From positions 1-64,000 of the forward strand of contig VFZL01000019.1 in NCBI GenBank assembly GCA_016871175.1: a stretch of DNA of 64,000 bases, read 5' to 3'. The position numbers were made by a program, and so were the translations under genes. The notes below the pieces were generated by a model. It saw only the letters and a list, made by a program, of their open reading frames with translations. It was not told where the DNA came from and did not search any database. Below, in pieces: positions 1 through 64,000 of this stretch (position 1 is its first letter; each line of letters begins with the position of its first letter). The DNA comes from Acidimicrobiia bacterium. Its GTDB lineage: Bacteria; Acidobacteriota; Vicinamibacteria; Vicinamibacterales; CAVVIG01.

Positions 1-87
1 CTTGCCACAGAGCTCCGTGACCGGGATGCCCGCATCGGCCTCCCGTAGAAACCCGACAATCTTCGCTTCGGTGAACCGCTTCTTCAT
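1..87 (-). CDS. IS3-family transposase OrfA, N-terminal fragment (runs off the window)
   Basis: The 29 visible codons start at 87 and read MKKRFTEAKIVGFLREADAG followed by IPVTELCGK. This is the hallmark N-terminus of the helix-turn-helix OrfA protein of IS3-family (IS407-like) elements, which binds the IS ends and is joined to the OrfB catalytic domain by frameshifting. Only this N-terminus is seen; helix-turn-helix completion, the leucine zipper and OrfB would lie left of the window. A purine-rich AAAGGG lies about 11 nt before the ATG. Whether the element is intact cannot be judged here. Confidence 0.85.
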   Translation of the reverse strand, partial: MKKRFTEAKIVGFLREADAGIPVTELCGK

Positions 88-153
88 TGCCCGACCCTTT
101 CGCTAGGCCGGACTCTAAACCGAAACGCTACTCAGAATGGGGGGGACGTCACA
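1..153 (-). mobile_element. 5' end of an IS3-family insertion sequence, cut by the window edge
   Basis: The transposase reading frame starts at 87 and leaves the window leftwards. Upstream of it, read on the minus strand, the sequence ends in a TG-starting tract followed by a run of C (about 132-153), which resembles the left terminal inverted repeat of IS3-type elements and lies about 66 nt before the start codon, a usual leader length. The right end and any target duplication are outside the window, so the boundary at 153 is an estimate. Confidence 0.5.
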
Positions 154-201
154 CCACCGACAGGGCAACGGCAAACCCCGTCGGCGGTCGAGGTGCGGAA
201 A

Positions 202-237
202 CGTTGCCGCCCGACCGCGGTTCGCGGCGGCGTAACG
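202..237 (-). terminator. Hairpin after the DUF5916 gene
   Basis: A strong GC-rich stem-loop lies just beyond the stop of the minus-strand gene that ends at 254. An inner CCGCG-GTT-CGCGG hairpin (217-229) is enclosed by CCGCC/GGCGG and CGTT/AACG arms. There is no T-run, so it could terminate weakly or protect the 3' end. Confidence 0.4.
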
Positions 238-253
238 GATGACGAAACGCGGG

Positions 254-2569
254 CTAGAACCGCACGAGCCGGTTGATCTTCACGATGAGCGCGCGGTTGG
301 CGAGCATCCCCATGCGATCGCCGATCGTGTCGCGTTGCTCGTTCCAGACCACGAAGAGCTCGCTGCCCGGCCGATACTCCCACCGCAGACGCGCATTGAA
401 CGACACGTTTCGCAAAGACGAGTTGTACTGGAGAAGTGCGCTCACGAACATGAGCGGGGTGATCGTGTAGGTCACGCGGCTGCCAAGCAGCGTGTTGGTG
501 AACCGCCCCTCGGGTAGATCGACGCGATCGACCGACACACGCGGCTCGAACGCGAGCTGCGCCGTGAGAAAGATACGGCCTCGCGTGAGACTGTACGAGG
601 TCTTGCGCCCGCCGTAGAACGTCCCGTGATCGATGATGAACGTTCCAGACACGCGGCGGCGTTGTCCGAACGTGTAGCCCGCTCGCACGCTGTCGAAGCT
701 GTACCCCTGAGACGGGAGTGTCACGTTCGTCGCAATGGGGAACGGCGCGGGCAGGAACTCGTACGATTGGCCGTATCCGACGAATGGCCGGTCGCCGTTC
801 TGATACTCAATCGCGAGCTCGCCGTCGCTGTTCCGGCTCTCCAGCCGACCCTGCTGGTTCTCGACGTACGTGAACTGACCAGAGGCGAAGAGCCGCCGGA
901 CGCTCGGAAAGCGCCTCACGCGCGGGCTGAACCGCAACTGGCCGAAGCTCCGTTCCATGTTTCGACGTCGGACGAAGCCGACCTCTGGGTTGAAGTTCCG
1001 GCCGACCACGAGGCGTTCGACTTGGACTCCGTATCGATCACCCGTGTAGTCGAGCTGCGCCCGATAGCTGCCGTCATCTCCCGGACGACCCTCCGTCCTT
1101 GTTTGAGCCCAGTAGGTGTTGATCATCAGGTTGTCGTAGAAGCCGAATGTCGCGTCCAGGCCGAACGTGTCGTTGCGGCCCTCGCCGCCCTGCGCGATGG
1201 ACCTGCCGGTGTACATCGCACCGAGGTTGCTCTTCCGCAAGAGGTCTCGTCGGACCCGCAGGACGGAGAAATTCGTTGCCTGCGTCCGCGTGAGTTCATC
1301 GTCGCCAGCTTGAATGTTCAGCAGGCCGAGTGTGTAGCGACCCACTCGACCGGTGACCCGTGCGCCGGCATCGATCGGCACTTCGCGCGCGATGGTCCCG
1401 GTGCTCAATCCGACCCTCCGGCTGTAGAACAGAATCGGCGTGTCGCTCGTGCCACCCCCGAACGCCGTGCCCGCGCCGCCGAACCCGAACGTGCCCTGGT
1501 TCTCGAGGAAGAACTCACGCTTCTCGGGAAAGAACAGGCTGAAGCGCGTGAGGTTCACCTGCTGCTCGTCGGCTTCCACCTGAGCGAAGTCGGTATTCAA
1601 CGTGAGGTCCGCGCTCGCGCTCTGGCTGAGGCCGATTCTCGCGTCGGCGCCGACGTCGCGGCCGAATCTGTTCCGCACGGGCGTCGTGCCGGTCAGGTCA
1701 GTGGTCGTGTCCGCGATCGCGTACGGTTTGATTTCGATGTTCCGCGCCGCCGGCGGCGCCTCGATGCCGACGAGCGTCGCCATCAGCGACGCCAGAAAGT
1801 GACCGCGGCGCTGCATGGCCGTCGGGATACGCGTGATGTAGGAGACCTCGTTGATCGACTGATTGATGCGTCGTGCGTTGAAGCCCCACACCTGGCCGCG
1901 GCCGGGCTGATAGCGAAGCGACTTGAACGGAATCGCGACCTCCAGCGTCCAGCCACCCTCGAACCGTCCGACCTTGAAGTTCCACACGGGGTTCCAGTCG
2001 AGGTTCATCTGGCGTTCGTTTGTCACCTGCCCGTCGATGCGCCCGCCAACGGCGCTGATCTCGAACATCACCGAGTTGCGGTGGTCGTAGAACGTATCGA
2101 GGCCAAATGCCAGTCCATCGTTCTGCACGATGTTTACGCTGTCGCGACGCATCTCGTTGGCGATGAGCTGGTCGGGTTGGCTCTCCCAGCACCTCGCCGA
2201 GACGTAGAAGTTATTGCGATCGAAGAACAGCCACAGCTCGGTCTTCTCCGTTGCGGGCGCTCCGGCCTTCGGATCGTTTTGGATGAAGTCACTGATCGCC
2301 TGGGTGAGGCCGTAGATCTCCTCGTCGAGCCGTCCGTCCACGCGTAGCGGTGTCGGCAGTCGGACGGCCCGCAGCGTGACGCGTCCCTGGTCGTCGCGCG
2401 TGGCGACGGCCGGGGCGGTCGGCGCAGGAGGGCCGACGATGGCGGGAAGGCCAAGCGTGCCTGACGGCTGCGTGACGGTTTGTTCGCCGTTCTGGGCGAA
2501 CGCAGGCCCGCCGATCAGCACGAACGCGACTGTCAGCTGCCTGACCCGACGAGAGATAGCGCACAACAT
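254..2569 (-). CDS. DUF5916 outer-membrane protein with CBM9-like N-terminal domain
   Basis: The product is about 771 aa and predicted to be exported. The start at 2569 gives a compact signal peptide ending GGPAFA-QN; the frame stays open upstream to 2608, but that would put 13 unlikely residues before the signal. Roughly residues 55-230 match the carbohydrate-binding family 9-like fold (RLDEEIY near the start, then an NDP-containing segment and an FEISAVGG segment). The rest has alternating aromatic and charged strands ending RF, typical of the C-terminal beta-barrel of DUF5916 proteins. In this family the function is not established; glycan or polymer handling at the outer membrane is inferred from the CBM9 part. 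It is monocistronic, between the IS end and a gene-poor region. Confidence 0.88.
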   Translation of the reverse strand: MLCAISRRVRQLTVAFVLIGGPAFAQNGEQTVTQPSGTLGLPAIVGPPAPTAPAVATRDDQGRVTLRAVRLPTPLRVDGRLDEEIYGLTQAISDFIQNDPKAGAPATEKTELWLFFDRNNFYVSARCWESQPDQLIANEMRRDSVNIVQNDGLAFGLDTFYDHRNSVMFEISAVGGRIDGQVTNERQMNLDWNPVWNFKVGRFEGGWTLEVAIPFKSLRYQPGRGQVWGFNARRINQSINEVSYITRIPTAMQRRGHFLASLMATLVGIEAPPAARNIEIKPYAIADTTTDLTGTTPVRNRFGRDVGADARIGLSQSASADLTLNTDFAQVEADEQQVNLTRFSLFFPEKREFFLENQGTFGFGGAGTAFGGGTSDTPILFYSRRVGLSTGTIAREVPIDAGARVTGRVGRYTLGLLNIQAGDDELTRTQATNFSVLRVRRDLLRKSNLGAMYTGRSIAQGGEGRNDTFGLDATFGFYDNLMINTYWAQTRTEGRPGDDGSYRAQLDYTGDRYGVQVERLVVGRNFNPEVGFVRRRNMERSFGQLRFSPRVRRFPSVRRLFASGQFTYVENQQGRLESRNSDGELAIEYQNGDRPFVGYGQSYEFLPAPFPIATNVTLPSQGYSFDSVRAGYTFGQRRRVSGTFIIDHGTFYGGRKTSYSLTRGRIFLTAQLAFEPRVSVDRVDLPEGRFTNTLLGSRVTYTITPLMFVSALLQYNSSLRNVSFNARLRWEYRPGSELFVVWNEQRDTIGDRMGMLANRALIVKINRLVRF

Positions 2570-2608
2570 AGAACAGCTTGAAGCCGCAGGCAGTCTAACA
2601 GCGATCAA

Positions 2609-3160
2609 TGAGACGAGCGACGCAGCGCCGCCGCGCGATCTGTCGCTCGGCCGAGGCCCAACGCCTCTGACCGAGCGCCATGTGCCCCACGCGCTGTCAA
2701 CGCACAGCGGCGGTTCGCGATTCGGCGGACACCGTCGGGAACGTGCCGGTGATTCCGTGGGCCTGGACTTCGCGCTTCGTGCGCTCCTTTCGCTCGATTC
2801 GATCTCGGTGTCCCTTCGCGGCAGATCCTGCGTCGCGGCGAGCGTGTGCGCGACCGCATCGGCGATCTCCGCGGGAAACCTGGACGTTGCCGACCACCAC
2901 GCTCGCGATCACGAACGGGCGGCCTCTAGGCCGTTGCCGCGCTGCACCTCATCGCGCGCGAACGTACGCAGAGGCTCGCGCAGGAAGTTCGATGGGCGAC
3001 CTGCACGATGGCATCCAGAGCGGCCTCGGCCCCGCGCTCGGGACGAGCGTGCTGTAGGCTCGGGGTTGGAAGTCCCCTGCGGGTCTCGCCACAGCCGATC
3101 GGCTGCGATTCGACCCGACTCGCCCCAACATCGTGGGTCCTTCCGCGACGCCGTGTGCGG
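2609..3160. other. Gene-poor stretch, no supported gene
   Basis: No reading frame here has a convincing start, signal or family likeness, although several are open by GC bias. On the minus strand, segments of coding-like sequence appear to switch frame around 2700-2950 (for example IASVVVGNVQV followed in another frame by EIADAVAHTLAATQDLP), which suggests a decayed gene, but I cannot name it. No RNA gene or clear promoter was seen. Confidence 0.4.
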
Positions 3161-3189
3161 CGTCTTAGTCGTACGTCCAGGCTACGCCT

Positions 3190-3525
3190 CTCGATGGTGA
3201 TCGTCAACGGGAGGCGCGGAGCGGATCTCGCCGTAGGTTCCTGTGTTGCCTCACGATCCGACAGGTTCGGGCGAGACCCGTAGAGCTTGTCGGGTCTCAA
3301 GGGGCTGCGGGACCGCACCCTCGTGCCCCGTCAGGTCAACAACTCGGACATCTTTCCCCGGTCGGGCTAGGTCTCCTGGATCCGCGACGAGGACCCGCGG
3401 CACGGCCGCGTGTTTCCGGCCGCGACGTCCCGTGCAAGACGTCGCCGAGGCCGTCGCGATCGCGGTATCGAAAGTCGCGTACGATGAAAGCCTGGCGAGC
3501 TTCACTTATCGTCGACGCAGCCCGC
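3190..3525 (+). pseudogene. Decayed malic-enzyme-like gene remnant (tentative)
   Basis: Pieces of sequence in order resemble the C-terminal half of NAD(P)-malic enzymes. MVIVNG at 3194 is like the start of the dinucleotide-binding segment. QVNNSDIFP at 3332 is like the QxNNxxxFPG motif. GRVFPAA at 3404, and then in another frame VQDVAEAVAIAVSKVAYDES (about 3430-3490), resemble the final GRLFP...DVSxAIAxAVA segment. In-frame stops at 3281 and 3368 and a frame change near 3410-3430 would make it non-functional, and about 100 residues between the NNxxxFP and GRVFP motifs would be missing. The call rests on short motif likeness alone. Confidence 0.35.
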
Positions 3526-3614
3526 CAGGCCATGTAACGGCCCGACTATGCTCCCGCGGCTGGAGCGCTGGCGACACGCTCGCGCCCGTCCGTCTGAAGT
3601 CGTTCGATGCCCTG

Positions 3615-3935
3615 ATGGGAGGAGCGATAAATTCCCCAAGCTGGCAAAGCCTCATGTGGACGGCTGTGCTGATCGGAGTTGTATTCGCAGCCGGTCTGAC
3701 GCGTGCATCCACACAACCGACAAATGACGCGGCCTCACCGTCGTTTCTGCGCGTAGGCCAGTGCTATCGCCTCACCTTCCCTATTGCTGGCGCGCCGACG
3801 TGGAAGGTCCTGAACCTCGTCGGGGGCGGGTGGGTCCGAGCCGAGGTCGACGCCGGCTCACCATCCGGCCGGGAGCCCGTCTGGGTCAACACGACGCAGG
3901 TCGTCACCGCACGTGAGGCACGCTGCTCGCAGTAA
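3615..3935 (+). CDS. Small secreted protein of unknown function
   Basis: About 106 aa. I chose the ATG at 3615 (M-G-G-A-I); a second ATG at 3654 (MWTAVLIGVV) would also leave a usable signal peptide. Residues about 10-35 form a hydrophobic signal segment, and the mature part has two cysteines (one in GQCYRLTF, one in the terminal REARCSQ) that could form a disulfide. The mature part reads like a small beta-rich domain with conserved-looking W/V/G positions (APTWKVLNLVGGGWVRAEV). I do not recognise the family. It precedes the PQQ dehydrogenase by 236 nt on the same strand, with no evidence of functional coupling. The longer upstream frame is a chance extension through the pseudogene. Confidence 0.65.
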   Translation: MGGAINSPSWQSLMWTAVLIGVVFAAGLTRASTQPTNDAASPSFLRVGQCYRLTFPIAGAPTWKVLNLVGGGWVRAEVDAGSPSGREPVWVNTTQVVTAREARCSQ

Positions 3936-4171
3936 CTGGCGTGAGAGTGGGCCGTGCGAGGGCGGCGGGCCGCCGTCGGTCGATGGTCGCGTCCAGGCAC
4001 GCGAGCGGGGAGCGGCTCCCGGCATCGCCTTCGAAATCGGCGCCACGAGCCAAGGACCAATGCGCTGGACACGGCCGGCTCGGGCTGGCTTCCGCCCACG
4101 TGCTGTCTTCGCCGAGAAGTCGCTGGACGGGACTCCGCAGCAGTATGATTTGCGTCGTGCCGGGAGGTTGT

Positions 4172-6724
4172 ATGACAGTCAAGAGTCTCCGCATCGCTGC
4201 TGCGTTCTGTGCCGCCGCTGCGATCAGTGCGGCTGCATCGGCCGTCATGCTGTCAGCGGCCGGTCAGCAGTCGAGCGCGAACCCGTCGTACACGGCCGAG
4301 CAGGCCCGGGCCGGGCAACCAGCATTTCAGGCGAACTGCGCCACGTGTCATGGTGCCGATTTGTTGGGTAGCCCCTATGCGCCACCGTTGGCCGGTCGCG
4401 GTTTCGCCGATGCCTGGAGCACGCGTTCGGTTCGCGATCTGTTCGAGTCGATTCGAACCATGCCGCCCACCAATCCGCGGCTGTTCGATGACGACGCACG
4501 TCTCAACCTGGCCGCGTACATTTTGCAGGTCAATGGCATGGCCCCTGGGCCCGCGCGCCTGATGCCGACGGCGGCCGATGCGCTCGCGTCGCTCAAGGCC
4601 AGCCGACCAGCGGCGTCGGCCGCGAATTCCCGGGCTGACACACCAAGTGGACCGCCACCGTGCCCCGAGGGTGACCCCTCGCGGACCGCGCCGAATAGCG
4701 CGCGACGGGGGCGATCGGGGATATCGGCCAGTGAGTGGCCGTTGTACGGCGGGTCGGCGTCGAACCAGCGCTACTCAACACTGGGGGCGATCACCTCGAG
4801 CAATGTCAACTCCCTCAGGGGCGCCTGGGCCACGCAGCTTCCGGGCCGAACAAACCAGACCGGGCTCACGATGTCGAACGGGATGATTCTGGTGCCAACC
4901 GCGAACTGCAAGGTGATCGCGCTGAACGCCAAGACCGGCGAAATCGTGTGGGAGTTTGCGCTGCCGGAGCGGCCGGCGCGACGCGGTGTCGCGGTCGGCA
5001 ACGATGTCGGTCTCGTGTTCGCGGTCGGCAGCACGGGCTCCATCATCGCCATCAACGCGGAGACAGGGGAACGCCGATGGACGCACAGGCTGACGCCAGA
5101 TCCCGCCCACGGCCGTCCAGCGAACATCACATCGGCGCCGACCTATGCCAGGGGCGTGCTGCTCGTGGCGATCTCCGGCGGCGACAGCGGGCGCCGCGGC
5201 GGGGTCAGCGCGATCGACGCACTCGCGGGCAAGGAGATGTGGCGCTTCTATGTCGTGCCCCAACCCGGCGAACGCGGGTCCGAGACGTGGCCGAACAATG
5301 AGATGTGGCGCGCCGGGGGCGGAGCCGTCTGGAGCCCTCCCGCCGTCGACACAGAGCTTGGGCTCGTCTACTTTGGCACCGGAAACCCGAACGGCAATCC
5401 GGAGGGCCTCTTGGGGCAGCATCCCACGAAGCATCCGGGTCCGCACCCGTCGCACGCAGGGGATCTACGCCCGGGCACGGCGTTGTTTACGGCGTCACTC
5501 GTGGCGCTCGACCTCAAGACGGGCGCGTATCGCTGGCATTTCCAGCTGACGTACCACGACATCTTCGATATGGATGTGGTCACTCCGGTCGTTCTCTATG
5601 ACGCGACCGTGAATGGACGTCCACGGAAGGGGATTGCCGTGTTGCGAACCGACGGGTACCTCTTTCTCCTGGACCGCGTCGATGGGTCGCCGCTCTTGCC
5701 GATCGAAGAGCGCCCGGTGCCTCAGGATCCGTTTCAGCTGACGTCCCCCACGCAGCCGTTTCCTGTTGGCGGCGATCAGGTGGTGCCGAACTGCGTCGAG
5801 CCGTGGCTCATGCCGCCGGGTTTCAAGAGCGGCTGCTATTTCACACCGCTCAATCAGCCGAACCTGATGGTGCCGTATATCGGCACGCGCCAAGCGCCGA
5901 TGGCGTACAGCCCAGAGACGGGATACTTCTACATTGCCGCCTCGGTGAACCCGTTTTGGGCGACGAGGTTTGGCATCGGCTTCGGGGAACCTGGCCAGCG
6001 ATCGTACGGGCTGGTGTCTGCCCTCGACTCTCGCACCAACAAGATCGTCTGGCAGCAGCGATCACCCTATCCGCTCGGGCACGGCGGAGGCATGTTGGCG
6101 ACCGCGGGGGGCGTCGTGTTTCATGGCGACGCGGACGGCCACGTGCGGGCGCTCGATGCCAAGACGGGAGAGCCCCGGTGGCACTTCCAGATTGGCGTTG
6201 GCGCAGCCTCGGCACCGTTTATCACCTACGAGCTGGACGGCGAACAGTACGTGGCGCTTGCCCCAAGCGGCGGCGCATCGCCGCAGGGCGGATTGGGCAG
6301 TGCGCAGTCTCCCGGAGACGCCGTGTGGGCGTTCAAGCTCGGAGGACGACTGTCACAGGTACCGGCGCCGCCCCTCCCGCCGGTCGTCCAGGGGTTCGAG
6401 GGTCGCGGCGTCATTGCCAAGACGAATCAGATCGTCATCGACTTCACGGAGCGGGACAAGGACACCGTCAGACCGCCTGGATTTCGCATCGATAAGTACG
6501 AGACCTTCGAACCGCGCCGGGTCGAGGTGCCCGCGGGCACCCGGGTCACGTGGAAGAACACAGGGCACGAGCCGCACACGATCAGCGTTCGAGGGCAGAG
6601 ATGGACGACCGGTGCCATCAAGCCCGATGGCACAGGCTCGATCCAGTTCGATGTGCCTGGCACGTACGTCTTCACCTGCGACAATCACCCTTGGCAGCAG
6701 GGAGAGATTACCGTCGCGAGATAG
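4172..6724 (+). CDS. Cytochrome c - PQQ quinoprotein dehydrogenase - cupredoxin fusion
   Basis: About 850 aa, probably periplasmic. The start at 4172 has GGGAGG five nt upstream and gives an Ala-rich signal peptide. Residues about 38-110 are a class I cytochrome c domain (CATCH haem motif near 55-59). About 180-760 is the eight-bladed PQQ alcohol-dehydrogenase-type propeller, beginning PLYGGSASNQRYS with W-rich blade repeats. About 780-850 is a type I copper domain with GHEPHTI and CDNHPW. The axial position usually Met in such CxxHPWM motifs is Gln here. Oxidation of an alcohol or sugar passing electrons PQQ-haem-copper is inferred; the substrate is unknown. The reading frame extends upstream to 3941 but without signal or RBS. 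Confidence 0.9.
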   Translation: MTVKSLRIAAAFCAAAAISAAASAVMLSAAGQQSSANPSYTAEQARAGQPAFQANCATCHGADLLGSPYAPPLAGRGFADAWSTRSVRDLFESIRTMPPTNPRLFDDDARLNLAAYILQVNGMAPGPARLMPTAADALASLKASRPAASAANSRADTPSGPPPCPEGDPSRTAPNSARRGRSGISASEWPLYGGSASNQRYSTLGAITSSNVNSLRGAWATQLPGRTNQTGLTMSNGMILVPTANCKVIALNAKTGEIVWEFALPERPARRGVAVGNDVGLVFAVGSTGSIIAINAETGERRWTHRLTPDPAHGRPANITSAPTYARGVLLVAISGGDSGRRGGVSAIDALAGKEMWRFYVVPQPGERGSETWPNNEMWRAGGGAVWSPPAVDTELGLVYFGTGNPNGNPEGLLGQHPTKHPGPHPSHAGDLRPGTALFTASLVALDLKTGAYRWHFQLTYHDIFDMDVVTPVVLYDATVNGRPRKGIAVLRTDGYLFLLDRVDGSPLLPIEERPVPQDPFQLTSPTQPFPVGGDQVVPNCVEPWLMPPGFKSGCYFTPLNQPNLMVPYIGTRQAPMAYSPETGYFYIAASVNPFWATRFGIGFGEPGQRSYGLVSALDSRTNKIVWQQRSPYPLGHGGGMLATAGGVVFHGDADGHVRALDAKTGEPRWHFQIGVGAASAPFITYELDGEQYVALAPSGGASPQGGLGSAQSPGDAVWAFKLGGRLSQVPAPPLPPVVQGFEGRGVIAKTNQIVIDFTERDKDTVRPPGFRIDKYETFEPRRVEVPAGTRVTWKNTGHEPHTISVRGQRWTTGAIKPDGTGSIQFDVPGTYVFTCDNHPWQQGEITVAR

Positions 6725-6740
6725 TCTGCCGATGCAGACT
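6723..6740 (+). terminator. Stem-loop at the PQQ gene stop codon
   Basis: AGTCTGC-CGAT-GCAGACT is a perfect 7-bp stem with a 4-nt loop that overlaps the TAG stop codon. The AGTCTGC arm recurs at about 6755. There is no T-tract, so it is only a candidate terminator or 3' stabiliser. Confidence 0.35.
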
Positions 6741-6889
6741 GGAGCCGTTGTCACAGTCTGCGCCCCGCGATCAGCATTTGGCTCCTGGCGGTTCGTCCTC
6801 GAGCATGACGCGATGATCGCAGCAGCCGACCAGTGTGACGTGATGGAGTCGCGAAGAGGTCGCATTCTGTGAGGGTAGACGGGCCGGTG

Positions 6890-7477
6890 TCATCCCTTGA
6901 TCGAGAGTGTGAGCCACGCCGCCAACGCGGCAGCCTTCTGTTCGGCACGCCAGGGTCCGGACGAGCTTTTTCCGAGCTGCGCGACAGTCGTTCGAATCGC
7001 GGACTCCGACCGGCCGAGGACGCCTGTCGCCACACCGTCGAGATCACGACTTCGGAAGACCTGGGTGCGAATGCCCCGAGCTGTCAACGCGCCGACCACA
7101 AGTTCGCGGAAGAGTTGGCCTTCTCTCGCATGAATGCGCATGTGCGTGTTGCCCAGGCTCTCGGGATCCACCAAGCTCCCGACCACCACCCCCGCGCAGC
7201 TGATGCCCTTTCCGCTCCCAAAGAGCTGTTGATCCAATGCATCAGCGAGCGCACGTGAGCCATGGGTGCGGATTGACGCCAGGAGTCGCGTCAGCTCTCT
7301 CCCGGGCGCCAGGGCCTTGGCAAAACCGTCGTGGAAAGGCTGACGAGACTCAGGGACGGCAGGGTCGCTGAGCTCGACGAGCCTGCTTTCAAGGAGTTCG
7401 AGCCGGTCCGCACGGCACACGAGGACCATCGCAGCCCAGCCGGACTTGACGGTCAGCCCAACGCCAACGTGCTTCAT
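6890..7477 (-). CDS. Conserved-looking hypothetical protein, 195 aa
   Basis: The product starts MKHVGVGLTVKSGWAAMVLV, a beta-strand/turn/strand pattern like the first hairpin of RNase H-like or actin-like folds, followed by helical segments (DALDQQL; REGQLFRELVVGALTARGI) and a second strand region with GISCAGVVVGS. It has no signal peptide or membrane segment and should be cytoplasmic. I do not recognise a named family and no catalytic residue set is obvious. It is transcribed divergently from the flavoprotein gene 136 nt away and convergently with the PQQ gene. The frame is long, uninterrupted and has normal codon bias, which supports a real gene. Confidence 0.7.
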   Translation of the reverse strand: MKHVGVGLTVKSGWAAMVLVCRADRLELLESRLVELSDPAVPESRQPFHDGFAKALAPGRELTRLLASIRTHGSRALADALDQQLFGSGKGISCAGVVVGSLVDPESLGNTHMRIHAREGQLFRELVVGALTARGIRTQVFRSRDLDGVATGVLGRSESAIRTTVAQLGKSSSGPWRAEQKAAALAAWLTLSIKG

Positions 7478-7613
7478 GGTTCGCGGCAGCGACTCGCCCG
7501 GACCGCTCCTCGCTTAGACGGCTGGGACGGTTTCGTCGATCCGACTCCGAGCGCGGAATCCTGCGACACATCCGCGCGCGAACGGCATCTAATCTGACGA
7601 TACCATCTGTCCG

Positions 7614-8991
7614 ATGCCCACCCACTTCGATGCCATCGTCATCGGTACTGGCCAGGCCGGCCCGTCACGCGCCGTGCGTCTGGCCAAGGCCGGCCGCAAG
7701 ACTGCCATCATCGAGCGGAAACGCTTCGGGGGCACCTGTGTCAACGTGGGCTGCATTCCGACGAAAACGCTCGTCGCGCGCGCGCGCGGTCCACATGGCG
7801 CGGCGCGGCGACGAGTTCGGCTTCTCCGCCGGGGGAGATGTCCGCGCGGACATGCCGCGAATCAAGGCGCGCAAAGACGGAGTTGTTCGTCAGTCCAACG
7901 AAGGTGTCGAGGGCTGGCTCAGATCGACACCGAACGTGACGGTCATCCAGGGCCAGGCGCGGTTCGCAGGACCGGGGACGGTCTCTGTGAACGGCGAGCA
8001 GATCGAGGCGACGGAGATCTTCATCAACGTTGGCGCGCGCGCCGTGGTTCCTGATGTTCTAGGGGCTGCCACATCGCCGTATCTGACCAACTCGACGATC
8101 CTCGACCTCGACCGCCTCCCGGATCATCTCATCATCGTCGGCGGCAGCTACATCGGTCTCGAGTTCGCGCAGATCTTTCGGCGTTTCGGGAGCCGCGTCA
8201 CCGTGATCGAGCGAGGCGATCGCATCATCGCCCGGGAAGACGAGGACGTCTCATCGACGCTGCAGCAAGTCCTGGAGGGTGAGGGGATCGCGTTCCGCCT
8301 GAAGGCGAACTGCATCACCGTCGCGGGCGCGGATGGTAGGGTCGCGGTCGGCGTCGATTGCGCGCACGGCGAGCCGCGCATGGTCGGCAGCCACGTGTTG
8401 TTCGCGGTCGGTCGGCGTCCGAACGCCGCTGATCTCGGCTTGGAGGCCGCGGGCGTCGAGACGGATGTGCGCGGCTTCATCACGGTCGACGACCGGTGCG
8501 GCACCAACGTTCCTGGCGTCTGGGCCCTTGGAGAGTGCAACGGCCGAGGAGCGTTCACGCACACCTCATACAACGATTACGAGATCGTCGCCGCCAATCT
8601 GCTGGACGGCGACGCGCGCAGGGTGACCGATCGCATCCCGTGCTATGCGCTCTATACGGATCCGCCGGTCGGACGCGCAGGGATGAGCCTCCGAGAAGCG
8701 CGCGAATCCGGTCGACGGTTGTTGGTCGCGACCAAACCAATGACGCGAGTCGCTCGGGCGCGAGAGATGAGCGAGACGCACGGCTTCATGCGCGCCATCG
8801 TCGACGCTGACACCAAGCGCGTGCTCGGCGCGGTGATCGTCGGCATCAACGGAGACGAGATTGTGCACTCGCTTCCGGACGTGATGTACGCCGACGCACC
8901 GTACACCGTCATCTCACGCGACGTGCACATCTACCCCACCGTTACAGAACTCATTCCCACGCTGTTGCAGGAATTGGCGGCGATGGACTGA
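7614..8991 (+). pseudogene. Mercuric-reductase-like FAD/NAD disulfide oxidoreductase, frameshifted
   Basis: The first frame (7614-about 7780) encodes the FAD motif [17 protein letters not shown] and the redox site [14 protein letters not shown]. The rest of the enzyme (about 7790-8991) continues in another frame: LDRLPDHLIIVGGSYIGLEF is the NAD site, followed by the second FAD segment GVWALGECN and the dimerisation domain with HIYPTVTEL carrying the catalytic His-Glu pair. The switch falls in a (CG)7 run at 7775-7788. It lacks the N-terminal metal-binding domain and the C-terminal Cys pair of true MerA, so a dihydrolipoyl-dehydrogenase-like or general pyridine nucleotide-disulfide oxidoreductase is as likely. 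It could be a true pseudogene, a phase-variable gene, or a sequencing error in the CG run. Confidence 0.8.
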
Positions 8992-9009
8992 ACTCGCTAC
9001 TGCGCGAGT
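8992..9009. terminator. Short stem-loop between convergent genes
   Basis: ACTCGC-TACTGC-GCGAGT forms a perfect 6-bp stem exactly between the flavoprotein stop (8991) and the egtD stop (8997). It could act on both strands, but no T-run follows on either side. Confidence 0.3.
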
Positions 9010-9986
9010 GCGACGACGAGCAGGAACTGTCCTTCGTCGTTTATCCACCGACGAACCGGTTCGAAACCGGATTCCTGGAGCCGCCGTTCGACGTCATCGA
9101 CCCTGAACTTGTACGAGCTCTCGGTCCAGATGTACTCGCCGGCACGGAACTCGATCGAGAGATCGGCTCCCGGTACCTCGACACGTTGCCGCCGAAAGGA
9201 GACCAGGTGTATCTCCATCCTCGACTCGACGACGTTCCAGACGGCTCGATGGGCGAATCCGCCGATGTCGAAGGTGGCACCGAGCTCGCGGTTCAACCGA
9301 ACCAGCAGGTTCTTGTTGAACGCCGCCGTGAGGCCCGGCGGGTCGTCATACGCGGCCATCAGCTCGGGGAGTGGTTTGACGAGGTCGACGCCGAGAAGCA
9401 GACCGTCGAGCGGCCTGACGGCCCGGCGAATCGTGTCGAGCAGGGCCCGCATGCCGGGCGGATCGAAATTCCCGATGCTGGATCCGAGAAAGGCCACACA
9501 TAGACGGTCAACGTCGGAGCGTGCCTCTGATACCTCCAGCAGTCCCTCCTCGTACGGGTGCCGGTGCGTGTCGACGCGGAGACCGGAGAGCGTCGTCAAC
9601 GTCGCTTGGCCGGCCGCCAATGCCGACGCCGAGACATCGATGAGATCGATCTGCGCGACCCACCGACCAGGCGCGCAAGGCGTGGCTCGACCGGCGTTCA
9701 GGAGCCGACGCAGCTTGTCGCCATTGCCGCACCCGAGCTCGACGAGCCGATTGGGTCCACCGGCCGCATCGAGGATTGCGCCGCCGTGCGTGTCGAGGAG
9801 TCGACATTCGGCTCGCGTCACTGGATACCACGGCAGCCAGCAGATGGCGTCGAAGAGCGCCGAACTGAGATCGTCGTACAACGCCCGCGCAGGGAGCTGA
9901 CGTGGTGTCTGCGTGAGGTAGTGCCGGACGTCCTCGACTAACCAGGACGGCGCGACGGTGGTGCACGCTTGCAGCCCGCCGATCAC
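8997..9986 (-). CDS. egtD: L-histidine N-alpha-methyltransferase EgtD
   Basis: About 329 aa, the usual EgtD length. It trimethylates histidine to hercynine with SAM, the first step of ergothioneine synthesis in the cytoplasm. Seen: PRQLPARALYDDLSSALFDAI (EgtD N-terminal signature), the SAM motif NRLVELGCGNGDKLRRLL, the FLGSSIGNF motif, and the C-terminal ESSYKF segment. I chose the GTG at 9986, whose GTGA overlaps the egtB stop codon, giving translational coupling; the frame is open further upstream to 10280 but that part is a shadow of egtB. Together with egtB it supplies two of the pathway steps. No egtA, egtC or egtE is in the window. Confidence 0.93.
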   Translation of the reverse strand: MIGGLQACTTVAPSWLVEDVRHYLTQTPRQLPARALYDDLSSALFDAICWLPWYPVTRAECRLLDTHGGAILDAAGGPNRLVELGCGNGDKLRRLLNAGRATPCAPGRWVAQIDLIDVSASALAAGQATLTTLSGLRVDTHRHPYEEGLLEVSEARSDVDRLCVAFLGSSIGNFDPPGMRALLDTIRRAVRPLDGLLLGVDLVKPLPELMAAYDDPPGLTAAFNKNLLVRLNRELGATFDIGGFAHRAVWNVVESRMEIHLVSFRRQRVEVPGADLSIEFRAGEYIWTESSYKFRVDDVERRLQESGFEPVRRWINDEGQFLLVVALAQ

Positions 9987-11392
9987 GACGCGCTCCTCAC
10001 GCAGCGGAAGGTGGCATACACGTAGGGGTAGCGTGGTCGGAACCAGTTGCGGAACGTGGGCCGCAGGAGCTCTCGCGCTGTCGCGGTCGACGCGCCCTTC
10101 ATCACGAAGTGGGAGTCGTCGAAGAAATCCGCAGAGTACTCGGGGTAGCTCGGGCTCGCTGTGAATCCCGGAAGGGGACCGAACAGCGACGAGGTCCACT
10201 CCCATCCATTGCTGGCCAAGTCGTCGAGGCCCCACGCCGAGCGGCCCGCGGGGTGCGAGTCCACGGGCGTCGGATCCCACGTCGTGAAGTCAAAGGCTCC
10301 GTGACGCGATGCTGGGGTCTCGTTCCCCCACGGATACATGCGCGAACGCCCGGTAGGCGAGCCGTAGGCGGCATGCTGATACTCGGCTTTCGTCGCGAGG
10401 CGCCGACCACGCCAGCGTGCGAACGCGCTCGCCTCGGCATGGCTGACGAACACCGGCCACGACTCCGGGAGCGCCATTCGCTCGAAAAGGCCACGCCACC
10501 ACCACCGACCGCCTTCGCGCTCCCAGAAAGTGGGACGCGTCATGTTCTCGGCGCACACCCACACCCAGTCGTCGGCCGCCCAGTACTGCTCGCGCGAGTA
10601 CCCGCCGGCCTCGACGAACTCGGCGAACTCGGCGTTCGTCACGTTTCGCCGGTCCATAGAGAACGCCGGGACGTCGACGTCCAGCGAACCGAACTCGTTG
10701 TCCCACCCAAACGCAATGGTGTCGGGCGCGGCCCCCAAACGTACGCGACCCGCCGGGACGCAGCACTCCTCGTTCGATTGTGCCGCGCCCACCACTTGGG
10801 GCCGATACCCCGCCGGTGCACGCTTCAGTTCGTACGGCAAGCGGTGCCACATGTAGAGCATCGTCTCCTGGTGCATCGCTTCGTGCTCGAGCACCGTGTG
10901 AACCGCTTGTGAACGGTGCAGCAGCGGATGCCCTGGCACCTCGAGGGTCGCGTCCTCGAGGGTGGCGATCACCATGCGGTCTGCGGCGTCAACGAACTCG
11001 CGCACCGCCGAGCGTTCCGGCCATGCAGTGACGCGGCCTCGCTCGGGCGAGGATTCGTCGGGGTCGATCCCACGCGCGAACAGTCGATCGAGCGCCGGGT
11101 CGACGCCAGGACGGCCGAGTGCCTTCTTTACGAGCGTATTCATGCTGAACGCCGGAATATGCCCTTCGTAAAACACGATCGGATGGCGCAGCGCGATCGG
11201 CTTCTCGTAGTACGCCTCCGGCGAGAGAAGCGCGAAGAGCTGGGCTGTCCGGGCACGGTTCCTTCGATACCTCTCGATGGCTGTCAGGCGGAAGCCATCA
11301 GGAGAGGTCGACGCCGACGAAACCGCCTCTGACGGCAATCCGCTTGCGCTGTTCGAACCGGGCTCGCCGGTCACTTCTGAGCTTAGGTGCAT
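9983..11392 (-). CDS. egtB: Ergothioneine biosynthesis protein EgtB (sulfoxide synthase)
   Basis: 469 aa. A non-haem iron enzyme that couples hercynine to a thiol donor (gamma-glutamylcysteine or cysteine) with O2. An N-terminal DinB-like helical domain holds HPIVFYEGH (His70, His78) and HEAMHQE (His170, His174), matching the three-His iron site. The C-terminal half is a formylglycine-generating-enzyme-like fold, with NEFGSLDVDVPAFSMDRR, NVTNAEF, and RLATKAEYQHAA. The first 30 residues are Ser/Gly-rich and may be untranslated if a downstream start is used. It is the first gene of the egtB-egtD pair. Which thiol it uses cannot be told from sequence reading alone. Confidence 0.93.
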   Translation of the reverse strand: MHLSSEVTGEPGSNSASGLPSEAVSSASTSPDGFRLTAIERYRRNRARTAQLFALLSPEAYYEKPIALRHPIVFYEGHIPAFSMNTLVKKALGRPGVDPALDRLFARGIDPDESSPERGRVTAWPERSAVREFVDAADRMVIATLEDATLEVPGHPLLHRSQAVHTVLEHEAMHQETMLYMWHRLPYELKRAPAGYRPQVVGAAQSNEECCVPAGRVRLGAAPDTIAFGWDNEFGSLDVDVPAFSMDRRNVTNAEFAEFVEAGGYSREQYWAADDWVWVCAENMTRPTFWEREGGRWWWRGLFERMALPESWPVFVSHAEASAFARWRGRRLATKAEYQHAAYGSPTGRSRMYPWGNETPASRHGAFDFTTWDPTPVDSHPAGRSAWGLDDLASNGWEWTSSLFGPLPGFTASPSYPEYSADFFDDSHFVMKGASTATARELLRPTFRNWFRPRYPYVYATFRCVRSAS

Positions 11393-11744
11393 GAGACAAG
11401 GCTCAGGTGCTGGGGGTGGGTCCCGCAGTATGGAGATACACTCAGTGTTAGGTTAGATGCAACCTCAGCCACGTCAGTTTCAGGATTAGCGGCGCCGCGC
11501 GTTGAGCCGACCGAGCGCCTCTCGACCCACTCGCCTCGGGCGGAGTCGTCATCAACATCGTGTTCCTTGCCCTTAGCCAGACAGTGGCGTGGGACGCAGA
11601 CCAGGCGATAGTGACTTGTTGGACGAAGAACCTCTCTCAGTACAATGCGCGGGAACGAAGCGGTTCGCGGAGTCTAGGAGTCGGCCTCGAACGCATCCGC
11701 AGTGGTGATGGCGCGCACCGTGGCACGCGTCGAGTGGTCGTGTC
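11393..11744. other. Intergenic region between egtB and the RNA methyltransferase gene
   Basis: 352 nt without a supported gene. It contains an ACACT-C-AGTGT interrupted palindrome at 11438-11448 and a nearby AGGTT-AGATGC-AACCT inverted repeat at about 11450-11465, either of which could be an operator or leader structure for egtB. A promoter candidate for the next gene is listed separately. Confidence 0.4.
11619..11646 (+). promoter_or_regulatory. Candidate sigma70-type promoter for the RNA methyltransferase gene
   Basis: TTGGAC (11619-11624), a 16-nt spacer and TACAAT (11641-11646) form a reasonable -35/-10 pair, about 95 nt before the GTG at 11745. It is a motif match only. Confidence 0.4.
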
Positions 11745-13040
11745 GTGCTCGAGGTCGGACAAGAGATCACGATCGAGATCGAGAAGCCTGCGGCAGGCGG
11801 TCGGATGATCGCGCGGGCGGACGGGCAGGTCGTGCTCGTCGCCGACGCGATTCCGGGCGAGCGCGTGGTGGCGCAGGTCACGCGCGTCACCAAGGGCCTG
11901 GCGTTCGCGGACACGCGACGCGTACAGACCGCGTCACCGGATCGCCGTCAACCCTTCGTCGATCCTGCGTGCGGGGGCTCCGCGTACACGCACATCGACT
12001 ACGCGCGGCAGCTCACGATCAAGGGCGAGGTCATCGTCGACGTGCTCACGCGCATCGGACGTCTCCGTTCTGCCGAGCCCGTGCGGGTGGCGCCGTCCCG
12101 CGAGGACGGGTATCGGATGCGGGCGCGTCTGCACCGATATGGCTCTCGGCTCGGATTCTTTCGGGAGGGTACCCACGAGGTCTGTGACGCCCGCCCCACG
12201 CGGCAGCTCTTGGAGACGTCGTGCGATGTGCTCGACGCAATTGCGGCGCGACTGAATGCCGTCGGCGCCGCCGGGGTGCGGCAGGTCGAGATGGCCGAGA
12301 ACCTCGATGCGTCGCTTCGCGCTATTCACCTCGAGTCGCGCGACCCCCTACCGTCGTCCGAGCTGGCCCCCGTCGGCCACGTGTCAGGCGTCACCGGCGT
12401 GCTCGTCACCGGGCCCGCGCGGCACGGGATGGCACCCGAAACGCGACTGGTCTCTGGTGACGCGTACGTCGTCGACCGCTTGGAGGTCGAGGGGAGGACG
12501 GTGCGATTTCGGCGCCACGTTCGCGCGTTCTTTCAAGGCAACCGCCACCTCTTAGGCGATCTCGTGGCGCATGTCACGGCGCTGACCGCGGAAGCACCTC
12601 GCGTCCTTGACCTGTACGCCGGTGTGGGCCTCTTCGCCGTGTCCATCGCGACGGCGCGCGGTTCCCGGGTCATTGCGGTGGAGGGCGATCCGTTTGCCGC
12701 GCGAGACTTGGTAATCAATGCTGCGAACGGCGCGAGTCCTCCTGGTCAAGTCACCGTGGCGCACCGCTCTGTGGAGCACTATCTCAAGAACTCACCGCCC
12801 GCGGTCGATCTCGTGGTGCTGGACCCGCCGCGTACTGGGCTGTCGCCGGACGCCCTGCGCGGGCTCATGGCGCTGCGTGCCCCACGGCTGGTCTACGTCT
12901 CGTGTGACGTGGCGACGCTGGCCCGCGACGTGCGGCAACTGGTCGAAGCGGGAGGCTATCGACCGGAACGGATCGAGGCCTTCGATCTCTTCCCGAATAC
13001 GCCACACGTGGAAACGGTGATCCTGCTCGGCCGTCGGTGA
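11745..13040 (+). CDS. RlmD/TrmA-family RNA (uracil-C5) methyltransferase, lacking the Fe-S cysteines
   Basis: 431 aa from a GTG start. An N-terminal TRAM domain (about 1-60) is followed by a linker domain and a SAM-dependent fold with RVLDLYAGVGLFAVSIA, DLVVLDPPRTGL and YVSCDVATLARD, the last carrying the catalytic Cys near residue 386. It should methylate C5 of a uridine in tRNA or 23S rRNA. The RlmD-type 4Fe-4S site is not complete: where relatives have CxxxxxCGGC, this protein reads PACGGSAYTH, with one Cys only. It therefore fits the cluster-less members of the family. The exact target base is not predictable. Convergent with the hydrolase gene that follows. Confidence 0.9.
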   Translation: MLEVGQEITIEIEKPAAGGRMIARADGQVVLVADAIPGERVVAQVTRVTKGLAFADTRRVQTASPDRRQPFVDPACGGSAYTHIDYARQLTIKGEVIVDVLTRIGRLRSAEPVRVAPSREDGYRMRARLHRYGSRLGFFREGTHEVCDARPTRQLLETSCDVLDAIAARLNAVGAAGVRQVEMAENLDASLRAIHLESRDPLPSSELAPVGHVSGVTGVLVTGPARHGMAPETRLVSGDAYVVDRLEVEGRTVRFRRHVRAFFQGNRHLLGDLVAHVTALTAEAPRVLDLYAGVGLFAVSIATARGSRVIAVEGDPFAARDLVINAANGASPPGQVTVAHRSVEHYLKNSPPAVDLVVLDPPRTGLSPDALRGLMALRAPRLVYVSCDVATLARDVRQLVEAGGYRPERIEAFDLFPNTPHVETVILLGRR

Positions 13041-13070
13041 GCCCGCTGGCGCCGTGATCGCGAGCCGCAC

Positions 13071-13775
13071 TCAGCGTGCCCGTGCGTCTGACGTCTGCGC
13101 CGCGTTGAGGAAGCCCTCGAAGAGCGGCCTGAACTCACCCGTGCGCCAGAAGTTCTCTGGGTGCCACTGAACGCCCAGGCAGAAGGGCACCGCGGGATCC
13201 TCGATTGCTTCGACCATGCCGTCGGGTGCCGTAGCCGTGACCTTGAACCCTGGGGCGACATCCTTCACCGCCTGGTGATGACGGCTGTTCACGTCGATGG
13301 AGTCGCTCTCCAGTCGCTCGCGCAACAGCGAGGCCAGCAGCGAGTCTTTCTCGACCCACACTTCGTGTGCGCGTGAGAACGGTTGGTTCGGTGGAACCTT
13401 GAGGTTGTGCTCGAGTGAGCCGGTCTGCTCCGAGGCGATGTCCTGGATCAGATTTCCGCCGCAGGCAACGTTCAGCACTTGGATGCCCCGACAGATGGCG
13501 AGAATCGGCAGATGCCGTTTGCGCGCCTCCTTCACCAGGGCAAGCTCGAATGCGTCGCGTTCGGGCTCCACGTCGGTCAGCGACTCGTGCGGGGCGCCGC
13601 CGTAGTGCTCCGGCGCAATATCCCCGCCCCCCGTGAGCATCACGCCGTCGGTGCCCTCGAGGGCGTCGTCGAGGGCCATTGATGGATCGAGGATGCGGAC
13701 TTCCCCACCGACGTGGAGGAGAGCCTGACGATAATCCTCGAGCTTACGACACGCCGTGATACCGATGACCGCCAT
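13071..13775 (-). CDS. Class I glutamine amidotransferase-like gamma-glutamyl hydrolase (peptidase C26)
   Basis: 234 aa, cytoplasmic. It has the PuuD-like layout: MLTGGGDIAPEHYGG (residues 46-60), nucleophile Cys95 in ILAICRGIQVLN, and the His/Glu pair in VQWHPENFW near the C-terminus. PuuD cleaves gamma-glutamyl-GABA in putrescine degradation; many relatives hydrolyse other gamma-glutamyl amides, so the substrate is uncertain. No putrescine genes lie nearby. It is on the minus strand, 30 nt from the end of the convergent methyltransferase gene and 131 nt downstream of argS, so it may be co-transcribed with argS. Confidence 0.9.
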   Translation of the reverse strand: MAVIGITACRKLEDYRQALLHVGGEVRILDPSMALDDALEGTDGVMLTGGGDIAPEHYGGAPHESLTDVEPERDAFELALVKEARKRHLPILAICRGIQVLNVACGGNLIQDIASEQTGSLEHNLKVPPNQPFSRAHEVWVEKDSLLASLLRERLESDSIDVNSRHHQAVKDVAPGFKVTATAPDGMVEAIEDPAVPFCLGVQWHPENFWRTGEFRPLFEGFLNAAQTSDARAR

Positions 13776-13906
13776 GCCTCACCGTTGGCTTGCAAAAGGG
13801 GGCCACCGGTCGACAGGATGGACCCTCACTACCTCGACTGTCGCGCGCGCCGTTCACTCGCGGAGCCGTGAGCCGCAGGCGTTCGAATGCCTGTGGGGCC
13901 ATGCTG

Positions 13907-15907
13907 CTACATCCGGGCCGGAACTTCAATCCCCATCAAATCCAGGGCCTTGGTCAGTTGGACCCGGAGGTACGCCACGCCGGCCGCCCGCCATCGCTGC
14001 CGATCGGGGTCCTCTTCGGCCACAATCGGATACTTGTGATAAAAGGCACTGAAGAGTTGTGCGAGGCCAAAGGCGTACTTCGCCAGTCCCGAGAACTCAA
14101 GGGCGCGGACGACCTGCTCGACAATCTCATCCAGGCGTGACGCCTCGGTGACCAGTGCCCACAGGTCGTGCGGGTCGTCTGGTCCACTAAGCTCATCAGG
14201 TCTGAGCGCGTCCAAACTCGTCAGGATATCGGCCTCCGAGATACCCTTCCGCTCCTTCAGCGTCTTGAGGATGTTCTGGGCACGTACCGCCGCATACTGC
14301 AGGTAGGGACCCGTCTCGCCCTCGAAGCTGAGCGCCTCTGAGATGTCGAACACGATGAGCTTGCCTCGCGAGAACTTCAACATGAAGTAGCGGATGGCCG
14401 CGACGGCGATCTGGCTGGCCACGCGCCGACACTCGTCCGGTGCGAACTCCGGGTTGCGCGCGGCCACCTCCTGTGCGGCCTTGTCGGTGAGCAGATCGAG
14501 CATGTCGTCGACCTTCACGCCCAGCCCCTTACGGCCCGACACTTCCACGAACGGCTTCTTCTGCGCGTCGCCGTCGTCGGACGAGTACCCCAGCTCACGC
14601 GCGGTCTCGTGCGAGAGCGCCACCATTTCGTACGAGAAATGAATCGAGTTCTCCGCTTCGCGAGGGTGGCCGAGCGTTCGTAACGCCTGACTCAGCAGCG
14701 CCTGCAGGTACATTTGGCGGGAGTCGATGACGTTGAGGATTCGTGAGGCGTTGCCAAATGTCGGCGCGGTGGGATCAGTGTCGCCTGAAGTCGTCGCCCA
14801 GAGCACCTGTCCTGTGTGCTGCGTCAGAAGCCGCTTATACCGGAAGTCGCGCCCGAGCAGGCCAAACTTCCAGAACTGGTTCGCGATGTCCTTCCCCACA
14901 TACGTGACCACGCCGTTCGAGCGGACGATGACTTTCTCGCGGGTGTCAGCTCCGCTATCGTCTCCCGCGCTCTCGGCGTCGCCCGCATCACCGGCCTCCT
15001 CCTCGATGCGCATCACCCAACACCCGGCGAGCTTCCCCTCGGTCTGCAGGAACACCGCCCCTTGTGCCCTCAGGATGTCGAACGCGTGGGCCCAGAACTT
15101 CAGCCGAAGGATGTCCCCTTCGTACGTCAACAGGTCATAGGTCACATTCAGGCGCGCCATCGTCTTCAGATGCGCGCGCACGATCCGATCGACGATGAGC
15201 GCACCCATCTCGGCGACGGCCCCCGCGCCCTGTTCGAGGTCGTGAAGCGTCGCCGCGCGAACGGCGAGGTGCGCGTTGTCCTCGTCGTACCACTCCGTCA
15301 CGCGAGAGTACAGATCCCAGCAGTAGTAATCGAACCGGGTGGTGTCGGCAATGCGCCGAACATCGTCCAACTCGCGATGCTCGAGCTCTCGAAAGCCCAC
15401 GATGACGTCCGCGACCTGGACACCGGTGTCGTCGATGTAGTTCTGCACTTCGACGGCCGTTCCCTGGTGGCGCAGCACCCGCGCCAACGTGTCGCCCAGC
15501 GCGGCGTTGCGCAGATGGCCGATGTGCGCCGCCTTGTTGGGATTGATCGCGGTGTGCTCGACGACAACCTTTTCGTGCGCGACAGGCGACGCCGCGACGT
15601 CGCCGCGCACCCGCGGCCGCACGTACGCAGGTCGATCCACGAACAGGTTGAGATAGCCGTTCGGCGCAACATCGATGCGAGCGATGCCGGGAATCGGTCC
15701 GATGGCGGCGGCGATCTCCTGCGAGATCGACTTGGGCGCCTTCCGCAGCGGGCGTGCCAGTTGGAAGGCGACGGTCACCGCTAGATCGCCGAGCGCCCGG
15801 CTCGGGGGCACCTCCACATTGAACGCGGGCACCTCGACCTGGGGAAACGTGCGCCTGACCGCATCGGTGACGGCGGCGTGGACAGCTCGTTGAACGATCA
15901 GAATCAT
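13907..15907 (-). CDS. argS: Arginyl-tRNA synthetase
   Basis: 666 aa, somewhat longer than the common 550-590. Charges tRNA-Arg in the cytoplasm. Seen: N-terminal additional domain (about 1-100) with the SRALGDLAV and APNGYLNLFV segments; class I signature HIGH at 128-131 in NPNKAAHIGHLRNAALGD; and the C-terminal anticodon-binding domain with YLQYAAVRAQNIL. The KMSKS loop is replaced by a GRKGLGVKVDDML sequence, as in many ArgRS enzymes. Extra length lies in a mid-protein acidic insertion (EEAGDAGDAESAGDDSGADT). Start at 15907 is ATG; no clear RBS was needed to choose it because the family N-terminus begins close by. Confidence 0.95.
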   Translation of the reverse strand: MILIVQRAVHAAVTDAVRRTFPQVEVPAFNVEVPPSRALGDLAVTVAFQLARPLRKAPKSISQEIAAAIGPIPGIARIDVAPNGYLNLFVDRPAYVRPRVRGDVAASPVAHEKVVVEHTAINPNKAAHIGHLRNAALGDTLARVLRHQGTAVEVQNYIDDTGVQVADVIVGFRELEHRELDDVRRIADTTRFDYYCWDLYSRVTEWYDEDNAHLAVRAATLHDLEQGAGAVAEMGALIVDRIVRAHLKTMARLNVTYDLLTYEGDILRLKFWAHAFDILRAQGAVFLQTEGKLAGCWVMRIEEEAGDAGDAESAGDDSGADTREKVIVRSNGVVTYVGKDIANQFWKFGLLGRDFRYKRLLTQHTGQVLWATTSGDTDPTAPTFGNASRILNVIDSRQMYLQALLSQALRTLGHPREAENSIHFSYEMVALSHETARELGYSSDDGDAQKKPFVEVSGRKGLGVKVDDMLDLLTDKAAQEVAARNPEFAPDECRRVASQIAVAAIRYFMLKFSRGKLIVFDISEALSFEGETGPYLQYAAVRAQNILKTLKERKGISEADILTSLDALRPDELSGPDDPHDLWALVTEASRLDEIVEQVVRALEFSGLAKYAFGLAQLFSAFYHKYPIVAEEDPDRQRWRAAGVAYLRVQLTKALDLMGIEVPARM

Positions 15908-15925
15908 GCGTGTGATGGGTTACGA

Positions 15926-16534
15926 TTACGTGTCGTGAGCCAGATGACTCGTGAGCATCTCATGGTCGGCTGGGGTGTTGATGTTGGCCAGCAACCGTTG
16001 TGGATCGCCCATGGCCGCCAGCTCTGCGCCAGTGACCTCACGCAGGCGGAGCCGGGCGAAGAGCGCCTTGACCGCGAGTTGGCCTTCGGCGAGTCGCTCG
16101 GCGACCACCGGCAAACAGGTGGGCGCGCGGTACACGGCGCACAGCGGATGGTAGCGCTGCTCGGTCTTCGGGACCACGACGTCCACGTCCGTCTGGCCGG
16201 TGAGCGCCACCAATTGGGTGAGGAACGCGCTCGTGAGGCCCGGCATGTCGCAGGCCACGATCGCGACCAGGTCGTGGCGCGCGGCCCGCAGAGCCGCCTC
16301 GATGCCCGCGAGCGGCCCGAGACCGGGATGCTCGTCGGGGACCCACCGGACATGGGCCGGCAGGTCATTCGCCACGGGCGTGTCGCCGCCGACAATCGAC
16401 ACGTCGTCGGAAACCAGCGACAGGACTTCGACCTGTCGATCGCGGATCGTCCGACCTCCAATCACGAGCGCACCTTTGTCGTGTCCGCCGTAGCGGGTTG
16501 CTCGTCCGCCAATCAGGATCGCAGCACTGAGCAC
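15926..16534 (-). CDS. mobA: Molybdenum cofactor guanylyltransferase MobA
   Basis: 202 aa from a GTG start at 16534. It transfers GMP from GTP to molybdopterin-Mo to form the guanine dinucleotide cofactor. The N-terminus has the nucleotidyltransferase signature ILIGGRATRYGGHDKGALVI, in which the usual GGxSxRMGxDKA is slightly changed (R-A-T-R-Y), then LVAIVACDMPGL with the metal-binding Asp, and HPLCAVYR. It lies 18 nt upstream of argS on the same strand, so the two are probably co-transcribed; this is positional rather than functional. No molybdoenzyme is present in the window. MocA/CofC-type relatives share the fold, but the CDMPGL and HPLCAVYR motifs favour MobA. Confidence 0.88.
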   Translation of the reverse strand: MLSAAILIGGRATRYGGHDKGALVIGGRTIRDRQVEVLSLVSDDVSIVGGDTPVANDLPAHVRWVPDEHPGLGPLAGIEAALRAARHDLVAIVACDMPGLTSAFLTQLVALTGQTDVDVVVPKTEQRYHPLCAVYRAPTCLPVVAERLAEGQLAVKALFARLRLREVTGAELAAMGDPQRLLANINTPADHEMLTSHLAHDT

Positions 16535-16563
16535 GGTCCGGTGATCTTACTCGCAGCCTGACT

Positions 16564-17181
16564 ATGCGCGAAGACGGAGTCGGACGCGTTCTCGTGGCGA
16601 GCCTGCACCAAAGCATCGCGGAGAGCCTGCCGTCCCGATTGCCGTTCTATGAGAACTGGCTGACGGCGGTCGGTCTGCGCGAGGGAACGATTGGCCTGGC
16701 GCCGACCTACGCGGTGCTCAGCTTCTTGCGCCAGGAGGGCGAGTCGTACCACGTGATCACCACCAAGGCCGGGATGTATGCAGCCGAGTGGACGGTCCAG
16801 TCGATGCCCAGTTTCCGCCGATCGGCTATTCGCTCGATGCCCGTGTGGCTGCGGGGACGCATGCTTCTACGCGTGCTCGACGGCCTCGTCCGGAGCAGCT
16901 ACTCAGGCAGCCGCGCAGTGGGCACGGTCCGCGGCGGCATCGCGCAGATTGATTTGCGCTCCTCCCTGTTTTGTGCGGTTCGCGAGCCGGTCGGACATGA
17001 CCTGTGTGGGTTCTACGCCGCCGCTTGCACACGGCTCTTGGCTCTGTTCGATCTCCAGGCGCAGGCCCGCGTCATCTCGTGCCGAGGCGCTGGCCAGCCG
17101 GCCTGTCTGCTGACGACGCCCCCCCTGGGCGCGGTGTCTTCGTCTGATGTGGCCGTCGGTGGCTCGGGGCAGGCTGGGTAG
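16564..17181 (+). CDS. V4R-like (4-vinyl reductase type) ligand-binding domain protein
   Basis: 205 aa, cytoplasmic, no signal. The C-terminal 70 residues fit the V4R pattern, a small-molecule-binding fold. They read HDLCGFYAAACTRLLALF followed by ISCRGAGQPACLL, i.e. a C...FY segment, then the paired C-x-x-x-G-x-x-x-C. The N-terminal half (YAVLSFLRQEGESYHVIT, AGMYAAEWTV) is helical and matches nothing I can name. The final 25 residues are a Ser/Gly-rich tail. V4R domains sense or bind hydrocarbons, haem-like or chlorophyll intermediates, but no ligand can be assigned. Divergent from mobA by 29 nt and two nt upstream of the TPR gene, so probably in one operon with it. Confidence 0.7.
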   Translation: MREDGVGRVLVASLHQSIAESLPSRLPFYENWLTAVGLREGTIGLAPTYAVLSFLRQEGESYHVITTKAGMYAAEWTVQSMPSFRRSAIRSMPVWLRGRMLLRVLDGLVRSSYSGSRAVGTVRGGIAQIDLRSSLFCAVREPVGHDLCGFYAAACTRLLALFDLQAQARVISCRGAGQPACLLTTPPLGAVSSSDVAVGGSGQAG

Positions 17182-17183
17182 CG

Positions 17184-18857
17184 ATGCTGCGAACGAGGAC
17201 CTGCCTGTCGCGTGTGCTCGCCAGGTCCTGCGGTCTCTGGGCCGCCATGGCCGTTCTCACGGCGGAAGCCGTGTACGCCCAAGCGTCGGCCGGCACCTCG
17301 TCGACGGTCTCCGAGCGGGTGCTGGTCATGCCCTTCGAGAACGTGACCCACGACGGCCGGATTGCCTGGCTGGCCGAAGCGGTGGCGATTGGGCTGACCG
17401 ACGCGTTGCACGGCTCGGGCCACGCGGTCATTTCGCGCGATGAGCGGCAGGAGGCGTTCGAGCGCTTACAGGTGCCTCCTGCCGCCGCGCTGACCGATGC
17501 CACGGTCCTGCGTCTCGGACAGCTCGTTGGCGCCACATCGATCGTGCGCGGCACGGTGCGACTCGACGGCGACATGCTCGTCGTCGACGCTCGCGTGATC
17601 GTGGTCGACTCGGCGCGCGTGCGGCACCGCGCGACCGCCAAGGGGCCCTTGGCGGATCTGCTCGCGACGCTCGCGTCCGTCGCCCGTCAGATCGCCCCGC
17701 TGGCATCCGGCTCGGCGCGATCCTCTTCATTGCCTGCGGCAGCGTCGCCAACCATCGCCGCATTCGAGAGCTACGTCAGAGGCCTGCTGGCTGAGAATCC
17801 AGCGACGGCGGCCACGCACTTCCTGTCGGCGCTGGAGGCGCATCCGACGTACGACCGCGCACGGCTGGCGCTGTGGGACGCGATGACGAAGCGGGGGGAT
17901 CACAAGAGCGCGATCAGGGCGCTCGAGGTCGTCGCGCCGACTTCGCCGGAGTTCGCGCGCGCCAGATTCCTTCTGGGGCTGTCCCTCATCGAGGCGAAGC
18001 AGTTCGATGACGCGTACCTGGTCTATCAGTCGCTGGTCGAGCGTGCTCCCACGGCCGCGGCCTTCAACAATCTGGGGGTCATCCAGCTCCGCCGCGCGAC
18101 GTCGTCAGCCGGACCCTTCGACACGCCTTCGGCGTACTTCAAGCGCGCCTCTGACCTCAACGCTGCCGACTCTGACTTCTTCTTCAATCTGGGCTACGCG
18201 TACTGGGCCATCCGCGACTCGGCGTCCGCGGTCCACTGGCTTCGAGAGGCGGTTCGCCGGAACCCTGCGGACGGCGAGGCGCACTACGTGCTCGGCGCCG
18301 CGCTCACGAATGCGGAGAACACGCTAGAGGCGCACCGCGAGAAGGAGCTGGCGCGCCGCCTGTCGTCGGTCTTCGCCGAGTGGGATAAGCGTCCGCCGGC
18401 GGAGAGCGTTCCCCCTGGGCTCGAGCGCGTAAAAGACGACTCGACCCTTCCCGCGGCTCGCTACGCGGACATTGTGCAGGCCGTTGGGCGCGATCAGGAG
18501 GAGCTCGCGGCGTTTCACGTGGCGCGCGGCCGGAGGATGTACGAGCAGGAGATGGACCGCGACGCGACCGCCGAGTTGAACCGCGCATTGTTCCTCTCGC
18601 CGTACCACCCAGAAGCGAATCTGCTCTTGGGTCGCGTCCACCAACGATCGGGCCGCATGGCCGAGGCGATCGGCAGCTACAAGATCTCGCTCTGGAGCGC
18701 CGAGAGCGCGGCGGCACACGCGGCCCTGGCGTCCGCCTACCTTGACGCGAAGGATCACGAGTCAGCTCGCACCGAGGTCGCGCGCGCCATGGAGATGGAC
18801 CCCAGCTCCGCGGAGGCCAAGGCCGTTCTCGACGGCCTGGGTCGCGCGGACCGTTGA
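17184..18857 (+). CDS. Exported TolB/FlgO-like domain plus TPR protein
   Basis: 557 aa. A signal peptide (residues about 1-36, ending VYAQA) leads to a TolB-N/FlgO-like segment: RVLVMPFENVTHDGRIAWLA, then a GLTDALHGSG helix and the GATSIVRGTVRLDGDMLVVD strand pair. From about residue 195 to the end there are roughly eight tetratricopeptide repeats (for example AAFNNLGVIQLRRA, FFNLGYAYWAIRDSASAVHW, EANLLLGRVHQRSGRMAEAI). The role is likely as a periplasmic or outer-membrane scaffold; a partner is not known. Its stop overlaps the region just before the SPOR gene, and the V4R gene is two nt upstream, so an operon running to lnt is likely. Confidence 0.85.
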   Translation: MLRTRTCLSRVLARSCGLWAAMAVLTAEAVYAQASAGTSSTVSERVLVMPFENVTHDGRIAWLAEAVAIGLTDALHGSGHAVISRDERQEAFERLQVPPAAALTDATVLRLGQLVGATSIVRGTVRLDGDMLVVDARVIVVDSARVRHRATAKGPLADLLATLASVARQIAPLASGSARSSSLPAAASPTIAAFESYVRGLLAENPATAATHFLSALEAHPTYDRARLALWDAMTKRGDHKSAIRALEVVAPTSPEFARARFLLGLSLIEAKQFDDAYLVYQSLVERAPTAAAFNNLGVIQLRRATSSAGPFDTPSAYFKRASDLNAADSDFFFNLGYAYWAIRDSASAVHWLREAVRRNPADGEAHYVLGAALTNAENTLEAHREKELARRLSSVFAEWDKRPPAESVPPGLERVKDDSTLPAARYADIVQAVGRDQEELAAFHVARGRRMYEQEMDRDATAELNRALFLSPYHPEANLLLGRVHQRSGRMAEAIGSYKISLWSAESAAAHAALASAYLDAKDHESARTEVARAMEMDPSSAEAKAVLDGLGRADR

Positions 18858-18862
18858 TCGGC

Positions 18863-19633
18863 ATGGTACAATCGGCGCGCTTGGCCCCACACGCTCGCGA
18901 CGACGGCTTTCACGAGATACAGCTGAACGGCAAGCAGCTGGTCTTCATGTTCATGGCCGTCACCGTGGTGTCCGTGGTCATCTTCCTCTGCGGTGTCCTC
19001 GTCGGTCGTGGTGTACGGGCCGAGCGGATGCAAGCGGCGCAGGCCAGCGAACCGTCAGCGGTCGATCAGCTCCGCAACTCCATCGATCCCGGGAAGCCCC
19101 CGACCGTTCAGCAGAACGAGGATCCGACCAAAGCACCGCCTCCAGCACCTGCCGAGGGAGGCGGGAGCGCACAGGAGTCCGCCGGAGTGGTTGCTGCAAC
19201 CGCCGGCGCCACAGCGGTCGCTGCGGCAGCCAGAGCCGCCGATCGGGCGGCTGCGGCCACTGCGAAGCCGGCGCCTCGCGCAACGGTCGACACGACGTCG
19301 GTGGTTTCCCGTGACCAGCCTCGCCAGAACGCCGCGGCCCAGGTCGGGACACCGCTTCTCGCGTCCGCCGGACCGGCGGGTACGAGCGGATTGCCGGTGG
19401 CTGATGAGACGCGCGAGGGGTGGGTCGTGCAGGTGGCGGCGGTCAGCACGCGCGCCGAAGCGGACGCGATCGTCAAGCGTCTCGGCGCCAAGGGCTACGC
19501 GTCGTTCGTGCAGGCCCACGGTCCCGCCATGTTCCGCGTGCGCGTGGGCGGCTACGAGGCTCGGCGCGACGCAGACGCCGTCGCGGCCAAGCTCCGCGAG
19601 GAAGAGCACGTGTCGCCCTGGGTAACCCGCTGA
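18863..19633 (+). CDS. SPOR-domain membrane protein
   Basis: About 256 aa. One transmembrane helix (residues about 25-48, LVFMFMAVTVVSVVIFLCGV) places a long Pro/Ala-rich linker in the periplasm. The last 75 residues are a SPOR domain starting GWVVQVAAVSTRAEADAIV and ending EHVSPWV, which binds peptidoglycan stripped of stem peptides at division sites. FtsN-like or DedD-like roles in septation are possible, but the linker lacks recognisable FtsN motifs. I chose the ATG at 18863; a TTG at 18854 overlaps the stop of the TPR gene. It is followed 27 nt later by lnt. Confidence 0.88.
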   Translation: MVQSARLAPHARDDGFHEIQLNGKQLVFMFMAVTVVSVVIFLCGVLVGRGVRAERMQAAQASEPSAVDQLRNSIDPGKPPTVQQNEDPTKAPPPAPAEGGGSAQESAGVVAATAGATAVAAAARAADRAAAATAKPAPRATVDTTSVVSRDQPRQNAAAQVGTPLLASAGPAGTSGLPVADETREGWVVQVAAVSTRAEADAIVKRLGAKGYASFVQAHGPAMFRVRVGGYEARRDADAVAAKLREEEHVSPWVTR

Positions 19634-19660
19634 TTGCGCGCGAGCCGTCCGCATAGCTTG

Positions 19661-21190
19661 ATGTCCCGCCACGTCGACTACGCGCTGGCCGCCGCCTCTG
19701 GCGTCCTGCTGGCGCTCAGCTTCCCCTCGTTCGACCTGTCGGTGCTCGCCTGGGTCGCTCTGGCTCCCCTGCTGGTCGCCGTTGGGAGCGGATCGCTCTG
19801 GCGGGCCTTCGCGCTCGGACTCATCACTGGGATCGTCTACTTCACCGGCACGCTGTACTGGATCACGCTGGTGATGCACCAGTACGGTGACCTGGCGATG
19901 TGGGTTGCCGCTCTGATCAACGCGGCGCTGATCCTCTACCTTTCCCTCTTTCCAGCCCTCTTCGCCGTCGCGATGCGCCGGTTGATCGCCGTCGCTGGAC
20001 CGAGCGCGCTCGTGGCGACACCCTTCGTGTGGGCGGCCACCGAGCTCGGCCGCATGCACATCTTGACGGGGTTTCCGTGGGTGCTCCTCGGTTACAGCCA
20101 GGTGGGTGTCTTGCCGATCGCGCAACTCGCGAGCGTGCTCGGTGTCTTTGGCTTGTCGGGCCTGGTGGCGTTTGGGAATGCCGCTCTCGTCCTGGCGTTC
20201 GGCCCGTTGCGTGGGCTTGAACAGCCCGGACGTGTGTGGCGCGTCGCGCCAGCCGTGGTGGCGCTGGCGCTGCTCATTGGCCTTGCGACGTGGGGCACCA
20301 GTCGCGTGGCGGCTGCGACGCTGACGCGCGAGGGCGAGGCCATGACGTTCGGGCTCGTCCAAGGCAACGTCGATCAAGCCGAGAAGTGGAATCCGACGCG
20401 AGCGACCGCGATCTTCAACGAATACCTTCAGTTGACGCGCGACGCGATCGCGCGCGGCGCGCAGGTCGTTGTTTGGCCGGAGTCGTCGACCCCGTTCTTC
20501 TTCGAGGAGGACAAGCCGGCCGCCGAGCAAGTGCGCGACGTCGCTCGCCAATCGAAGGTGTCGATCCTCCTGGGCAGCGCTCAGATTGTCAGGGGACGCC
20601 CTAACCGCTACTTCAACTCGGCGTTCATGGTTCGTTCCGACGGGGAGACCGCCGCCGTGTACCGGAAGATGCATCTGGTCCCCTTCGGCGAGTATGTGCC
20701 CCTCAAGACGTTGCTGTTTTTTGCGGCCCCCCTCGTCGAGGCGGTTGCCGATTTCTCGGCGGGGGAGCGACCGGTTCTGCTGCCATTGAACGCACGCGTG
20801 GTCAGCACGGCCATCTGCTACGAGGTGGTGTATTCGGACCTGGTTCGTCAGTCGGTGGCGGCTGGCAGCCATCTCCTCACCACGATTACCAACGATGCAT
20901 GGTTCGGTCGCACGTCTGCGCCGTACCAGCACTTCTCGCAGGCCCGCATGCGCGCCATCGAGAACGGACGATACCTGGTGCGTGCCGCCAACACCGGCGT
21001 CAGCGGCATCGTGGACCCCTACGGACGCGTGCTGGCGCAGAGCGCGATCTTCGAGCCAACGGTGATCGTCGGCCAGGCGCGGCTGCTGTCGCACGGCACC
21101 ATCTACACGCGCATCGGCGACGTGTTCGCGTACGCGTCGACGGCGGCGACCGGTCTGCTCCTGGCCCTTCTCCGGCGACGTGTACAATAG
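19661..21190 (+). CDS. lnt: Apolipoprotein N-acyltransferase
   Basis: 509 aa integral inner-membrane enzyme that N-acylates the lipoprotein N-terminal Cys. The ATG at 19661 is preferred to a TTG at 19634. About seven N-terminal membrane helices (with FPWVLLGYSQ between them) precede a nitrilase-like periplasmic domain. Its triad is Glu in VVWPESSTPFF (near 272), Lys in YRKMHLVPFGEYVP (near 337) and Cys in TAICYEVV (near 386); ITNDAWFG and the ARMRAIENGRYLVRAANTG motif follow. A final helix ends LLLALLRRR. This fits the lipoproteins in the window (RND adaptor, TPR/FG-GAP protein). Confidence 0.96.
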   Translation: MSRHVDYALAAASGVLLALSFPSFDLSVLAWVALAPLLVAVGSGSLWRAFALGLITGIVYFTGTLYWITLVMHQYGDLAMWVAALINAALILYLSLFPALFAVAMRRLIAVAGPSALVATPFVWAATELGRMHILTGFPWVLLGYSQVGVLPIAQLASVLGVFGLSGLVAFGNAALVLAFGPLRGLEQPGRVWRVAPAVVALALLIGLATWGTSRVAAATLTREGEAMTFGLVQGNVDQAEKWNPTRATAIFNEYLQLTRDAIARGAQVVVWPESSTPFFFEEDKPAAEQVRDVARQSKVSILLGSAQIVRGRPNRYFNSAFMVRSDGETAAVYRKMHLVPFGEYVPLKTLLFFAAPLVEAVADFSAGERPVLLPLNARVVSTAICYEVVYSDLVRQSVAAGSHLLTTITNDAWFGRTSAPYQHFSQARMRAIENGRYLVRAANTGVSGIVDPYGRVLAQSAIFEPTVIVGQARLLSHGTIYTRIGDVFAYASTAATGLLLALLRRRVQ

Positions 21191-21305
21191 ACCGCCCAGA
21201 CTTCCCTCCGCGGAGGCGCGTCCCCGACGTGACCGCGGTGGCGGTTCCGACGACCATCGAAGCCGACAGAGCGAGCGCCGCGTGGGACGCGATCGAGGAG
21301 CGTGC

Positions 21306-22443
21306 ATGGCGATTGTTGACGAACTGAGACGACGATACGAGGACCTCAACCGCCGCGCTCTTGACCTGCGGAGCTATCTTTGACGCCGCACGCCCTGAAG
21401 AAGAACTGACCCGCCTGGAGGCCAAGGCAGCCGCTCCCGATTTCTGGAAGGACCAAGCCGAAGCCCAACGCGTGTTGCAGCGTCGTCGCCGTTTGGAACA
21501 GGACCGCGATCTGATGGTGTCGCTCCGCAGGAGAACCGACGATATCAATGTCCTCTTGGAGTGGGCGGAGTCCGGTGAGCCGGTCGACGAGGAGTTCGCG
21601 CGAGCCCTCGAGTCGCTGGATCAGGAGGTCCAAGCCGGCGAGATCAAGAAAATGCTCGGCGGTGAGCACGATCGCAAGAACGCGATCGTGACCATCCATC
21701 CGGGTGCCGGCGGCACCGAGTCCCAGGACTGGGCCGAGATGTTGCTGCGGATGTACCTGCGATGGGCCGAGCGCCGCGGATTCAAGCGCGAGATCATCGA
21801 TTACCAACCCGCCGAGGAAGCCGGGCTGAAGAGCGTGACGTTCACCGTGACCGGTGAGTACGCCTACGGCTTGTTGTCGGCCGAGGCGGGCGTCCACCGG
21901 CTCGTGCGCATCTCGCCGTTCGACCAGGCGGCCCGCCGGCACACGTCCTTTGCGTCATTGCACGCGTGGCCCGAGTTGCCCGAAGACGTCGACATCGTCG
22001 TTGAGGACAAGGACATTCGGATCGATACCTATCGATCGAGTGGCGCGGGCGGGCAGCACGTCAACGTCACCGACTCGGCCGTCCGCATCACGCACATCCC
22101 GACGGGGATCGTCGTCTCGTGTCAGAACGAGCGATCGCAGCACCGAAATCGCGATTCCGCCATGCGCGTCCTGAAAGCGCGGCTGTACGACCTCAAGATG
22201 AAAGAGCAGCAGAAGAACCTCGAGACGATCAGCGGTACGAAGAAGGACATCGCGTTCGGCAGTCAGATTCGCAGCTACGTCTTGCATCCGTATCAAATGG
22301 TGAAGGACCATCGGACGAAGGAGTCCGTCGGCGACCCGTCGCGTGTGCTCGACGGCGATCTCGATGGCTTCATCAAGTCGTACCTGATGAAGCGCTCGAG
22401 CGGCACGCTGGGCGAGGCGACGCCGGACGAGGACGACGAGTAA
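21306..22443 (+). CDS. prfB: Peptide chain release factor 2, with programmed +1 frameshift
   Basis: Recognises UGA and UAA stop codons and triggers peptide release. The gene is split: 25 codons from the ATG at 21306 end at TGA (21381-21383), and the ribosome must slip +1 at CTT-TGA-C to enter the main frame from 21382. The main frame carries the anticodon-like SPF motif (LVRISPFDQ) and the peptidyl-hydrolysis motif GGQ in SGAGGQHVNVTDSAVRITH, near residue 247. The complete product is about 378 aa, a normal RF2 length. It sits between lnt and murJ, with nine nt separating it from murJ. Low RF2 favours the shift, giving autoregulation known for this family. Confidence 0.97.
21371..21384 (+). 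promoter_or_regulatory. RF2 recoding site (CTT TGA C) with upstream SD-like GGAG
   Basis: The classical slip sequence CUU UGA C is present, and GGAG lies a few nt upstream where family members have an anti-SD-pairing AGGGGG. TAT sits between them, exactly as in the E. coli site. Only GGAG of the SD is kept, so the shift could be less efficient than in enteric bacteria. Confidence 0.9.
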
Positions 22444-22452
22444 CGAACGCGC

Positions 22453-24006
22453 ATGGGGAAAGCCGGACTGGTCGCCGCCGGGATCCTGCTCAGCCGCCTG
22501 TCGGGGTTGATCCGGTCGCGCGTGTTCGCTCACTACTTCGGGCTGCGATCAGACGCGGCGGACGCCTTCAACGCGGCCTTCCGCATCCCCAATCTCCTGC
22601 AGAACCTGTTCGGCGAAGGCGCGCTGTCAGGTTCGTTCATTCCGGTGTACGCGGGCTTGCTTTCGACAGGACACCGTGAAGAGGCCGATCGGGTGGCCGG
22701 TGCGGTCGGTGCCTTGCTGGCCGCGATCCTTGCAGCACTCGTCGCCATTGGCGTACTGCTCGCACCCGTCCTTCTCGACCTCATTGCGCCGGGCTTCGAA
22801 GGCGACAAGCGTCGCCTGACCATCACCTTGGTCCGAGTGCTGTTCCCCGGCGCCGGCTTGCTGGTACTGTCGGCTTGGTGCCTGGGCATCCTCAACAGCC
22901 ACCAGAAGTTCCTGCTGTCGTATGCCGCGCCAGTTCTGTGGAACGCGGCGATGGTCGTCACGCTCGTGGCGTTTGGCGCTCGGAGCGACTTGCCTACGCT
23001 CGCAGAGTATCTGGCGTGGGGATCGGTAGCAGGGAGCCTGCTCCAGTTCCTCGTCCAGCTGCCGGCGATCGCGCGCATCGCGCGGCCTCGGCTCGCCTGG
23101 GATGCAGCGTCGGCCCACGTCCGCGGCGTGCTCGTGAACTTTGTGCCGGTGTTCTTCAGCCGCGGCGTGGTCCAGATAAGCGCTTACATCGACCTGCTGC
23201 TGGCGAGCCTCCTTCCCACAGGTGCCGTCACCGGCTTAGCGAACGCGCAGTTGATTTACACGCTGCCGATTAGTCTCTTCGGCATGTCCGTCGCGGCGGC
23301 CGAGCTGCCGACGATGTCTGGGGCGGCCGCGGTGAATCCACACGGCGATCACGTGGTCCGCGACCGGCTCGGAGCTGCCCTGCGCCAGGTGGCGTTTTTC
23401 GCCGTGCCATCGGCGGCGGCGTTTCTCGCCCTCGGTGACACAGTCGCCGCAGCGGTGTTGCAGACCGGACGGTTCAGTGCGGCCGATGCGCGCGACGTCT
23501 GGGGCATTCTCGCAGGCTCGTCGATCGGCGTGGTCGCCTCGACACTCGGTCGGCTGTATGCATCAAGCTACTACGCGCTCCGGGAAACGCGGACGCCGCT
23601 CGCATTCGCCATCGTGCGCGTTGTCGCCGGTGTGGTGCTCGGGTACGCCTTGGCGATTCTCGCGCCGCGTATGCTCGGCGTCCCTCCGCTCTGGGGTGCG
23701 GCTGGGCTAACGGCTGCGTCCAGCCTGGCCGGTTGGCTCGAGCTGTTGCTGCTGCGTCACCGACTGAACGCCCGCCTTGGGTGGACCGGCCTGACCACTG
23801 GGTATGTGACGCGGCTTCTGGTTGCTGCGACTTCTGGTGCTGCCGTTGCGTGGGCCGTCCGATGGAGCATTCCGGTGGGCCACCCTTGGGTGATGGCGGT
23901 GCTCATCCTCGGACCCTTCGGTATCGTGTACTTCGGCATGACCATCTGGTTTGGACTGCCTGAGGCGACGACTTTCACAAAACGACTGCGCCAAGGACGC
24001 TCCTGA
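22453..24006 (+). CDS. murJ: Lipid II flippase MurJ
   Basis: 517 aa, about 14 membrane helices. MurJ (MviN) moves lipid II across the inner membrane for peptidoglycan synthesis. The N-terminus is characteristic: GILLSRLSGLIRSRVFAHYF, then SDAADAFNAAFRIPNLLQNL and FGEGALSGSFIPVYA, the most conserved MurJ segment. Later segments such as AQLIYTLPISLFGMSVAAAELP and LGRLYASSYYALRETRTPL also match. It begins nine nt after prfB. The final helices are intact and end with a basic cytoplasmic tail, so the gene is complete. Confidence 0.95.
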   Translation: MGKAGLVAAGILLSRLSGLIRSRVFAHYFGLRSDAADAFNAAFRIPNLLQNLFGEGALSGSFIPVYAGLLSTGHREEADRVAGAVGALLAAILAALVAIGVLLAPVLLDLIAPGFEGDKRRLTITLVRVLFPGAGLLVLSAWCLGILNSHQKFLLSYAAPVLWNAAMVVTLVAFGARSDLPTLAEYLAWGSVAGSLLQFLVQLPAIARIARPRLAWDAASAHVRGVLVNFVPVFFSRGVVQISAYIDLLLASLLPTGAVTGLANAQLIYTLPISLFGMSVAAAELPTMSGAAAVNPHGDHVVRDRLGAALRQVAFFAVPSAAAFLALGDTVAAAVLQTGRFSAADARDVWGILAGSSIGVVASTLGRLYASSYYALRETRTPLAFAIVRVVAGVVLGYALAILAPRMLGVPPLWGAAGLTAASSLAGWLELLLLRHRLNARLGWTGLTTGYVTRLLVAATSGAAVAWAVRWSIPVGHPWVMAVLILGPFGIVYFGMTIWFGLPEATTFTKRLRQGRS

Positions 24007-24010
24007 ACGC

Positions 24011-24484
24011 ATGTCGCTCGACGATCTCGTAACGGCACTGGAGCAATCACACCTGGCGGCATGGGTCAGTAGCTCGCCGCTGATCCTCGGCGCACTGAGC
24101 GGGTTTCATCTCATCGGATTCACGTTGGTCGTTGGCACGGCCCTAGTCTCGGGGCTTCACATGATGGGCGTCGCTTTTGCCGACCGGCCCTCGCGAGAGG
24201 TCATCGCAATAGCGGTCCGTGTGATGGTTGCGGGTATCGCGTTGAGCGTTCTCACGGGAATCGTGCAGGTGTCTCCTCGGGCTGGAGCGGCTCTTGCCAA
24301 TTGGATCTTCGTGGCGAAGATGACCCTTCTGGCGGGGGCGATTGCTGCGCAGGTGGTGGTGCCTCGGTTCGCAGCTCGAGCTGACGCGGGGACCGTCTTC
24401 GAGCTCCGTGTGTGGAGTGTCGTGACGACCATACTGTGGCTCGCGGTCGGTGTGATGGGAGCCGCGTTCATCCTGCTGGAGTAA
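24011..24484 (+). CDS. DUF6644-like integral membrane protein
   Basis: 157 aa with about four membrane helices and no obvious catalytic residues. The segment SPLILGALSGFHLIGFTLVVG resembles the start of the downstream DUF6644 protein, including the small-residue helix with a buried His. Function is unknown. The ATG at 24011 is four nt after the murJ stop; the longer frame (from 23951) overlaps murJ and is discarded. It is paired with the next gene (17 nt gap), suggesting they form one membrane unit, possibly a haem- or quinone-associated pair because the helices carry conserved His, but that is speculation. Confidence 0.75.
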   Translation: MSLDDLVTALEQSHLAAWVSSSPLILGALSGFHLIGFTLVVGTALVSGLHMMGVAFADRPSREVIAIAVRVMVAGIALSVLTGIVQVSPRAGAALANWIFVAKMTLLAGAIAAQVVVPRFAARADAGTVFELRVWSVVTTILWLAVGVMGAAFILLE

Positions 24485-24501
24485 ACGCGAGGGAGCTGGG
24501 G

Positions 24502-24993
24502 ATGCGTGCGGAGATCGGGCTCTGGCTGGAGCAGTCGGCGGTGGGGCTCCTCGTCCGCGAGTCCCTCTGGGGATTCCCGATCGTCGTCGGGCTTCACATC
24601 TTGAGTCTGGCGTTTTCGGTCGGCATGTTTCTCTGGTTCGATCTCCGGCTGCTCGGCCTCGCCTTGACCTCGGTGCGTGTATCGCTCGTGTATCGTCGAT
24701 TGATACCCTGGGCGACCGTTGGATTCGGGTCTTCGTTCATCACGGGTGGATTGTTGTTCACCGGTTACGCGACTGCAGCGTCGGCCAACACCGCTTTTCG
24801 GATGAAAGTGCTGATGCTCCTAGTCGCCGGCGTCAACGCGGTCGTGTACCACACCGTGACCGAGCGCGACCGCGAGGCGTGGGACGCCTGGACACACCCT
24901 CCACGCGCCGCGCGCGTCGCCGGAGCCATCTCACTCATCGCCTGGGCCACCGTGATCCTCTGTGGCCGGATCATGTCGTACACCATGTTCTAG
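24502..24993 (+). CDS. DUF6644 family membrane protein
   Basis: 163 aa, four to five transmembrane helices. It shows the family pattern ESLWGFPIVVGLHILSLAF, then FLWFDLRLLGLAL, IPWATVGFGSSFITGGLLF and a terminal CGRIMSYTMF. The start at 24502 follows GAGGGAG by about seven nt; the upstream part of the frame is a shadow. Proteins of this family are common in Acidobacteriota as short two-gene pairs of unknown role. It is the last gene of the + strand run that begins at 16564, and is convergent with the PBP gene. Confidence 0.8.
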   Translation: MRAEIGLWLEQSAVGLLVRESLWGFPIVVGLHILSLAFSVGMFLWFDLRLLGLALTSVRVSLVYRRLIPWATVGFGSSFITGGLLFTGYATAASANTAFRMKVLMLLVAGVNAVVYHTVTERDREAWDAWTHPPRAARVAGAISLIAWATVILCGRIMSYTMF

Positions 24994-25004
24994 AACCGAT
25001 GGTG
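24981..25004. terminator. Stem-loop over the DUF6644 stop codon
   Basis: CACCAT/ATGGTG forms a 6-bp outer stem around the inner palindrome GTTCTAGAAC at 24987-24996, which contains the TAG stop codon. It lies between convergent genes but has no T-tract; a weak terminator at most. Confidence 0.3.
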
Positions 25005-25096
25005 CGTAGGCCGCGTTCGGCAGATAGGAGTCAATCGGCAGGCGCGTGGACTACGGGGCTCCCCACCTGGCTGACCCGCCCGACCGGCCGCTGCAG

Positions 25097-27418
25097 CTAG
25101 TGAGACGGTTGCGTGCCGGAGATGAACGCTTCGCTGAAGGCGCCTTCCGCGTTGGCGGCGATGGGCGTCCCCGACGTGCGGGCGATCGGTATGAACACGA
25201 TGTTGCCGGGCGCCTCGAACAGAGGCGGGTTGTCCGGGTCCGGTCGGCCGGCGATGTATTCCTTCATGAACTCTAACCAGATCGGAAGGGCGGCCTGAGC
25301 GCCAGTTTCCGTTCGACCGAGCGGTTTCTTTTCGTCGAGGCCGGTCCACACACCAACGGTCAGGTAGGGGTCGAAACCGATGAACCACGCGTCGGTATTG
25401 TCATCGACGGTCCCAGTCTTGCCGGCGAGAGGCCATTTGACGCTCGCGGCTGAGGCCGCGGTGCCATGAAGCACGACGCCTCGGAGAAGGTTCGTCATCA
25501 CGAACGCCGTATCCGCGCGGATGACGTCGGTGGCTTGCGACCGGTTCTCCTCCAGCAGGTTGCCTTCACGGTCCATCACGTTCAGCACGTCGATGGGCGT
25601 CATGCGAACGCCGCCGTTCGGGAACGCCGTGTAGGCGCTCGTCACCTCCAACAGCGTTGCCTCGCCCGCCCCGAGAGCCATCGAGAGATAGGGTGGGAAC
25701 GCCTCGTTGAATCCGAACTTCTTCGCGTAGGCGAGGACCGTCGCTGGCCCGAGGCTCTCCATCATCTTCACGGCCGGAATATTCCTCGACTCCTCGATGG
25801 CGTGCCGCAATGTGACCGGACCCTCGAATTCGTGATCGTAGTTCTGCGGGCTGTACACCTGGCCGCTTCCCGCATCGTAGGCCACAGGTGCGTCGATGAT
25901 GATAGAGGTCGGTGTGAAGCCCCGGTCGAGCGCAGCCGTGTAGACGACCGGCTTGAAGGTCGACCCAAGCTGGCGGTACGCCTGGACGGCACGATTGAAC
26001 TTGCTGCGGTCGAAGCTCCACCCGCCAATCAGCGCCTTCACATGACCGGTGCGGTTCTCAATGGCGACGAGCGCGCCCTCGACGATGGGCGTCTGCTCCA
26101 GGGTCACGCCCAGCGTGCCAGCGCTTTCGTCGATCGAGGTGACCTCGACTTCGACAATGTCGCCCGCTTTCAGGAAGTCTGCCGCATTCTTGCGGCGTGT
26201 CCAAGCGAAGTCGGCCGCCGTCAGCTCAGCGTGATGCGTGCCGATCCGCAGCTGTGCGCCGCTCGCAGTGCCCGGCTTGCCTGCTGGCTTGCCGACAACT
26301 TCCACCAGGGCCGGAACGTAGTCGCCCACCGCGATCGGCTGCGACCACCGCGGATCCTTGAAGCCTTCGATTGTCCCGCCGTTCGCGAGCACGTTGCGCC
26401 CGATCTTGCGGAAGCCCCGCCGTTTGTCGATGCGCCGCAGACCGCGATTCATCGCCCGATTCGCCGCGCGCTGGAGCGGCACGTCCAATGTCGTGGTTAC
26501 CGCGAGTCCGCTCTCGTAGAGCGCCTGCGCGCCATAGCGCTGCTCGAGCCGCTTACGAATCTCCTCCACGAAGTACGGTGCAACCGATCCCGGCAGCTGC
26601 AGGCGACCTTTGACGACGATCGGCTTCTGCTTGGCCGTGTCCGCCTCGACGTCGGTGATGTAGCCCTCCGTCGCCATCCGTGACAGCACGTAGTTGCGCC
26701 GGCGAGTCGCCGCTTCGAGGTTCACGAAAGGGCTCTGCCGAGCCGGCAACTGGACGATGCCGGCGAGCAGCGCGGCCTCCTCGATGTCCAGCTCCTTGGC
26801 GGACTTGGCGAAATAGAGACGCGACGCCGCCTCGATGCCGTACGTCCCGTGCCCGAAGAGCACCTGATTGGCGTAGAGCGTCAGGATCTCGCGCTTGGTG
26901 TACCGCTTTTCGATCTGGACGGCGACGATGATCTCCTTGATCTTGCGCTCGAGACTCGTGTCGCCGAGGCGGAAGCCGATCTGTTCGGCGAAGAGGTTCC
27001 GCGCCAGCTGCTGTGTGAGCGTACTGGCGCCCGAGGGCCGCGAGGCGCGCCGCGCCATCGCGTCCTTCACAGCGTCGAAGACGTCGCGGATGAGATGCCG
27101 TGCGATGGCCGAAATGCTGAGCCCGACGTGCGAGTTGAACCCGCCGTCCTCCGCCGCAATGATTGCGTCCCGAAAGTGCGGCGAGATGTCGTCGTACCCG
27201 ATCACCACTCGCCGTTCGACGGCGAATTCGCCGATCACTTGCCCATCGGCCGCGTGGACGCGGCTGATGGTGTTGGGACGGTAGTTGTCGAGCGCGCTAA
27301 TCTCGGGCAGGTCGGCGGCGTAGGCGAGGAGCACACCACTCAGGATGCCGGCCATCGCGACAGTCGCGAAAAGGATGACGAGGCCGGCGCTTCGAGCGAC
27401 CCGAACAACGAGGCGCAT
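25097..27418 (-). CDS. Class A penicillin-binding protein (PBP1a-type)
   Basis: 773 aa bifunctional glycosyltransferase/transpeptidase anchored by one N-terminal helix (LVILFATVAMAGILSGVLLA). The GT51 domain has the AAEDGGFNSHVG catalytic motif (near residue 85-95) and the RPSGASTLTQQLARNLF motif. The transpeptidase domain has STFK (near 487, in LGSTFKPVVYTA), the SRN motif in ESRNIPAVK, and KTG (near 665) in LAGKTGTVDDNTDAWFIG. The start at 27418 is chosen because the frame upstream (to 27724) overlaps the FecR gene and is a shadow. It polymerises and cross-links peptidoglycan, in keeping with murJ nearby on the other strand. Confidence 0.95.
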   Translation of the reverse strand: MRLVVRVARSAGLVILFATVAMAGILSGVLLAYAADLPEISALDNYRPNTISRVHAADGQVIGEFAVERRVVIGYDDISPHFRDAIIAAEDGGFNSHVGLSISAIARHLIRDVFDAVKDAMARRASRPSGASTLTQQLARNLFAEQIGFRLGDTSLERKIKEIIVAVQIEKRYTKREILTLYANQVLFGHGTYGIEAASRLYFAKSAKELDIEEAALLAGIVQLPARQSPFVNLEAATRRRNYVLSRMATEGYITDVEADTAKQKPIVVKGRLQLPGSVAPYFVEEIRKRLEQRYGAQALYESGLAVTTTLDVPLQRAANRAMNRGLRRIDKRRGFRKIGRNVLANGGTIEGFKDPRWSQPIAVGDYVPALVEVVGKPAGKPGTASGAQLRIGTHHAELTAADFAWTRRKNAADFLKAGDIVEVEVTSIDESAGTLGVTLEQTPIVEGALVAIENRTGHVKALIGGWSFDRSKFNRAVQAYRQLGSTFKPVVYTAALDRGFTPTSIIIDAPVAYDAGSGQVYSPQNYDHEFEGPVTLRHAIEESRNIPAVKMMESLGPATVLAYAKKFGFNEAFPPYLSMALGAGEATLLEVTSAYTAFPNGGVRMTPIDVLNVMDREGNLLEENRSQATDVIRADTAFVMTNLLRGVVLHGTAASAASVKWPLAGKTGTVDDNTDAWFIGFDPYLTVGVWTGLDEKKPLGRTETGAQAALPIWLEFMKEYIAGRPDPDNPPLFEAPGNIVFIPIARTSGTPIAANAEGAFSEAFISGTQPSH

Positions 27419-27439
27419 TAGAGGCGAGTGTAACTCAGT

Positions 27440-27549
27440 TGGTTCGGCGGCTCGAAGGTCGGGGGTTCCCAGGTTCTTGGGTTCCTTTTGCCGCAAGCCG
27501 CCGGAAATCTCCGAGGGACGAAGTTTGCGAACCCTCGAACCCGACGATC
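27440..27549. repeat. Intergenic GAACCC-rich repeat, copy 1
   Basis: Copies of GGTTC/GAACC lie in both orientations; the right end CCTCGAACCCGACGATC (27533-27549) nearly matches the right end of the copy at 35995-36010, and both share TCGGGGGTTC and AGGTTC in the left half. It fills the gap between the PBP start and the FecR stop. Confidence 0.6.
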
Positions 27550-29555
27550 TATCGTGCCCCGCGATGCCGGCCCCCGCCCTCGTCCGCGGGCGGTTCGCCA
27601 CCGCCGCCGCGATGTGATGGCGCTTCGCCACGCGGCACCGCGCGTTCAGGCCCGCTGTCGGGCCTCCCACCATTGCCAAGGAACGGCCGGCCTGCGGGCG
27701 GTCCGTCGTCTCGAACGCCGCCACCGAATGACCGCGACTCGCCGAATCGGCGGGGCACAGGAATCGAACCGGGCGGTGGCGTGATCGGATTCGGCGGCGG
27801 GGTGATCGGGTTCGACCGGGGCGACACCGTGTCCGGCGGAGGCAGACTGCGCCGCTGGAACGGTGACTCTTGCTGCCAACGTCGGTCGCGCGGCACGGCC
27901 TCGCCCCACGACCCGCGATCCGACCACGGCCGATACCTTGGACGGTTCGCGGCTTGATCCAAACGATCGCCGGCTCGCGGCACGCCTGGATCGACCCAGA
28001 TGCCGGCGCGAGGGTTCTGCGGCGTCGGGCGATCGTCAGGTGCCGGCCCCGACTCGTACCAGCGGTCGCTCCCGCGACGCCTCACAATCCCGTCGTTCCG
28101 TGGCACGGCGACGTTCGGCCACGCGGCGCGCCAGCCGTCATCATCGCGACTGAAGGGACCACGCGCGCCGCTGACCTCCGTGTCTCGATCGCCGGTGGTC
28201 CACTCGCGACGTGATCCACGAGCGCCCGGCACCGGACGATCGGTACGGCTCCTCCCGTCTCGATCGCGCCAACGATCCCCGCGACCGACTCTGTTGTCGA
28301 CCCGTTGAGACGCGTGTGACCGGAATGCAGGCGGCGCGAGCGGCGCGCGCGCGTGCACGGCGAATGCGGTGGATCGGGGGATCCGGTGCCCGTCGAACGC
28401 GTAGCGCGAGACCCACGCGTTCCCGACGCCGAACGATCGACGCGGCAACACGGTCCACCCTGCCCAGGTGTTGCCCACCGCGAGGGAGAAATTGAACACT
28501 GGGCGATTGTCGAAGCCCAGCGGACACCAGCTCACGTAGTCGGCTGCCGAAGCCCACGACACCCACGCGGGCCCCCAGCGCCGGTCGGGAATCCAGAACC
28601 ACCGTGAGCGTCCGTATCCCCACCGTCCGTAGTGATGCGTCGCCCAGCCCCACCGGTTTGGCGGGATCCACGTCCACCCGTAGCGCAGCAGGGGACGCCA
28701 GTACCCCTGGTAGTACGGCCGCCACCCCACCGCGACGCCCGGATACCACACATACCCATAGGTTGGCTCGTACTCCCACGCCCCGTCCTGATCGAAGGCA
28801 CTGCTGTACATCCGCAGGTTCGGTGGCAAGTACTGCGTGGACGTCGCGCGAGTCCGTCGCGGCGCGTGGAGCGATACGGACCACCGCTCGAAGTCATCCA
28901 ACCGGGCCGCGTTGAATCGTTCGGAGTACGGCACTCCGCGGGCGCGTGCGACAAGACGCTGGCCGCTGCGCACCGGATAGGACCCGCCGTCGGTGTGGAA
29001 CGACGCAAATCCTCGGATGACCGCCACGTCCGCTTCGTCATCGGTGTCCTGCGACGAAGTTCGCGGCAGTGAGATGGAATACTCACCGGGTTCGCCGACG
29101 ATTAGTGATCCTGCTGGGAGGTCGACCCGATAGGCGTCTTCGGCCCGATCGGATTGTCCTGCCGCGATGATGCGGGAGACGGTGAGATAGAGACGACCAC
29201 GGGTAACGCGAAGGAGCGTGTCTGACAGCAGCTCGATCGAGCTTCCTTCGTCGACGGCCAGTGTCGACCCGTCGCCAAACCAGATCTCGGCGTGACCGCG
29301 ATCGGTCGTCAAGCGGTCGCCGGCGACGAGCGGCTCGCCGGCCGCTGCGGTCACCGCCTCATCGTCGCGATCGATGGTGGCGGTGCCTTCAACCACCGAG
29401 ACATGTGCCGGAGCGTCGAACTCGCCATCCGCGCGGGGAGTTGATGCGGGTGCTTGCGCGAACACGCGGGGTGCGACGAGCAGGACCGCCGCGGCACAGG
29501 CGACGGCCAGGAGGGAGCGCTGAATCCGTGCGCGCGTTGAAGACACCAAAAACAT
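27549..29555 (-). CDS. FecR-domain / DUF6600 surface protein with Arg/Pro-rich tail
   Basis: 668 aa, exported (signal ending VFAQA near residue 34). Residues about 45-200 form a FecR-like double-psi beta segment (HVSVVEGTATIDRDD, GDRLTTDRGHAEIWFGDGS). The middle is a W/Y-rich region (YGYVWYPGVAVGWRPYYQGY, WGWATHHYGRWGYG) that defines DUF6600. The last 250 residues are low-complexity, rich in Arg, Asp and Pro, including NPITPPP repeats. FecR domains can regulate sigma factors, but no transmembrane anchor or ECF sigma gene is near, so a surface or cell-wall role is more likely. The 3' end is extremely GC-rich. Confidence 0.85.
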   Translation of the reverse strand: MFLVSSTRARIQRSLLAVACAAAVLLVAPRVFAQAPASTPRADGEFDAPAHVSVVEGTATIDRDDEAVTAAAGEPLVAGDRLTTDRGHAEIWFGDGSTLAVDEGSSIELLSDTLLRVTRGRLYLTVSRIIAAGQSDRAEDAYRVDLPAGSLIVGEPGEYSISLPRTSSQDTDDEADVAVIRGFASFHTDGGSYPVRSGQRLVARARGVPYSERFNAARLDDFERWSVSLHAPRRTRATSTQYLPPNLRMYSSAFDQDGAWEYEPTYGYVWYPGVAVGWRPYYQGYWRPLLRYGWTWIPPNRWGWATHHYGRWGYGRSRWFWIPDRRWGPAWVSWASAADYVSWCPLGFDNRPVFNFSLAVGNTWAGWTVLPRRSFGVGNAWVSRYAFDGHRIPRSTAFAVHARAPLAPPAFRSHASQRVDNRVGRGDRWRDRDGRSRTDRPVPGARGSRREWTTGDRDTEVSGARGPFSRDDDGWRAAWPNVAVPRNDGIVRRRGSDRWYESGPAPDDRPTPQNPRAGIWVDPGVPRAGDRLDQAANRPRYRPWSDRGSWGEAVPRDRRWQQESPFQRRSLPPPDTVSPRSNPITPPPNPITPPPGSIPVPRRFGESRSFGGGVRDDGPPAGRPFLGNGGRPDSGPERAVPRGEAPSHRGGGGEPPADEGGGRHRGAR

Positions 29556-29673
29556 CGCCGCCTCGCGAAAAGCGGGCAGGTTGGCTCACTCCTTCATGGT
29601 ATCGCGATACCTGCGCCCAGCCCGAGTGGTGTGTGATTTCCTATGAGGCCAGCTTCGGCAGTTGACGGCACTA

Positions 29674-29705
29674 TCATTGACAATGAATCACTCACATTTT
29701 ATAGT
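29674..29705 (+). promoter_or_regulatory. dnaK promoter, near-consensus sigma70, with an overlapping palindrome
   Basis: TTGACA (29677-29682), a 17-nt spacer and TATAGT (29700-29705) give a near-perfect promoter about 75 nt before the dnaK ATG. A perfect palindrome TCATTG-A-CAATGA (29674-29686) covers the -35 box. HspR lies in this operon and binds HAIR inverted repeats in other bacteria, so the palindrome is a good operator candidate, though it does not match the HAIR consensus. No sigma32-type pair or CIRCE was found. Confidence 0.7.
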
Positions 29706-29779
29706 TTAGTCACGATCAGGCTTCTCGTTGGTCTTGAACTGGTGCCCAATTCGTGCGCCAGCCGCTTCTTGAGGTTCAC

Positions 29780-32830
<3,051 letters not shown>

Positions 32831-32831
<1 letters not shown>

Positions 32832-33274
32832 TGAAGAAGAGCGGCAAGTCCTACTTCATGATCAGCGTCGTGGCGCAGAAGTACAATATCCACCCGCAGA
32901 CGCTGCGGCTGTACGAGCGGGAGGGCTTGCTCAAGCCTTCGCGGACCGAAGGGAACACGCGACTCTACTCCGAGGAAGACCTCGAGCAGCTCGAGACCAT
33001 TCTCTCGTTGACCCGCGACCTCGGCGTCAATTTGGCCGGCGTCGAGATCATCCTGAACATGCGGCGCAAAATCGAGCGCATGCAGGATGAAGTCAACGAA
33101 TTCATGGCATACGTCAAGCGCGAGCTGGCGCGCGGCATCGATCAGGATTGGGAGCGGCGGCTCTCGACTGCGCTCGTCAAGTCTTCGCCGACCGATCTCG
33201 TCAGGGCGACGCCCCACACTGAAAGCGCCCCTCAGTCGTCTCCGACAGCCGAGCCCGCGAAAGATTCTCGCTGA
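32831..33274 (+). CDS. hspR: MerR-family heat-shock repressor HspR
   Basis: 147 aa. N-terminal winged helix of the MerR type (residues about 8-75): FMISVVAQKYNIHPQTLRLY, then EREGLLKPSRTEGNTRLYSE, with a coiled-coil helix after it (NMRRKIERMQDEVNEFM). The HPQTLRLYEREGL segment and position after dnaK-dnaJ are characteristic of HspR, which represses its own operon with DnaK as co-repressor. There is no effector-binding domain, as expected. The tail (about 115-147) is Ser/Thr/Pro-rich and probably disordered. The target site is likely the palindrome at 29674-29686. Confidence 0.9.
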
Positions 33275-33370
33275 GGTCGCGCGATTAGGGCAATCGCGTC
33301 CGCGATCCGTACGCTATACTGCCACTCGTCAGTCGACCCGCGACATCACATCTGGTTCGTCTCGAACGTC

Positions 33371-34213
33371 ATGGCTTGTGCACTCTGCGACGATACCGGG
33401 TGGAGACCCATTGAGCGCGATGGTGTCCGCAGCGTCGTGCGGTGCGGCTGCTGGCGCGAGTCACTGGGACGGCAACGGCTCGACGCCGCGAACATCCCCA
33501 AACGCTACCAGCACTGTTCGATCGGGAACTTCAAGGCGTACAACGAGTCGATCGAGCGTGCCGTGGCGCAGGCGCGCAAGCTCGTCGACGAATTTCCGGC
33601 GGTTGGTCGAGGTCTGTTCCTGGAGGGTCAGCCCGGTGTGGGGAAGACACATCTGGCGGTCGCCGTGCTGCGCGAGGTGATGCAATCGAAGGGCGCTCGT
33701 GGGTTGTTCTACGACACGCGCGATTTGCTCCGTGTGATTCGAGGGACGTACAACGAGTCGACGCACACCACCGAGCTCGACGTGCTGCGCCCCGTGATGA
33801 CCGCGGACTTGCTCGTGCTCGACGACCTCGGTGCGGAGAAGACCTCCGAGTGGGTCGAAGAGACGATGAACCTCATCGTGAACACGCGCTACAACGAACG
33901 GCGGCCCACGCTCTTCACGTCGAACTACGAAGACATCCCGGACGACACGGATCCGAACTCGCTGCTCTTCCGCATCGGCTACCGGATGCGGTCGCGGTTG
34001 CACGAGATGTGCGAGTTCATCGTCCTCGACGGCGCCGACTACCGCATGCTGCCCCTGAACGGCGGCTTCGATGACTTGCTGATGTTGTGGCAGACGCGCA
34101 AGAAGACGCTCCTCGCGCGGACCAGCCGGCCCGCGCGCGCGCAGTTGCGAACGCCGGCCGTTCGGGACGGCAAGGCCGATCTCAAGTGGCCGGGCGGGCG
34201 TGCCGGGAGCTAG
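33371..34213 (+). CDS. DnaC-like helicase-loader ATPase
   Basis: 280 aa, cytoplasmic. N-terminal CALCDDTGW followed by CGCW forms a possible zinc site like that of primosomal DnaI proteins. AAA+ core: Walker A GQPGVGKTH, Walker B LLVLDDLGAE, sensor motifs around LFTSNYE, and an Arg-rich segment RIGYRMRSRLHEMC. It is an orphan in this window, not tied to replication genes, so it could load DnaB or be an IstB-like ATPase; the absence of transposase nearby argues for DnaC/DnaI. It starts 97 nt after hspR with a TATACT -10-like box at 33315. Confidence 0.88.
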   Translation: MACALCDDTGWRPIERDGVRSVVRCGCWRESLGRQRLDAANIPKRYQHCSIGNFKAYNESIERAVAQARKLVDEFPAVGRGLFLEGQPGVGKTHLAVAVLREVMQSKGARGLFYDTRDLLRVIRGTYNESTHTTELDVLRPVMTADLLVLDDLGAEKTSEWVEETMNLIVNTRYNERRPTLFTSNYEDIPDDTDPNSLLFRIGYRMRSRLHEMCEFIVLDGADYRMLPLNGGFDDLLMLWQTRKKTLLARTSRPARAQLRTPAVRDGKADLKWPGGRAGS

Positions 34214-34219
34214 CGCGCG

Positions 34220-35395
34220 GTGGGTCAGACGCCGCTCGGCCTCTACGTCCACATTCCTTTCTGCGCCGCCATCTGCAACTACTGCAACTTCAACCGCGGT
34301 CTGTTCGACGCGAATCTGAAGGACTCGTACCTCGAGGCGTTGTTGGTCGAGATTCAGGGGGCGCCTGATTCCCCGGGCCCCGGCTTGCCCCCAGATCGGC
34401 GTCGGGAGGTCGAGGTCGACACCGTGTTCTTCGGCGGGGGCACGCCTTCACTGCTTACGCCGGAGGAGGTCGGCACCCTCCTCGACGCCTGCCGAACGAC
34501 GTTCGCGATCAGCCCCGATGCCGAGATCACGCTCGAAGCCAACCCCGAGACGGTGACGCCCGCGTCGCTAGCTGGCTATCGCCGTATGGGTGTCAATCGT
34601 CTGAGCTTCGGCGTTCAGTCGTTCAGGGATGACGAACTGCGCCGTCTATCGCGGCTTCATGGCGTGGACCGAGCCCGGTCGGCGTACGCCGATGCCCGGG
34701 CCGCCGGATTCGACAACGTCAGCCTGGACCTGATGATGTGGCTGCCTGGCCAGAAGGTCGCAGACTGGCTCGCATCGGTCGACGCGGCCATCGACTTGAC
34801 CCCCGACCACTTGTCGCTCTACCTGCTCGAGATCTACCCGAACGCGCCACTCCGCGACGAAATGGCTCGGGCGAAATGGTCCCAGGCCCCCGATGATGAC
34901 GCGGCCGAGATGTACTCAGAGGCTATGAACCGACTCGAACGGAAGGGATACACGCAATACGAAATCTCGAACGTCGCCAAACCAGGACGGCGATCTCGTC
35001 ACAACCTCAAGTACTGGCAGGATGGCTGCTGGCGCGGGTTTGGCGCCGGGGCCCACTCGACGCGGGATGGGATCCGGTGGAAGAATGTGTCCACCACAGA
35101 CGACTACATCGCACGGCTCCTGGCAGACCGGTCGGGAACAAGGTTGTTCTCGGAGGTCCGGCGACTGTCCAGCGCGGAACGGCTTGGCGAAGCCCTGTTC
35201 ACGGGCCTGCGGCTGAACGAGGGGATCGACCTGCCGGCCGCGCGAGGCCGATACGGTGTGGACGTGTGGGAGCGGTTTGGGCCGGATCTCCAGCCGTTCG
35301 TGGATGGAGGGCTGCTGGAGCGGACCCCTCAGCGCCTTCGGCTCACCCCTCGGGGCATGCTTCTTGCGCACGAAGTGATGACAGTGTTTGTGTGA
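34220..35395 (+). CDS. hemW: HemW-family radical SAM protein (haem chaperone)
   Basis: 391 aa, GTG start six nt after the DnaC-like gene. YVHIPFCAAICNYCNF holds the CxxxCxxC radical SAM cysteines (15, 19, 22), with VFFGGGTPSLL, NPETVTPASLAGYRRMGVNR and SFGVQSFRDDELRRLSRLH matching HemN/HemW enzymes. HemW is a haem chaperone and lacks coproporphyrinogen III oxidase activity; the fourth N-terminal cysteine of oxygen-independent CPO is absent (the motif ends CNYCNF), which favours HemW. The C-terminal winged helix is present (ERTPQRLRLTPRGMLLAHEV). Confidence 0.93.
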   Translation: MGQTPLGLYVHIPFCAAICNYCNFNRGLFDANLKDSYLEALLVEIQGAPDSPGPGLPPDRRREVEVDTVFFGGGTPSLLTPEEVGTLLDACRTTFAISPDAEITLEANPETVTPASLAGYRRMGVNRLSFGVQSFRDDELRRLSRLHGVDRARSAYADARAAGFDNVSLDLMMWLPGQKVADWLASVDAAIDLTPDHLSLYLLEIYPNAPLRDEMARAKWSQAPDDDAAEMYSEAMNRLERKGYTQYEISNVAKPGRRSRHNLKYWQDGCWRGFGAGAHSTRDGIRWKNVSTTDDYIARLLADRSGTRLFSEVRRLSSAERLGEALFTGLRLNEGIDLPAARGRYGVDVWERFGPDLQPFVDGGLLERTPQRLRLTPRGMLLAHEVMTVFV

Positions 35396-35448
35396 CCCCG
35401 AGTACGTTAGAGTAGCCTACTCGGATGCGCTTTCGTGAGGAGGACGAG

Positions 35449-35919
35449 ATGGTTGGTAGATTTGCGCCGGCGATCGGAAGCCGGTCACGCCTGATGGCTA
35501 TTGGGTTGATGGTTACGGTGCTTTCGGGGGCACCATTTCGGGCGGAAGCACAGGCGCCCACCACTCAGACGTTCTCGGCGGGATCCGGCATGGTGTTGAA
35601 CTTCGTGAAGAGCGACAAGACGGCCGACTTCGAGGCTGTCATGGCTAAGCTCAAAGAAGCGCTGGGGAAGAGCGAGAAGCCGGAACGGAAGCAGCAGGCG
35701 GCGGGCTGGAGGTTGTTCAAGTCTCCGGATCCAGCGGGTGGCAACGTCCTCTACGTGTTCTTCCTCGACCCCGCCGTCAAAGACGCTGACTACACCGTCA
35801 CGAACATCCTGAACGAGGTGTTCCCGCAAGAGGTGCAGACGCTCTACAAACAGTACATCGACTCGCTCGCGAACCGTAACATCATCAATCTGTCGCTCGT
35901 GCAGGAGTTCGGCAAGTAG
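35449..35919 (+). CDS. Secreted conserved hypothetical protein
   Basis: 156 aa from the ATG at 35449, which sits behind GAGGAGG with good spacing; an in-frame ATG at 35425 has no RBS. A signal peptide (LMVTVLSGAPFRAEA) is followed by a domain with NFVKSDKTADFEAVMAKLKE, KQQAAGWRLFKSPDPAGGNVLY and FPQEVQTLYKQYIDS. It looks like a small alpha/beta barrel of unknown function often found in acidobacterial genomes, but I cannot give a family number. It is the first gene after hemW, with no operon partner. Confidence 0.72.
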   Translation: MVGRFAPAIGSRSRLMAIGLMVTVLSGAPFRAEAQAPTTQTFSAGSGMVLNFVKSDKTADFEAVMAKLKEALGKSEKPERKQQAAGWRLFKSPDPAGGNVLYVFFLDPAVKDADYTVTNILNEVFPQEVQTLYKQYIDSLANRNIINLSLVQEFGK

Positions 35920-35923
35920 AGGG

Positions 35924-36029
35924 CCGAACCCATCGGTTCGAAGCTTCCGAGGTTCACAGGTTCTGCGGTCGGGGGTTCACGCGCGCCCGTGAATCCTCGA
36001 ACCGACGATCCCAGCTTCGTGAACCGACC
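35924..36029. repeat. Intergenic GAACC-rich repeat, copy 2
   Basis: Contains GGTTC and GAACC motifs in both orientations and ends CCTCGAACCGACGATC at 35995-36010, nearly identical to 27533-27549. It separates the hypothetical protein from the convergent barrel protein. Confidence 0.6.
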
Positions 36030-36033
36030 AGCG

Positions 36034-36513
36034 TCAGAACCTGAGGTTCAACCCCGCATACACACGATGCGCGGGTGAGGTGATGGCGTCCTTGCCGAGG
36101 CGGAACACGCGATAGTCGAGCCGCACCCGCAGCGGCCCTGCGAGCGTGATCTTGACACCGCCTCCTGTGTTGAAGCCGAAGCCGGTGTCGCGCGTGTTTC
36201 CGAGGCGCTCTCGATAGAGACCTGCACCAGTCGTGAAGTACGGCTGGATCCGGAGGATTTCCACGGGCGTTTGCAAGAGCACGTTCCCCATCCCGGTCGT
36301 CAAGCCCGGCGCGCGCTCGACCAGGTTCTCGTCATTGGTCGCGTACTCGAATTCGAATCCCAGTACCAGCAGTCCGGCACCGAACGCGGCCCCCCTGACC
36401 ATCCGGCTGTCCACCGAAGTGTTCGATCCAAGGAAGCCGGTGAGATCCGCTGCGGCCGGCTTCGTGAGCACGGTCAGAACGAGCGCCCCCGCCAGGAACG
36501 CCACACGAGTCAT
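36034..36513 (-). CDS. Small outer-membrane beta-barrel protein
   Basis: 159 aa from an ATG at 36513 preceded by GGAGGTGAC, so the longer frame to 36543 is not used. The signal peptide ends PAAA-DL. The mature part is made of short amphipathic strands: FEFEYATNDE, GNVLLQTPVEI, IQPYFTTGAGLY, GFGFNTGGGVKIT, VRLDYRVFR, ending AGLNLRF with the C-terminal Phe of outer-membrane barrels. It resembles OmpW/OmpA-type eight-strand barrels, without a periplasmic domain. Function not assigned. Confidence 0.85.
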   Translation of the reverse strand: MTRVAFLAGALVLTVLTKPAAADLTGFLGSNTSVDSRMVRGAAFGAGLLVLGFEFEYATNDENLVERAPGLTTGMGNVLLQTPVEILRIQPYFTTGAGLYRERLGNTRDTGFGFNTGGGVKITLAGPLRVRLDYRVFRLGKDAITSPAHRVYAGLNLRF

Positions 36514-36571
36514 GTCACCTCCGTGAGCGGCCCGAGCCAGCAATCACTGTTCGAGCTGCAAAGGCTGCAAG

Positions 36572-36602
36572 CTGACAGCTCAAGACTCACAGCTTCTATA
36601 AT
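36572..36602 (+). promoter_or_regulatory. Promoter candidate giving a near-leaderless lectin-domain transcript
   Basis: CTGACA (36572-36577) and TATAAT (36597-36602) are separated by 19 nt. The expected transcription start is at or beside the ATG at 36610, and no Shine-Dalgarno sequence lies between them. Confidence 0.5.
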
Positions 36603-36609
36603 AGAACGA

Positions 36610-37293
36610 ATGGGCTCCTTGCCCAGTCGAGGTGGAGGCCGCGTGCTCCTTCGGACTCTCTGCGCCGCGATGTCTAGCTGGCTCCTGCTCGTGGCCGCGA
36701 TGCATGCAGATACGCTGATCCTGCGCGACGGTCGCCGCGTCGAGGGGACGCTGTTGAGCGTGCGCGATGGCGTCGTCGAGTTCGAAGCACGCCGCGTGGG
36801 TCGACTCGGCGGGCGCGAGCGGTTGCGCCTCGGACGGGAGGACGTCGTGCGCATCGAGTTCGAGGATGACAGGGACGCACGCGCGGGCGGCTTTGGTGGA
36901 AGCCGCGACGACGGGCGCGGCGGGGGACAACCATCGGGACTTCGCGAGCGCGATGTGCGCGTCAGCGCCCGCGAGATGTGGACCGATGCGGGCCTTGCCG
37001 TGCGTGCAGGGCAGACGATCTACATCGACGCGACCGGCCGTGTGCGCTGGGGGCCAGACCGGCAGGATGGTCCCGCAGGCGAGCGAAACTCTCCGCGCAA
37101 CGATGGCCGCCCGATCCCGAGTCGGCCCGCGGCGGCGCTTATCGGCCGGGTCGGCGAGGGAAACGACGTGTTCTTCATCGGGGACACCACCGACGGGATC
37201 CGAATGCGCAGCGACGGCCGGCTCTATCTGGGCATCAACGACGACTTCTTGGAGGACAACAACGGCGCCTTCAGCGTGACGGTATCGTACTGA
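36610..37293 (+). CDS. Exported protein with C-terminal PA-IL/LecA-like lectin domain
   Basis: About 227 aa. The signal peptide is around residues 10-32 (WLLLVAAMHADT); an ATG at 36670 is an alternative start. An N-terminal SH3-like segment (LILRDGRRVEGTLLSVRDG) is followed by an Arg/Gly-rich linker (about 95-115). The C-terminal 115 residues contain the LecA-like fold, with ALIGRVGEGNDVFFIGD and the calcium-binding stretch LYLGINDDFLEDNNGAF. In LecA this domain binds galactosides; binding here is inferred. The domain is often found in acidobacterial exported proteins. It stands alone between a divergent barrel gene and a hairpin terminator. Confidence 0.82.
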   Translation: MGSLPSRGGGRVLLRTLCAAMSSWLLLVAAMHADTLILRDGRRVEGTLLSVRDGVVEFEARRVGRLGGRERLRLGREDVVRIEFEDDRDARAGGFGGSRDDGRGGGQPSGLRERDVRVSAREMWTDAGLAVRAGQTIYIDATGRVRWGPDRQDGPAGERNSPRNDGRPIPSRPAAALIGRVGEGNDVFFIGDTTDGIRMRSDGRLYLGINDDFLEDNNGAFSVTVSY

Positions 37294-37385
37294 GACCGGA
37301 TTCGACCCGGCCGCTTGACGGCGGCGTGCACGGCACGCCTGTCAGGAGCGGGCGTTAGGGACCCGCGCAGCGACGGAGCCGGGGT

Positions 37386-37402
37386 TCGGGGCGGAGCCCC
37401 GA
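37386..37402 (+). terminator. GC hairpin between the lectin and acyl-CoA dehydrogenase genes
   Basis: TCGGGGC-GGA-GCCCCGA is a perfect 7-bp stem with a 3-nt loop, of the same design as the hairpin at 42849-42865. It may terminate the lectin gene; it lies just upstream of the acyl-CoA dehydrogenase RBS. Confidence 0.5.
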
Positions 37403-37419
37403 CGAGGTGATGATAGGCT

Positions 37420-38571
37420 GTGACGGGAATGGATTTTCGGCCGACTGACGAGCAGCAGATCCTCCGACGGAGCGTGCGCGAATTCGCTGAGACCGAGCTG
37501 CGACCGCACGTCACCGAGTGGGACGAGGCGCAGCACTTCCCGTGCGAGATCGTGCCGCGGCTGGCGGAGCTCGGCCTCATGGGGATGCAGCTCCCGGAGG
37601 CCTACGGCGGCGCGGGCCTGACCGCCGTGGACTACTGCATCTGCTTGGAAGAACTCGCGCGGGTTGACCCGGCCGTGGCGTTGTCGGTGGCGGCACACAA
37701 CGGGCTGTGCTGCGCGCACATCCTCATGTTCGGGAACGACGACCAGAAGCACCGCTACCTGCCGCCGCTGGCGACCGGACGCCACGTTGGCGCGTGGGGG
37801 CTGACTGAGTCAACGTCGGGCAGCGATGCCGCGACCATGCGGACGACCGCCGTGCGAGACGACGGCGCCTGGGTGCTGAGCGGCTCGAAGACCTTTACGA
37901 CGCATGGTCGTGTGGGAAACGTCCTCGTCATCATGGCTGTTACGAATCGTGAAGCGGGCTCTCGAGGTATCTCCGCGTTCATCATCGAACGCGGGACGCC
38001 CGGGCTGAGTGCCGGCAAGAAGGAATCGAAGCTCGGTATGCGCGCGAGTGATACGAGCGAAGTGCTGGTCGATCGATGTCGTGTCCCTGCCGACCAGTTG
38101 CTCGGCGAGGAGGGCCAGGGTTTCGTGAACACGATGCAGGTGCTCGATGCGGGACGCATCGGGATCGCAGCACTGGCTGTCGGCTTGGCTCAGGGGGCGT
38201 ACGAGGCGGCGCTGCGCTACGCTCAGCAGCGACGCGCGTTCGGCGAGTCGATCAGCAGTTTTCAAGCGATCCAGTGGAAGCTGGCCGACAACGCGACTCG
38301 GATCGAGGCGGCACGGCTGCTCACCTACCGGGCGGCGTATCTGCGGGACCGCGGCTATCGCACCACGCTCGAGAGCTCCATGGCGAAGCTCTATTCGAGC
38401 GAGATTGCCGTGCAGGCGGCAGGGGATTGCGTGCAGATTCACGGGGGCTACGGGTTCGTGAAGGACTATCCGGCCGAGAAATTCTTCCGTGACGTCAAGC
38501 TGACGACAATCGGCGAGGGCACGAGCGAGATTCAGCGCCTGGTCATTGCGCGGCAGTTACTCGCCCGATGA
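37420..38571 (+). CDS. Acyl-CoA dehydrogenase
   Basis: 383 aa FAD enzyme making the alpha-beta double bond in acyl-CoA. I give the GTG at 37420 (GAGGTG ten nt upstream); the ATG at 37429 is equally plausible. Motifs: [19 protein letters not shown] (substrate and FAD contacts), the [20 protein letters not shown] segment, and the C-terminal [15 protein letters not shown] with the catalytic Glu. Chain length specificity (short-chain or glutaryl/isobutyryl type) is not certain. Its stop overlaps the start of meaB, so it belongs to a short operon for propionyl/methylmalonyl-CoA or branched-chain acyl-CoA metabolism. Confidence 0.93.
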
Positions 38572-39548
38572 GCGACTCGCCGATGCCACCCGAGCCGCTG
38601 GCGGACCGTGTGCTGCGCGGCGATCCGCGCGCGATTGCGCGCGCGATTTCACTGGTGGAAAGCGAGAGTCACGCTGGCACCTCACTCATTCGGGCCCTGT
38701 TCAGCCGCACCGGCCGCGCCATCGTCGTCGGGATCACCGGTCCCCCCGGCGCTGGCAAGAGTACGCTCGTCGATCGACTGATCGCAGAGATCCGGCGACA
38801 GGGGCCGACGGTGGGGGTGGTGGCTGTCGACCCAACGAGTCCGTTCACGGGAGGCGCCGTGTTGGGCGACCGTCTACGCATGCAGGCGCATGCCGAGGAC
38901 GCGGGAGTCTTCATCCGGAGCATGGCGACGCGTGGACATCTCGGTGGCCTGTCTCGAGCCACCGCGGACGCCACGGTCGTGCTCGATGCCGCCGGTCGCG
39001 ACGTCGTCATTGTGGAGACGGTCGGCGTCGGCCAGGACGAAGTCGAGATCGTTCGTCTCGCGGACGTCTCGGTGGTGACCCTGGTGCCAGGGACGGGCGA
39101 CGAGGTGCAGGCGCTCAAAGCCGGCATCATGGAGATCGCCGACGTGTTCGTTGTCAACAAGGCTGACCGAGAGGGCGCCGACCGCCTGGTCGCGGCGATC
39201 GAAGCGAATCTATCGCTGCAGACATTCGGACCACACGAGTGGCGGCCACCCATTGTTCAGACCGTTGCCACCACGGGACAAGGTATCGACGCATTGTGGG
39301 CGACGATTAGCGGCTGTCGTGCGCACGCCGGGGCGACCGGAGCCGGGCGGGAGCGTGCGCGCGTGCGCGGCGAGCAGCGGTTGCGCGAGCTCGTGGCGCG
39401 ACGGTGCGTCGACTGGGTGAGGGGCCGGCTTGCGCCGGGCGAGTGGGACGAGACGATCGCTCGTATCGCGGATCGCCAGTTCGATCCCTACTCTGCGGCG
39501 GAGTCTGTCCTGGACAAGGCGTTGAGCGGAAGGAGCACCATCGCGTGA
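38568..39548 (+). CDS. meaB: MeaB/ArgK-type GTPase for methylmalonyl-CoA mutase
   Basis: 326 aa. P-loop GTPase that protects and loads adenosylcobalamin-dependent methylmalonyl-CoA mutase. Walker A GPPGAGKS near residue 58, then [20 protein letters not shown], the [11 protein letters not shown] motif, [14 protein letters not shown], and [12 protein letters not shown] (NKxD). Starts inside the acyl-CoA dehydrogenase stop (ATGA) and its own stop overlaps the epimerase start (GTGA), so the three genes are translationally coupled. The mutase subunits themselves are not in the window. Confidence 0.95.
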
Positions 39549-40876
39549 AGGCGTGGTTGGATCATGTCGGCGTCGCCGTGCGCGACATCGGGGAAGCGTT
39601 GGCGTTCTATCGGGACGCTCTGGGGCTCGAAGTCGAGGGCACCGAGGACGTAGCCTCACAACGCATCCGCGCGCACTTCGTTCGGACTGGCGATTCGGCG
39701 CTGGAACTCCTCGAAGGCACGGCGGCCGATTCTCCGATCACGAAATACGTCGAGAAGCGCGGGCCTGGTCTGCATCACGTGACGCTGCGTGTCGAGGACA
39801 TCTCGGCGGCGCTGACGCAGCTGAAGTCGCGCGCCGTGCGCCTCATCGATGAACAGCCGCGTCCGGGTGCTGAAGGGGCGCTGGTCGCCTTCATCCACCC
39901 GTCGGCGGCACACGGGGTCCTGGTCGAATTGAAGCAAGCGCCTACAGCCACACCGAAGCGAGAACCAGGGGCACCCACCTTCATGGCGCCCAATGTCGAG
40001 GCACAGCGGGTCCAGCGGTTCACTTGCGGTGATTTCGAGCTGGTGTCTCTCTACGACGGATTCCTTCGGCTCGATGGCGGCTCGATGTTCGGTGTCGTGC
40101 CGCGAACCCGGTGGTCGGCGCGCGTGCCGAGCGACGATGGCCATCGGATTCTGCTGGCGATGCGCCCCTTGCTCGTGCGAGGTGAGAAGACGGTGCTCAT
40201 CGACGGGGGGCTCGGCGACAAAGAGGATGAACGGTTTCACGACATCTACGGCGTCGAGCGAGGCCGCCATTTGGATCACGCGCTCGCCGAAGCCGACATT
40301 GCGCCGGAGGATGTCGACATCGTGATCGCGACGCATCTGCACTTCGATCACGCCGGCGGCTTCACGCGACGAAACGCATCTGGCGCCGTGACGCCGCGGT
40401 TCCCTCGTGCACGCTACGTGGTCCGGCGCGCCGAGTGGGACGACGCGACCCATCCACATGAGTGGAACAAAGCCAGCTATCTCGCGGACAACTTCGTGCC
40501 GCTGGCCGAGGCGGGTCTGCTCGACGTCGTCGAGGATGATCAAGTGATCACGCGAGGAGTTCGCGTCGAGCGTACCGCCGGGCACACTGCCGGTCATCAA
40601 AGTGTCTGGATCGAATCGGGAAGGCAACGGGCCGTGTTCGTTGGCGATCTCATCCCGACGGTCGCGCACCTGCCCGAGCCGTGGATCATGAGCTACGACT
40701 TGTATCCGGTGGACACGCGGGCATCGAAGAAGCGGCTCCTGTCAGCGGTCGAGGCGACTGACGCGCTCGTCTTCTTCGAACACGACCCGTCAATCGCCGC
40801 CGCGCGGCTCCGGGTTCACGAGGGCAAACGGATCGCGACGCCTGAACCCTCGAACCCTGAACCCCTGAACCCCTGA
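39545..40876 (+). CDS. mce: Methylmalonyl-CoA epimerase fused to a metallo-beta-lactamase-fold domain
   Basis: 443 aa. Residues 1-about 130 are a glyoxalase-fold methylmalonyl-CoA epimerase: AWLDHVGVAVRDI, LELLEG, GPGLHHVTLRVEDI and VLVELK hold the expected metal ligands (His, Gln/Glu, His, Glu). Residues about 150-420 are an MBL-fold hydrolase with HLHFDHAGG (HxHxDH), HTAGHQSV, VGDLIPT and FFEHDPS. One uninterrupted frame covers both. The C-terminus runs into a GAACCC-rich repeat (TPEPSNPEPLNP), which may be an acquired tail. The GTG start overlaps the meaB stop. The MBL partner's substrate is unknown; an acyl-CoA or thioester hydrolase is possible. Confidence 0.9.
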   Translation: MKAWLDHVGVAVRDIGEALAFYRDALGLEVEGTEDVASQRIRAHFVRTGDSALELLEGTAADSPITKYVEKRGPGLHHVTLRVEDISAALTQLKSRAVRLIDEQPRPGAEGALVAFIHPSAAHGVLVELKQAPTATPKREPGAPTFMAPNVEAQRVQRFTCGDFELVSLYDGFLRLDGGSMFGVVPRTRWSARVPSDDGHRILLAMRPLLVRGEKTVLIDGGLGDKEDERFHDIYGVERGRHLDHALAEADIAPEDVDIVIATHLHFDHAGGFTRRNASGAVTPRFPRARYVVRRAEWDDATHPHEWNKASYLADNFVPLAEAGLLDVVEDDQVITRGVRVERTAGHTAGHQSVWIESGRQRAVFVGDLIPTVAHLPEPWIMSYDLYPVDTRASKKRLLSAVEATDALVFFEHDPSIAAARLRVHEGKRIATPEPSNPEPLNP

Positions 40877-40881
40877 ACCCT
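40842..40881 (+). repeat. GAACCC tandem tract at the end of the mce-MBL gene
   Basis: Five near-copies of CTGAACCC(C) lie in tandem over the last codons and the stop (40874-40876) of the fusion gene. It belongs to the same family of GAACCC tracts as 41769-41857. Confidence 0.65.
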
Positions 40882-40895
40882 CTTGAGCCCATACC

Positions 40896-41756
40896 ATGAG
40901 TGCATCGATCGGCATCATCGGCGGCAGCGGACTGTACGACATGACGGAGTTGACCGACCGCGAAGAACGGTTGTTCAGCACGCCGTTCGGCGACCCGTCG
41001 GGGCCCTACGTTCTCGCGACGCTGCGGGGGAAGCGCGTCGCGTTCTTGGCGAGGCACGGCGTGGGGCATCGCCTCATGCCGTCGGAGCTGAACTATCGTG
41101 CGAACATCTACGGGTTCAAGGCGCTCGGCGTTGAGCGCATCATTTCGGCCAGTGCGGTCGGGAGCCTGAAGCACGAGTACAAGCCGCTCGACATCCTCGT
41201 GCCGGATCAGTTCGTCGACGGCACGAAGGGCCGCGCCAGCACGTTCTTTGGACGAGGTCTAGTCGCGCACATCGCGTTCGCGCATCCGGTCTGTCACTAT
41301 CTATCGACCTTGGCCGCCGACTGTGCCGCATCGGTCGGCGCGACGGTCCATCGGGGCGGCACCTACGTCAACATGGAGGGGCCGCAGTTCTCGACGCTTG
41401 CCGAATCGAACCTCTATCGATCCTGGGGGATGGACGTCATCGGGATGACGAACCTGCAGGAAGCCAAGCTCGCTCGCGAGGCGGAGATCTGCTACACGAC
41501 GCTCGCGCTGGTCACCGACTACGATTGCTGGCACCCCGACCACGATTCGGTCACTGTCGACCTGATCGTCGCCAATCTGCTGCAGAACGCCGTGACGGCG
41601 CAGAAGACGATCGCTGCGGTGGTGGAGCGGCTGAACCCACCCCGAACCTGCGGCTGCAAGGACGCGCTGGCCACCGCGATCATCACGAGACCCGAGCATA
41701 TTCCAGAGGCGACGAAGCGGGAACTGCAGCTGCTGATTGGCAAATACGTCAAGTAG
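40896..41756 (+). CDS. mtnP: S-methyl-5'-thioadenosine phosphorylase
   Basis: 286 aa cytoplasmic enzyme that splits methylthioadenosine (or adenosine-type nucleosides) into adenine and methylthioribose-1-phosphate. The family N-terminus [12 protein letters not shown] binds phosphate; [39 protein letters not shown] and [20 protein letters not shown] match human/archaeal MTAP. Loss of S-adenosylmethionine by-products feeds this reaction. The next gene (PfkB kinase) can phosphorylate nucleosides, which fits purine salvage. The gene follows the GAACCC tract by 14 nt. Confidence 0.95.
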
Positions 41757-41768
41757 GATGTCCGGCGA

Positions 41769-41857
41769 AGAACCTCGGGAACCCGTGAACCCGAGAACCG
41801 TGAACCCTGGAACCTGCGAGCGCTAGAACCCCAGAACTTCCAGGACTCTCGAACCTC
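41769..41857 (+). repeat. GAACC tandem tract between mtnP and the PfkB gene
   Basis: At least eight GAACC or AGAACC units at irregular spacing (GAACCTC, GAACCC, GAACCT, GAACCC) between the mtnP stop and the kinase start. It carries no reading frame and is of the same sequence family as the tract at 40842. Confidence 0.6.
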
Positions 41858-41863
41858 TGAATT

Positions 41864-42805
41864 ATGTCCATCGTTGTGACTGGCTCAATCGCCTACGACT
41901 ACCTGATGTCCTTTCCCGGTGCGTTCACGGAGCACTTCCTGCCGGAACACATGCACCACCTCAGTTTGAGCTTTCTCGTCGACTCCATGGACAAGCGGCG
42001 CGGCGGGTGTGCGCCGAATATCGCCTACACGCTGGCTCTGCTCGGGGAGCGCCCGGTGCTGATGGCCACGGCGGGCGAGGACTTCGGGGAGTACCGGCAG
42101 TGGCTCGAGGCCGCCGGGATCGATACGCGGCACGTCAAGCAGGTGACCGGAAAGTTCACGGCGTCATTCTTCTGCAGTACCGACCTACACAACAACCAAA
42201 TCGCCTCGTTCTACACGGGCGCGATGGCGGACGCGGGTCAACTGTCGTTTCGTAACGTCCCGGACTGTCGGCTGGCGATCATTTCCCCCAATGATCCGGA
42301 AGCGATGGTGCAGTACGCCGGCGAGTGCCGCGCGCTGGACATCCGCTACGTGTTCGACCCCGGCCAGCAGTGCGCACGGATGTCTGGGGAGGAGCTGAAG
42401 GAAGGCGCTGTCGGTGCTCACGTCGTGATCTGCAACGACTACGAGTTCGAGCTCCTGCGGCAGAAGAGCGGGCTCGACGAGCGGGACATTCTGGCCACCT
42501 CCGAGGCGCTTGTCGTGACCAAGGGCGAGCACGGCTCGACAATCGTCACCGCACGTGATCGCATCGATGTGCCAGCCGTGGAACCTCATCGTGTCGTCGA
42601 CCCGACTGGCGTCGGCGATGCGTATCGCGGTGGTTTCCTGCGAGGCTTGTCGCTCGGCCTGAGCTTCCAGCACAGCGCGCAGATCGGCAGTGTCGCCGCG
42701 ACCTACGCCTTGGAGCACCTGGGCGGTCAGAGCCACGCGTACTCCTGGCACGAGTTCCGAGACCGGTACGAGTCGCATTTCGGCCCGCTCCCGCCGGCGA
42801 CCTAA
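41864..42805 (+). CDS. PfkB-family carbohydrate/nucleoside kinase, adenosine-kinase-like
   Basis: 313 aa. VTGSIAYDYLMSFPG, GGCAPNIAYTLALLGERP (substrate site), and the C-terminal motif VDPTGVGDAYRGGFLRG with the catalytic Asp characterise PfkB kinases. The ASFFCSTDLHNNQIASFYTG and WHEF segments resemble adenosine kinase homologues from Acidobacteria and Chloroflexi. The role is inferred: ATP-dependent phosphorylation of adenosine or a related nucleoside, in line with mtnP upstream. A ribokinase-type role cannot be excluded. The stop precedes a bidirectional hairpin. Confidence 0.9.
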   Translation: MSIVVTGSIAYDYLMSFPGAFTEHFLPEHMHHLSLSFLVDSMDKRRGGCAPNIAYTLALLGERPVLMATAGEDFGEYRQWLEAAGIDTRHVKQVTGKFTASFFCSTDLHNNQIASFYTGAMADAGQLSFRNVPDCRLAIISPNDPEAMVQYAGECRALDIRYVFDPGQQCARMSGEELKEGAVGAHVVICNDYEFELLRQKSGLDERDILATSEALVVTKGEHGSTIVTARDRIDVPAVEPHRVVDPTGVGDAYRGGFLRGLSLGLSFQHSAQIGSVAATYALEHLGGQSHAYSWHEFRDRYESHFGPLPPAT

Positions 42806-42848
42806 CCGACTGGACCGCTGTGCGGCCCGCGCGAACAACTGCCGGGGT

Positions 42849-42865
42849 GTGGGGCAGAGCCCCAC
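42849..42865. terminator. Perfect hairpin between convergent kinase and tolC genes
   Basis: GTGGGGC-AGA-GCCCCAC has a 7-bp stem and a 3-nt loop, placed between two convergent stops (42805 and 42870). A bidirectional terminator is likely, though no T-run is present. Confidence 0.6.
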
Positions 42866-42869
42866 GTCA

Positions 42870-44555
42870 CTAAAGCCCTGGAATGCCCGTCAGGCTCGTC
42901 GTGCCTGTGGCGGACCGTGCGGCGCCCTGCGGTATCGCTTGCACCGACGGCGTGACGGGCGACGAGGGCGCGCTCGAGGGTGCCGGCTGGCCCGGGGGAG
43001 GAGCCCGTTGCAGCGCCTCGAAGTCGACGAGCGCGAGGTTGTAGGCGAGCACGGCGGCGAGCTCGTTGGTCCGGGCTTGAACGAAATCGCGCTGCGCCTG
43101 GATCACCAGAAAGTTCGTCGACATCCCGACCTCGAAGCGCTTGCGCTCGGCGTCAAGTCGTTGTTCGGCCAGCGCCGCGGCAGCCCGCGACGTGTCCACG
43201 CGTTTGGCGTTCATCTCGACCTTCCACGCGGCGTCGCGGATCTGCTGAATGACGCGCCCCTCCGTGCTCTTGACGCGCGTTTCCGCCTGCGCCTTCTCCA
43301 GCTTGTTGCGCGCGAACGTCGCATCCTGTGCGCTGTGCCCGATCGGATAGGCGACGCTCAACCCGACGGCCCAAGTCGGGAAGTCGCTTCGGACGAGCTG
43401 ATTCAACACCGATCCGAACGTCGTGACCGTGCCCGACCCGACGATCGTGCCGGGAAAGCCACCCGACCGGAGAATCTCCGTCCCGCCGAGGCCGCTGGCT
43501 TGGTAGGACGCGTTCACGCGGACGTCGGGAAGCCGCTGATTGCCCGCGAGCTTGGCCACGGCGTCAGCGGACGACACGCTCAAGCGCGCGCGCTCGAGAT
43601 CGGGTCGATCACGGAGTGCATTGGAGACGGCAGAATCGACATCGATCGCCACCATGCCAACAGGCGGGGAATCGATCGGTTCCAGCGTGACGCGCCAGAC
43701 GTCACGATCAGTCGTGTCGAAGATGAGCAGGCGCAAGCGGTCCTCCGCCTGGCGCACCGCCGTCTCAGCGATGATGAACTGCTCCTGGTTCGATGCAGCC
43801 TCTGCTTGCGACGACACGAGATCGAGCGGCGGAGCTTGACCGACGTCCACCCTCGCTTTGTTCACACGAACGAATTCCTCCGCCAGTTGGAGTGCGGTCC
43901 GGCGTGCGGTGACGTTCGCCTGCGCGCTCACGAGGTTCCAGTACGCGGACCTCACGGCCGCCGCGGTTCGAACCGCGCTCTCCTTGAGCCGCGTGCCGGC
44001 CACCTCGCGATTCAGCCGGCTCGTCGTCAGCTGCGCGCGCGCGGCATCGGTGGCGAAGTCGCGGAGGAGCGGCTGCGAGAGGTTGAGCGACAGCCCGGAC
44101 CGGAGCAGCGGATTGAAGGCGTTGATGATGGCGTTGCTGTCGGTGTGCGAGCTGTCCCACGCCACCGAGTACGACGTGCCGAACCAGGGTAGCCGCTGAT
44201 TCAACCCGACGTTCGAGGTTGTGACGTCCGTACGTGTGGGGATCGGGAAGATCAGGTTGGACGGCGGCTGGAGCTGGTTGTTGCGCTGGACGCCGGAGCC
44301 GAGCGTCGGCCGAAACGCTGCCGACGCGGCCGCGACCTGCGTATCCCCGATCTCAGGGTCGAGTCGATCGGCGGCGAGATCCAGATTGTCGCCCAGCGCC
44401 ATCTTGACCGCCTCGTCGACCGTCAGTCTAAGCGTTCCTGGCGCGGCCGCCGGCGGTTGGGCCCACACCGGACGACTCATCGCGGCCAGCGTCGCCAGGA
44501 TCGCGACGGCGCGCGGAATGGCCAGTGAGACACGATGTGTGGTGCGCGTGCGCAT
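42870..44555 (-). CDS. TolC-family outer membrane efflux channel
   Basis: 561 aa, signal peptide ending RPVWAQ near residue 34. The start at 44555 follows GAGGGAGAAGC. The mature protein has two TolC-type repeats, each with long coiled-coil helices and outer-membrane strands, for example TVDEAVKMALGDNLDLA at the beginning and SSADAVAKLAGNQRLPDVRV in the second repeat. The C-terminal 55 residues are Pro/Ala-rich (PPPGQPAPSSAPSSPVTPS), a less usual tail. It is the distal gene of the TetR-adaptor-RND-TolC set on the minus strand and forms the outer-membrane duct of the pump. Separated from the pump gene by 32 nt. Confidence 0.92.
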   Translation of the reverse strand: MRTRTTHRVSLAIPRAVAILATLAAMSRPVWAQPPAAAPGTLRLTVDEAVKMALGDNLDLAADRLDPEIGDTQVAAASAAFRPTLGSGVQRNNQLQPPSNLIFPIPTRTDVTTSNVGLNQRLPWFGTSYSVAWDSSHTDSNAIINAFNPLLRSGLSLNLSQPLLRDFATDAARAQLTTSRLNREVAGTRLKESAVRTAAAVRSAYWNLVSAQANVTARRTALQLAEEFVRVNKARVDVGQAPPLDLVSSQAEAASNQEQFIIAETAVRQAEDRLRLLIFDTTDRDVWRVTLEPIDSPPVGMVAIDVDSAVSNALRDRPDLERARLSVSSADAVAKLAGNQRLPDVRVNASYQASGLGGTEILRSGGFPGTIVGSGTVTTFGSVLNQLVRSDFPTWAVGLSVAYPIGHSAQDATFARNKLEKAQAETRVKSTEGRVIQQIRDAAWKVEMNAKRVDTSRAAAALAEQRLDAERKRFEVGMSTNFLVIQAQRDFVQARTNELAAVLAYNLALVDFEALQRAPPPGQPAPSSAPSSPVTPSVQAIPQGAARSATGTTSLTGIPGL

Positions 44556-44587
44556 GCTTCTCCCTCGAAAGCTGAGAAATCCGAGTC

Positions 44588-47500
44588 TCACGACCGAGCA
44601 CCGGCAGGTTCGGCGACCGTTTGAGCCGCCTGCCGAGCCGCACGCTTGCGCGCCAGCCAGGCCGACGCGTCTGCAAAGAGTGAGTAGGCCACCGGCGTGA
44701 CGAGCAGCGTGAGCACCAGTGCAAGGGACTGCCCCCCGAAGATGACGAATCCAATCGCGCGGTTCGTCCCCGATCCGGTACCGCTCGAGACCATCAGCGG
44801 GATCATCCCGGCGACGAAGGCGAACGTCGTCATCAGAATCGGCCGCAGGCGATCGCGGCTCGCTTGGATGACCGCGTCATGAGGCGACATGCCCGTCGCG
44901 AGAAGCTGATTCGCGTGATCGATCTGCAGAATCGAGTTCTTCTTCACGACGCCGAAGAGCACGAGCAGCCCGAGCGCCGAAAAGATGTTCAGCGATTGCT
45001 GGAAGATCAGGATCGACAGCAGCGCGAACGGCAACGTCAGTGGAAGCGACAGGAGAATCGTGATCGGGTGGAGCCACGACTCGAACTGCGCGGCGAGAAT
45101 CAGGTACATGAAGACGAGCGAGAGCAGGAACGCGAGCACGAAATTCTCGGCCGCGCGTCCGAGCTCCTTCGACCGTCCGGTGAAGCCGCCCCGATACTCG
45201 GGACCTGGGCTGAGCCGCACGAACTCTTCTGCGATCGCATTCTGGACCTCGGACTGTGAGGCAGTGGGGAGCAGGCCGGCCATGATGGTGACCTGTCGCT
45301 GTCGGGCCAGGCGATTGATGTCCGACGGCGCCTCGCTGGCCGAAAACCGCGCGATGTTGTCGAGCGACAGACTCCCCAACTTGGCCGAGGGAACCGTCAA
45401 CGCGCCGATGGCCTGTTCGGTCGATCGATTCGCCGCGAGGGCGCGGAGGTGGACCTCGTACTGGTCACTGCCCTCGTTATACGTCGTCACCTGGTCGCCG
45501 CCGACGAGCAGCCGCAGCGCTTCGGCAGCGTCACCGATCTGCACACCCAGATCGGCTGCCTTCGGCCGATCGAGCTGAACGCCGAGCTCCGGCTTGCCGA
45601 GATTCATCGAGGAGTCCACGTCGACGACGCCCTCGAACGATTTCGCCCTGGCCACGATCTGTTGGGCGATCCGCTCCAGGACCTTCAGGTCCGGGCCGTT
45701 GATCAGATACGAGACGTCTGCGTTGAAGGCGGCGCCTCCACCGCCAATCATCGACACCGGCTGGACAGCGGTCCGCATCCCCTTGGCGAGCGTGGGCAGG
45801 ATGTCCTGCCGCACCTGATTCATCACGTCGAATTGATCGCGCGCCCGTGCCTCAATGTCTTGCAACCGCACGTACACCGAAGCCAGGTTCCTCGACTTCG
45901 ACTGATCGCCGCCGACCGTGGCTACCGTGTAGGTGACCTCTGGGATACGCTCCCGAATGGCCGTGGAGATCCGATTCGCAAGGATCTCGGTTCCCTCCAG
46001 ACTGGTGCCCTCCGGCGCCCGAATGCTGACCTCGAACTCGCTCTGGTCGTCCTGTGGGATGAAATTCTTGTCGACGATGATGAACAGGGGCACGCTCGAG
46101 ACGAACACGAGCAAGGCGACCAGCGCGATGACCGCCCGGTGCGCCATCGCCCATTCCAGCATCCGCGTGTACACCACGTCCACAGCGTGAAAGACCGGCG
46201 AGTTCTTCGAGGAGTGTCGGTCCTTGCCGTGCGGCATCACCTTCAGCCACCTGGCCGCCAACATCGGCGTCAGTGTGAAGCTCACGAGCAGCGACACCAG
46301 GATTGCAAACGCCATCGTCAGGCCGAAGCTCTGCATGAATCGGCCGACGATGCCCCCCATGAAGCCGACGGGGACGAAGATGGCCACCAGCGAGAGCGTG
46401 GTGGCGAGCACAGCGAGGCCAATCTCCTGGGTCGCGTCAATGGCGGCGCGATGGTGGTCCTCGTGCTTCTCCTCGATAAAGCGATAAATATTCTCCAAGA
46501 CCACGATCGCATCGTCGATGACAATGCCGACGGCGAGCGTGAGCGCGAGCATCGTCAGTGCGTTCAGCGTGAAGCCCATGTACCAGATGAGGCCGAACGA
46601 CGCGATGATCGACGTGGGAATCGAGATCGCTGCGATGATCGTGGAGCGCAGGTTCGTGAGGAAAATCAACACCACGAGCGCGGCGAGGATCGAGCCCGTG
46701 ACGAGGTGTTCTTCGACGGCGTTGATCGACGCCCGAATGAACTCCGAGCGGTCTTGCACGACCTGGACCGTGTAGCCTGCGGGCAGAATCGCCTGCACTT
46801 CCTCCAGGCGTTCCTTCACCGCGTCGACGACCTGGACCGAGTTCGTGCCGGACTGGCGGCGAATCTGCAGCAGCACGGTCGGGACGCCGTTGACGTTGGC
46901 GACCGTCTCAGGCTCTGACTCGCCGTCTTCGACCTCGGCGACGTCCACGATCCGGATCGGATGGCCGTCTTTCTCGCGGATGACGATGTCGTTGAACTCG
47001 GCGACGGTCTGGACCCGCCCTCGAGTGCGCAGGGTCATCGACTGCTGACCCTGGTCCACGCGTCCACCCGGAATCTCCACGTTCTGGGACTGCAGCGCGC
47101 GCGCGACGTCCGTGACGGTCAGGTTGTAGGCGCGGAGACGATCAGCGTCCAGCCAGACGTTGATCTGCCGCTCGCGACCGCCGAGGATGAGAACCTGGCC
47201 GACACCGCTGACGCTCTCGAGCTGGCGGCGTATCACCTTGTCCGAGAATTCGGTGATATCTCGCACCGGCTTGTTCGCGGTGACCGAGATGCTCAGGATT
47301 GGCGCGGAGTCTGGATCGAGCTTCTCGATGCGCGGCTGCTGGACGGTGCGGGGTAAGCGCGGCAGGACGCTGTTGACCTTGTCTCGCACTTCCTGCGCCG
47401 CGACGTCCGTGCTCTTGTCGAGCGTGAAGCTGACGAACACGACCGACACGCCCTCCGAGGAGGTCGAGCGGAGCTCGTCGATGCTGCTGATCGTGTTGAT

Positions 47501-47713
47501 CGCTTCTTCGATCTTGTCCGTCACTTCGGTCTCGATCTGCTCGGGCGCGGCACCCGGCTGGATCGTCGTCACCACGACCGTGGGGAAGTCGATCTTCGGG
47601 AACTGATCGACGCCCAGGCGCATGAACGAGAAGCCACCGATCACCGTCAGGGTGAGGATGAGGACCGTCGCGAAGACCGGTCGGCGAACGCACAGCGCAG
47701 CGAGCCATTGCAT
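44588..47713 (-). CDS. RND efflux transporter, AcrB/HAE1-like
   Basis: 1041 aa, 12 membrane helices and two large periplasmic loops. The N-terminus (VRRPVFATVLILTLTVIGGF; GVDQFPKIDFPTVVVTT) and the proton-relay helix GIVIDDAIVVLEN with its two Asp residues are diagnostic; the second half repeats the helical set. It exports drugs or detergents in exchange for protons. Which substrates is unknown. The ATG at 47713 begins with MQWLAALCV. It lies 27 nt downstream of the adaptor gene and before tolC. The reverse strand frames over it (for example 45449-46918) are shadows. Confidence 0.96.
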   Translation of the reverse strand: MQWLAALCVRRPVFATVLILTLTVIGGFSFMRLGVDQFPKIDFPTVVVTTIQPGAAPEQIETEVTDKIEEAINTISSIDELRSTSSEGVSVVFVSFTLDKSTDVAAQEVRDKVNSVLPRLPRTVQQPRIEKLDPDSAPILSISVTANKPVRDITEFSDKVIRRQLESVSGVGQVLILGGRERQINVWLDADRLRAYNLTVTDVARALQSQNVEIPGGRVDQGQQSMTLRTRGRVQTVAEFNDIVIREKDGHPIRIVDVAEVEDGESEPETVANVNGVPTVLLQIRRQSGTNSVQVVDAVKERLEEVQAILPAGYTVQVVQDRSEFIRASINAVEEHLVTGSILAALVVLIFLTNLRSTIIAAISIPTSIIASFGLIWYMGFTLNALTMLALTLAVGIVIDDAIVVLENIYRFIEEKHEDHHRAAIDATQEIGLAVLATTLSLVAIFVPVGFMGGIVGRFMQSFGLTMAFAILVSLLVSFTLTPMLAARWLKVMPHGKDRHSSKNSPVFHAVDVVYTRMLEWAMAHRAVIALVALLVFVSSVPLFIIVDKNFIPQDDQSEFEVSIRAPEGTSLEGTEILANRISTAIRERIPEVTYTVATVGGDQSKSRNLASVYVRLQDIEARARDQFDVMNQVRQDILPTLAKGMRTAVQPVSMIGGGGAAFNADVSYLINGPDLKVLERIAQQIVARAKSFEGVVDVDSSMNLGKPELGVQLDRPKAADLGVQIGDAAEALRLLVGGDQVTTYNEGSDQYEVHLRALAANRSTEQAIGALTVPSAKLGSLSLDNIARFSASEAPSDINRLARQRQVTIMAGLLPTASQSEVQNAIAEEFVRLSPGPEYRGGFTGRSKELGRAAENFVLAFLLSLVFMYLILAAQFESWLHPITILLSLPLTLPFALLSILIFQQSLNIFSALGLLVLFGVVKKNSILQIDHANQLLATGMSPHDAVIQASRDRLRPILMTTFAFVAGMIPLMVSSGTGSGTNRAIGFVIFGGQSLALVLTLLVTPVAYSLFADASAWLARKRAARQAAQTVAEPAGARS

Positions 47714-47740
47714 GAGTGGACCCTCGATTCCTCAGTCGCT

Positions 47741-48943
47741 TCAGCGGACAGCGATCTTCAGCCCGTCGGCGAGTTGCGCGATACTGGTGGTGGCCACCCG
47801 CTCCCCAGCCTTCAGGCCCTTGGTGATCTCGATGGAAGAGTCGGCGGTCTGGCCGGTGGTCACGAGCCGTTCCTCGACGGCGTCTCCCGCGACGACGAAG
47901 ACGCGACTTGTGCCGCCGAGCGTCTGAACCGCCGCAGTCGGGACCAGCACGCCTGGTGTCTTCTCTGGTTGTTCGATCCGGGCGGTGGCGAACAAGCCCG
48001 GCTTGAGCTCGCCCGTCGGATTGGCGACGACCGCTTCGACGGTGAGCGCGCGCTGGGCGGTCTCGAGGGTGGGCGACACGTAGCGCACCTTGCCTTCGAA
48101 CGTCCTGCCGGGATAGGCATCCACTTCGAACGTGACCGGCTGTCCGACACGGACGGCCGAGATAAAGGGCGCCGGTACGGTCAGCTCGACGCGCAGCGGA
48201 TCCACGCGGACCACGATCGCCACCCTCATGCCTCGGTTGACGTAGTCGCCGACCGAAACGAGCCGCTGTGCCACGACGCCGGAGAAGGGGGCGCGCACGA
48301 CGGTGTCCGCGAGCGCCTTCTGTGCGAGGGTGACACGTGCCCGAGCGCCCTGCAGCGCCTGGAACTGCTGCGCGGCGGCGTTCTTCGCCACCTCGACCTG
48401 TTGGCGCGTGGCCTCCATCTGCGTGCGACGCTGATCGAACTCCGACTGCGACACGACGCGCTGGTCGAGCAGGGACTGAATGCGCGAGAACTCGTTCTGC
48501 GCGAGGGCGTAGGACGCGGCGGCGTTTTGCACTTCCGGCACCGCATTCACATCGAACGATCCGCCCGGTGAGAGGCCCAGGCGCGCCTCGATCTGGGCCG
48601 CGTTCGCCTCGGCTTCCCGCGCTTGCGCTTCTGCTTCCGCGGCGGCGAGCCTCACGAGCTCGGCGCCCAGGCGGACTCGCGTGCCGCGCTCGACTGGTGT
48701 GGCGATGACGCGCCCGCCAATCTCCGAGGCGACGTCGGCCTGTTCCTCGGCCGTCAAGCTGCCGGTCACGCGGATGAATCGCGCAATCGGTTGCTCGACC
48801 GCTTCGACGGCGGTGACAGCCACCGGCGCCACGGGCGCCTCGGCGGCCTGCGTCCGGCTGCTTGTTGCCGACGTGCAGCCGGCGCCGAGACTGCCGGCCA
48901 CACCCGCCAGGGCGAGGCGAAGGATGAACGAACCGCGAGACAT
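47741..48943 (-). CDS. RND periplasmic adaptor (membrane fusion) lipoprotein
   Basis: 400 aa. A lipoprotein signal ends LGAGC with the lipidated Cys at 23. The adaptor has a biotinyl-lipoyl-like domain split by a coiled coil (LVRLAAAEAEAQAREAEANA and the region about 150-230), a beta-barrel domain and a membrane-proximal domain (PGLFATARIEQPEK, GVLVPTAAVQTLGG). It bridges the RND pump and the TolC-type channel. Its lipid anchor requires Lnt, which is in the window. Gene order TetR-adaptor-RND-TolC is a standard single transcriptional unit. Confidence 0.94.
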   Translation of the reverse strand: MSRGSFILRLALAGVAGSLGAGCTSATSSRTQAAEAPVAPVAVTAVEAVEQPIARFIRVTGSLTAEEQADVASEIGGRVIATPVERGTRVRLGAELVRLAAAEAEAQAREAEANAAQIEARLGLSPGGSFDVNAVPEVQNAAASYALAQNEFSRIQSLLDQRVVSQSEFDQRRTQMEATRQQVEVAKNAAAQQFQALQGARARVTLAQKALADTVVRAPFSGVVAQRLVSVGDYVNRGMRVAIVVRVDPLRVELTVPAPFISAVRVGQPVTFEVDAYPGRTFEGKVRYVSPTLETAQRALTVEAVVANPTGELKPGLFATARIEQPEKTPGVLVPTAAVQTLGGTSRVFVVAGDAVEERLVTTGQTADSSIEITKGLKAGERVATTSIAQLADGLKIAVR

Positions 48944-48979
48944 GAGAGCTCCTCTTGACGGCGTGGTATGACGAAGGCG

Positions 48980-49681
48980 CTATGACGACAACGAAGACAT
49001 GGAAGAGGCGCGAGCGTCGCCCGGCTCTTCCAGCGGACAGCCGACGGCATTGGACCGCAGCGGAATGCCCGTCTGCAGTCCGGCGATGGTGACGTCGAGA
49101 ATGTCGCGGGCGAGTGCATCGGGATGCTCACCCGCCGGCACACGGTGCGAGAGGCGCATCGCGGCCATCCCCAGCAGGCCGACCGTAAGCAGCCGGAACG
49201 TCACCGGCGTTCGCGTGGAAGGCGGCAGGTCGCCCGCATCGACGCACGCGCGGATGCGCGCTTCGATCTCGAGTTTCAATCGGCGAGCCGAGGGGAAGCA
49301 CTCGTCGGCGCGACTGATGCGCGGCACACTCCGGTCCAGGAACATCAACGAGAAGTACTCGGGGTGTTCGACGCTGAACTCGTACAACCGCCAGACGGTT
49401 CGTCGCAGCCGCTTGAGCGGTGTCGACTGATCGTCGAGGGTCCCCGGGCCGGCTGGCGAGGCGCCGAGGAGATCGAACCCCTCCGATGCGAGGGCGAAGA
49501 AGATGTCGTCTTTCGACGGGAAGTAGCTGTAGAGGGCGGCCGGACTGTACTCGATGCGCTCGGCGACCTTTCGAATCGAGACGTTGCCGTAACCCTCTGA
49601 CACGAACAGGTCTCGAGCCGCGTCGAGAATTGCCCGGCGCACCGTCTCGCGGTCGCGCCCCTGCCGTTCCTTAATGCCCAT
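48980..49681 (-). CDS. TetR-family repressor of the efflux operon
   Basis: 233 aa. The N-terminal helix-turn-helix (RRAILDAARDLFVSEGYGNVS, then IRKVAERIEYSPAALYSYF, PSKDDIF) is a full TetR DNA-binding domain; the C-terminal ligand domain is variable and ends with LLRAVGCP-like residues that suggest a loose tail. Because it is the first gene of the pump operon and 36 nt from the adaptor gene, it very likely represses the operon and its own expression. The 12-bp palindrome just upstream (49708-49719) is the best operator candidate. Confidence 0.92.
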   Translation of the reverse strand: MGIKERQGRDRETVRRAILDAARDLFVSEGYGNVSIRKVAERIEYSPAALYSYFPSKDDIFFALASEGFDLLGASPAGPGTLDDQSTPLKRLRRTVWRLYEFSVEHPEYFSLMFLDRSVPRISRADECFPSARRLKLEIEARIRACVDAGDLPPSTRTPVTFRLLTVGLLGMAAMRLSHRVPAGEHPDALARDILDVTIAGLQTGIPLRSNAVGCPLEEPGDARASSMSSLSS

Positions 49682-49707
49682 GATTTCCCATGTGTCAGCT
49701 TATCGGG

Positions 49708-49719
49708 TCGGGCGCCCGA
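49708..49719. promoter_or_regulatory. 12-bp palindrome, candidate TetR operator
   Basis: TCGGGCGCCCGA is a perfect palindrome 27 nt upstream of the TetR start. Its position suits autoregulation of the efflux operon; no experimental or family consensus supports it. Confidence 0.45.
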
Positions 49720-49969
49720 ATTGAACAGTGTTCGGCCAGCTAACGTCGTTAGACGACCGATGGATGATGTGGGATCCCGCAGGGCGGCCGAAGGACGCGC
49801 GGCGCGACTTCATGGATCCGTAGATCCGCAGCGCAACGAGATCCCCTTTTTAGACGGATTGGCGCTTGATTGGTTCTCCGTAGCCCGCGTTTCCGGTTCG
49901 GGAGTCCGGTCACGCGAGACTGCGGTGCGGGTCCAACAACTCCGAGGGCCCATCCGCGTGGGAGGCACA

Positions 49970-52900
49970 GTGAGAGGAGTCAGCACCCGGCGCGTTGCAC
50001 GCGTCGCCGTCCGCCTGGTCGCCTTTGTGTGGCTGATCGCATCAGCTTCACCGGCGGCCGCACAGCAAGCCAGCGGTATCGCCGGCGTGGTCCGCGATAG
50101 CGCGGGGCTTCCGATGCCCGGCGTTACCGTCGAAGCGGCCAGTCCAGCCCTCATCGAAAAAGTCCGGTCGGCCACAACGGACGGCGAAGGCCGCTACAAC
50201 ATCGTCGACCTTCGTGCCGGCGTGTACTCGATTACGTTTTCGCTCGTCGGCTTCTCAACCGTGAAGCGTGATGGCGTGGATATCGGCGCCGGGTTCACGG
50301 CCACGGTGAATGTGGCGATGCAGGTCGGGGCGCTCGAGGAAACGATCACCGTCAGCGGCGCGGCCCCCCTCGTCGACACGCAGACGATGCGGCGGCAAGA
50401 GGTGCTCAACCAGCGCGAGCTCGAATCGCTGCCGAGCGGGAATATCGGCCTCCAGACGCTGGCGTACATGACGCCGGGCTTTGCGACCACGCAAGCCGAC
50501 GTCGGGGTCGGTCGCGACACATGGTCGGCGCAGGGCGCCTATACCCTCTATCACGGCAAGGACGGCACGCGCGCGTCGTTCGACGGCTTCCGCAATCAGT
50601 ACTTCATCGGCACCGCGAGCGGCCCAGGCTACATCACCGATCAGGGCGTGATCGCCGAGATGCAGCTCGAGACGAGCGGCATGGGCGCCGAGTCGGGCTC
50701 GGGCAGCATCAGCGTCAACGTCATCCCGAAGGCCGGCGGCAACACGTTCGCGGGCGGCCTCGACGGCTTCTTCTCCAATCGGGCCATGTCCGCGACCAAC
50801 ATCGGGCCGAACTTGAACGAGTGGACAACCGATCCGGCGCTCCTGCGTGCAGCCGGAATCAACGCTGCGGGTCGCGTCCAGCGAATCTATCGCTTGGGGG
50901 GACAGCTCGGTGGGCCGATCATGCAGGACAAGATCTGGTTCTTCGGCGCCGTCGGCCGCTGGGGCTCCCGCGTGAATCAGCCCAACGCATTCTTCAACAC
51001 GCTCCAGGGTGCGGCTAACGTTCCCGGGCGGCCCGCGTCTGCGCAATTCGGCCCTTCGTTGGGGCCGACGCCCACGCTCTTCTATCCCGGTCAGCCAGGC
51101 ACTCCGTTCCAGGATCTCGCGCCGAGCGCGAATGGCGCCAAGCCGGCGGCGAGCTTTGACTGGTTCCGCAACCACTCTCTGCGGATGACGTACAACCTGA
51201 ATCAGAAGAACCGCTTCACGTTCTTTGGCGACATCCAGAAGTCGTGCCGCTGCACGACCGGTCCGTTCACGGGCGCCAATGCGATCGAGTCCGAGCGCGG
51301 GTGGGACTGGTGGCCGTCTGGCGTGGCGCAGGGCACGTGGACCGCACCGATCACGAGCAAGCTCCTGTTGGACGCCGGGGTCTCGTGGCAGGTGGCCAAC
51401 TGGGTCAACTTCGCCGAGCCGGGCGTGACGCGCGATGATCGTTCTATCCTCGAGCTGGCCACCGGGTACCGGTATGGCGCGACGACGCTCCTGACCGCAC
51501 CGATCGCGAGGACCGGCCGTAGTGCGCAGCGCTTCTCGGTGTCGTACGTCACCGGCAACCACAACTTCAAAGGCGGCGTGACGCTCGAGCAGGCGTTCAA
51601 CGATGAGTCCGCCGACCGCAACAACCAGGTGGACGGTCTGAACTACGACTTCCTGAACGGACGTCCGTCACTCATCCATTACTACGCGCTCCCGCAGTTC
51701 CAGCAGGACCGGATGAACGCCGAGCTGGGGCTGTTTGCGCAGGACAACTGGAAGATCAAACGCTTGACACTCAACCTCGGCGTACGATTCGACTGGGTCA
51801 CGATGGGCTTCCCCGATGCCTCCCTGTCCGCCGGACCGTGGGTGCCCGAGCGAACCGTGAGGAAGCTCAGTGGCGTGCCGGATTGGAAGGACATCAACCC
51901 GCGATTCGGCTTTGCGTACGACGTGTTCGGGAATGGTCGGACGGCGGCGAAGTTCTCCGTGGGTCGCTACCTCGAGTTGAGCCGCAGCGACATGACCCGG
52001 CGCTTCCATCCGTTCACGTCGTCGGTGCGGGCTGCGTCGCGTTCGTGGAACGACGCGAACAACAACTTCATTCCGGACTGCAAGCTCGATGACTTCACGG
52101 CCCAGGACCACCGCGTCACCGGTGGCGACCAATGCGGGGCGATCTCGAACGTCAACTTCGGGCGGTTCATCCCGACGGCCACGCAGTATTCGGACGCGGT
52201 GCTGCAAGACAATCGGAACTTCCTCTGGGACATCAACACCGAGCTGGTCCACGAGATCCTCACGGGGCTGTCGATGAGCTTCGTGTACAACCGCAACTGG
52301 GACGGGAACTTCACCGTGACCGACAACCTCGCGTTGACGCCTGGAAGCTTCGACGAGTTCTGCGTCAACATTCCGAACGATCCCCGGTTGCCGAACTCGG
52401 GTCAGCGGACGTGCGGGTACTACGACGTGAAGCCAGAGTTCTTCGCTCAGGGCGTCAACCGCGTGATCAATACCAAGGAGTTGCCGGGCGACGTGAAGCC
52501 GCAGCGGTATTGGGACGGCTTCACGCTCACGCTGAACGGCCGGCTGCCCAAGCAGATCACGCTGGGCGGCGGCCTCGACTTCGGACGTCAGGTGCGCGAC
52601 AACTGCTTCACCGTCGACATCCCGAACACGCCGCGTGACATCGGAGGGCTCTTCAGCACGGCGGCGGGCGTGGCGGGCGCGAGTGCCGGCGGACCGTTCT
52701 GCCGCTCGGTGACAGCGTTCAAGGACACCATGGACATCCGGATCCGCGGCAGCGTGCCGATCAAGGGCGGGTTCAACGCGAGCTTCATCTTCCGCAACAC
52801 CGCCGGCGCGGTGTGGAACGGGACTTGGAACGTGAACAATGCCGACCTCACGGCCGGTCGCGTACAGTTCCTGAACGGCCGTACCAGTTTCGCCGGCAAT

Positions 52901-53158
52901 CAGCCGCAAGCAGTCGCGCTGCACGCGGTGAACCAGTACTACGGACCGCGGTTCAGTCAGTTGGATCTCGCCGTCAACAAGTTCTTCGACACCAGCGTCG
53001 GTCGCCTGCGTCTGGCGCTCGACCTGTACAACGCGCTCAACGCGAACTCGATTCAGGGGGTCACGACGACCTACGCGATCGCCCAGAACCGATGGTTGCG
53101 TCCGACCTTGTTCATGGATGCGCGGCTCGCCCGCGTCACCGCGAGTCTCGCGTTCTAG
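49970..53158 (+). CDS. TonB-dependent receptor with carboxypeptidase-regulatory-like N-domain
   Basis: About 1062 aa. I chose the GTG at 49970 (GGGAGG six nt before), which yields a signal ending PAAAQQ; the frame is open back to 49721 but those residues are not signal-like. Residues about 35-115 are the carboxypeptidase-regulatory-like domain (GIAGVVRDSAGLPMPGVTVEA). A plug domain follows (LPSGNIGLQTLAYMTPGF, GSGSISVNVIPKAGGN). The barrel continues to the terminal strand VTASLAF, ending in F. This is the acidobacterial Oar-type layout, without a recognisable TonB box. Substrate is unknown. A small exported protein lies 18 nt downstream. Confidence 0.93.
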   Translation: MRGVSTRRVARVAVRLVAFVWLIASASPAAAQQASGIAGVVRDSAGLPMPGVTVEAASPALIEKVRSATTDGEGRYNIVDLRAGVYSITFSLVGFSTVKRDGVDIGAGFTATVNVAMQVGALEETITVSGAAPLVDTQTMRRQEVLNQRELESLPSGNIGLQTLAYMTPGFATTQADVGVGRDTWSAQGAYTLYHGKDGTRASFDGFRNQYFIGTASGPGYITDQGVIAEMQLETSGMGAESGSGSISVNVIPKAGGNTFAGGLDGFFSNRAMSATNIGPNLNEWTTDPALLRAAGINAAGRVQRIYRLGGQLGGPIMQDKIWFFGAVGRWGSRVNQPNAFFNTLQGAANVPGRPASAQFGPSLGPTPTLFYPGQPGTPFQDLAPSANGAKPAASFDWFRNHSLRMTYNLNQKNRFTFFGDIQKSCRCTTGPFTGANAIESERGWDWWPSGVAQGTWTAPITSKLLLDAGVSWQVANWVNFAEPGVTRDDRSILELATGYRYGATTLLTAPIARTGRSAQRFSVSYVTGNHNFKGGVTLEQAFNDESADRNNQVDGLNYDFLNGRPSLIHYYALPQFQQDRMNAELGLFAQDNWKIKRLTLNLGVRFDWVTMGFPDASLSAGPWVPERTVRKLSGVPDWKDINPRFGFAYDVFGNGRTAAKFSVGRYLELSRSDMTRRFHPFTSSVRAASRSWNDANNNFIPDCKLDDFTAQDHRVTGGDQCGAISNVNFGRFIPTATQYSDAVLQDNRNFLWDINTELVHEILTGLSMSFVYNRNWDGNFTVTDNLALTPGSFDEFCVNIPNDPRLPNSGQRTCGYYDVKPEFFAQGVNRVINTKELPGDVKPQRYWDGFTLTLNGRLPKQITLGGGLDFGRQVRDNCFTVDIPNTPRDIGGLFSTAAGVAGASAGGPFCRSVTAFKDTMDIRIRGSVPIKGGFNASFIFRNTAGAVWNGTWNVNNADLTAGRVQFLNGRTSFAGNQPQAVALHAVNQYYGPRFSQLDLAVNKFFDTSVGRLRLALDLYNALNANSIQGVTTTYAIAQNRWLRPTLFMDARLARVTASLAF

Positions 53159-53176
53159 GTGTTGCGGAGGATGTGT

Positions 53177-53539
53177 ATGAAACGGGTTGTTGCGCTGGCC
53201 CTCGCGCTGTCGCTGGGGCGCACATCGTTCGCGTTGGCCGGGGAGTCGCTGCTGCAGGTGGGCACGCGACACGTCGAGCAGTTGGTGCGCGCGGAGCCGA
53301 CGTCGAGCTCGGCTCCGGCGAGCTCGATGCCGGCGATCACATCCATCGCCAAGACAGGGCAGCCGAGGGCCGCGGCTCAGCAAGCCGGGCCCAAGACGCT
53401 GCAAACCAGCGGCCTGCGCAGGAGGACCAAGATGCTGATCGCCCTCGGCATCGCGGCCGGGCTCGTGGGAGGCACCTTCGCCATCGATGGCGGCGTCGAG
53501 AACAACACGCCGTCCACGCTCGGCACGCGGCGCGACTAG
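53177..53539 (+). CDS. Small exported protein with one C-terminal helix
   Basis: 120 aa. The ATG at 53177 has GGAGG six nt upstream. N-terminal signal (VVALALALSLGRTSFALAGE), a Ser/Ala-rich middle, then a hydrophobic helix (MLIALGIAAGLVGGTFAID) near residue 84-104 and a short polar tail. I do not recognise a family. It follows the TonB-dependent receptor by 18 nt and could be co-transcribed with it; a role as an accessory or assembly factor is guesswork. Confidence 0.68.
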   Translation: MKRVVALALALSLGRTSFALAGESLLQVGTRHVEQLVRAEPTSSSAPASSMPAITSIAKTGQPRAAAQQAGPKTLQTSGLRRRTKMLIALGIAAGLVGGTFAIDGGVENNTPSTLGTRRD

Positions 53540-53540
53540 A

Positions 53541-53650
53541 CGAGGCAGGTAAGCGGGTAGGCAGGTGGGCGGGTAGGGGACAGAGAGGTCCCAGGCCCGC
53601 TCGCCTGCCTATTTCGTTCCTACCCGCTTCCTACCTACCCACCTAGCCCC
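53541..53650. repeat. GGGTAGG-rich intergenic inverted repeat
   Basis: A G-rich arm (53546-53579) and a C-rich arm (53619-53650) face each other. AAGCGGGTAGG at 53551-53561 is exactly complementary to 53619-53629, and GAGGCAGGT/GCCTGCC tracts add to the stem. It could form a strong hairpin or G-rich structure and ends the TonB-receptor unit; it is a different family from the GAACCC repeats. Confidence 0.65.
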
Positions 53651-53670
53651 CTGATTGATATGCTCTGAGC

Positions 53671-56439
53671 GTGGGTCGCTCCGTAGCGTTAGGGGTAGGG
53701 TACGTGTTGCTCGTGCTCAGCTCCATCTGGCTGTGGGGCTTTCCGGGTGCGACGCTGGCGTACTACCTCAACGTCGGCCTGCATCCCCTCCTCGGACTAA
53801 CGGTCTTGGTGCTGGGCTGGCGATCTCTCCGGAGGCTCTGGCTTCCGAGCGGCCTTGGCGGCTATGTCGTCGGTGCGCACGGTTCTGCAGTGATTCTAGG
53901 CGCCGCGATCCTCTTCGTCGGCGCCACCACACGCTACCGCCTTCTGGTCGTTTCTCATGCCATCGCCGGCGCGGTGGCCGTGTTCCTGCTCGCCCTGCTC
54001 TTGCTTCGGGCGCAGCCTGGCCCGCGGCTCCGCTGGGCCGTGTCGGCCCTGTTGACGCTTGCGATCATCGGGAGCGGGGCAGGCCTCCTGGCGCGTGCGG
54101 GTCATGAAGACCGTCGACGCGAGGCCTACCGCATCGAGAATCCGCCCGTACCGCCCGCGACGATGGAGCAGGAAGGGCGTGGTCCTTCCAGTCCGTTCTT
54201 CCCATCCTCCGCGAATACCAACGTACGCGGGATCATTCCCGCGAACTTCTTCATGACGAGCGAGATGTGCGGCCGGTGTCACAAGGACATCTACGACCAG
54301 TGGAACTCATCGGCGCACCACTTCTCGTCGTTCAACAACCAGTGGTACCGCAAGTCGATCGAGTACATGCAGGACGTCGCCGGCACGCGGCCTTCGAAGT
54401 GGTGCGCTGGCTGCCACGATCACGCCGTCTTCTTCAACGGACGCTTCGACACGCCGATCAAGGACCAGATCAACACGCCCGAAGCGCAGGCTGGCCTTGG
54501 ATGCACGTCGTGCCACTCCATCTCGAAGGTCGGCAGCACGATGGGTCAGGGAGACTTCGAGGTCGAGTATCCGCCGCTCCACGATCTGGCGGCGAGCGAG
54601 CAGCCCATCCTTCAGAGGGCGCACGATCTCCTGACGTACCTCGCGCCTGGTCCGCACCGCGATACGTTCTTGAAGCCGTTCCACCGCGAGCAGACCGCGG
54701 AGTTCTGTTCCGCGTGTCACAAGGTGCATCTGGACGTTCCGGTGAACAACTACCGCTGGTTTCGTGGCTTCAACGACTACGACAACTGGCAGGCATCGGG
54801 CGTGTCCGGAGAAGGGGCGCGATCGTTCTACTACCCGTCCACGCCGGCGCACTGCGGCACGTGTCACATGCCGTTGGTGGCGTCGAACGATCCCGCCGCC
54901 AAGCAGGGCATGGTCAAATCACATCGGTTCGCCGCGGCGAACACGGCGCTGCCGACTGCCAACAGAGACGACGTTCAGTTGAAGGCGGTGCAGGATTTTC
55001 TGATGGACGGTCAGATCTCGGTGGACGTGTTCGGTGTCACGCGTACGACGGCATTGGCCCCGAGCACGGATGCGGTGCCTGTGCCGCAGGAGCCGACGCT
55101 CTCGAGCACGTTCGCCGTTGGCGAAGAGTCGGGGCAGTTTGGCGGCGGCGGGCGCCGGGCGAGCGGACCAGTGGCCGAGGTGCTCGCCCCTCTCGATCGT
55201 GTGCCGGTGACGGTGCGCCGCGGTGAATCGGTGCTGGTCGAGGTTGTCGTGCGGACGCGGAAGGTCGGGCACTTCTTCCCCGGCGGTACGGTGGACGCCT
55301 TCGACGTCTGGGTGGAATTCGAGGCGGTCGACGATCGCGGTCGCGTGCTTCGGCACAGTGGCGCGGCCGCTGGGAACCACGGGAACGGACCCGTGGACCC
55401 GAGCGCCCACCTGTACCGGAGCTTGCAGCTCGATGGGCGCGGGAACCCGATCAACAAGAGGAATGCGTGGATGACACGGTCTGTCGCGTACGTGCGGCTC
55501 ATCCCGCCCGGGGCGGCGGACACGGTCCACTATCGGCTCGACATTCCGAACGATGCCGGCGACACGATCACGCTTCGCGCGAAGGTGAACTACCGTAAGT
55601 TCGCATGGTGGAACACGCAGTGGTCGTATGCCGGCGTGCCGGACACACGGGAAGGTCACGCGGGGGTCACCAAGTCGTTCGACGATCGTCACTGGTCCTT
55701 CACCGGCGACACGTCGACTGTCTCTGGGACGGTGAAGAGCATCCCCAACCTCCCGATTACGACGATGGCGCAGGCGGAGGCAGCGCTCACCGTGGTTGGC
55801 CCGGACGCGCCACTGCCCGAGGTCACGCCGCTGCTCGATCCGTCGGTCCGCGAGCGTTGGAACGACTACGGCATCGGTCTGTTACTGCAGGGTGACCTGT
55901 CGGGGGCTGAAGCCGCGTTCCGTCGTGTCATGGCCATGGATCCGGCGTACGCAGACGGTCCCGTGAATGTCGCGCGCGTGCTCGTTCAGGAAGGCGACAC
56001 GCAGGCGGCCATCCCGCTGCTCGAGCAGGCGCTGACGCTTTCGCCCGGCCTGGCGAAAGCGCACTATTTCATGGGGCTTGCGCTCAAGGCGGACGGTCGG
56101 TACGACGAGGCGCTCACCCATCTCGAGGCGGCGGCCGCAGCGTATCCTCGCGATCGGGTCGTCCTCGGACAGATCGGACGCGTGCAGTTCCTCCAGCGAC
56201 GGTATCCAGAGGCCGTTGCCGCGTTCGACCGCGCGCTGCGTGTCGATCCGGAGGATCTCTTCGCGCACTACAACTTGATGTTAGCGTACCAAGGCATGGG
56301 CAAGACGGAGCTGGCCGAGCGCGAGCGCGCGCTATACGAGCGGTTCAAAGCGGACGAGGCCGCACAGACAATCACCGGGCCGTTCCGCTTGCGATCGCCC
56401 CAGGACAACAACGAGCGGCAGTCGATCCATGTGCACTGA
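53671..56439 (+). CDS. Membrane-anchored pentahaem cytochrome c with C-terminal TPR domain
   Basis: 922 aa, GTG start. Residues about 1-145 contain four to five membrane helices. The periplasmic part then has five CxxCH motifs: CGRCH (199), CAGCH (245), CTSCH (278), CSACH (346), CGTCH (394), resembling cytochrome c-554/nitrite-reductase type multihaem folds. Residues about 450-690 look like a beta-rich domain (VRRGESVLVEVVVRT). Residues about 725-890 are TPR repeats, ending with a short tail. The fusion of a quinol-oxidase-like anchor, multihaem domain and TPRs suggests an electron-transfer hub; the partner is unknown. The stop overlaps the CRTAC1 gene that follows. Confidence 0.9.
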   Translation: MGRSVALGVGYVLLVLSSIWLWGFPGATLAYYLNVGLHPLLGLTVLVLGWRSLRRLWLPSGLGGYVVGAHGSAVILGAAILFVGATTRYRLLVVSHAIAGAVAVFLLALLLLRAQPGPRLRWAVSALLTLAIIGSGAGLLARAGHEDRRREAYRIENPPVPPATMEQEGRGPSSPFFPSSANTNVRGIIPANFFMTSEMCGRCHKDIYDQWNSSAHHFSSFNNQWYRKSIEYMQDVAGTRPSKWCAGCHDHAVFFNGRFDTPIKDQINTPEAQAGLGCTSCHSISKVGSTMGQGDFEVEYPPLHDLAASEQPILQRAHDLLTYLAPGPHRDTFLKPFHREQTAEFCSACHKVHLDVPVNNYRWFRGFNDYDNWQASGVSGEGARSFYYPSTPAHCGTCHMPLVASNDPAAKQGMVKSHRFAAANTALPTANRDDVQLKAVQDFLMDGQISVDVFGVTRTTALAPSTDAVPVPQEPTLSSTFAVGEESGQFGGGGRRASGPVAEVLAPLDRVPVTVRRGESVLVEVVVRTRKVGHFFPGGTVDAFDVWVEFEAVDDRGRVLRHSGAAAGNHGNGPVDPSAHLYRSLQLDGRGNPINKRNAWMTRSVAYVRLIPPGAADTVHYRLDIPNDAGDTITLRAKVNYRKFAWWNTQWSYAGVPDTREGHAGVTKSFDDRHWSFTGDTSTVSGTVKSIPNLPITTMAQAEAALTVVGPDAPLPEVTPLLDPSVRERWNDYGIGLLLQGDLSGAEAAFRRVMAMDPAYADGPVNVARVLVQEGDTQAAIPLLEQALTLSPGLAKAHYFMGLALKADGRYDEALTHLEAAAAAYPRDRVVLGQIGRVQFLQRRYPEAVAAFDRALRVDPEDLFAHYNLMLAYQGMGKTELAERERALYERFKADEAAQTITGPFRLRSPQDNNERQSIHVH

Positions 56440-58198
56440 CCACTCGCACCGCGCGATGCGCGTGCGGCCCGCGAGGCCGACACGGGTGCTCGCGCGGCGT
56501 CCCGGGATGGGGGCGGCGCTGGTGTTGCTGCTGCTGGCGCCACTCCTTGGTTCCGCGTGGGTGCCGGCGTGGGTATCTGCAGCGCCCGGAGCTGCGGGAC
56601 CAACCTTCATCGACATCACGGCGCAGGCCGGCGTGCGCTTCACGCACGTGAACGGCGCGTTTGGCAAGAAGTACCTCCCCGAAACCCTCGGGTCCGGCGT
56701 CGTTGTCTTCGACGCGGACGGCGACGGGCGGCAGGATCTCCTCTTCGTCAACGGGACACCGTGGCCCGGACGGCCGGGGGCCGCGTCGCTGCCAGCGTTC
56801 TATCGCAACACCGGCGGGGCGTTCGTCGACGCAACACGCGGATCGGGTCTCGACGTCGAGCTCTACGGCATGGGCGCCGCCGCGGCGGATGTCGACAACG
56901 ACGGACGCACGGACGTCTACGTCACCGCGCTCGGAGGCAATCGCTTGTTCAAGGGCCTCGGTGGAGGCAAGTTCGCCGACGTGACCGCGAAGGCTGGCGT
57001 CGCCGACGGCGGGTTCTCGACGGGCGCTCTCTTCTTCGACTACGACAAGGACGGTCGTCTGGACCTCTTCGTTGCCCACTACGTCGAGTGGACGGAGAAG
57101 ACCGATCTGCACTGCACGCTCGACGGCAAGTCGAAGTCATATTGCACGCCCGAGTCGTACACGGGCCAGAGTGGAACGCTGTTTCGCAATCGCGGCGACG
57201 GTACGTTCGAGAACGTCACACGTCAGGCGGGCCTATCGGATCCGTCCGCGAAGGCGCTGGGCGTCGCGATGCTGGACTATGATGCCGACGGCTGGATGGA
57301 TCTCTTCGTCTCGAACGACACACAGCCCAATCGCTTGTACCGCAACAAACACGACGGCACCTTCACCGACGTGGCAGTGTCCGCAGGCGTGGCGTTCAGC
57401 GAGGCTGGCGTGGCGCGAGCCGGCATGGGTGTCGACGCCGCGGACTACGACGGCTCAGGTCGACCGAGCCTCATCATCGGCAATTTCTCGAACGAGATGA
57501 TGGCCGTGTACCATAACGAAGGCAAAGGGCTCTTCATCGACGACGCCCCGCGATCCGCGATTGGGCGGTCGACGCTGCTGACACTGACGTTTGGATGCTT
57601 CTTCTTCGACTACGACCTCGACGGGCGAGCGGACATTTTCGCTGTGAACGGCCACGTGGCTGATGACATCGAGAAGGTGCAGTCGCGTGTGACGTACAAG
57701 CAGCGCCCGCACCTCTTCCGCAACGGAGGACAGGGGAAGTTCGAAGAGGTGGCTGCGGCCGCGGGAGCTGCGCTGTCCACACCCATGGTGGCGCGCGGCA
57801 CCGCGTACGGCGACCTCGACGGCGACGGCGATCTCGACGTCGTCATCACCACCAACGGTGGCGCTGCGCGGGTCCTGCGCAACGACAGCGACCGTGCGCA
57901 AGGCGTACTGCGGGTCCGCACCACGGGGGTAGAATCGAACCGCGACGGAATTGGGGCGCACGTGCAGATCACCGTCGGCGGCCAGAGGCGCTGGCAGATC
58001 GTGAAGACCGGGTCGAGCTACCTTTCGCAGAGCGAGTTACCCCTCACGTTCGGCTTGGGCACGGCGGCGGTGGTCGATGAGGTCCGTGTGACGTGGCCCA
58101 GCGGGCGAGTGGACGTCGCGACGAAAGTGCCTGCGAACCGGCAAATCACGATCCGCGAGGGGAGTGGCGTGGTCGAGTCAAGGTCGATGACGCGATGA
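56429..58198 (+). CDS. CRTAC1-family protein (FG-GAP propeller, ASPIC/UnbV domain)
   Basis: 589 aa, predicted secreted. The start at 56429 overlaps the cytochrome stop by 11 nt; an ATG at 56459 is an alternative. After the signal (LVLLLLAPLLGSAWVPAWVS), PTFIDITAQAGVRFTHVNGA begins a seven-bladed FG-GAP propeller with repeated Ca-binding loops such as DADGDGRQDLL, DVDNDGRTDVY and DYDKDGRLDLF. The C-terminal ASPIC/UnbV domain begins RVRTTGVESNRDGIGAHVQI and ends VTWPSGRVDVATKVPANR. In cyanobacteria and others these proteins are extracellular with undefined activity. Its stop is overlapped by the next gene's start (ATGA). Confidence 0.9.
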   Translation: MCTDHSHRAMRVRPARPTRVLARRPGMGAALVLLLLAPLLGSAWVPAWVSAAPGAAGPTFIDITAQAGVRFTHVNGAFGKKYLPETLGSGVVVFDADGDGRQDLLFVNGTPWPGRPGAASLPAFYRNTGGAFVDATRGSGLDVELYGMGAAAADVDNDGRTDVYVTALGGNRLFKGLGGGKFADVTAKAGVADGGFSTGALFFDYDKDGRLDLFVAHYVEWTEKTDLHCTLDGKSKSYCTPESYTGQSGTLFRNRGDGTFENVTRQAGLSDPSAKALGVAMLDYDADGWMDLFVSNDTQPNRLYRNKHDGTFTDVAVSAGVAFSEAGVARAGMGVDAADYDGSGRPSLIIGNFSNEMMAVYHNEGKGLFIDDAPRSAIGRSTLLTLTFGCFFFDYDLDGRADIFAVNGHVADDIEKVQSRVTYKQRPHLFRNGGQGKFEEVAAAAGAALSTPMVARGTAYGDLDGDGDLDVVITTNGGAARVLRNDSDRAQGVLRVRTTGVESNRDGIGAHVQITVGGQRRWQIVKTGSSYLSQSELPLTFGLGTAAVVDEVRVTWPSGRVDVATKVPANRQITIREGSGVVESRSMTR

Positions 58199-61100
58199 GG
58201 ACGACGGGAGTCCGCTGGCTGACGGCGTGCGCGATCGCGGTGATCGTCGGTTGTTCGCAGGCACCGTCGCAGCCGCCATCCCAACCGACTCCCAGCGACG
58301 CACGAGAGCGGGCGTATCGAGCGAACAACGTCGGCGTCGCCCTCCTCGAGCAGCTGAAGTTTCCCGAGGCGGCCGCAGCGTTTCGCGACGCGCTGGGCAT
58401 CGAGCCGTCGCTCGGCATCGCCCAGTTCAACCTGAGCCTCGCCCTTTTCTACGCCCAAGACTTCGACGGCGCCCAGAAGGCGTCGGAGGATGCGGCGAGA
58501 CTGCTGCCGCAGGCACCGCAGCCGCCGTACGTGCTTGGGCTGATCGCCCGCGCGCAGGGGCGGACCGACGCCGCACGCGCACAGTTCGACCGCGTACGGC
58601 AGATGGATCCGCGTGATGTCGGTGTCAACATCAACATGGCGCAGATTGCGCTCGAGGATCAGCGCTACGCGGATGCGATCGCTGCACTGAGGCCGGTCGT
58701 GGCGGAGGAGTCGTCGAATGTCACGGCGGCGTACGTGCTCGGCCTGGCGCTGACGCGGTCCGGGGATCTCGACGAGGGACAGCGTCTGCTGGCGCGGTCG
58801 CAGGCGCTCCGCAACAGCGGCTACGCCATGACACTCGGCCCGGGGTACTCGGAGCAGGGGCGCTACGCGGAAGGGATCGCCTCGACCGGTGTCGAGCCGG
58901 ACCTCGTCGAGCCGGTGTCGTCACAGGTCGCCTTTGCCGCGACGCCGCTCGGGCCGCGCGGATGGGTGGGTGGCGCACGTGGTCTCGATCCGAGCCTGGC
59001 GTTGCTCGACTTCGATGCCGACGGCGATCTCGATGCGCTCGTCGTCGAGCACGCGAGCGCGCGACTACTCCGTAACGACGGTGACGCCTGGACCGACGCG
59101 ACGGCAGGCAGCTCGCTCGATCGCGATCTGGGCGGGGCCGCGGTCGTGGGTGTGGTCGCAGCGGACTACGACAACGATGGGGCCGCCGACCTGCTGCTCC
59201 TGCGTCCGGGGCGTTCGAGCCTGTTCAGGAATGACGGAAGAGGGCACTTCACCGACGTCACCGGCCGTGCCAGCCTGCCTTCGTTTCCCTATGTGCCTGG
59301 CGCGGGCGCATTCGCGGACGTGGATCACGACGGCGATCTCGACATCCTGATCGCTGGCGTGACGTCGGTGGATGCCGCGCGGACGGTCTCGGCCGGCGTG
59401 CGGTCCCCGTCGGTGGACGCGACTCCGGCGCCCGTACAACTCCTCCGGAACAACCGAGACGGCACGTTCACCGACATCACGCGCGCATCTCACATCGATC
59501 GCTCCGGCCACGGCGTGGCCATCGTGCCCACGGACTATGACAACCGACGCGATGTGGATCTCTTGCTCGTCTCTCGGCACTCGGCTCCGGCCCTGTTCGC
59601 CAACCAGCGGGATGGCAGTTTTCGGGATGTCGCCGGGAGCACCGGGCTTGACGCGGCGCTCACCGGCGGTGCCGAAGTCGCGGCGGCCAGCAGTGGCGAT
59701 GTGAACAAGGATGACGCGCCAGACTTCGTGTTCGCGACGAGTCGCGGCCTGGTGGCGGCCGTCAGCGACGGGCGCGGTCGCTTTAGCCGTCAAGTGATCG
59801 GAGAGGGTGCCGAGGCGCTCCACGCCGTTCAGCTCACCGACTACGACAACGACGGTCTTCTCGACGCGGTCGCATGGGGCGCCGATGGTCCGCGCCTCTG
59901 GCGGAATGAAGGGCGAACCTGGCGCGACGTCACCGAGTCGGTGTTCGCCGCGCGCCTGAGCGCCGAGGCGACGACGCTTCGGTCGGCGAGCGCCTGGTCA
60001 GTTGCCGACGTGAATCGGGACGGTTGGCCAGACCTGGTGACCGTCGGCTCGGATGGACTGTGGCTCTGGCGCAACAGCGGGGATCGCAATCGCCGATCGC
60101 TGCGGGTCGAGCTCAGCGGGCTGGTCAGCAACAAGCCTGGTATCGGGTCCAAGGTGCAAGTGCGGGCGGGGAGCCTGAGCAGCCGCATCGAGGTGGCCGC
60201 GACGTCACCCGCCGTCACGCCCGCCGACATCGTGTTCGGCCTCGGTCGCCGCCCTGGCGGTGACGTCGTGCGCGTGCTGTGGCCATCGGGGATTCTTCAA
60301 GCCGAGGTCGCGGAGCCGCCGGCCGGATCCGTGGCAGTCCTGTCATCGCCGTTTCGCGTCGCAGAGCTCGATCGCAAACCGTCGTCGTGTCCGTTCCTCT
60401 TCGTGTGGAACGGTGAGCGATTCGAGTTCGTCACGGATTTTCTGGGCGCCGGAGAGATGGGGGCCTGGCAGGCGCCCGGGGTGCGCAACCGCCCGGACCC
60501 GGTGGAATACGTGCGCATCCGAGGCGACCAGCTGCGGCCGCGCAACGGGCGCTTCGAGCTGCGCGTCACCAACGAGCTCGAGGAGACACTGTTCCTCGAC
60601 GAGCTGCAGCTGGTGGCCGTCGCGCACCCCGAGCCGCTCTCGATTTTTCCCAACGAGGGGATGACCGATCCACCGAAGCCCCACCGTATGCATGCCGTTG
60701 ACCGCCTGCGTCCGCCAAACCGTGTCACGGACGAACACGATCACGATGTCACGGAACGAGTGCACACGCTCGACTGGACGGCGCCAGACGATTTTACCTT
60801 GCGCCCGATTCGTGGCTACGCAGCGCCCCACTCGTTGACGATCGACGTCGGGCCCGAGCGCGATCCGATGCTCGTGCTCACGGGCTGGACCGACTACGCA
60901 TTCTCCAGCGACAACGTCGCGGCGCACCAGGCGGGTCTCACCTCCGAGCCGCCGGTGCTCGAGGCGCGGACGCCCGACGGGAAGTGGCGTCCGCTCGCGG
61001 TTTCGGTTGGCTTCCCGGTTGGCCGCCCGCAATCCATCGCCGTGCCGCTGGCCGGCGTGCTTCGGCCCGGAGAACGTCACATCCGTCTGTCGACGAACAT

Positions 61101-61677
61101 GCGCGTCTACTGGGATCAGATCCTGGTGGGCAGCGCTGCGAACGCGAAGGTTCTGGAGACGACGACGCTGACGCCGGCAGCCGCGCGGCTCAGCGCCCGG
61201 GGCTTTTCTGCCGAGGTGCGACCGCACGCGAATCGTCCACCGGTCTACGATCACAGCCGCGTGGCCCTGACGTCACCCTGGAAGGCGATGGCTGGCGCGT
61301 TCACACGCGAGGGTGATGTCGAGCCTCTGCTGGCCGAGAGTGACGATCGCTTCGTGATCGCTCGATCCGGTGACGAGATCGCGGTCGCGTTCGACGCGGA
61401 CGCGTTGCCTCCCCTCCCGGCCGGGTGGACGCGCACGTTCCTATTGCGCGCAGACGGTTTCAGCAAGGAGATGGACATCAACTCGGCGAGTCCGGACGCG
61501 GTGCAGCCGCTGCCGTTCCATCGGATGTCCGGCTATCCGTATCCCTCGCACGAGCACTACCCGGACACGGTTGCGCATGAGGATTACAGAAGACGCTTCA
61601 ACACGCGGCAAGTGGTGAAGCCCTGGCTGCCGCTGCACGCCTCCACGCAGACGATGGAGCGCCCGAGGCCTGACTGA
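58195..61677 (+). CDS. Giant TPR - FG-GAP - ASPIC lipoprotein
   Basis: 1160 aa from an ATG at 58195 that overlaps the CRTAC1 stop. Lipoprotein signal ends VIVGC with Cys20. Residues about 40-230 are TPR repeats (NNVGVALLEQLKFPEAAAAF, IAQFNLSLALFYAQDFDGAQ). About 250-640 are FG-GAP loops (DFDADGDLDALV, DYDNDGAADLLLL), then an ASPIC-like segment (NKPGIGSKVQVRAG). A C-terminal domain of about 400 residues (CPFLFVWNGERFEFVTDFLG to the end) contains ASPIC-like and beta-rich sequences not seen in the smaller CRTAC1 protein. It ends PYPSHEHYPDTVAHEDYR. The gene forms a translationally coupled trio with the pentahaem cytochrome and the CRTAC1 protein. Confidence 0.9.
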   Translation: MRTTGVRWLTACAIAVIVGCSQAPSQPPSQPTPSDARERAYRANNVGVALLEQLKFPEAAAAFRDALGIEPSLGIAQFNLSLALFYAQDFDGAQKASEDAARLLPQAPQPPYVLGLIARAQGRTDAARAQFDRVRQMDPRDVGVNINMAQIALEDQRYADAIAALRPVVAEESSNVTAAYVLGLALTRSGDLDEGQRLLARSQALRNSGYAMTLGPGYSEQGRYAEGIASTGVEPDLVEPVSSQVAFAATPLGPRGWVGGARGLDPSLALLDFDADGDLDALVVEHASARLLRNDGDAWTDATAGSSLDRDLGGAAVVGVVAADYDNDGAADLLLLRPGRSSLFRNDGRGHFTDVTGRASLPSFPYVPGAGAFADVDHDGDLDILIAGVTSVDAARTVSAGVRSPSVDATPAPVQLLRNNRDGTFTDITRASHIDRSGHGVAIVPTDYDNRRDVDLLLVSRHSAPALFANQRDGSFRDVAGSTGLDAALTGGAEVAAASSGDVNKDDAPDFVFATSRGLVAAVSDGRGRFSRQVIGEGAEALHAVQLTDYDNDGLLDAVAWGADGPRLWRNEGRTWRDVTESVFAARLSAEATTLRSASAWSVADVNRDGWPDLVTVGSDGLWLWRNSGDRNRRSLRVELSGLVSNKPGIGSKVQVRAGSLSSRIEVAATSPAVTPADIVFGLGRRPGGDVVRVLWPSGILQAEVAEPPAGSVAVLSSPFRVAELDRKPSSCPFLFVWNGERFEFVTDFLGAGEMGAWQAPGVRNRPDPVEYVRIRGDQLRPRNGRFELRVTNELEETLFLDELQLVAVAHPEPLSIFPNEGMTDPPKPHRMHAVDRLRPPNRVTDEHDHDVTERVHTLDWTAPDDFTLRPIRGYAAPHSLTIDVGPERDPMLVLTGWTDYAFSSDNVAAHQAGLTSEPPVLEARTPDGKWRPLAVSVGFPVGRPQSIAVPLAGVLRPGERHIRLSTNMRVYWDQILVGSAANAKVLETTTLTPAAARLSARGFSAEVRPHANRPPVYDHSRVALTSPWKAMAGAFTREGDVEPLLAESDDRFVIARSGDEIAVAFDADALPPLPAGWTRTFLLRADGFSKEMDINSASPDAVQPLPFHRMSGYPYPSHEHYPDTVAHEDYRRRFNTRQVVKPWLPLHASTQTMERPRPD

Positions 61678-61739
61678 CATCAAGCCGAGCGCCGCCGCGG
61701 GTCTAGCCCAGTCGAGAGCTCGTGCTCGGACACGGTCCC

Positions 61740-62019
61740 ATCCGAATAGCAGCAGTCGGCCGACTGGCACCTGACCGAACGTCTGCGTCTGGCCCAGGCT
61801 GACCCGCGGGTCCCAGCTCGAGACGACGAGGTCCACGTGTCCATCCCCGTCGAAGTCGTCGCCGATGGCGCCACCGGAATTGCTCAGGGCATCCAGTCCC
61901 AGTGTGGGTGCGATGTTCGCGAACCGCGAGAACGGTTCGTCCGGCTCGAAGGCCGCCGGTGGAATGAGAGAGGCGCGCCTCGAGGGCTCTTGGTGGGCGT
62001 GCACGTTGTTGCGCCCCGT
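61740..62019 (-). pseudogene. Fragment of a CRTAC1-family gene
   Basis: On the minus strand a short frame reads SLIPPAAFEPDEPFSRFANI and SGGAIGDDFDGDGHVDLVVS followed by SWDPRVSLGQ, matching the beginning of the FG-GAP propeller of a TPR-type CRTAC1 protein. No start or signal is found upstream (the sequence before 62019 is non-coding), and the homology ends after about 75 residues. It is opposite to, and about 60 nt from, the end of the giant TPR gene. A relic of a duplicated CRTAC1 gene. Confidence 0.7.
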
Positions 62020-62069
62020 ACGGCTTCCGGCGAACTAGCGGACCATGGCGGTATGCTAAGCGAAGCGGA

Positions 62070-62675
62070 ATGACATTAGCGGGATCTCTGGTGGCTGCAG
62101 TCGGGCTCTGCGTCGGCGCATGCACAGCTCCTCCTGCCGCGGATGCACCACCATCGTCCGCGTCGGCGCCTGCTGAGGCGGCACCCACGACAGCCTGGTT
62201 CGTCGAGCGCGCGACGGAATCCGGACTCGTGTTCACCCATGTCAACGGCGCATCCGGGAAGTACTTCTACCCGGAGATCCTGCCGCTTGGTGTGGCGCTC
62301 CTCGACTTCGACGCGGACGATGATCTCGACGTCTTCGTTGTCCAAGGGCACACACTCGGAGGGACGCGTGCGCAGGGGGATGCCGCCAGCGGTGGGCAGC
62401 TCTTCCGGAACGATTTACACGTGGCGGCCGATGGTCGTCGTACGCTTCGCTTCACGAACGTGACGGCGGCGAGCGGGCTCGTCGCCACCGGGTACGGCAT
62501 GGGCGCGGCGACGGGTGACATCGACAACGACGGTGACGTCGATCTCTACGTGATGAACTTCGGTCCCAATCAGATGTTCCGCAACAACGGGAACGGCACC
62601 TTTACCGACGTCACGAAGGAGAGCGGGACGGCGAACCAGCCGGGCTTCGCGGTGTCAGCGGCATTCCTCGACTAG
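62070..62675 (+). pseudogene. Truncated CRTAC1-family lipoprotein gene
   Basis: 201 aa with a lipoprotein signal (VGAC, Cys18) and a good CRTAC1 start (FVERATESGLVFTHVNGASG, then ALLDFDADDDLDVFVVQG and IDNDGDVDLYVMNFG). It stops at TAG in FAVSAAFLD, where relatives continue DYDxDG into four more blades and the ASPIC domain, about 370 residues in all. The DNA after the stop does not resume the homology in any frame. It may be a remnant or, less likely, a short secreted FG-GAP protein. It is oriented away from the fragment at 61740-62019. Confidence 0.75.
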
Positions 62676-62834
62676 GGCGCCGCGGTCCTGGGGACCAGGG
62701 GAGCCGGCTCACCGACGTATCTGGATGAGGAGCGGGCAGGGCGAGGATTCGGCCCCTCCCCAGTCCTTCCTTATGGGAAACTAGAGCTCGGTCAGACGGG
62801 AGTCGTTTCGCGTCTTCGAGGGAGGGAGTGCCGT

Positions 62835-64000
62835 ATGAGGCGTATCGGGTTGAGGCGAGCGGTGGGAATGGCGGCTGCCGTCCCCGCGCTCTTGGTGGCG
62901 CTGGCCGCGGCGGTGCAGGCAGGTCAGCAGCCTGCGTCGAGCGGTGAGGTCACGTTTACCAAGGACATCGCGCCGATTCTGCAGCGCAGCTGCCAGAAGT
63001 GCCATCGGCAGGACGGCGTTGCGCCGATGTCGCTCGTGACGTACGAGGAAGTCCGTCCCTGGGCGCGTTCGATCAAGGCCCGTACCGGCGTTGGACCGCG
63101 CGCGGGCGTCATGCCGCCGTGGTACGTCGAGAAGAACATCGGCATCCAGAAGTTCAAGAACGACCCCTCGCTCAGCGATGAGGAGATCGCGAAGATCGCC
63201 AAGTGGGCCGACAGCGGCGCGCCACGTGGCAACCCGGCGGACCTCCCGGCGCCCAAGGTGTGGGATGACTCCGGCAAGTGGGCCATCGGCACGCCAGATC
63301 TCATCGTCAAGACCACCGACGTCGTCGTGAAGGCGAACAACCCCGACTGGTGGGGCGAGATTCCGCGCGTCAAGATCCCGCTCGACGAGGACCGCTACGT
63401 CACCGCCGTCGAGGTGAAGGAAGTCAACGACGTCCCATCGGCAGGGAACGGTCGAGCGACCGTCGGTGGTCGCTACGTGTTCCATCACATGATCTGGGCC
63501 ACGCGGCAGCTCGGCGAAGGTGAACAAGGCACCGACGCCGCGTTCGACGATGGCAGCACGGGGTGGCCGGTGCACGAGGTGGGGCGCGAGGCAGACTTCT
63601 TCGATCTGGATTCGGCGCGACTGCTGAGGGCCAACTCCTCGATCATCTCCGACTCGGTACACCTGCACTCGAACGGCCGCGATACCAAGGCGCACCTCGA
63701 GATCGGGTTCAAGTTCGCGCCGAAAGGGTTCCAGCCGAAGTACAAGCGCTCGCTGATCGCGCTCGGCAACGGCGTAGACATCGACATCCGCGCGATGGAA
63801 AAGGAACAGCAGCTGCACGCCTATGCCGTGGTCAACGAGCCGACGAAGATTTTGTCGTTCGAGCCGCACCTGCACGCACCCGGGATGCGCATGTGCCTCG
63901 AGCTCATCTGGGGCTACAACATCCAGACGCTGAACTGCGTGGGATACGACCACAACTGGGTGCGGGGCTACAACTACGACGACGACCACGCGCCGCTCAT
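62835..64000 (+). CDS. Cytochrome c / copper type II monooxygenase-like protein, 3' end outside window
   Basis: 388 codons seen, no stop before the edge. GGAGGG lies about eight nt before the ATG. Signal sequence (AAVPALLVALAAAVQAG) then a cytochrome c segment with CQKCH at 53-57 (TFTKDIAPILQRSCQKCHRQ). The second half has His-rich motifs of peptidylglycine-type copper monooxygenases: YVFHHMIW, HLHSNGRD and FEPHLHAPGMRMCLELIWG, then VGYDHNWVRGYNY. The layout matches haem-copper domains of planctomycete/acidobacterial PSCyt-type proteins. The reaction is not known. The frame of 402 aa on the opposite strand (62781-63989) is a shadow. Confidence 0.85.
   Translation, partial: MRRIGLRRAVGMAAAVPALLVALAAAVQAGQQPASSGEVTFTKDIAPILQRSCQKCHRQDGVAPMSLVTYEEVRPWARSIKARTGVGPRAGVMPPWYVEKNIGIQKFKNDPSLSDEEIAKIAKWADSGAPRGNPADLPAPKVWDDSGKWAIGTPDLIVKTTDVVVKANNPDWWGEIPRVKIPLDEDRYVTAVEVKEVNDVPSAGNGRATVGGRYVFHHMIWATRQLGEGEQGTDAAFDDGSTGWPVHEVGREADFFDLDSARLLRANSSIISDSVHLHSNGRDTKAHLEIGFKFAPKGFQPKYKRSLIALGNGVDIDIRAMEKEQQLHAYAVVNEPTKILSFEPHLHAPGMRMCLELIWGYNIQTLNCVGYDHNWVRGYNYDDDHAPL

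Follow-up and report, generated by a model that had tools for sequence, protein, structure and literature searches.

CbcL, a b/c cytochrome of the Geobacter inner membrane, is a quinone oxidoreductase with nine c haems in its N-terminal part and a C-terminal, HydC/FdnI-like domain of six helices and two b haems (PMC9129911). In ImcH, homologues of which have been reported in Acidobacteria (PMC6295460), three N-terminal transmembrane (TM) helices precede seven CxxCH motifs. The pentahaem cytochrome c552 of Thermochromatium tepidum (5ze8) is a chain of 435 residues that lacks both TPR and a membrane domain of five helices, and for which no CRTAC1 partner is named. Proteins of the CRTAC1 family, such as the murine one (9etn), combine an FG-GAP propeller carrying calcium loops with an ASPIC domain; in the literature searched we found no function assigned to a bacterial CRTAC1. 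Finally, CRTAC1 genes were reported between genes for hydrazine synthase (HZS) alpha-like and betagamma-like proteins, some with c554 domains (PMC12758564).

The window, i.e. the whole stretch of 64,000 nucleotides analysed here (C19:1-64000), comes from a genome of 4.44 Mb in 85 contigs; relatives that carry these genes are listed under Acidobacteriota/Vicinamibacteria. It contains three consecutive genes on the forward strand: CYT (53671-56439, GTG start, 922 aa), for a predicted fused membrane b-type/pentahaem c/beta-domain/TPR protein, CRT (56429-58198, ATG start, 589 aa), for its dedicated partner, an exported FG-GAP propeller of the CRTAC1 family with a UnbV_ASPIC domain, and TPRFG (58195-61677, ATG start, 1160 aa), an accessory gene for a putative lipoprotein with TPRs, a CRTAC1-type propeller and ASPIC. 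Both overlaps described in the first-pass annotation were found again, one of 11 nt between the CYT stop and the CRT start (56429-56439) and an ATGA shared by CRT and TPRFG (58195-58198). The CRT start codon, on which the length of the 11-nt overlap depends, is likely correct but not beyond doubt, and an alternative ATG at 56456 would instead leave a 16-nt gap after CYT. The nearest relative (L058) likewise offers a CRT ATG at -11, and 22 other loci have a candidate CRT start with a 1- or 4-nt overlap with the stop codon of the cytochrome gene. The fixed stoichiometry that had been derived from this coupling was abandoned, as start/stop overlap does not imply it.

CYT resembles CbcL in that a membrane domain, predicted to be of the b type, and a periplasmic multihaem c domain are joined in a single chain. 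However, it has five N-terminal helices, one predicted b haem, five c haems, a beta domain, a TPR and a CRTAC1 partner, and the features by which CbcL, MtoC and MtrH are recognised (HydC/FdnI-like di-haem b domain, six C-terminal helices, nine c haems) are not those of CYT. With ImcH it shares N-terminal TM helices followed by c haems, but its five TM helices, five CxxCH motifs and TPR set it outside that family.

In the AlphaFold2 model of CYT (single chain, pLDDT 83.8) the five TM helices are followed by the haem region, the beta domain and the TPR. The protein had been annotated as a membrane-anchored pentahaem TPR cytochrome; its five CxxCH motifs and TPRs stood, while the "anchor" proved to be a five-helix domain (residues 2-152, 53674-54126) with two invariant histidines. 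His38 (53782-53784), Gly42 and His96 (53956-53958) are the only membrane-domain residues kept in 49/49 sequences, and in most sampled members this domain is 21-32% identical to that of the window's CYT. A Pfam search of the domain gave nothing consistent and no Pfam family, and yielded no sequence match to known b-type cytochromes; Ni_hydr_CYTB (HydC/FdnI type) did not match the membrane domains of 18 members. Each of the two histidines, which are the predicted b-haem ligands, lies nine residues into its helix (helices 2 and 4), and in the model these helices run in the same direction. Because the haem domain must be periplasmic, both helices should run from out to in, placing each histidine about nine residues from the periplasmic end. 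The simplest reading of this geometry, taken from predicted helix positions, would be one b haem held between His38 and His96 near the periplasmic face, in which case CYT would be a b/c-fused quinol dehydrogenase rather than merely an anchored cytochrome.

The five-haem c554-type region (54244-55035; CxxCH at residues 200, 245, 278, 346 and 395) matches Cytochrome_C554 (PF13435) with 30.7 bits against a cut-off of 20.8. Five conserved histidines outside the CxxCH motifs (His216, 304, 329, 353 and 418) are candidate distal ligands and could serve the five c haems. Between haems and TPR lies a conserved beta domain (55189-55800) with an invariant GHFFPGG-T-D-W pattern (Arg528, His534, Asp542, Trp547). 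The C-terminal TPR superhelix (residues 724-908, 55840-56394), the proposed docking site, is followed by a conserved tail, NNERQ-IHEH (56407-56436), in which His920 is kept in 47/49 and His922 in 48/49 sequences. The best non-TPR fold match of the ectodomain was the pentahaem c552 5ze8 (E 1.6e-6, TM 0.61 by target), which aligns with CYT over the c554-type start of the haem region and the beta domain after it; further matches were MamA/CTPR-like TPRs. The VIA-align lists for CYT consist mostly of TPR chains and barely cover the haem and beta domains. For the cytochrome, the earlier description of the locus as extracytoplasmic and redox-active is well founded.

The annotation of CRT as a calcium-loop propeller with an ASPIC/UnbV domain was upheld by Pfam matches to FG-GAP_3 (E 1.7e-47, 8 stretches) and UnbV_ASPIC (57947-58150; 71.3 bits, cut-off 23.4), and CRT matches murine CRTAC1 (9etn) with E 3.9e-33. 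TPRFG is a natural TPR–CRTAC1 fusion, in which TPRs (residues 33-206) precede a CRTAC1-type propeller with ASPIC (242-726) and a beta-rich C-terminal region (about 730-1140). Its TPR and FG-GAP_3 were recognised by Pfam and its CRTAC1 fold by structure comparison with 9etn (Z 36.1, rmsd 2.6, 444 residues), which bears out the propeller, while its UnbV_ASPIC match is weak, with 20.3 bits by hmmscan (cut-off 23.4) and 25.3 by genome search. The lipobox (IVGC) behind its designation as a lipoprotein is present, but TPRFG homologues do not keep it, and it was rejected as a feature of the system. Neither CRT nor TPRFG contains CxxCH. Compared with murine CRTAC1, the bacterial clade is tied to a multihaem cytochrome, and TPRFG adds TPRs and the beta-rich region.

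It had been proposed that the three genes form one system, with loss of gene order in relatives named beforehand as a possible refutation. The order was kept: among 80 GTDB loci, 65 have at least 1.5 kb of downstream sequence and are testable for CRT, and at 58 of these, across the phylum, a same-strand CRT comes no more than 1 kb after CYT. Among the relatives, almost all cytochromes whose contig extends far enough have CRT next. With ten ASPIC genes per 4.4 Mb, the estimated chance of one lying within 1 kb on a given strand is well under 1%. TPRFG accompanies the pair in 24/51 loci (20 downstream, 4 upstream) and is often absent; at L072 and L133 CRT is missing and TPRFG adjoins CYT. On these frequencies the invariant unit is the cytochrome with CRTAC1, whereas TPRFG is accessory. 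The proposal of one system therefore holds for the first two genes, on gene order, the CRT clade described below and the repeated overlaps, and is weaker for the third. Clustering of all neighbouring ORFs revealed no other neighbour conserved phylum-wide; a regulator pair and a 104-aa gene are additions confined to the gp2 clade.

Full-length orthologues of the cytochrome were found in roughly 22/60 relatives and about 43/396 phylum genomes, so the module is patchy. Matches at E 1e-10 extend to 123/396 phylum genomes and, beyond the full-length ones, mostly comprise the haem region only. The order CRT-CYT-CRT was seen in gp2/Acidiferrum-type genomes (L100, L102-L104, L106-L109, L112, L113, L116, L125, L127). 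Often a 104-aa gene is interposed and a response regulator of the LuxR type precedes the set; the first of the two CRTs starts with a twin-arginine-like signal (MNRRDF, MKRRDF). The pair was also found in MAGs recorded as Acidimicrobiia and Phycisphaerae (L090, L121), which may reflect mis-binning or transfer. An apparent CYT-CRT fusion ORF of 1544 aa (L083), at first sight Rosetta-stone evidence, was discarded as an assembly artefact, because a run of 52 N within CYT throws the reading out of frame.

A tree of 109 CRTs contains one clade of 84 rows (SH-aLRT 99), of which 79 are cytochrome neighbours; its fine placements are unsure, as a quick method was used and some branches are long. Among the other five, that of L141 lies further downstream of a CYT paralogue and that of L123 close by on the opposite strand. 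Most non-neighbour CRTs of the same genomes fall outside the clade, which includes partners of CYT paralogues only 30-55% identical and is marked by about 38 specific positions, such as K81, W112, W221, K236, F391 and Q418. At about 14 of 20 loci with distant cytochrome paralogues, a CRT lies close by in the same orientation. Some paralogues are shorter and lack the TM domain and some have four haems; the four-haem group, of about 700 aa, has no detected C-terminal TPR of the CYT type and still adjoins a CRT. Neither the TM domain nor the TPR is thus strictly needed for the pairing. In five paralogues (L147, L148, L151-L153) an N-terminal signal replaces the TM domain while five haems and TPR are present; no CRTAC1 neighbour was detected for them.

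In an independent sample, a TPR gene adjoined 10/39 ASPIC genes on the same strand, against 5/103 control genes (Fisher p 0.0009), an enrichment that is significant but modest, with a small control. At C49 a CRT gene is overlapped by the gene of a TPR protein with haem, and at C19 by a TPR gene. This adjacency, together with the natural fusion in TPRFG, makes TPR–propeller docking a likely assembly principle and suggests that the TPR may be what CRTAC1 binds, while the redox head varies. Contig C49 (L056/L057) carries six UnbV_ASPIC genes in 26 kb, several of them beside TPR genes, and one CRTAC1 partner there is a haem-TPR protein (L057:1303-3768).

Upstream of the trio, all on the forward strand, lie a TonB-dependent/Oar-like outer-membrane protein (49721-53158, start uncertain), found at this place only in two close relatives, and a short gene for an exported protein (53174-53539), retained in just two close relatives. 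Downstream, a truncated CRTAC1 of 201 aa (62070-62675, forward strand), probably a decayed copy, is closest (44-55%) to the CRTAC1s of L032:17465, C49 and L040 and not to the cytochrome-linked clade. A short FG-GAP-like frame on the reverse strand (61704-62004), without a match among the ORFs of the compared loci, is apparently a remnant of another propeller gene. At 62835-64000 (forward strand), running past the window end, a protein predicted to be exported contains a CxxCH haem motif and gave weak cytochrome matches only in Pfam; it also has His-rich stretches, which resemble copper monooxygenases. Genes of this type occur near the trio in a few relatives (L033, L036, L072, L077).

Based on our observations, we suggest, with a probability of about 0.5, that these genes specify a module for periplasmic electron transfer linked to quinone. 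We infer a complex in which the five-helix domain of CYT would hold one b haem (His38 of helix 2, His96 of helix 4), exchange electrons with the quinone pool and pass them to the ectodomain with its five c haems, while the C-terminal TPR superhelix would dock the co-translated CRT propeller. CRT, having no haem of its own, would be a dedicated substrate- or acceptor-binding or docking subunit, and TPRFG, with TPR and propeller in one chain, may extend or sometimes replace it. A bolder and distinctly more tentative version would see in CYT a membrane b/c quinone oxidoreductase of a new family, whose TPR platform binds dedicated CRTAC1 propellers, CRTAC1-TPR being a general plug-in in Acidobacteriota with the propeller as specificity element and a swapped redox head (pentahaem, monohaem with a further domain, or none).

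The same genes might instead encode a catalytic periplasmic redox enzyme, hydrazine-synthase-like, with the active site formed by multihaem cytochrome and propeller and a small nitrogen or other substrate. The association of CRTAC1 genes with multihaem or c554-containing proteins in HZS-like clusters speaks for it, as do the c554-type haems of CYT. However, the number of conserved histidines fits five bis-His haems, as expected for electron transfer and leaving no open site, CRT and TPRFG lack haem motifs, and no HZS alpha, betagamma or other HZS-like gene was recognised among the conserved neighbours by ORF clustering; we consider such an enzyme unlikely. Extracellular electron transfer, with CYT as an inner-membrane quinol dehydrogenase of the CbcL/ImcH kind that delivers electrons to an outer-membrane conduit or a metal oxide, and with CRT and TPRFG as surface adhesins, appears similarly improbable: the b/c-fusion architecture does recall CbcL (PMC9129911), but no porin-cytochrome conduit was seen among the conserved neighbours, the TM domain is unrelated by Pfam to the HydC/FdnI type, and the loci come from many soil lineages. 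One of their sources (G029) is, we assume, an aerobic isolate, which we also count against it.

It is also conceivable that exported surface or nutrient-binding proteins with separate jobs are merely co-localised and linked by co-expression. Acidobacteriota are indeed rich in CRTAC1 and TPR proteins, with as many as 39 ASPIC matches in a single genome, and a TonB-type receptor lies nearby. Nevertheless, the conserved order, the clade-specific pairing and the start/stop overlaps exceed what co-expression needs, so we doubt this explanation and favour the quinone-linked module.

The first-pass annotation did not recognise the trio as a described system, and our literature search, which covered few subscription journals, agrees: it returned no account of the CYT–CRT pair, and on CRTAC1/ASPIC with cytochromes, or on Acidobacterial multihaem-TPR proteins, PMC12758564 alone was directly relevant. 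A conserved two-gene module with a frequent third gene is real and apparently undescribed. The deep, dedicated pairing of CRT with a multihaem cytochrome offers a testable handle on the role of the CRTAC1 propeller. Our results suggest that a respiratory or redox machine not described so far operates outside the cytoplasm of many Acidobacteria, and the module points to a respiratory branch, as yet uncharacterised, within a phylum that is among the commonest in soil.
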